Shown: piece by piece, positions 1 to 8,925 of the stretch
Layout of the letters: every line of letters begins with the position of its first letter
How positions within the stretch are numbered: the stretch's first letter is position 1
Origin: an uncultured Lacticaseibacillus sp.
Lineage (GTDB): Bacteria > Bacillota > Bacilli > Lactobacillales > Lactobacillaceae
Assembly: GCA_934293835.1 (NCBI GenBank)
Contig: CAKQZO010000061.1
Coordinates: forward strand, 1-8,925
Reading direction: 5' to 3'
Length of the DNA stretch: 8,925 bases
Program-made: the position numbers and the translations under genes
Notes under the pieces: generated by a model
Database searches by the model: none
Told to the model about the DNA's origin: nothing
What the model saw: the letters and a program-made list of their open reading frames with translations, nothing else

Positions 1-1
1 T

Positions 2-802
2 CTCAATGTGATTGCCGGCAAGCTGAAGCTCGATAGCGGGAGCGTCGAAATCGGCGAAACCGTGAAGCTCGGCTATTACACGCAGTTATCCCAGAATCTC
101 GATGAGTCCAAGCGCGTGATCGCCTATCTACAAGACGTCGGCGAAGAGCTGGTGACTAACTCCGGTGAACGCATCAGCGTCACGCAACTGCTCGAACAAT
201 TCCTATTCCCACGAAGCATGCACGGGGAGCTGATCGGGCGCTTGTCTGGCGGGGAGAAACGACGATTGTACCTGTTGCGCGTCTTGATGTCGCAGCCGAA
301 CGTGTTGTTGTTAGACGAGCCGACCAACGATTTGGATGTGGCAACGCTGACCGTGTTGGAAGATTACCTTGAGCATTTTCCTGGCACGGTGATTACGGTC
401 AGCCATGACCGGTATTTCTTGGATAAGGTGGCCGATCGCCTGTTGATTTTCGATGGGAACGCGCAGATCGAGCGTTACGTCGGGGCGCTCACCGATTATC
501 TCACCAAGGCTTCGGCCAAGCCGGCAGTGAGTGCGCCCAAGGCGAAGCCGCAACCGGTGGCCTCCGAGGCGCCGAAGGTCAAGACCAAGTTGACCTATGC
601 GGAAAGCATGGAACATGATAAACTGCAAAAGCAGATGGATGCGCTTGATGATGAGATCACCAAGCTGAAGGCAGAAATGGCCGCGACCGACGGCAAGGAC
701 TATGTACGGTTGGGTGATCTCCAGGCGCAGATCGATGCAGACAATGCGCAGTTAGACGAGATGTTTGACCGCTTTGCGGAACTCGACGAATACGTCAACT
801 GA
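2..802 (+). CDS. ABC-F family ATPase, Uup/YfmR type (5'-truncated by window edge)
   Basis: This is the C-terminal part of an ABC-F protein, a soluble twin-ATPase class that acts on ribosomes rather than in transport. The frame is open to the window edge, and the first codons read LNVIAGK, the stretch right after a Walker A motif, so the real start lies upstream. Counting from the GTG at 8, I see a Q-loop glutamine near residue 26 (GYYTQ), the signature LSGGE (79-83), Walker B LLLDEP (100-105) followed by TNDLD, and the H-loop histidine 133 (VSHDRYFLD). After residue 165 comes an Ala/Pro/Lys-rich linker, then a charged coiled coil (about 197-262) like the C-terminal domain of Uup and YfmR. That tail favours Uup/YfmR over antibiotic-resistance ABC-F branches. 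The stop is 15 bases before thyA, so the two are probably co-transcribed. The family is clear; the exact member is inferred. Confidence 0.93.
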   Translation, partial: LNVIAGKLKLDSGSVEIGETVKLGYYTQLSQNLDESKRVIAYLQDVGEELVTNSGERISVTQLLEQFLFPRSMHGELIGRLSGGEKRRLYLLRVLMSQPNVLLLDEPTNDLDVATLTVLEDYLEHFPGTVITVSHDRYFLDKVADRLLIFDGNAQIERYVGALTDYLTKASAKPAVSAPKAKPQPVASEAPKVKTKLTYAESMEHDKLQKQMDALDDEITKLKAEMAATDGKDYVRLGDLQAQIDADNAQLDEMFDRFAELDEYVN

Positions 803-817
803 TCAGGAGGGCAAGAC

Positions 818-1768
818 ATGTTGGAGCAACCATACTTGGATTTGATGCGCCAGATCTTGGCGGAAGGTGACTTTAAGGGGGATCGAACCGGAACCGGGAC
901 GTATAGCCACTTTGGCGCTCAATTGCGCTTCGATTTGCAACAAGGCTTTCCCTTACTGACAACCAAGAAAGTGCCTTTCGGGTTGATCAAGAGTGAATTA
1001 CTGTGGTTTTTGCATGGGGATACCAATATTCGTTTCTTGTTGCAGCACAAGAATCACATCTGGGATGAATGGGCGTTTGCGCGGTTCGTCAAGAGTGCCG
1101 ATTATACAGGACCGGACATGACGGATTTTGGCCAGCGCCGCTTGAGCGATCCGGAATTTGCAAAGCAATATCAGGAACAGATGGCAATATTTGATCAGCG
1201 GATCTTAGACGATGCGGCCTTCGCTTCGGCCTACGGGACGCTTGGTAATGTCTATGGTCGACAGTGGCGCGCTTGGGAAACCAGTCGCGGGGACACGATC
1301 GACCAGCTCGGGGATGTGATCGAACAAATTCGTACGAATCCGAACTCGCGGCGGTTGATCGTCAGTGCCTGGAATCCAGAAGACGTGCCGACGATGGCGC
1401 TGCCGCCTTGCCACACGCTTTTCCAATTCTATGTCAACAATGGCAAGCTGTCCCTGCAGCTGTATCAGCGTTCAGCGGATATGTTCTTGGGGGTGCCGTT
1501 CAACATCGCCTCTTATGCACTGCTCACCCAGATGATCGCCCACGAAGTCGGATTGCAGGCCGGCGAGTTCATTCATACCTTCGGCGATGCGCATATTTAC
1601 ACCAACCACATCGAACAGGTCAAAACGCAACTCGCCCGGACGCCCAAGAAAGCGCCGACGTTGTGGTTGAATCCAGCCAAGCAGTCGGTGTTTGATTATG
1701 ACATGGCCGACATCAAAGTCGAAAATTATGACCCGGCGCCAGCGATTAAGGCCCCGGTCGCAGTCTAA
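818..1768 (+). CDS. thyA: Thymidylate synthase
   Basis: ThyA methylates dUMP to dTMP with 5,10-methylene-tetrahydrofolate, releasing dihydrofolate in the cytoplasm. The 316-residue product has the catalytic cysteine at 198 in [11 protein letters not shown], phosphate-binding Arg23 and Arg178/179, Arg218-Ser-Ala-Asp221 ([14 protein letters not shown]), Asn229, and His259/Tyr261 in DAHIYTNH. These positions coincide with the numbering of the L. casei enzyme as I remember it. Residues about 90-140 are the extra small-domain segment that makes the L. casei type about 50 residues longer than E. coli ThyA. The C-terminus APVAV, which closes over the active site, is intact. The ATG has an AGGAGG at 805-810, seven bases upstream. 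It probably shares a transcript with the ABC-F gene; dfrA, its usual partner, follows after a gap filled with palindromic repeats. Confidence 0.98.
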
Positions 1769-1775
1769 ATCCCGA

Positions 1776-1888
1776 GAGCGGCGTAAGGCCGTATTTAGAG
1801 CGTCGTCTAGTGCGTACAATTGCTGGAGCGAATTCATTCGCGCAGGTAATTGTGCCACTATACCTAGCTCGTTGGCCTTGCGCAACTC
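1776..1888 (+). repeat. Palindromic intergenic element A (first unit of array 1)
   Basis: This 113-bp imperfect palindrome begins seven bases after the thyA stop codon. The outer arms 1776-1790 and 1874-1888 are complementary at 12 of 15 positions. Nested inside are TAGTG/CACTA, ACAATT (1816-1821) with AATTGT, and a central GCGAAT/ATTCGC with a two-base loop. It aligns without gaps to element B exactly 126 bp downstream at about 69% identity (78 of 113, counted by hand). Its left end (GAGCGGCG) is more degenerate than those of B, C and D. I see no coding potential or promoter. The orientation follows the repeat consensus, with GAGC on the left. Confidence 0.75.
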
Positions 1889-1901
1889 GACGAAAAAACC
1901 A

Positions 1902-2014
1902 GAGCGAAGCGCGGCCGTCTTTAGGGCGTAGCGTAACGCGTGCTATTGACGAAGTGGATTTATCCGCGCAATCGATAGTACCGTTAGGCCTAGCCCGTTG
2001 GCCTCGCGTAGCTC
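1902..2014 (+). repeat. Palindromic intergenic element B (second unit of array 1)
   Basis: This 113-bp unit is separated from element A by a 13-base A-rich linker (1889-1901). The arms 1902-1916 and 2000-2014 pair at 12 of 15 positions. The interior contains a small GTGGAT/ATCCGC hairpin. The ends are the family consensus, GAGCGAAG on the left and CGTAGCTC on the right. Bases 1886-1917 (end of A, linker, start of B) are identical to 6915-6946 in the second array. The element ends 34 bases before the dfrA ribosome binding site, so A and B together fill almost the whole thyA-dfrA gap. Confidence 0.78.
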
Positions 2015-2062
2015 GACGAACCCAGCGCAAACTCACACCGCTTAATGAGGAGGAAATTCCGC

Positions 2063-2551
2063 TTGATCGCATTTTTATGGGCGCAAGCCGCCAATGGTAT
2101 CATCGGCCGCGATGGGCGACTGCCTTGGCATCTGCCGGATGATCTCAAATATTTTAAGGCCCAGACGCTGGGTCAGCTGACCGTGATGGGGCGCAAGACC
2201 TATCTCGGCTTGCCGAAGCGGCCGCTACCCGGGCGCACGAATGTCGTCTTGACGCATGATGTGAACTTTGAGGCTGAAGGCACGGTGGTCGTGCATTCTC
2301 GCCAAGAGTTACTGGCACTTGCCGCCAAGCATCCCGAACAAGATGTGATTATTACTGGCGGCGCCGGTGTTTTTGCCAGCCTCGCAGACTTGCCAGACAC
2401 GCTGTTGGTGACGCGGCTTGCCGGTGAGTTCATTGGCGATGTCACGATGACGGCGATCGATTGGGCAGCTTTTCGGCGCGAAGAAGCGCGTGAAGTGATC
2501 AATGAAGACCCGGCGCTGACGCACACCTTCGAAGTGTGGCGCCGCCGATAA
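2063..2551 (+). CDS. dfrA: Dihydrofolate reductase (TTG start)
   Basis: DfrA reduces dihydrofolate to tetrahydrofolate with NADPH, recycling the product of ThyA; it is the target of trimethoprim and methotrexate. I choose TTG at 2063, giving 162 residues starting MIAFLWAQ. It lies nine bases after a clear AGGAGG (2048-2053), and it matches the N-terminus and length of the L. casei enzyme as I recall it. The ATG at 2045 is in frame, but the ribosome binding site sits inside its first codons and nothing suitable lies upstream of it. Visible motifs: the GIIGRDGRLPWHLPDDL loop with catalytic acid Asp27 (Met counted as 1), GRKTY (cofactor-binding region), PLPGRTNVVLT, the TGGAGVF glycine pair, and TRL...GD near the end. 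It is separated from thyA by palindromic repeats and followed by a strong terminator. Confidence 0.96.
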   Translation: MIAFLWAQAANGIIGRDGRLPWHLPDDLKYFKAQTLGQLTVMGRKTYLGLPKRPLPGRTNVVLTHDVNFEAEGTVVVHSRQELLALAAKHPEQDVIITGGAGVFASLADLPDTLLVTRLAGEFIGDVTMTAIDWAAFRREEAREVINEDPALTHTFEVWRRR

Positions 2552-2553
2552 TC

Positions 2554-2598
2554 AAAAACCTCATCACGATTTGAATGTTGAATCGTGATGCGGTTTTT
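2554..2598. terminator. Intrinsic terminator after dfrA, likely bidirectional
   Basis: A 10-bp perfect stem CATCACGATT (2562-2571) / AATCGTGATG (2581-2590) has a nine-base loop. One mismatch outside it, a further AAAAACC/GGTTTTT pairing adds seven base pairs. The T-run at 2593-2599 serves the plus strand, and the A-run at 2554-2558 would supply a U-tract on the other strand. It lies two bases after the dfrA stop and just before the regulator promoter, so it insulates the two units. Confidence 0.92.
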
Positions 2599-2611
2599 TG
2601 GTTAAAAGTGG

Positions 2612-2642
2612 TTGACCCTCACGCGACGTGAAGGCTTATGCT
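2612..2642 (+). promoter_or_regulatory. MerR-type promoter with 19-bp spacer and dyad operator
   Basis: The -35 is TTGACC (2612-2617) and the -10 is TATGCT (2637-2642), 19 bp apart. That over-long spacer is the hallmark of promoters activated by MerR-family proteins, which untwist the DNA to realign the two boxes. The spacer holds a dyad, TCACG-CGA-CGTGA (2619-2631), extended by CC (2616-2617) and GG (2633-2634). It lies 30 bases ahead of a MerR/TipA-type gene, so autoregulation is the natural reading (inference from family behaviour). Confidence 0.8.
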
Positions 2643-2671
2643 GGTGTCAGCAAGAGCAAAGGAGGAAGTTG

Positions 2672-3433
2672 ATGACGACTTATCGAATTAAGGCATTTGC
2701 CGAGCTGACAGGCACGACACCGCGGACGTTGCGCTATTATCACGAACTGGGGCTGGTGGTGCCGCAACTTGCGGCCAACGGCTATCGTGAGTATACGAGC
2801 GCAGATGTCGATCGGCTGCAACGCGTGTTGATGTTACGCGAGCTAGATTTTTCATTGCAGCAGATCAAACGGTTGCTCCAAGCCAAGCCGCAGCTGCTGG
2901 CGCGAGCGTTGAAGGCCCAAGCCCAAGTTATCGCGGCCAAGCGGCGCCAACTCGATGCCGTCGCCGAGCGCCTCGATGCGACCTTGCAGAACCTAGAAGG
3001 AGGAAATCAGATGACTGATCACGAAAAATTTGCCGCATTCAAAGCAGAACAATTGCGCACCAATGATGACCGCTATGGCCAAGAGGTCGTTGCAACCTAT
3101 GGGCAGGAACAAAAAGCGGCCGCAGATGCCCATTGGCGCGGCCTGAGTGAGACGCAATACGCCCAGATGCAGGCGGCCGAGCAGGAACTGAAACAAGCGC
3201 TCAAGGCGTACCTGCGGGACCCGAAATTGCCGGGGACGGACGCGAGTGCCGCGTTTGAGGCGCATCGTCGGTGGTTGCAGCTAGCAATGCCTAATTACAC
3301 CCCTGCCATCCATGCGGGGTTGGCGACGATGTACGCCGCGGATGCGCGGTTTGCCAGTTATTACACGGACCTAGTCGACGATCCAGCGGCGACACCTGCG
3401 CTGGTGACGATCATTCGCCATTACGCCGGCTAG
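2672..3433 (+). CDS. MerR-family regulator with TipAS ligand-binding domain (Mta/TipA-like)
   Basis: This is a drug-sensing transcription activator of the TipA/Mta class. I start it at ATG 2672, which follows AAAGGAGG (2658-2665) at six bases; a longer frame would begin inside the promoter. The 253 residues contain a winged helix-turn-helix (YRIKAFAELTGTTPRTLRYYHELGL, then NGYREYT), the second HTH/helical region (DVDRLQRVLMLRELDFSLQQIKRLL), a dimerisation helix (about 76-108), and a C-terminal TipAS domain (about 115-253) with the typical ending pattern HRRWL...YTPAIHAGLATMYAADARFASYY. Streptomyces TipAL is also 253 residues as I recall. An internal ribosome binding site and ATG at codon 114 could yield the sensor domain alone. 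The gene is monocistronic: a terminator lies before it and a converging gene after it. No transporter lies beside it, so its targets other than itself are unknown. Confidence 0.92.
   Translation: MTTYRIKAFAELTGTTPRTLRYYHELGLVVPQLAANGYREYTSADVDRLQRVLMLRELDFSLQQIKRLLQAKPQLLARALKAQAQVIAAKRRQLDAVAERLDATLQNLEGGNQMTDHEKFAAFKAEQLRTNDDRYGQEVVATYGQEQKAAADAHWRGLSETQYAQMQAAEQELKQALKAYLRDPKLPGTDASAAFEAHRRWLQLAMPNYTPAIHAGLATMYAADARFASYYTDLVDDPAATPALVTIIRHYAG
2997..3013 (+). promoter_or_regulatory. Internal ribosome binding site and in-frame ATG for a TipAS-like short product
   Basis: Inside the MerR/TipA-type gene, AAGGAGG (2997-3003) stands seven bases before an in-frame ATG (3011-3013). Translation from there would give 140 residues (3011-3433), exactly the ligand-binding domain without the DNA-binding half. 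The local residues are LEGGNQ, a linker between the dimerisation helix and the sensor domain. Streptomyces tipA is known to make such a short form (TipAS, 144 residues, from about codon 110). Use of this start here is inferred. Confidence 0.7.
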
Positions 3434-4068
3434 ACGAATAAGTAAATCGAGGCGTACATGCAGGCACTGCCGAGCATCACGAACAAATGCCAGATGACGT
3501 GGATATAAGGGATGTGTTTTTGTGAATACAAGACCGCGCCGAGGGTGTAAGCCACGCCACCACCGACCAAAAGCCAAAAACCGGCTGGGCCGAGATGCTG
3601 CCACAAGGGGCGAATGCCGATCAAGCAAAGCCAGCCCAAGATGACATAGATGCTAGTTTCGACGATTTTCCACTTGCCGATGAAGAAACACTTGTACCCA
3701 ATGCCAGCCAGACACAGCGCCCAGATCCCGATCAACAGGCCGATGCCGAGCTTGCCGCCGATCGCGACCAAGCAGTAAGGCAGGTAGGACCCAGCAATCA
3801 AGATGAAAACGCCTGAGTGATCTAAGACCTGCAAGATGTGGCGGATCTTGGTGAAGTAAAGGCTGTGGTAGGCCGTCGATGCGGCATAAAGCAGAATCAG
3901 TGCGGCCCCGAAGCCGATGAAGGTCGCTTGCCGCAAGGGGTTGGCCCCTGCGCGGAAGGCGAGGGCCAGTGTCCCGATCAAGGCCATGCCCAAGCCGATG
4001 GCATGCGTGGTCGCACTCAGGCTTTCGTTGGTGAATGTGTAATCTTGAGAATTATTGGTCAGCTGCAT
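3430..4068 (-). CDS. Hemolysin III / TrhA (PAQR-related) integral membrane protein
   Basis: This is a seven-helix membrane protein of the hemolysin III (YqfA/TrhA) family, distantly related to adiponectin receptors; the bacterial members are linked to membrane homeostasis, and haemolysis is not shown for most. The reading shows almost continuous hydrophobic helices over 212 residues. The conserved metal-site residues are present: His68 in STAYHSL, Asp83-His84 in LDHSGVFILIAGSYLP, and the HVIWH pair (His190/His194) near the end. I start at the ATG whose first base is 4068, eight bases from GGAGG (4077-4081, minus strand). An adjacent ATG at 4071 adds one Met and is equally possible; a start at 4104 is less likely because it would place this site inside the gene. 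It converges on the regulator gene with a 4-base overlap. Confidence 0.9.
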   Translation of the reverse strand: MQLTNNSQDYTFTNESLSATTHAIGLGMALIGTLALAFRAGANPLRQATFIGFGAALILLYAASTAYHSLYFTKIRHILQVLDHSGVFILIAGSYLPYCLVAIGGKLGIGLLIGIWALCLAGIGYKCFFIGKWKIVETSIYVILGWLCLIGIRPLWQHLGPAGFWLLVGGGVAYTLGAVLYSQKHIPYIHVIWHLFVMLGSACMYASIYLFV

Positions 4069-4118
4069 CATGAATCCCTCCGAGAAAGCCAGTTGTGGAA
4101 CCAATCATTTACGAATTC

Positions 4119-4147
4119 ATTTTAACATGATAAAATGTTCAAATCAA
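4119..4147 (-). promoter_or_regulatory. Promoter of the hemolysin III-like gene
   Basis: Read on the minus strand, TTGATT (4147-4142) and TAAAAT (4124-4119) are 17 bp apart, about 50 bases before the ATG. A small dyad AACAT/ATGTT (plus-strand 4124-4128 and 4135-4139) sits in the spacer beside the -10 and could be an operator, though AT-rich DNA gives such dyads by chance. Confidence 0.6.
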
Positions 4148-4181
4148 CCTCAGCTGGTTATTGAAACTAGATAGCCTAATG

Positions 4182-4210
4182 CTGACAAGAACGATTGTCT
4201 TTGTTATACT
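4182..4210 (+). promoter_or_regulatory. Promoter of degV
   Basis: CTGACA (4182-4187) and TATACT (4205-4210) are separated by 17 bp, each one base off the sigma-A consensus. The predicted transcript starts near 4217, leaving a leader of about 36 bases before the degV ATG. It is divergent from the hemolysin III promoter. Confidence 0.75.
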
Positions 4211-4252
4211 GACGAGGTGTGTACGTAACCTAGAAGAAAGTGTGGCCGCGAC

Positions 4253-5095
4253 ATGGCAAAGATTAAACTAGTAACTGATTCATCGATTCAAATCACCCCA
4301 GAGGAGATTGCGGAATACGATATCACCGTCGTGCCGCTGACAATCATGATCGACTCCACCGTTTATATCGACGGCGAGACGATCACGCGTTCAGAGTTTA
4401 TGGACAAGATGGCAGCGTCTGAAGCCTTGCCCAAAACCTCACAACCGGCACCGGGGACGTTCTTAGATGTCTATAATCGCTTAACCGCAGACGGTAGCCA
4501 GGTGTTGTCTGTGCATATGTTGCAAGCAATCAGCGGTACGGTCAACTCGGCGCGCCAAGCCGCTGACATGGCAGATGGGGATGTCACGGTGGTTGACTGT
4601 GACTTCACCGACCGGGCCCAGGCCTTCCAAGTGATCGCCGCAGCCAAAGCAATTCAGGCCGGCGCTGACATGCCTGGGGTTCTAGCAGCTATGGACAAGG
4701 TCAAGGCCAAGACGACTTTGGTCATGGGCGTTTCGACATTGGAGAACTTGGTCAAGGGTGGCCGCCTCAGCCGGACTGCCGGCGCGATCGGCGCCTTGTT
4801 CAACATCAAAGTGATTTTACAGGTCGCAGATGGCGAGTTGAAAGTGATCCAAAAAGGCCGTGGCGCCAAGACGCTTCATCGCTTCGTCGATAGTTTCATC
4901 GAGAAGATGCAAGGCTTCGACAACTTGCGTGAGGTCGGGGTCTCCTTTGCCGGTGGTGAAGCCTACGCCCAGGAGATCGCCAACAAGATTCGCCTGGCAT
5001 TGCCGCATATTCCAGTGTTGATTCGCCCGACCGATCCGGTGATCGCGTCGCACACTGGCGCTGGGGCGTTTGCTATCATGTGCTATACCGATTAG
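4253..5095 (+). CDS. DegV family fatty-acid-binding protein (FakB-like)
   Basis: DegV proteins bind a fatty acid in a deep pocket; the FakB members present it to the kinase FakA, so that exogenous fatty acids become acyl-phosphate for lipid synthesis. The 280 residues begin KIKLVTDSS, the family's usual opening, and show TSQPAPG (62-68), ISGT (93-96), NLVKGGRLSR (165-174), FNIKVIL (183-189), a KGRGAKT turn (201-207) and SHTGAG (266-271); the Ser, Thr and His in these motifs line the lipid head-group site in the family. The length is normal. The start at 4253 has only a weak upstream purine stretch (AGAAGAAAG, about 4232-4240), but no better start exists in this frame. It appears monocistronic, with its own promoter and a terminator downstream (5171-5195). 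No FakA gene is in the window, so the FakB role is inferred. Confidence 0.93.
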   Translation: MAKIKLVTDSSIQITPEEIAEYDITVVPLTIMIDSTVYIDGETITRSEFMDKMAASEALPKTSQPAPGTFLDVYNRLTADGSQVLSVHMLQAISGTVNSARQAADMADGDVTVVDCDFTDRAQAFQVIAAAKAIQAGADMPGVLAAMDKVKAKTTLVMGVSTLENLVKGGRLSRTAGAIGALFNIKVILQVADGELKVIQKGRGAKTLHRFVDSFIEKMQGFDNLREVGVSFAGGEAYAQEIANKIRLALPHIPVLIRPTDPVIASHTGAGAFAIMCYTD

Positions 5096-5113
5096 CGTTC
5101 GACGAATTGTTTA

Positions 5114-5153
5114 ACAGGCCTTAATCTCTGCGGCTTAAGGTCTGTGGTATACT
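5114..5153 (+). promoter_or_regulatory. Extended -10 promoter overlapped by an inverted repeat
   Basis: TATACT (5148-5153) is preceded by TG one base upstream (5145-5146), an extended -10 element, and I see no good -35. Where a -35 would be, an inverted repeat ACAGGCCTTAA (5114-5124) / TTAAGGTCTGT (5135-5145) reaches into the extended -10. It may be an operator, or an RNA hairpin at the degV 3' end; no T-run follows it, so it is not an intrinsic terminator by itself. Transcription would start near 5160. Confidence 0.55.
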
Positions 5154-5170
5154 AATTTAATAGTGGGTGA

Positions 5171-5195
5171 GGGCAGGGAGCAACCTGCCCTTTTT
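5171..5195 (+). terminator. Intrinsic terminator between degV and the SGNH gene
   Basis: GGGCAGG (5171-5177) pairs with CCTGCCC (5184-5190) around a six-base loop and is followed directly by TTTTT (5191-5195). It stops degV transcripts. It also lies only about a dozen bases downstream of the predicted start site of the extended -10 promoter and eight bases before the ribosome binding site of the next gene, so it could act as an attenuator for that gene. Confidence 0.85.
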
Positions 5196-5216
5196 CTGTC
5201 GTAAGGAGGGGTCATC

Positions 5217-6059
5217 ATCAAAAAATTTATCCAAGCCTTGGCCGTTGTGGTGGCAGTCGCGGTGGTGACCTTCGGCGGCTGGCAGCTCTTTGGTCCTAAG
5301 GTCCAGGCCACACACCTGGCCGGGGTCGCCAAGCAGGTGCACACGCGCAGTGTGGTCGGGGTCGGCGATTCGCTGACGCATGGGGTTGGCGATGCGACGG
5401 ACTCGGGTGGGTACGTGGCTTTAATCAAGGCCGATCTTGAGGCATCTGGCAACTACCAGGTTAAGACACAAAACTTCGGGGTCACCGGCAACACCGCGCC
5501 GCAGATTCAAGCACGGCTTGACTCGCAAAAGCCATTGCAAAAGGCGGTCCGCTCGGCCGATGTGTTGACGGTGACGGTCGGCGGCAACGATTTGATGGCC
5601 GTGTTGCAGAATCATTTTTTTGATATCACGAGCCAAGATGTCGCCAAAGGCAACGCGAAGTTCCAGAAGAATCTGCTGAAGTTGCTGCATACCTTGCGCC
5701 AGGACAATCCCGATGCACCGATTTATGTGTTCGGGATCTACAACCCTTTTTATGTGTATTTCCCCAAACTAACGGCGATGACAACCAGCGTGAAGACGTG
5801 GAATCAAGCGACGCAACAGACACTCAAGCAAGTTGACCACGCGTATTATGTCGACATTGATTCGGTGCTGTCCAAAGGTGGCACGACGACCACGAGCAAG
5901 GCGACGAAGGCCAAGTTGAAGAAGGCGGTCACCGGCGATAGCAGCGCTAACCCGCTGATTTTCACGCAAGATCATTTTCATCCCAACAACGCGGGGTACG
6001 CGCAGATGACCCGGCAGTTGTGGCAGGTGATGCAGAAGACAAAGGAGCAATGGCAATAA
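5217..6059 (+). CDS. Membrane-anchored SGNH/GDSL hydrolase (YpmR-like lipase/esterase), apparent ATC start
   Basis: This is an SGNH-fold hydrolase expected to cleave ester bonds in lipids or envelope polymers outside the membrane. Numbering from codon 5217, it has a positively charged start (KKF), a hydrophobic signal anchor (about 5-21), block I GDSL with nucleophile Ser52, block II NFGVTGNT (Gly88), block III GGND (122-125), and DHFHP with Asp252 and His255, so the catalytic set is complete. The start is odd: AAGGAGG (5203-5209) is followed at seven bases by ATC (5217), which gives xKKFIQALAVVV. No ATG, GTG or TTG in this frame is nearer than TTG 5238, 28 bases from that site, which would also remove the lysines of the anchor. 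I therefore propose an ATC start or a recent ATG-to-ATC change. It is followed after three bases by ypmS, as in the B. subtilis ypmR-ypmS pair. The natural substrate is unknown. Confidence 0.88.
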   Translation: MKKFIQALAVVVAVAVVTFGGWQLFGPKVQATHLAGVAKQVHTRSVVGVGDSLTHGVGDATDSGGYVALIKADLEASGNYQVKTQNFGVTGNTAPQIQARLDSQKPLQKAVRSADVLTVTVGGNDLMAVLQNHFFDITSQDVAKGNAKFQKNLLKLLHTLRQDNPDAPIYVFGIYNPFYVYFPKLTAMTTSVKTWNQATQQTLKQVDHAYYVDIDSVLSKGGTTTTSKATKAKLKKAVTGDSSANPLIFTQDHFHPNNAGYAQMTRQLWQVMQKTKEQWQ

Positions 6060-6062
6060 GAC

Positions 6063-6677
6063 ATGAAGCGAGCAGAGAAAAAAACGCCCAAGCAAACGAT
6101 CAATTGGTGGCGCTGGGTCGCGCTGGTTTTGATCGGACTGATCATCGGCACCGGTATCTGGTTTACGGTCAAGGTCATCACCCCGTATAACGATCCGGTC
6201 ACCCAGACGACAGAAACCGCTGCAGAGGTCGATCAACCGGCATTGTCGGTGCGCCTGACGAAGCGCCAGGTCAACCGGATCGTCGATTATTACCTCAACG
6301 ATTATCTCAAAGGCAGCAAGATCAAGTACACGATGACAATCGGTGACCAGGCAGTACTTGGCGGGAAGTTCAAGTTCTTCGGTGCCACGATCAAGTTCCA
6401 GCTGTTGTTTGATCCGCTGGTCAAGGCCAATGGGGATGTTGAACTTAAGGCGCGCAAGCTGAACATCGGTAGCCTCCCGGTGCCGATCAGCTATGTGCTG
6501 AATTACGTCGGGCACAGCTACAAGTTGCCGAAGTGGGTGAAACTCAATAGCTCAAAAGAAACGGTTGTGTTAAAATTGAGCAAATTCACTATGCAAAACG
6601 GCATGGCGCTTAAAGCCACTAAGATCGATTTGCCTAACGACGAGATCGATTTCTCGGTTTACCTGCCCGACAAATAA
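6063..6677 (+). CDS. ypmS: YpmS family membrane-anchored protein (DUF2140)
   Basis: The 204-residue product has a basic N-terminus (MKRAEKKTPK), one membrane helix (about 16-37, WWRWVALVLIGLIIGTGIWF), an acidic/Thr-rich spacer, and an extracellular domain of alternating beta-like segments (LTKRQVNRIVDYYLNDYL, then KFKFFGATIKFQLLFDP and LNIGSLPVPISYVLNYV). The pattern, size and position just after an SGNH hydrolase fit the uncharacterised YpmS family of Firmicutes. No catalytic residues are evident. The start is three bases after the preceding stop; the nearest purine-rich site, AAAGGAG (6041-6047), is about 15 bases away inside the upstream gene, so translation is probably coupled. A palindromic repeat begins four bases after its stop codon. 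Confidence 0.86.
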   Translation: MKRAEKKTPKQTINWWRWVALVLIGLIIGTGIWFTVKVITPYNDPVTQTTETAAEVDQPALSVRLTKRQVNRIVDYYLNDYLKGSKIKYTMTIGDQAVLGGKFKFFGATIKFQLLFDPLVKANGDVELKARKLNIGSLPVPISYVLNYVGHSYKLPKWVKLNSSKETVVLKLSKFTMQNGMALKATKIDLPNDEIDFSVYLPDK

Positions 6678-6681
6678 AGCA

Positions 6682-6791
6682 GAGCGAAGCTGAGCGGTTT
6701 TTGCTGGGAGTCTAAGGCAGGACACCGCAGTGATGCAAAGCATCGCGAAAGCGTCATGACTTAGATAGCCCAGCATTGCTCAGCGTAGCTC
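6682..6791 (+). repeat. Palindromic intergenic element C (first unit of array 2)
   Basis: This 110-bp palindrome starts four bases after the ypmS stop codon. The left arm 6682-6695 pairs with the right arm 6778-6791 at 12 of 14 positions; inner pairings are GCTGGG/CCCAGC (6703-6708, 6769-6774), TCTAAG/CTTAGA (6711-6716, 6760-6765), GATGC-AAA-GCATC (6732-6744) and CGC-GAAA-GCG (6744-6753); the last two cannot both form at the shared base. It has the family ends GAGCGAAG and CGTAGCTC, but its arm sequence differs from those of A, B and D. Confidence 0.8.
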
Positions 6792-6803
6792 GACGCAAAA
6801 CCA

Positions 6804-6917
6804 GAGCGAAGTGGCGCGCACTTTACGGGTCGGGTAGCCTAGCCAGCGTGCTTGGGGCGGACTTAGCCCCGAGTGCGCTGGCGTAGCTAGCTGTACCCGT
6901 ATTGCGCCACGTAGCTC
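6804..6917 (+). repeat. Palindromic intergenic element D (second unit of array 2)
   Basis: This 114-bp palindrome follows element C after the 12-base linker GACGCAAAACCA. The outer arms 6804-6817 and 6904-6917 pair at 12 of 14. Inside are ACGGGT/ACCCGT (6825-6830, 6895-6900), CCAGCG/CGCTGG (6843-6848, 6876-6881) and an 8-bp tip CTTGGGGC/GCCCCGAG (6851-6858, 6866-6873) with a seven-base loop. It is the best-formed hairpin of the family and has the consensus ends. Confidence 0.83.
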
Positions 6918-6930
6918 GACGAAAAAACCA

Positions 6931-6982
6931 GAGCGAAGCGCGGCCGCACTTAGGGCGTAGCGTAAGGTACTTTTGCACGGCC
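6931..6982 (+). repeat. Truncated palindromic element E (left part only)
   Basis: The left end GAGCGAAG and following bases repeat element B almost exactly: 6915-6946 is identical to 1886-1917, and after three differences 6950-6965 is identical to 1921-1936. No CGTAGCTC right end follows. A short GGCCG/CGGCC pairing (6942-6946, 6978-6982) is all that closes it. It looks like a deletion derivative. The msrA ribosome binding site begins 24 bases later. I see no convincing msrA promoter in this stretch. Confidence 0.65.
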
Positions 6983-7022
6983 TGATCCAATCATTTAATG
7001 GAATCAAAGGAGACGATTTGAT

Positions 7023-7538
7023 ATGTCTGAAACTGCAATTTTTGCCGGTGGCTGCTTTTGGTGCATGGTGCAGCCATTCGAAGAACAGCCTGGAATCTTG
7101 AATGTGGTGTCAGGCTACACTGGCGGACATGTTGCCAACCCGACCTACGAGCAGGTCAAAAGCCACACGACCGGGCACACGGAAGCCGTCCAGATCACTT
7201 TTGATCCAGCGGTGATCAGCTATGCGCAGCTGCTGGAAGTATATTGGCAACAAACCGACCCGACGGATGCGATGGGCCAGTTCCAAGATCGCGGCGACAA
7301 TTATCGGCCGGTGATCTATGTGGCCAATGCTGCCCAGCGCCAAGCGGCAGAAGCTTCCAAGCAGGCCTTGGCAACAAGCGGCCGGTTCAAGGAACCGATC
7401 GTCACAACGATCGAAGCCGCCAAGCCGTTTTATCCGGCGGAGCCTGAACACCAAGAGTTCTACGCGCATAACCCGCGGCGCTACGCCCAAGAACACGCGC
7501 AGCGCCAGGCGTTCATTGACGCGAACTGGCAGGACTGA
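7023..7538 (+). CDS. msrA: Peptide methionine-(S)-S-oxide reductase
   Basis: MsrA repairs oxidised proteins by reducing the S-epimer of methionine sulfoxide in the cytoplasm, using thioredoxin. The 171-residue product opens with the family active site, AGGCFWC, with catalytic Cys11; Cys14 is the only other cysteine. Further family motifs are [26 protein letters not shown], a [21 protein letters not shown] block, and [13 protein letters not shown]. The ATG follows AAAGGAG (7006-7012) at ten bases. No msrB gene is in the window and no MsrB domain is fused. It heads an apparent operon with yozE (18-base gap) and ctpA. The upstream gap is filled by palindromic repeats. Confidence 0.97.
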
Positions 7539-7556
7539 GCCAAAGAAAGGAATAGT

Positions 7557-7799
7557 ATGCGGCAGACTTTTTATCAGTATCTCATGACATTGCGCAATCC
7601 CAACGACCATCGTGAGGTCGCGGATTTTGCCCAGAACGCCTTTTTGGACCATGGGTTCCCCAAGCAGGTATCCGACTTCGATCAACTCAGCGAATACCTC
7701 GAGCTCAACGGCAATTATCTGCCGAGCATGAGCGTGTTCGATGAGGTCTGGCAGAATTATCTCGCCCAAGAGCAGATCGGAGGGGAGACGCTTGGCTAA
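7557..7799 (+). CDS. yozE: YozE family small protein (SAM-like helical fold)
   Basis: This 80-residue acidic protein matches the YozE family of Firmicutes in length and pattern: FYQYLMTLRNPNDHREVADFAQNAFLDHGFPKQ, then DFDQLSEYLELNGNYLPSMSVFDEVWQNYL. The family adopts a small helical bundle resembling a sterile-alpha-motif fold; its function is not known to me. The start is supported by AGAAAGG (7544-7550), six bases upstream. Its last eight bases overlap the TTG start of the peptidase gene, so the two are probably translationally coupled. Confidence 0.9.
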   Translation: MRQTFYQYLMTLRNPNDHREVADFAQNAFLDHGFPKQVSDFDQLSEYLELNGNYLPSMSVFDEVWQNYLAQEQIGGETLG

Positions 7800-8925
7800 A
7801 AAACCACATTTACAAGTCCCGGCTTGGCTACTCGCGGTTGGCATGAGCGTCACCTTGATCGGTGGCGGGGTGCTGGGGTATACGGTGCACACCATGCAAG
7901 ACGCGACCACGCCAAGTGCCGCCAGCCTGCCGAAGGGCTTCGACAAGGTGATGGCGACTTATTCGGCGATCACGGCGAATTACTATAAGCAGACCTCCAG
8001 CCAAAAACTCGCCAACGGTGCGATCAAAGGGATGCTGGATAGCCTGGGCGATCCGTACTCGACTTACCTGGCGAACGACTCCAAGAGTTCGCTTGATTCG
8101 ACCTTGTCGGCCAGCTTCGGTGGAATCGGCGCAACGGTCCAGCAAAGTGATGATAAGTTGACGATCGAAAGCATCATGCCGAACACGCCAGCGAAAAAGG
8201 CGGGGATGCAAGTCGGGGACCAGTTGTTGAAGGTCAACGGCAAAGACGTGTCCAAAACGGATGTCAGCAACGCAGTCGCCAAGATTCGCGGCAAGATTGG
8301 AACGTCTGTTAAGGTCACCGTCAAGCGCGGCAGCAATCAGCTGACGCTGACGATGAAGCGGGCCAAGATCACTACCGATACGGTTGAAGGACGCCTGGAT
8401 AAGACCAACAAGCAGGTCGGCATCATCACCATCGCGACCTTCTCCGAGCCGACGGCCAAGCAATTCAATCAGACGGTCAAGAAGCTGCGCAAGCAAGGCG
8501 CCAAGCGTTTTGTGCTCGATCTGCGTGGCAACCCAGGCGGTGAGCTGACCCAGGCCTTGGGCATCGCGTCGATGTGTCTGAAGAACGGCCGCACGATCGT
8601 CAAGGTTCAAGACCGTTCTGGGGCGACTCAGACTTACACGGCGGCCAAGAAGTATGATGATGGGTTCAAGGTGACGGAACCGATGGCAGTCTTGATCGAC
8701 GGCAACTCGGCTTCGGCATCTGAAATCTTGGCTGCGGCGCTCAATCAAAACAATAAGACGCCGCTGGTCGGTGAGCAAAGCTACGGTAAAGGCACGGTGC
8801 AAAACGTGGCCAGCTTGAGTAAATCCAGTGAGGTCAAGCTGACGGTGGCCAAGTGGCTGACCCCTAACGGCAGTTGGATCAACAAGAAGGGCTTAACGCC
8901 GACGGTGAAGGTCAAGTATCCCGAC
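7792..8925 (+). CDS. S41 family C-terminal processing peptidase (CtpA/CtpB-like), 3'-truncated by window edge
   Basis: This is a membrane-anchored serine protease with a PDZ domain that acts outside the cytoplasmic membrane. It is open from TTG 7792 to the end of the window (378 codons) without a stop. The start is supported by GGAGGGG (7779-7785), and it gives (M)AKKPHLQ followed by one membrane helix (about 9-31). The helical N-terminal region includes GMLDSLGDPYSTYL. The PDZ domain (about 107-185) starts at FGGIGA and includes MPNTPAKKAGMQVGDQLL. The S41 core holds VLDLRGNPGG (242-251), Ser308 in NSASASE, Lys333 in YGKGTVQ and Gln337. The 25-residue Ser-Lys spacing and Lys+4 Gln match the Ser/Lys/Gln set of B. 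subtilis CtpB. The C-terminal remainder is outside the window. It is co-transcribed with yozE and probably msrA; the substrate is unknown. Confidence 0.95.
   Translation, partial: MAKKPHLQVPAWLLAVGMSVTLIGGGVLGYTVHTMQDATTPSAASLPKGFDKVMATYSAITANYYKQTSSQKLANGAIKGMLDSLGDPYSTYLANDSKSSLDSTLSASFGGIGATVQQSDDKLTIESIMPNTPAKKAGMQVGDQLLKVNGKDVSKTDVSNAVAKIRGKIGTSVKVTVKRGSNQLTLTMKRAKITTDTVEGRLDKTNKQVGIITIATFSEPTAKQFNQTVKKLRKQGAKRFVLDLRGNPGGELTQALGIASMCLKNGRTIVKVQDRSGATQTYTAAKKYDDGFKVTEPMAVLIDGNSASASEILAAALNQNNKTPLVGEQSYGKGTVQNVASLSKSSEVKLTVAKWLTPNGSWINKKGLTPTVKVKYPD

Follow-up and report, generated by a model that had tools for sequence, protein, structure and literature searches.

The window (the whole 8,925-nt stretch analysed, from an uncultured Lacticaseibacillus sp.) holds four full-length members (A–D) and one 5′ remnant (E) of an abundant hairpin-repeat family of the Lactobacillaceae. 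Its units, ~115 nt long, occur singly or in tandem, mostly directly behind genes or terminator-like T-tracts. The family is likely non-autonomous, and its hairpin would, we predict, be transcribed and function as RNA at the 3′ ends of mRNAs; taken whole, this reading falls somewhat short of an even chance in our judgement. Its members share one layout, change on both sides of their stem pairs, fold with a strong bias towards one strand and lie at preferred places beside genes. Their ends are specific to the array in which they stand, and copy number and interiors change at fixed sites.

B, C and D lie where an earlier reading made from the DNA letters alone (the sequence-only reading) had placed them, share the ends GAGCGAAG...CGTAGCTC and each form one long stem that beats 200 of 200 shuffles in a fold test (Table 1). 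The arms differ among the elements and every arm pairs with its own partner, as that reading had described. Element A, which it had called degenerate, is better regarded as diverged: its ends differ (GAGCGGCG...CGCAACTC), yet it folds at z = -6.15 with the layout of B. Element E, described there as a truncated copy, holds only the 5′ part of an element, its fold is at chance level (z = +0.95, with 162 of 200 shuffles at least as good), and 5′ remnants of this kind are found behind many arrays. Rfam (release 15) gave two sub-threshold rows in the window and no match at gathering score at the elements; the row overlapping D (MIR8788) reaches 28.8 bits, where the gathering score is 124, and we take it for chance. 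An inverted repeat of the ordinary terminator-like type, with 18-nt arms, lies behind dfrA (2554–2598 of the window) and is unlike the element arrays.

Table 1. Elements A–E and their neighbouring genes in the window. R1 is the narrower of the two covariance models described in the text.
Feature	Position	Strand	Description	Basis
Element A	1776..1888	+	Diverged full-length copy, 7 nt 3′ of thyA stop codon	Fold z -6.15; R1 match at 1775-1894, 50.1 bits
Element B	1902..2014	+	Full-length, tandem with A	Fold z -4.96; R1 77.5 bits
Element C	6682..6791	+	Full-length, 4 nt 3′ of DUF2140 gene stop codon	Fold z -6.14; R1 94.7 bits
Element D	6804..6917	+	Full-length, tandem with C	Fold z -9.39; R1 104.3 bits
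Element E	6931..6982	+	5′ remnant after last full copy (D)	91% identity over 56 nt to start of B and its linker; no fold
thyA, thymidylate synthase	818..1768	+	Upstream of array A-B	PF00303, E 8.9e-118
dfrA, dihydrofolate reductase	2045..2551	+	Downstream of array A-B; start codon uncertain	PF00186, E 3.9e-45
DUF2140 gene	6063..6677	+	Upstream of array C-D-E	PF09911, E 8.6e-61
msrA-like peptide methionine sulfoxide reductase gene	7023..7538	+	Downstream of array C-D-E	PF01625, E 7.4e-62

The sequence-only reading had proposed building a covariance model and searching it against relatives; doing so recovered many further copies in genomes of the genus and the family. The end motifs alone, used as a pattern, picked out 17 stretches in a collection of 84,980 species, all titled Lacticaseibacillus (kribbianus, parakribbianus, daqingensis and manihotivorans) or belonging to one metagenome-assembled genome (MAG) titled Lactobacillus sp. 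Model R1 was built from a seed alignment (A2) of 28 copies, retained from 40 pattern rows after duplicate, overlapping and oddly bounded rows were removed by eye; a broader model, R2, was built from 68 copies. Copy numbers are lower bounds, drawn from up to 150 scored candidates per genome, or nine in the searches of ~400 genomes. For five of the end-motif loci the source genomes were searched with R1, which gave at least 150, 90, 149, 146 and 53 matches in them; it matched 27 of 30 Lacticaseibacillus genomes, with none in G008, G017 and G023. R2 matched 128 of 397 Lactobacillaceae genomes, including G008 and G017 and 103 outside those 30. Within the genus there were at least 150, 139 and 140 matches in G021, G010 and G019, respectively. 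In twelve genomes outside the genus it found at least 1 to 148 each, at loci with the same plan in different letters. Across the phylum, one of 398 genomes was positive, namely the query genome itself. Fifteen records of a plasmid collection carry an element of the G021 type, in Lacticaseibacillus and Pediococcus hosts; L. paracasei and L. rhamnosus plasmids carry elements. The window array itself had no match in that collection, nor did an array from L. kribbianus (locus L014) in a phage collection. The impression that this is not a named repeat family holds: Rfam gave no match at the elements of 4 and 11 further loci, and none of the openly available papers listed in literature searches, judged by title and abstract opening, describes the ~113-nt hairpin family.

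A unit measures ~113–115 nt and folds as a one-stem hairpin of ~40 or more pairs. It opens with an outer helix of 4 bp (GAGC/GCTC, GGGC/GCCC, GCGC/GCGC, GCGT/ACGC or GGGT/ACCC), followed by a G/A-rich 3×3 internal loop (GAA/GTA, GGA/GGA and others), and an arm of 7–8 bp. Beyond an asymmetric loop come another arm and then a long inner stem that carries a small loop. The linkers behind the hairpin read CGACGAAA, CGACGA or CGTTTA and contain no T-tract. For covariation we used alignment A9, which takes from each genome no more than its 12 best-folding representatives and adds several copies from G021; 4 of 72 were dropped as doubtful. Only 3 of 137 columns are invariant among the remaining 68 diverse, well-folding copies. 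Standard pairs fill 91.6% of the cells in 34 stem pairs, against 32–45% when the pairing is slid, in what is a favourable sample, its selection for good folding being to the advantage of the former figure. All five covariation measures exceeded each of 500 shuffles and every slid version. The covariation that the sequence-only reading anticipated is thus present, with two-sided changes in 33 of the 34 pairs exceeding shuffle and slide controls that ignore kinship. Neither of the two outcomes which that reading had named as refuting it, a lack of further copies or of covariation, came about. Among near-identical copies, 49 pairs had changed on both sides to another Watson–Crick pair. One-sided changes from Watson–Crick led to G·U in 127 cases, to A·C in 56 and to other mispairs in 99, so that 155 of them break pairing; the G·U:A·C ratio was 2.3:1 (P = 1.6e-7). 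Young copies are weakly constrained, as expected if many are passengers and only some lines last.

A plain DNA palindrome has no preferred strand, and opposed G·T and A·C should then be about equally frequent. Isolated G·T:A·C oppositions numbered 383:30 in 258 elements taken with no fold filter (what remained of 304 matches once lengths had been filtered and identical copies taken out), and 250 of the 258 fold better on the strand read. Among 123 representatives below 80% identity, a set that excludes copies folding better on the other strand, isolated G·T:A·C was 146:10, where base composition alone would give ~1.5:1; over all positions in this set, G·A:C·T was 418:40 and G·G:C·C 112:8. The 28 seed elements, selected by their end motifs, gave 46:0. 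The bias extends beyond the genus (G·T:A·C 42:5; 40 of 41 copies from twelve genomes fold better on the strand read). Because G·T and A·C are so unequal, unlike in a plain DNA palindrome, one strand is selected as a fold. Counting near-identical copies separately, the ratio was 168:17 behind stop codons, 78:5 behind T-tracts and 165:8 elsewhere, and 38:1 where the array runs antisense to both neighbouring genes (15 arrays with 26 elements). Since the bias is alike across placements and in antisense arrays, it seems to belong to the element itself and not to its host gene. The natural reading is that the selected strand acts as RNA rather than as single-stranded DNA; DNA hairpins also tolerate G·T. 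Two-sided changes against controls and the strand-specific wobble bias together give good support to the earlier suggestion of selection on fold rather than on sequence. Selection on one strand is more probable than the companion suggestion, that the structure is replicated through.

To describe placement, we delimited 142 arrays in six genomes and the window, calling genes with a simple codon-scored open-reading-frame finder. A total of 46 arrays start 1–10 nt after a stop codon that ends an open frame of 80 codons or more; this class was assigned first. A further 41 lie behind a T-tract at most 22 nt away, and 55 fall in neither class. The other array ends gave only 4 (stop) and 9 (T-tract) of 142, and random positions 111 and 70 of 2,840, respectively. 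Stretches from G003 and G007 had been chosen around strong hits; in G001, G002, G004 and G021, represented by runs of 20-kb pieces partly chosen for hits, 52 of 85 arrays belong to the stop or T-tract class. Outside the genus, arrays lie behind a stop codon at 11 of 24 loci and behind a T-tract at 1 of 24. Between co-directional genes, 50 arrays are sense and 15 antisense (P = 1.6e-5); convergent genes flank another 20 arrays and divergent genes 10. At L. kribbianus L014:4542-5441 a four-copy array starts 49 nt downstream of the gene for RNase P RNA (RF00011), which shows that genes for non-coding RNAs, too, can have an array behind them. By eye, CGTTTA-type arrays at L103:6437, L100:10800, L094:12444 and L093:2141 are antisense and directly adjoin an apparent ribosome-binding site of the neighbouring gene. 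At L002:2652-2882 a 39-bp tandem repeat of 5.9 copies lies between an element array and the neighbouring genes, and the same locus holds, twice and in opposite orientation, a segment made of a tRNA-like gene (by eye), a terminator and an element.

The 142 arrays comprise 58 singles, 38 pairs, 28 triples and 18 arrays of 4–7 copies. Partial copies are found mainly at one end. After the last full copy, 46 arrays have a match to the 5′ part of the element, 8 to the middle and 4 to the 3′ part, and 40 of the 46 5′ matches end by element position 60. Before the first copy only 3 of 142 arrays have a match (two to the 5′ part, one to the middle, none to the 3′ part); by eye, some arrays are preceded by short scars that keep both ends without the hairpin. 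Ends and linkers are more alike within than between arrays in G003 (0.899 versus 0.801) and G007 (0.895 versus 0.823), whereas interiors are no more alike within than between (0.723 versus 0.726 and 0.669 versus 0.685). In these two genomes, arrays therefore have their own ends and freely mixed interiors. Interiors are locally alike in G001 (0.797 versus 0.703) and G004 (0.764 versus 0.703), which is what tandem duplication would give; in G002 the difference is small and comes from only 9 pairs.

Copy number changes at fixed sites. At sites common to G003 and G007 it is, for example, 7 versus 1, 4 versus 2 and 1 versus 6. G003, a MAG, has a three-copy array directly behind the thyA stop codon, in the gap before dfrA; in G007, which has the ThyA nearest to it among those found (85%), only ~20 nt and no array separate thyA from dfrA. 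No target-site duplication was evident by eye in this comparison, in which the flanks have diverged. One PTS site is occupied differently among L. paracasei plasmids: pWX3 has two copies plus a remnant there, L1 p1 has a single copy, and others have nothing but the remnant (seen in the three records examined out of six of this kind). A second PTS site carries two different interiors in equal flanks, with a neighbouring gene 99.3% identical; of 43 pairs, 33 are identical, 6 differ on both sides yet remain paired, 2 differ on one side and remain paired, 1 is broken and 1 is a gap. One of these interiors also occurs in Pediococcus inopinatus. Two L. plantarum plasmids keep only the 3′ end of the element at this site, so these apparently empty plasmids (2 of 4 records) are deletion derivatives rather than true empty sites. 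At a third plasmid site, the 5′ arm and loop have been lost from one member of a plasmid pair that is otherwise the same. For 7 arrays of G001 the flanks could be located in G004: an array stands between them in two cases, the stretch examined holds no element in four, and one case, with a gap of 2.2 kb, was left out. Empty sites could not be defined to the letter in this comparison, the intergenic DNA being too diverged, and at letter level we saw no new insertion at a site proven empty before.

We also looked for machinery that could move the copies. A Y1 transposase (PF01797) matches in 13 of the 30 genus genomes and a reverse transcriptase in 11, with full-length reverse transcriptase domains in G005, G012 and G022. 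The copy-rich genomes G001, G002 and G004 gave no match to either, and both were rejected as the driver; Y1 was without a match in G005 as well. In G021, where a DnaA gene starts at base 1 of contig C1, 47 of the 106 copies listed and 41 of 89 arrays lie on the leading strand. This is no preference, and lagging-strand transposition of single-stranded DNA was set aside as well. No gene was found riding with the element.

In the reading we favour, the hairpin would usually be transcribed together with the upstream gene. Its rod-like form may block 3′ exonucleases or be cut by RNase III, and such a block or cut could set mRNA decay or operon polarity. Copies would multiply and exchange interiors by host recombination or by slippage at the repeated ends, needing no transposase of their own, and survival would favour gene 3′ ends as places and, among the copies, those able to fold. 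We provisionally ascribe the spread to host recombination or slippage because neither Y1 nor reverse transcriptase was found in G001, G002 or G004, nor a replichore bias in G021. The sequence-only reading had left a non-autonomous element and a structured RNA as two choices. The two need not be alternatives: turnover of the copies resembles that of mobile repeats, and what is conserved in them is a one-strand fold. An unlikely but serious competitor is movement of the element as single-stranded DNA, with one strand's hairpin serving as the substrate of a recombinase (as in IS200/IS605-REP and integron attC) and the gene-end positions being merely tolerated insertions. It accommodates a one-strand bias that is independent of gene orientation and placement class, the changes in copy number and the copies on Lacticaseibacillus and Pediococcus plasmids; the missing Y1 matches in four genomes, the even replichores of G021 and the lack of an accompanying gene speak against it. 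A non-mobile host element that acts in cis in the 3′ untranslated region, stabilizing or processing the mRNA of the preceding gene and spreading only with that gene, would suit the 46 arrays close behind stop codons, the sense bias and the arrays at the same sites in G003 and G007. We consider it unlikely. Relatives differ in presence and absence at one site, interiors in G003 and G007 are no more alike within arrays than between them, and the antisense and post-T-tract arrays are equally biased. That equality (38:1 and 78:5) means that the fold is not tied to the upstream mRNA; these arrays argue against a role limited to it, and a bias held regardless of neighbours favours the element's own life cycle over a host 3′-UTR role. 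The 55 of 142 arrays outside both placement classes, the weak constraint on young copies and the G021 copies' lack of preference for the leading strand also weigh against the reading we favour. A bolder version, to which we give rather low probability, is a mobile RNA element, Lactobacillaceae-wide, that would home to transcript 3′ ends. The folded sense RNA would itself set the site, behind stop codons or terminator T-tracts and 5′ end first, and each array would stamp its own ends on interiors from a genome-wide pool, with no transposase or reverse transcriptase of its own.

The remaining explanations fare worse. GC-rich hairpins at gene ends recall intrinsic terminators or attenuators that would end or weaken transcription of the preceding gene, but the hairpin is followed by CGACGAAA or CGTTTA and not by a T-tract, 41 of 142 arrays come after a T-tract instead, and by eye several arrays are then followed by a separate terminator-like sequence; we hold this role very unlikely. 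Upkeep of a DNA palindrome by hairpin-templated correction, with no strand selected, would explain the long arms with correlated changes and the deletion scars typical of hairpins. Such correction would yield Watson–Crick pairs and no strand preference, and the unequal G·T:A·C, G·A:C·T and G·G:C·C counts of the 123 representatives, along with the conserved unpaired loops, make it barely credible. These are GC-rich genomes, in which a single model row apiece would be slight proof; chance hairpins are nevertheless refuted by the phylum search with its single positive genome, and z values down to -9.39 and the shuffle and slide controls likewise leave them next to no probability.

The nearest known kinds are ERIC, BOX and REP-type repeats, and the elements belong to none of them on the features tested. 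In the sections of the sources drawn on here, ERIC (also IRU or RU-1 of enterobacteria) is an intergenic, multi-copy repeat of ~127 bp forming one long stem-loop, with a 7-bp terminal inverted repeat, TA termini and a target-site duplication (PMC2229807, PMC2267715). It is known from enterobacteria, Vibrio and Yersinia (PMC2267715), and in Yersinia it is co-transcribed and affects mRNA stability in an orientation-dependent manner (PMC2229807). Set beside these descriptions, our elements are similar in length, in their one long stem-loop and in being intergenic and multi-copy. They differ in lacking TA termini, their ends being GAGC, GGGC, GCGC, GCGT or GGGT, with 4 paired positions and then the 3×3 loop, and, as far as those sections go, in their tandem arrays and extensive paired sequence change. 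ERIC is, on this partial account, the best analogy for a possible function. BOX of Streptococcus pneumoniae, as the same kind of excerpt describes it, is a composite of boxA, boxB and boxC with variable tandem modules, predicted RNA stem-loops and strain-variable copy number, features that our elements resemble (PMC3049150). Each unit here is instead a complete hairpin with its own two ends, in arrays with array-specific ends. The pneumococcal authors regard BOX, RUP and SPRITE as parasitic elements (PMC3049150), and by analogy with that part of their account a parasitic reading may hold for the lactobacillus elements too.

REP sequences of the GTAG and CGTC classes are, in the text consulted, palindromic units of 20–40 bp with stems of 5–13 bp (8–9 bp for CGTC) that often lie downstream of coding regions, as ours do; CGTC-REPs have no dedicated transposase, and the main text does not name lactobacilli (PMC3733652). 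The right end of our elements is CGACG, which is CGTC on the other strand. Compared with REPs as so described, however, the units here are far longer (~113 nt, stem of ~40 or more pairs), and the GTAG class is set apart by the lack of a Y1 tyrosine transposase match in G001, G002, G004 and G005. Integron attC sites have conserved ends and variable self-complementary interiors, with one strand recognized as a fold; the elements here have no gene cassettes, and linkers of a few nucleotides leave no room for them. The repeat efar of Enterococcus faecalis may be comparable. As for a structured RNA, covariation on one strand above controls, which ignore kinship, is what we find.

If this reading is true, a structured family absent from Rfam accompanies many genes in lactic acid bacteria, also on plasmids of L. 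paracasei and L. rhamnosus, species used in food and as probiotics. Evolution of an intergenic repeat over its full length by paired changes on one strand would here be seen with unusual clarity, and the old question of parasite or RNA device, asked of such repeats, would become testable. The array rule of common ends, exchanged interiors and a 5′ remnant at the tail calls for a mechanism, and we know of no described transposon whose mechanism gives this combination. Two weak model matches in L. daqingensis (L108:9952-10061 and L125:14313-14414) apparently represent another repeat with a GAACGCAGTGAGTTACGAGCAGACAT motif, part of which also lies inside an element of L004.
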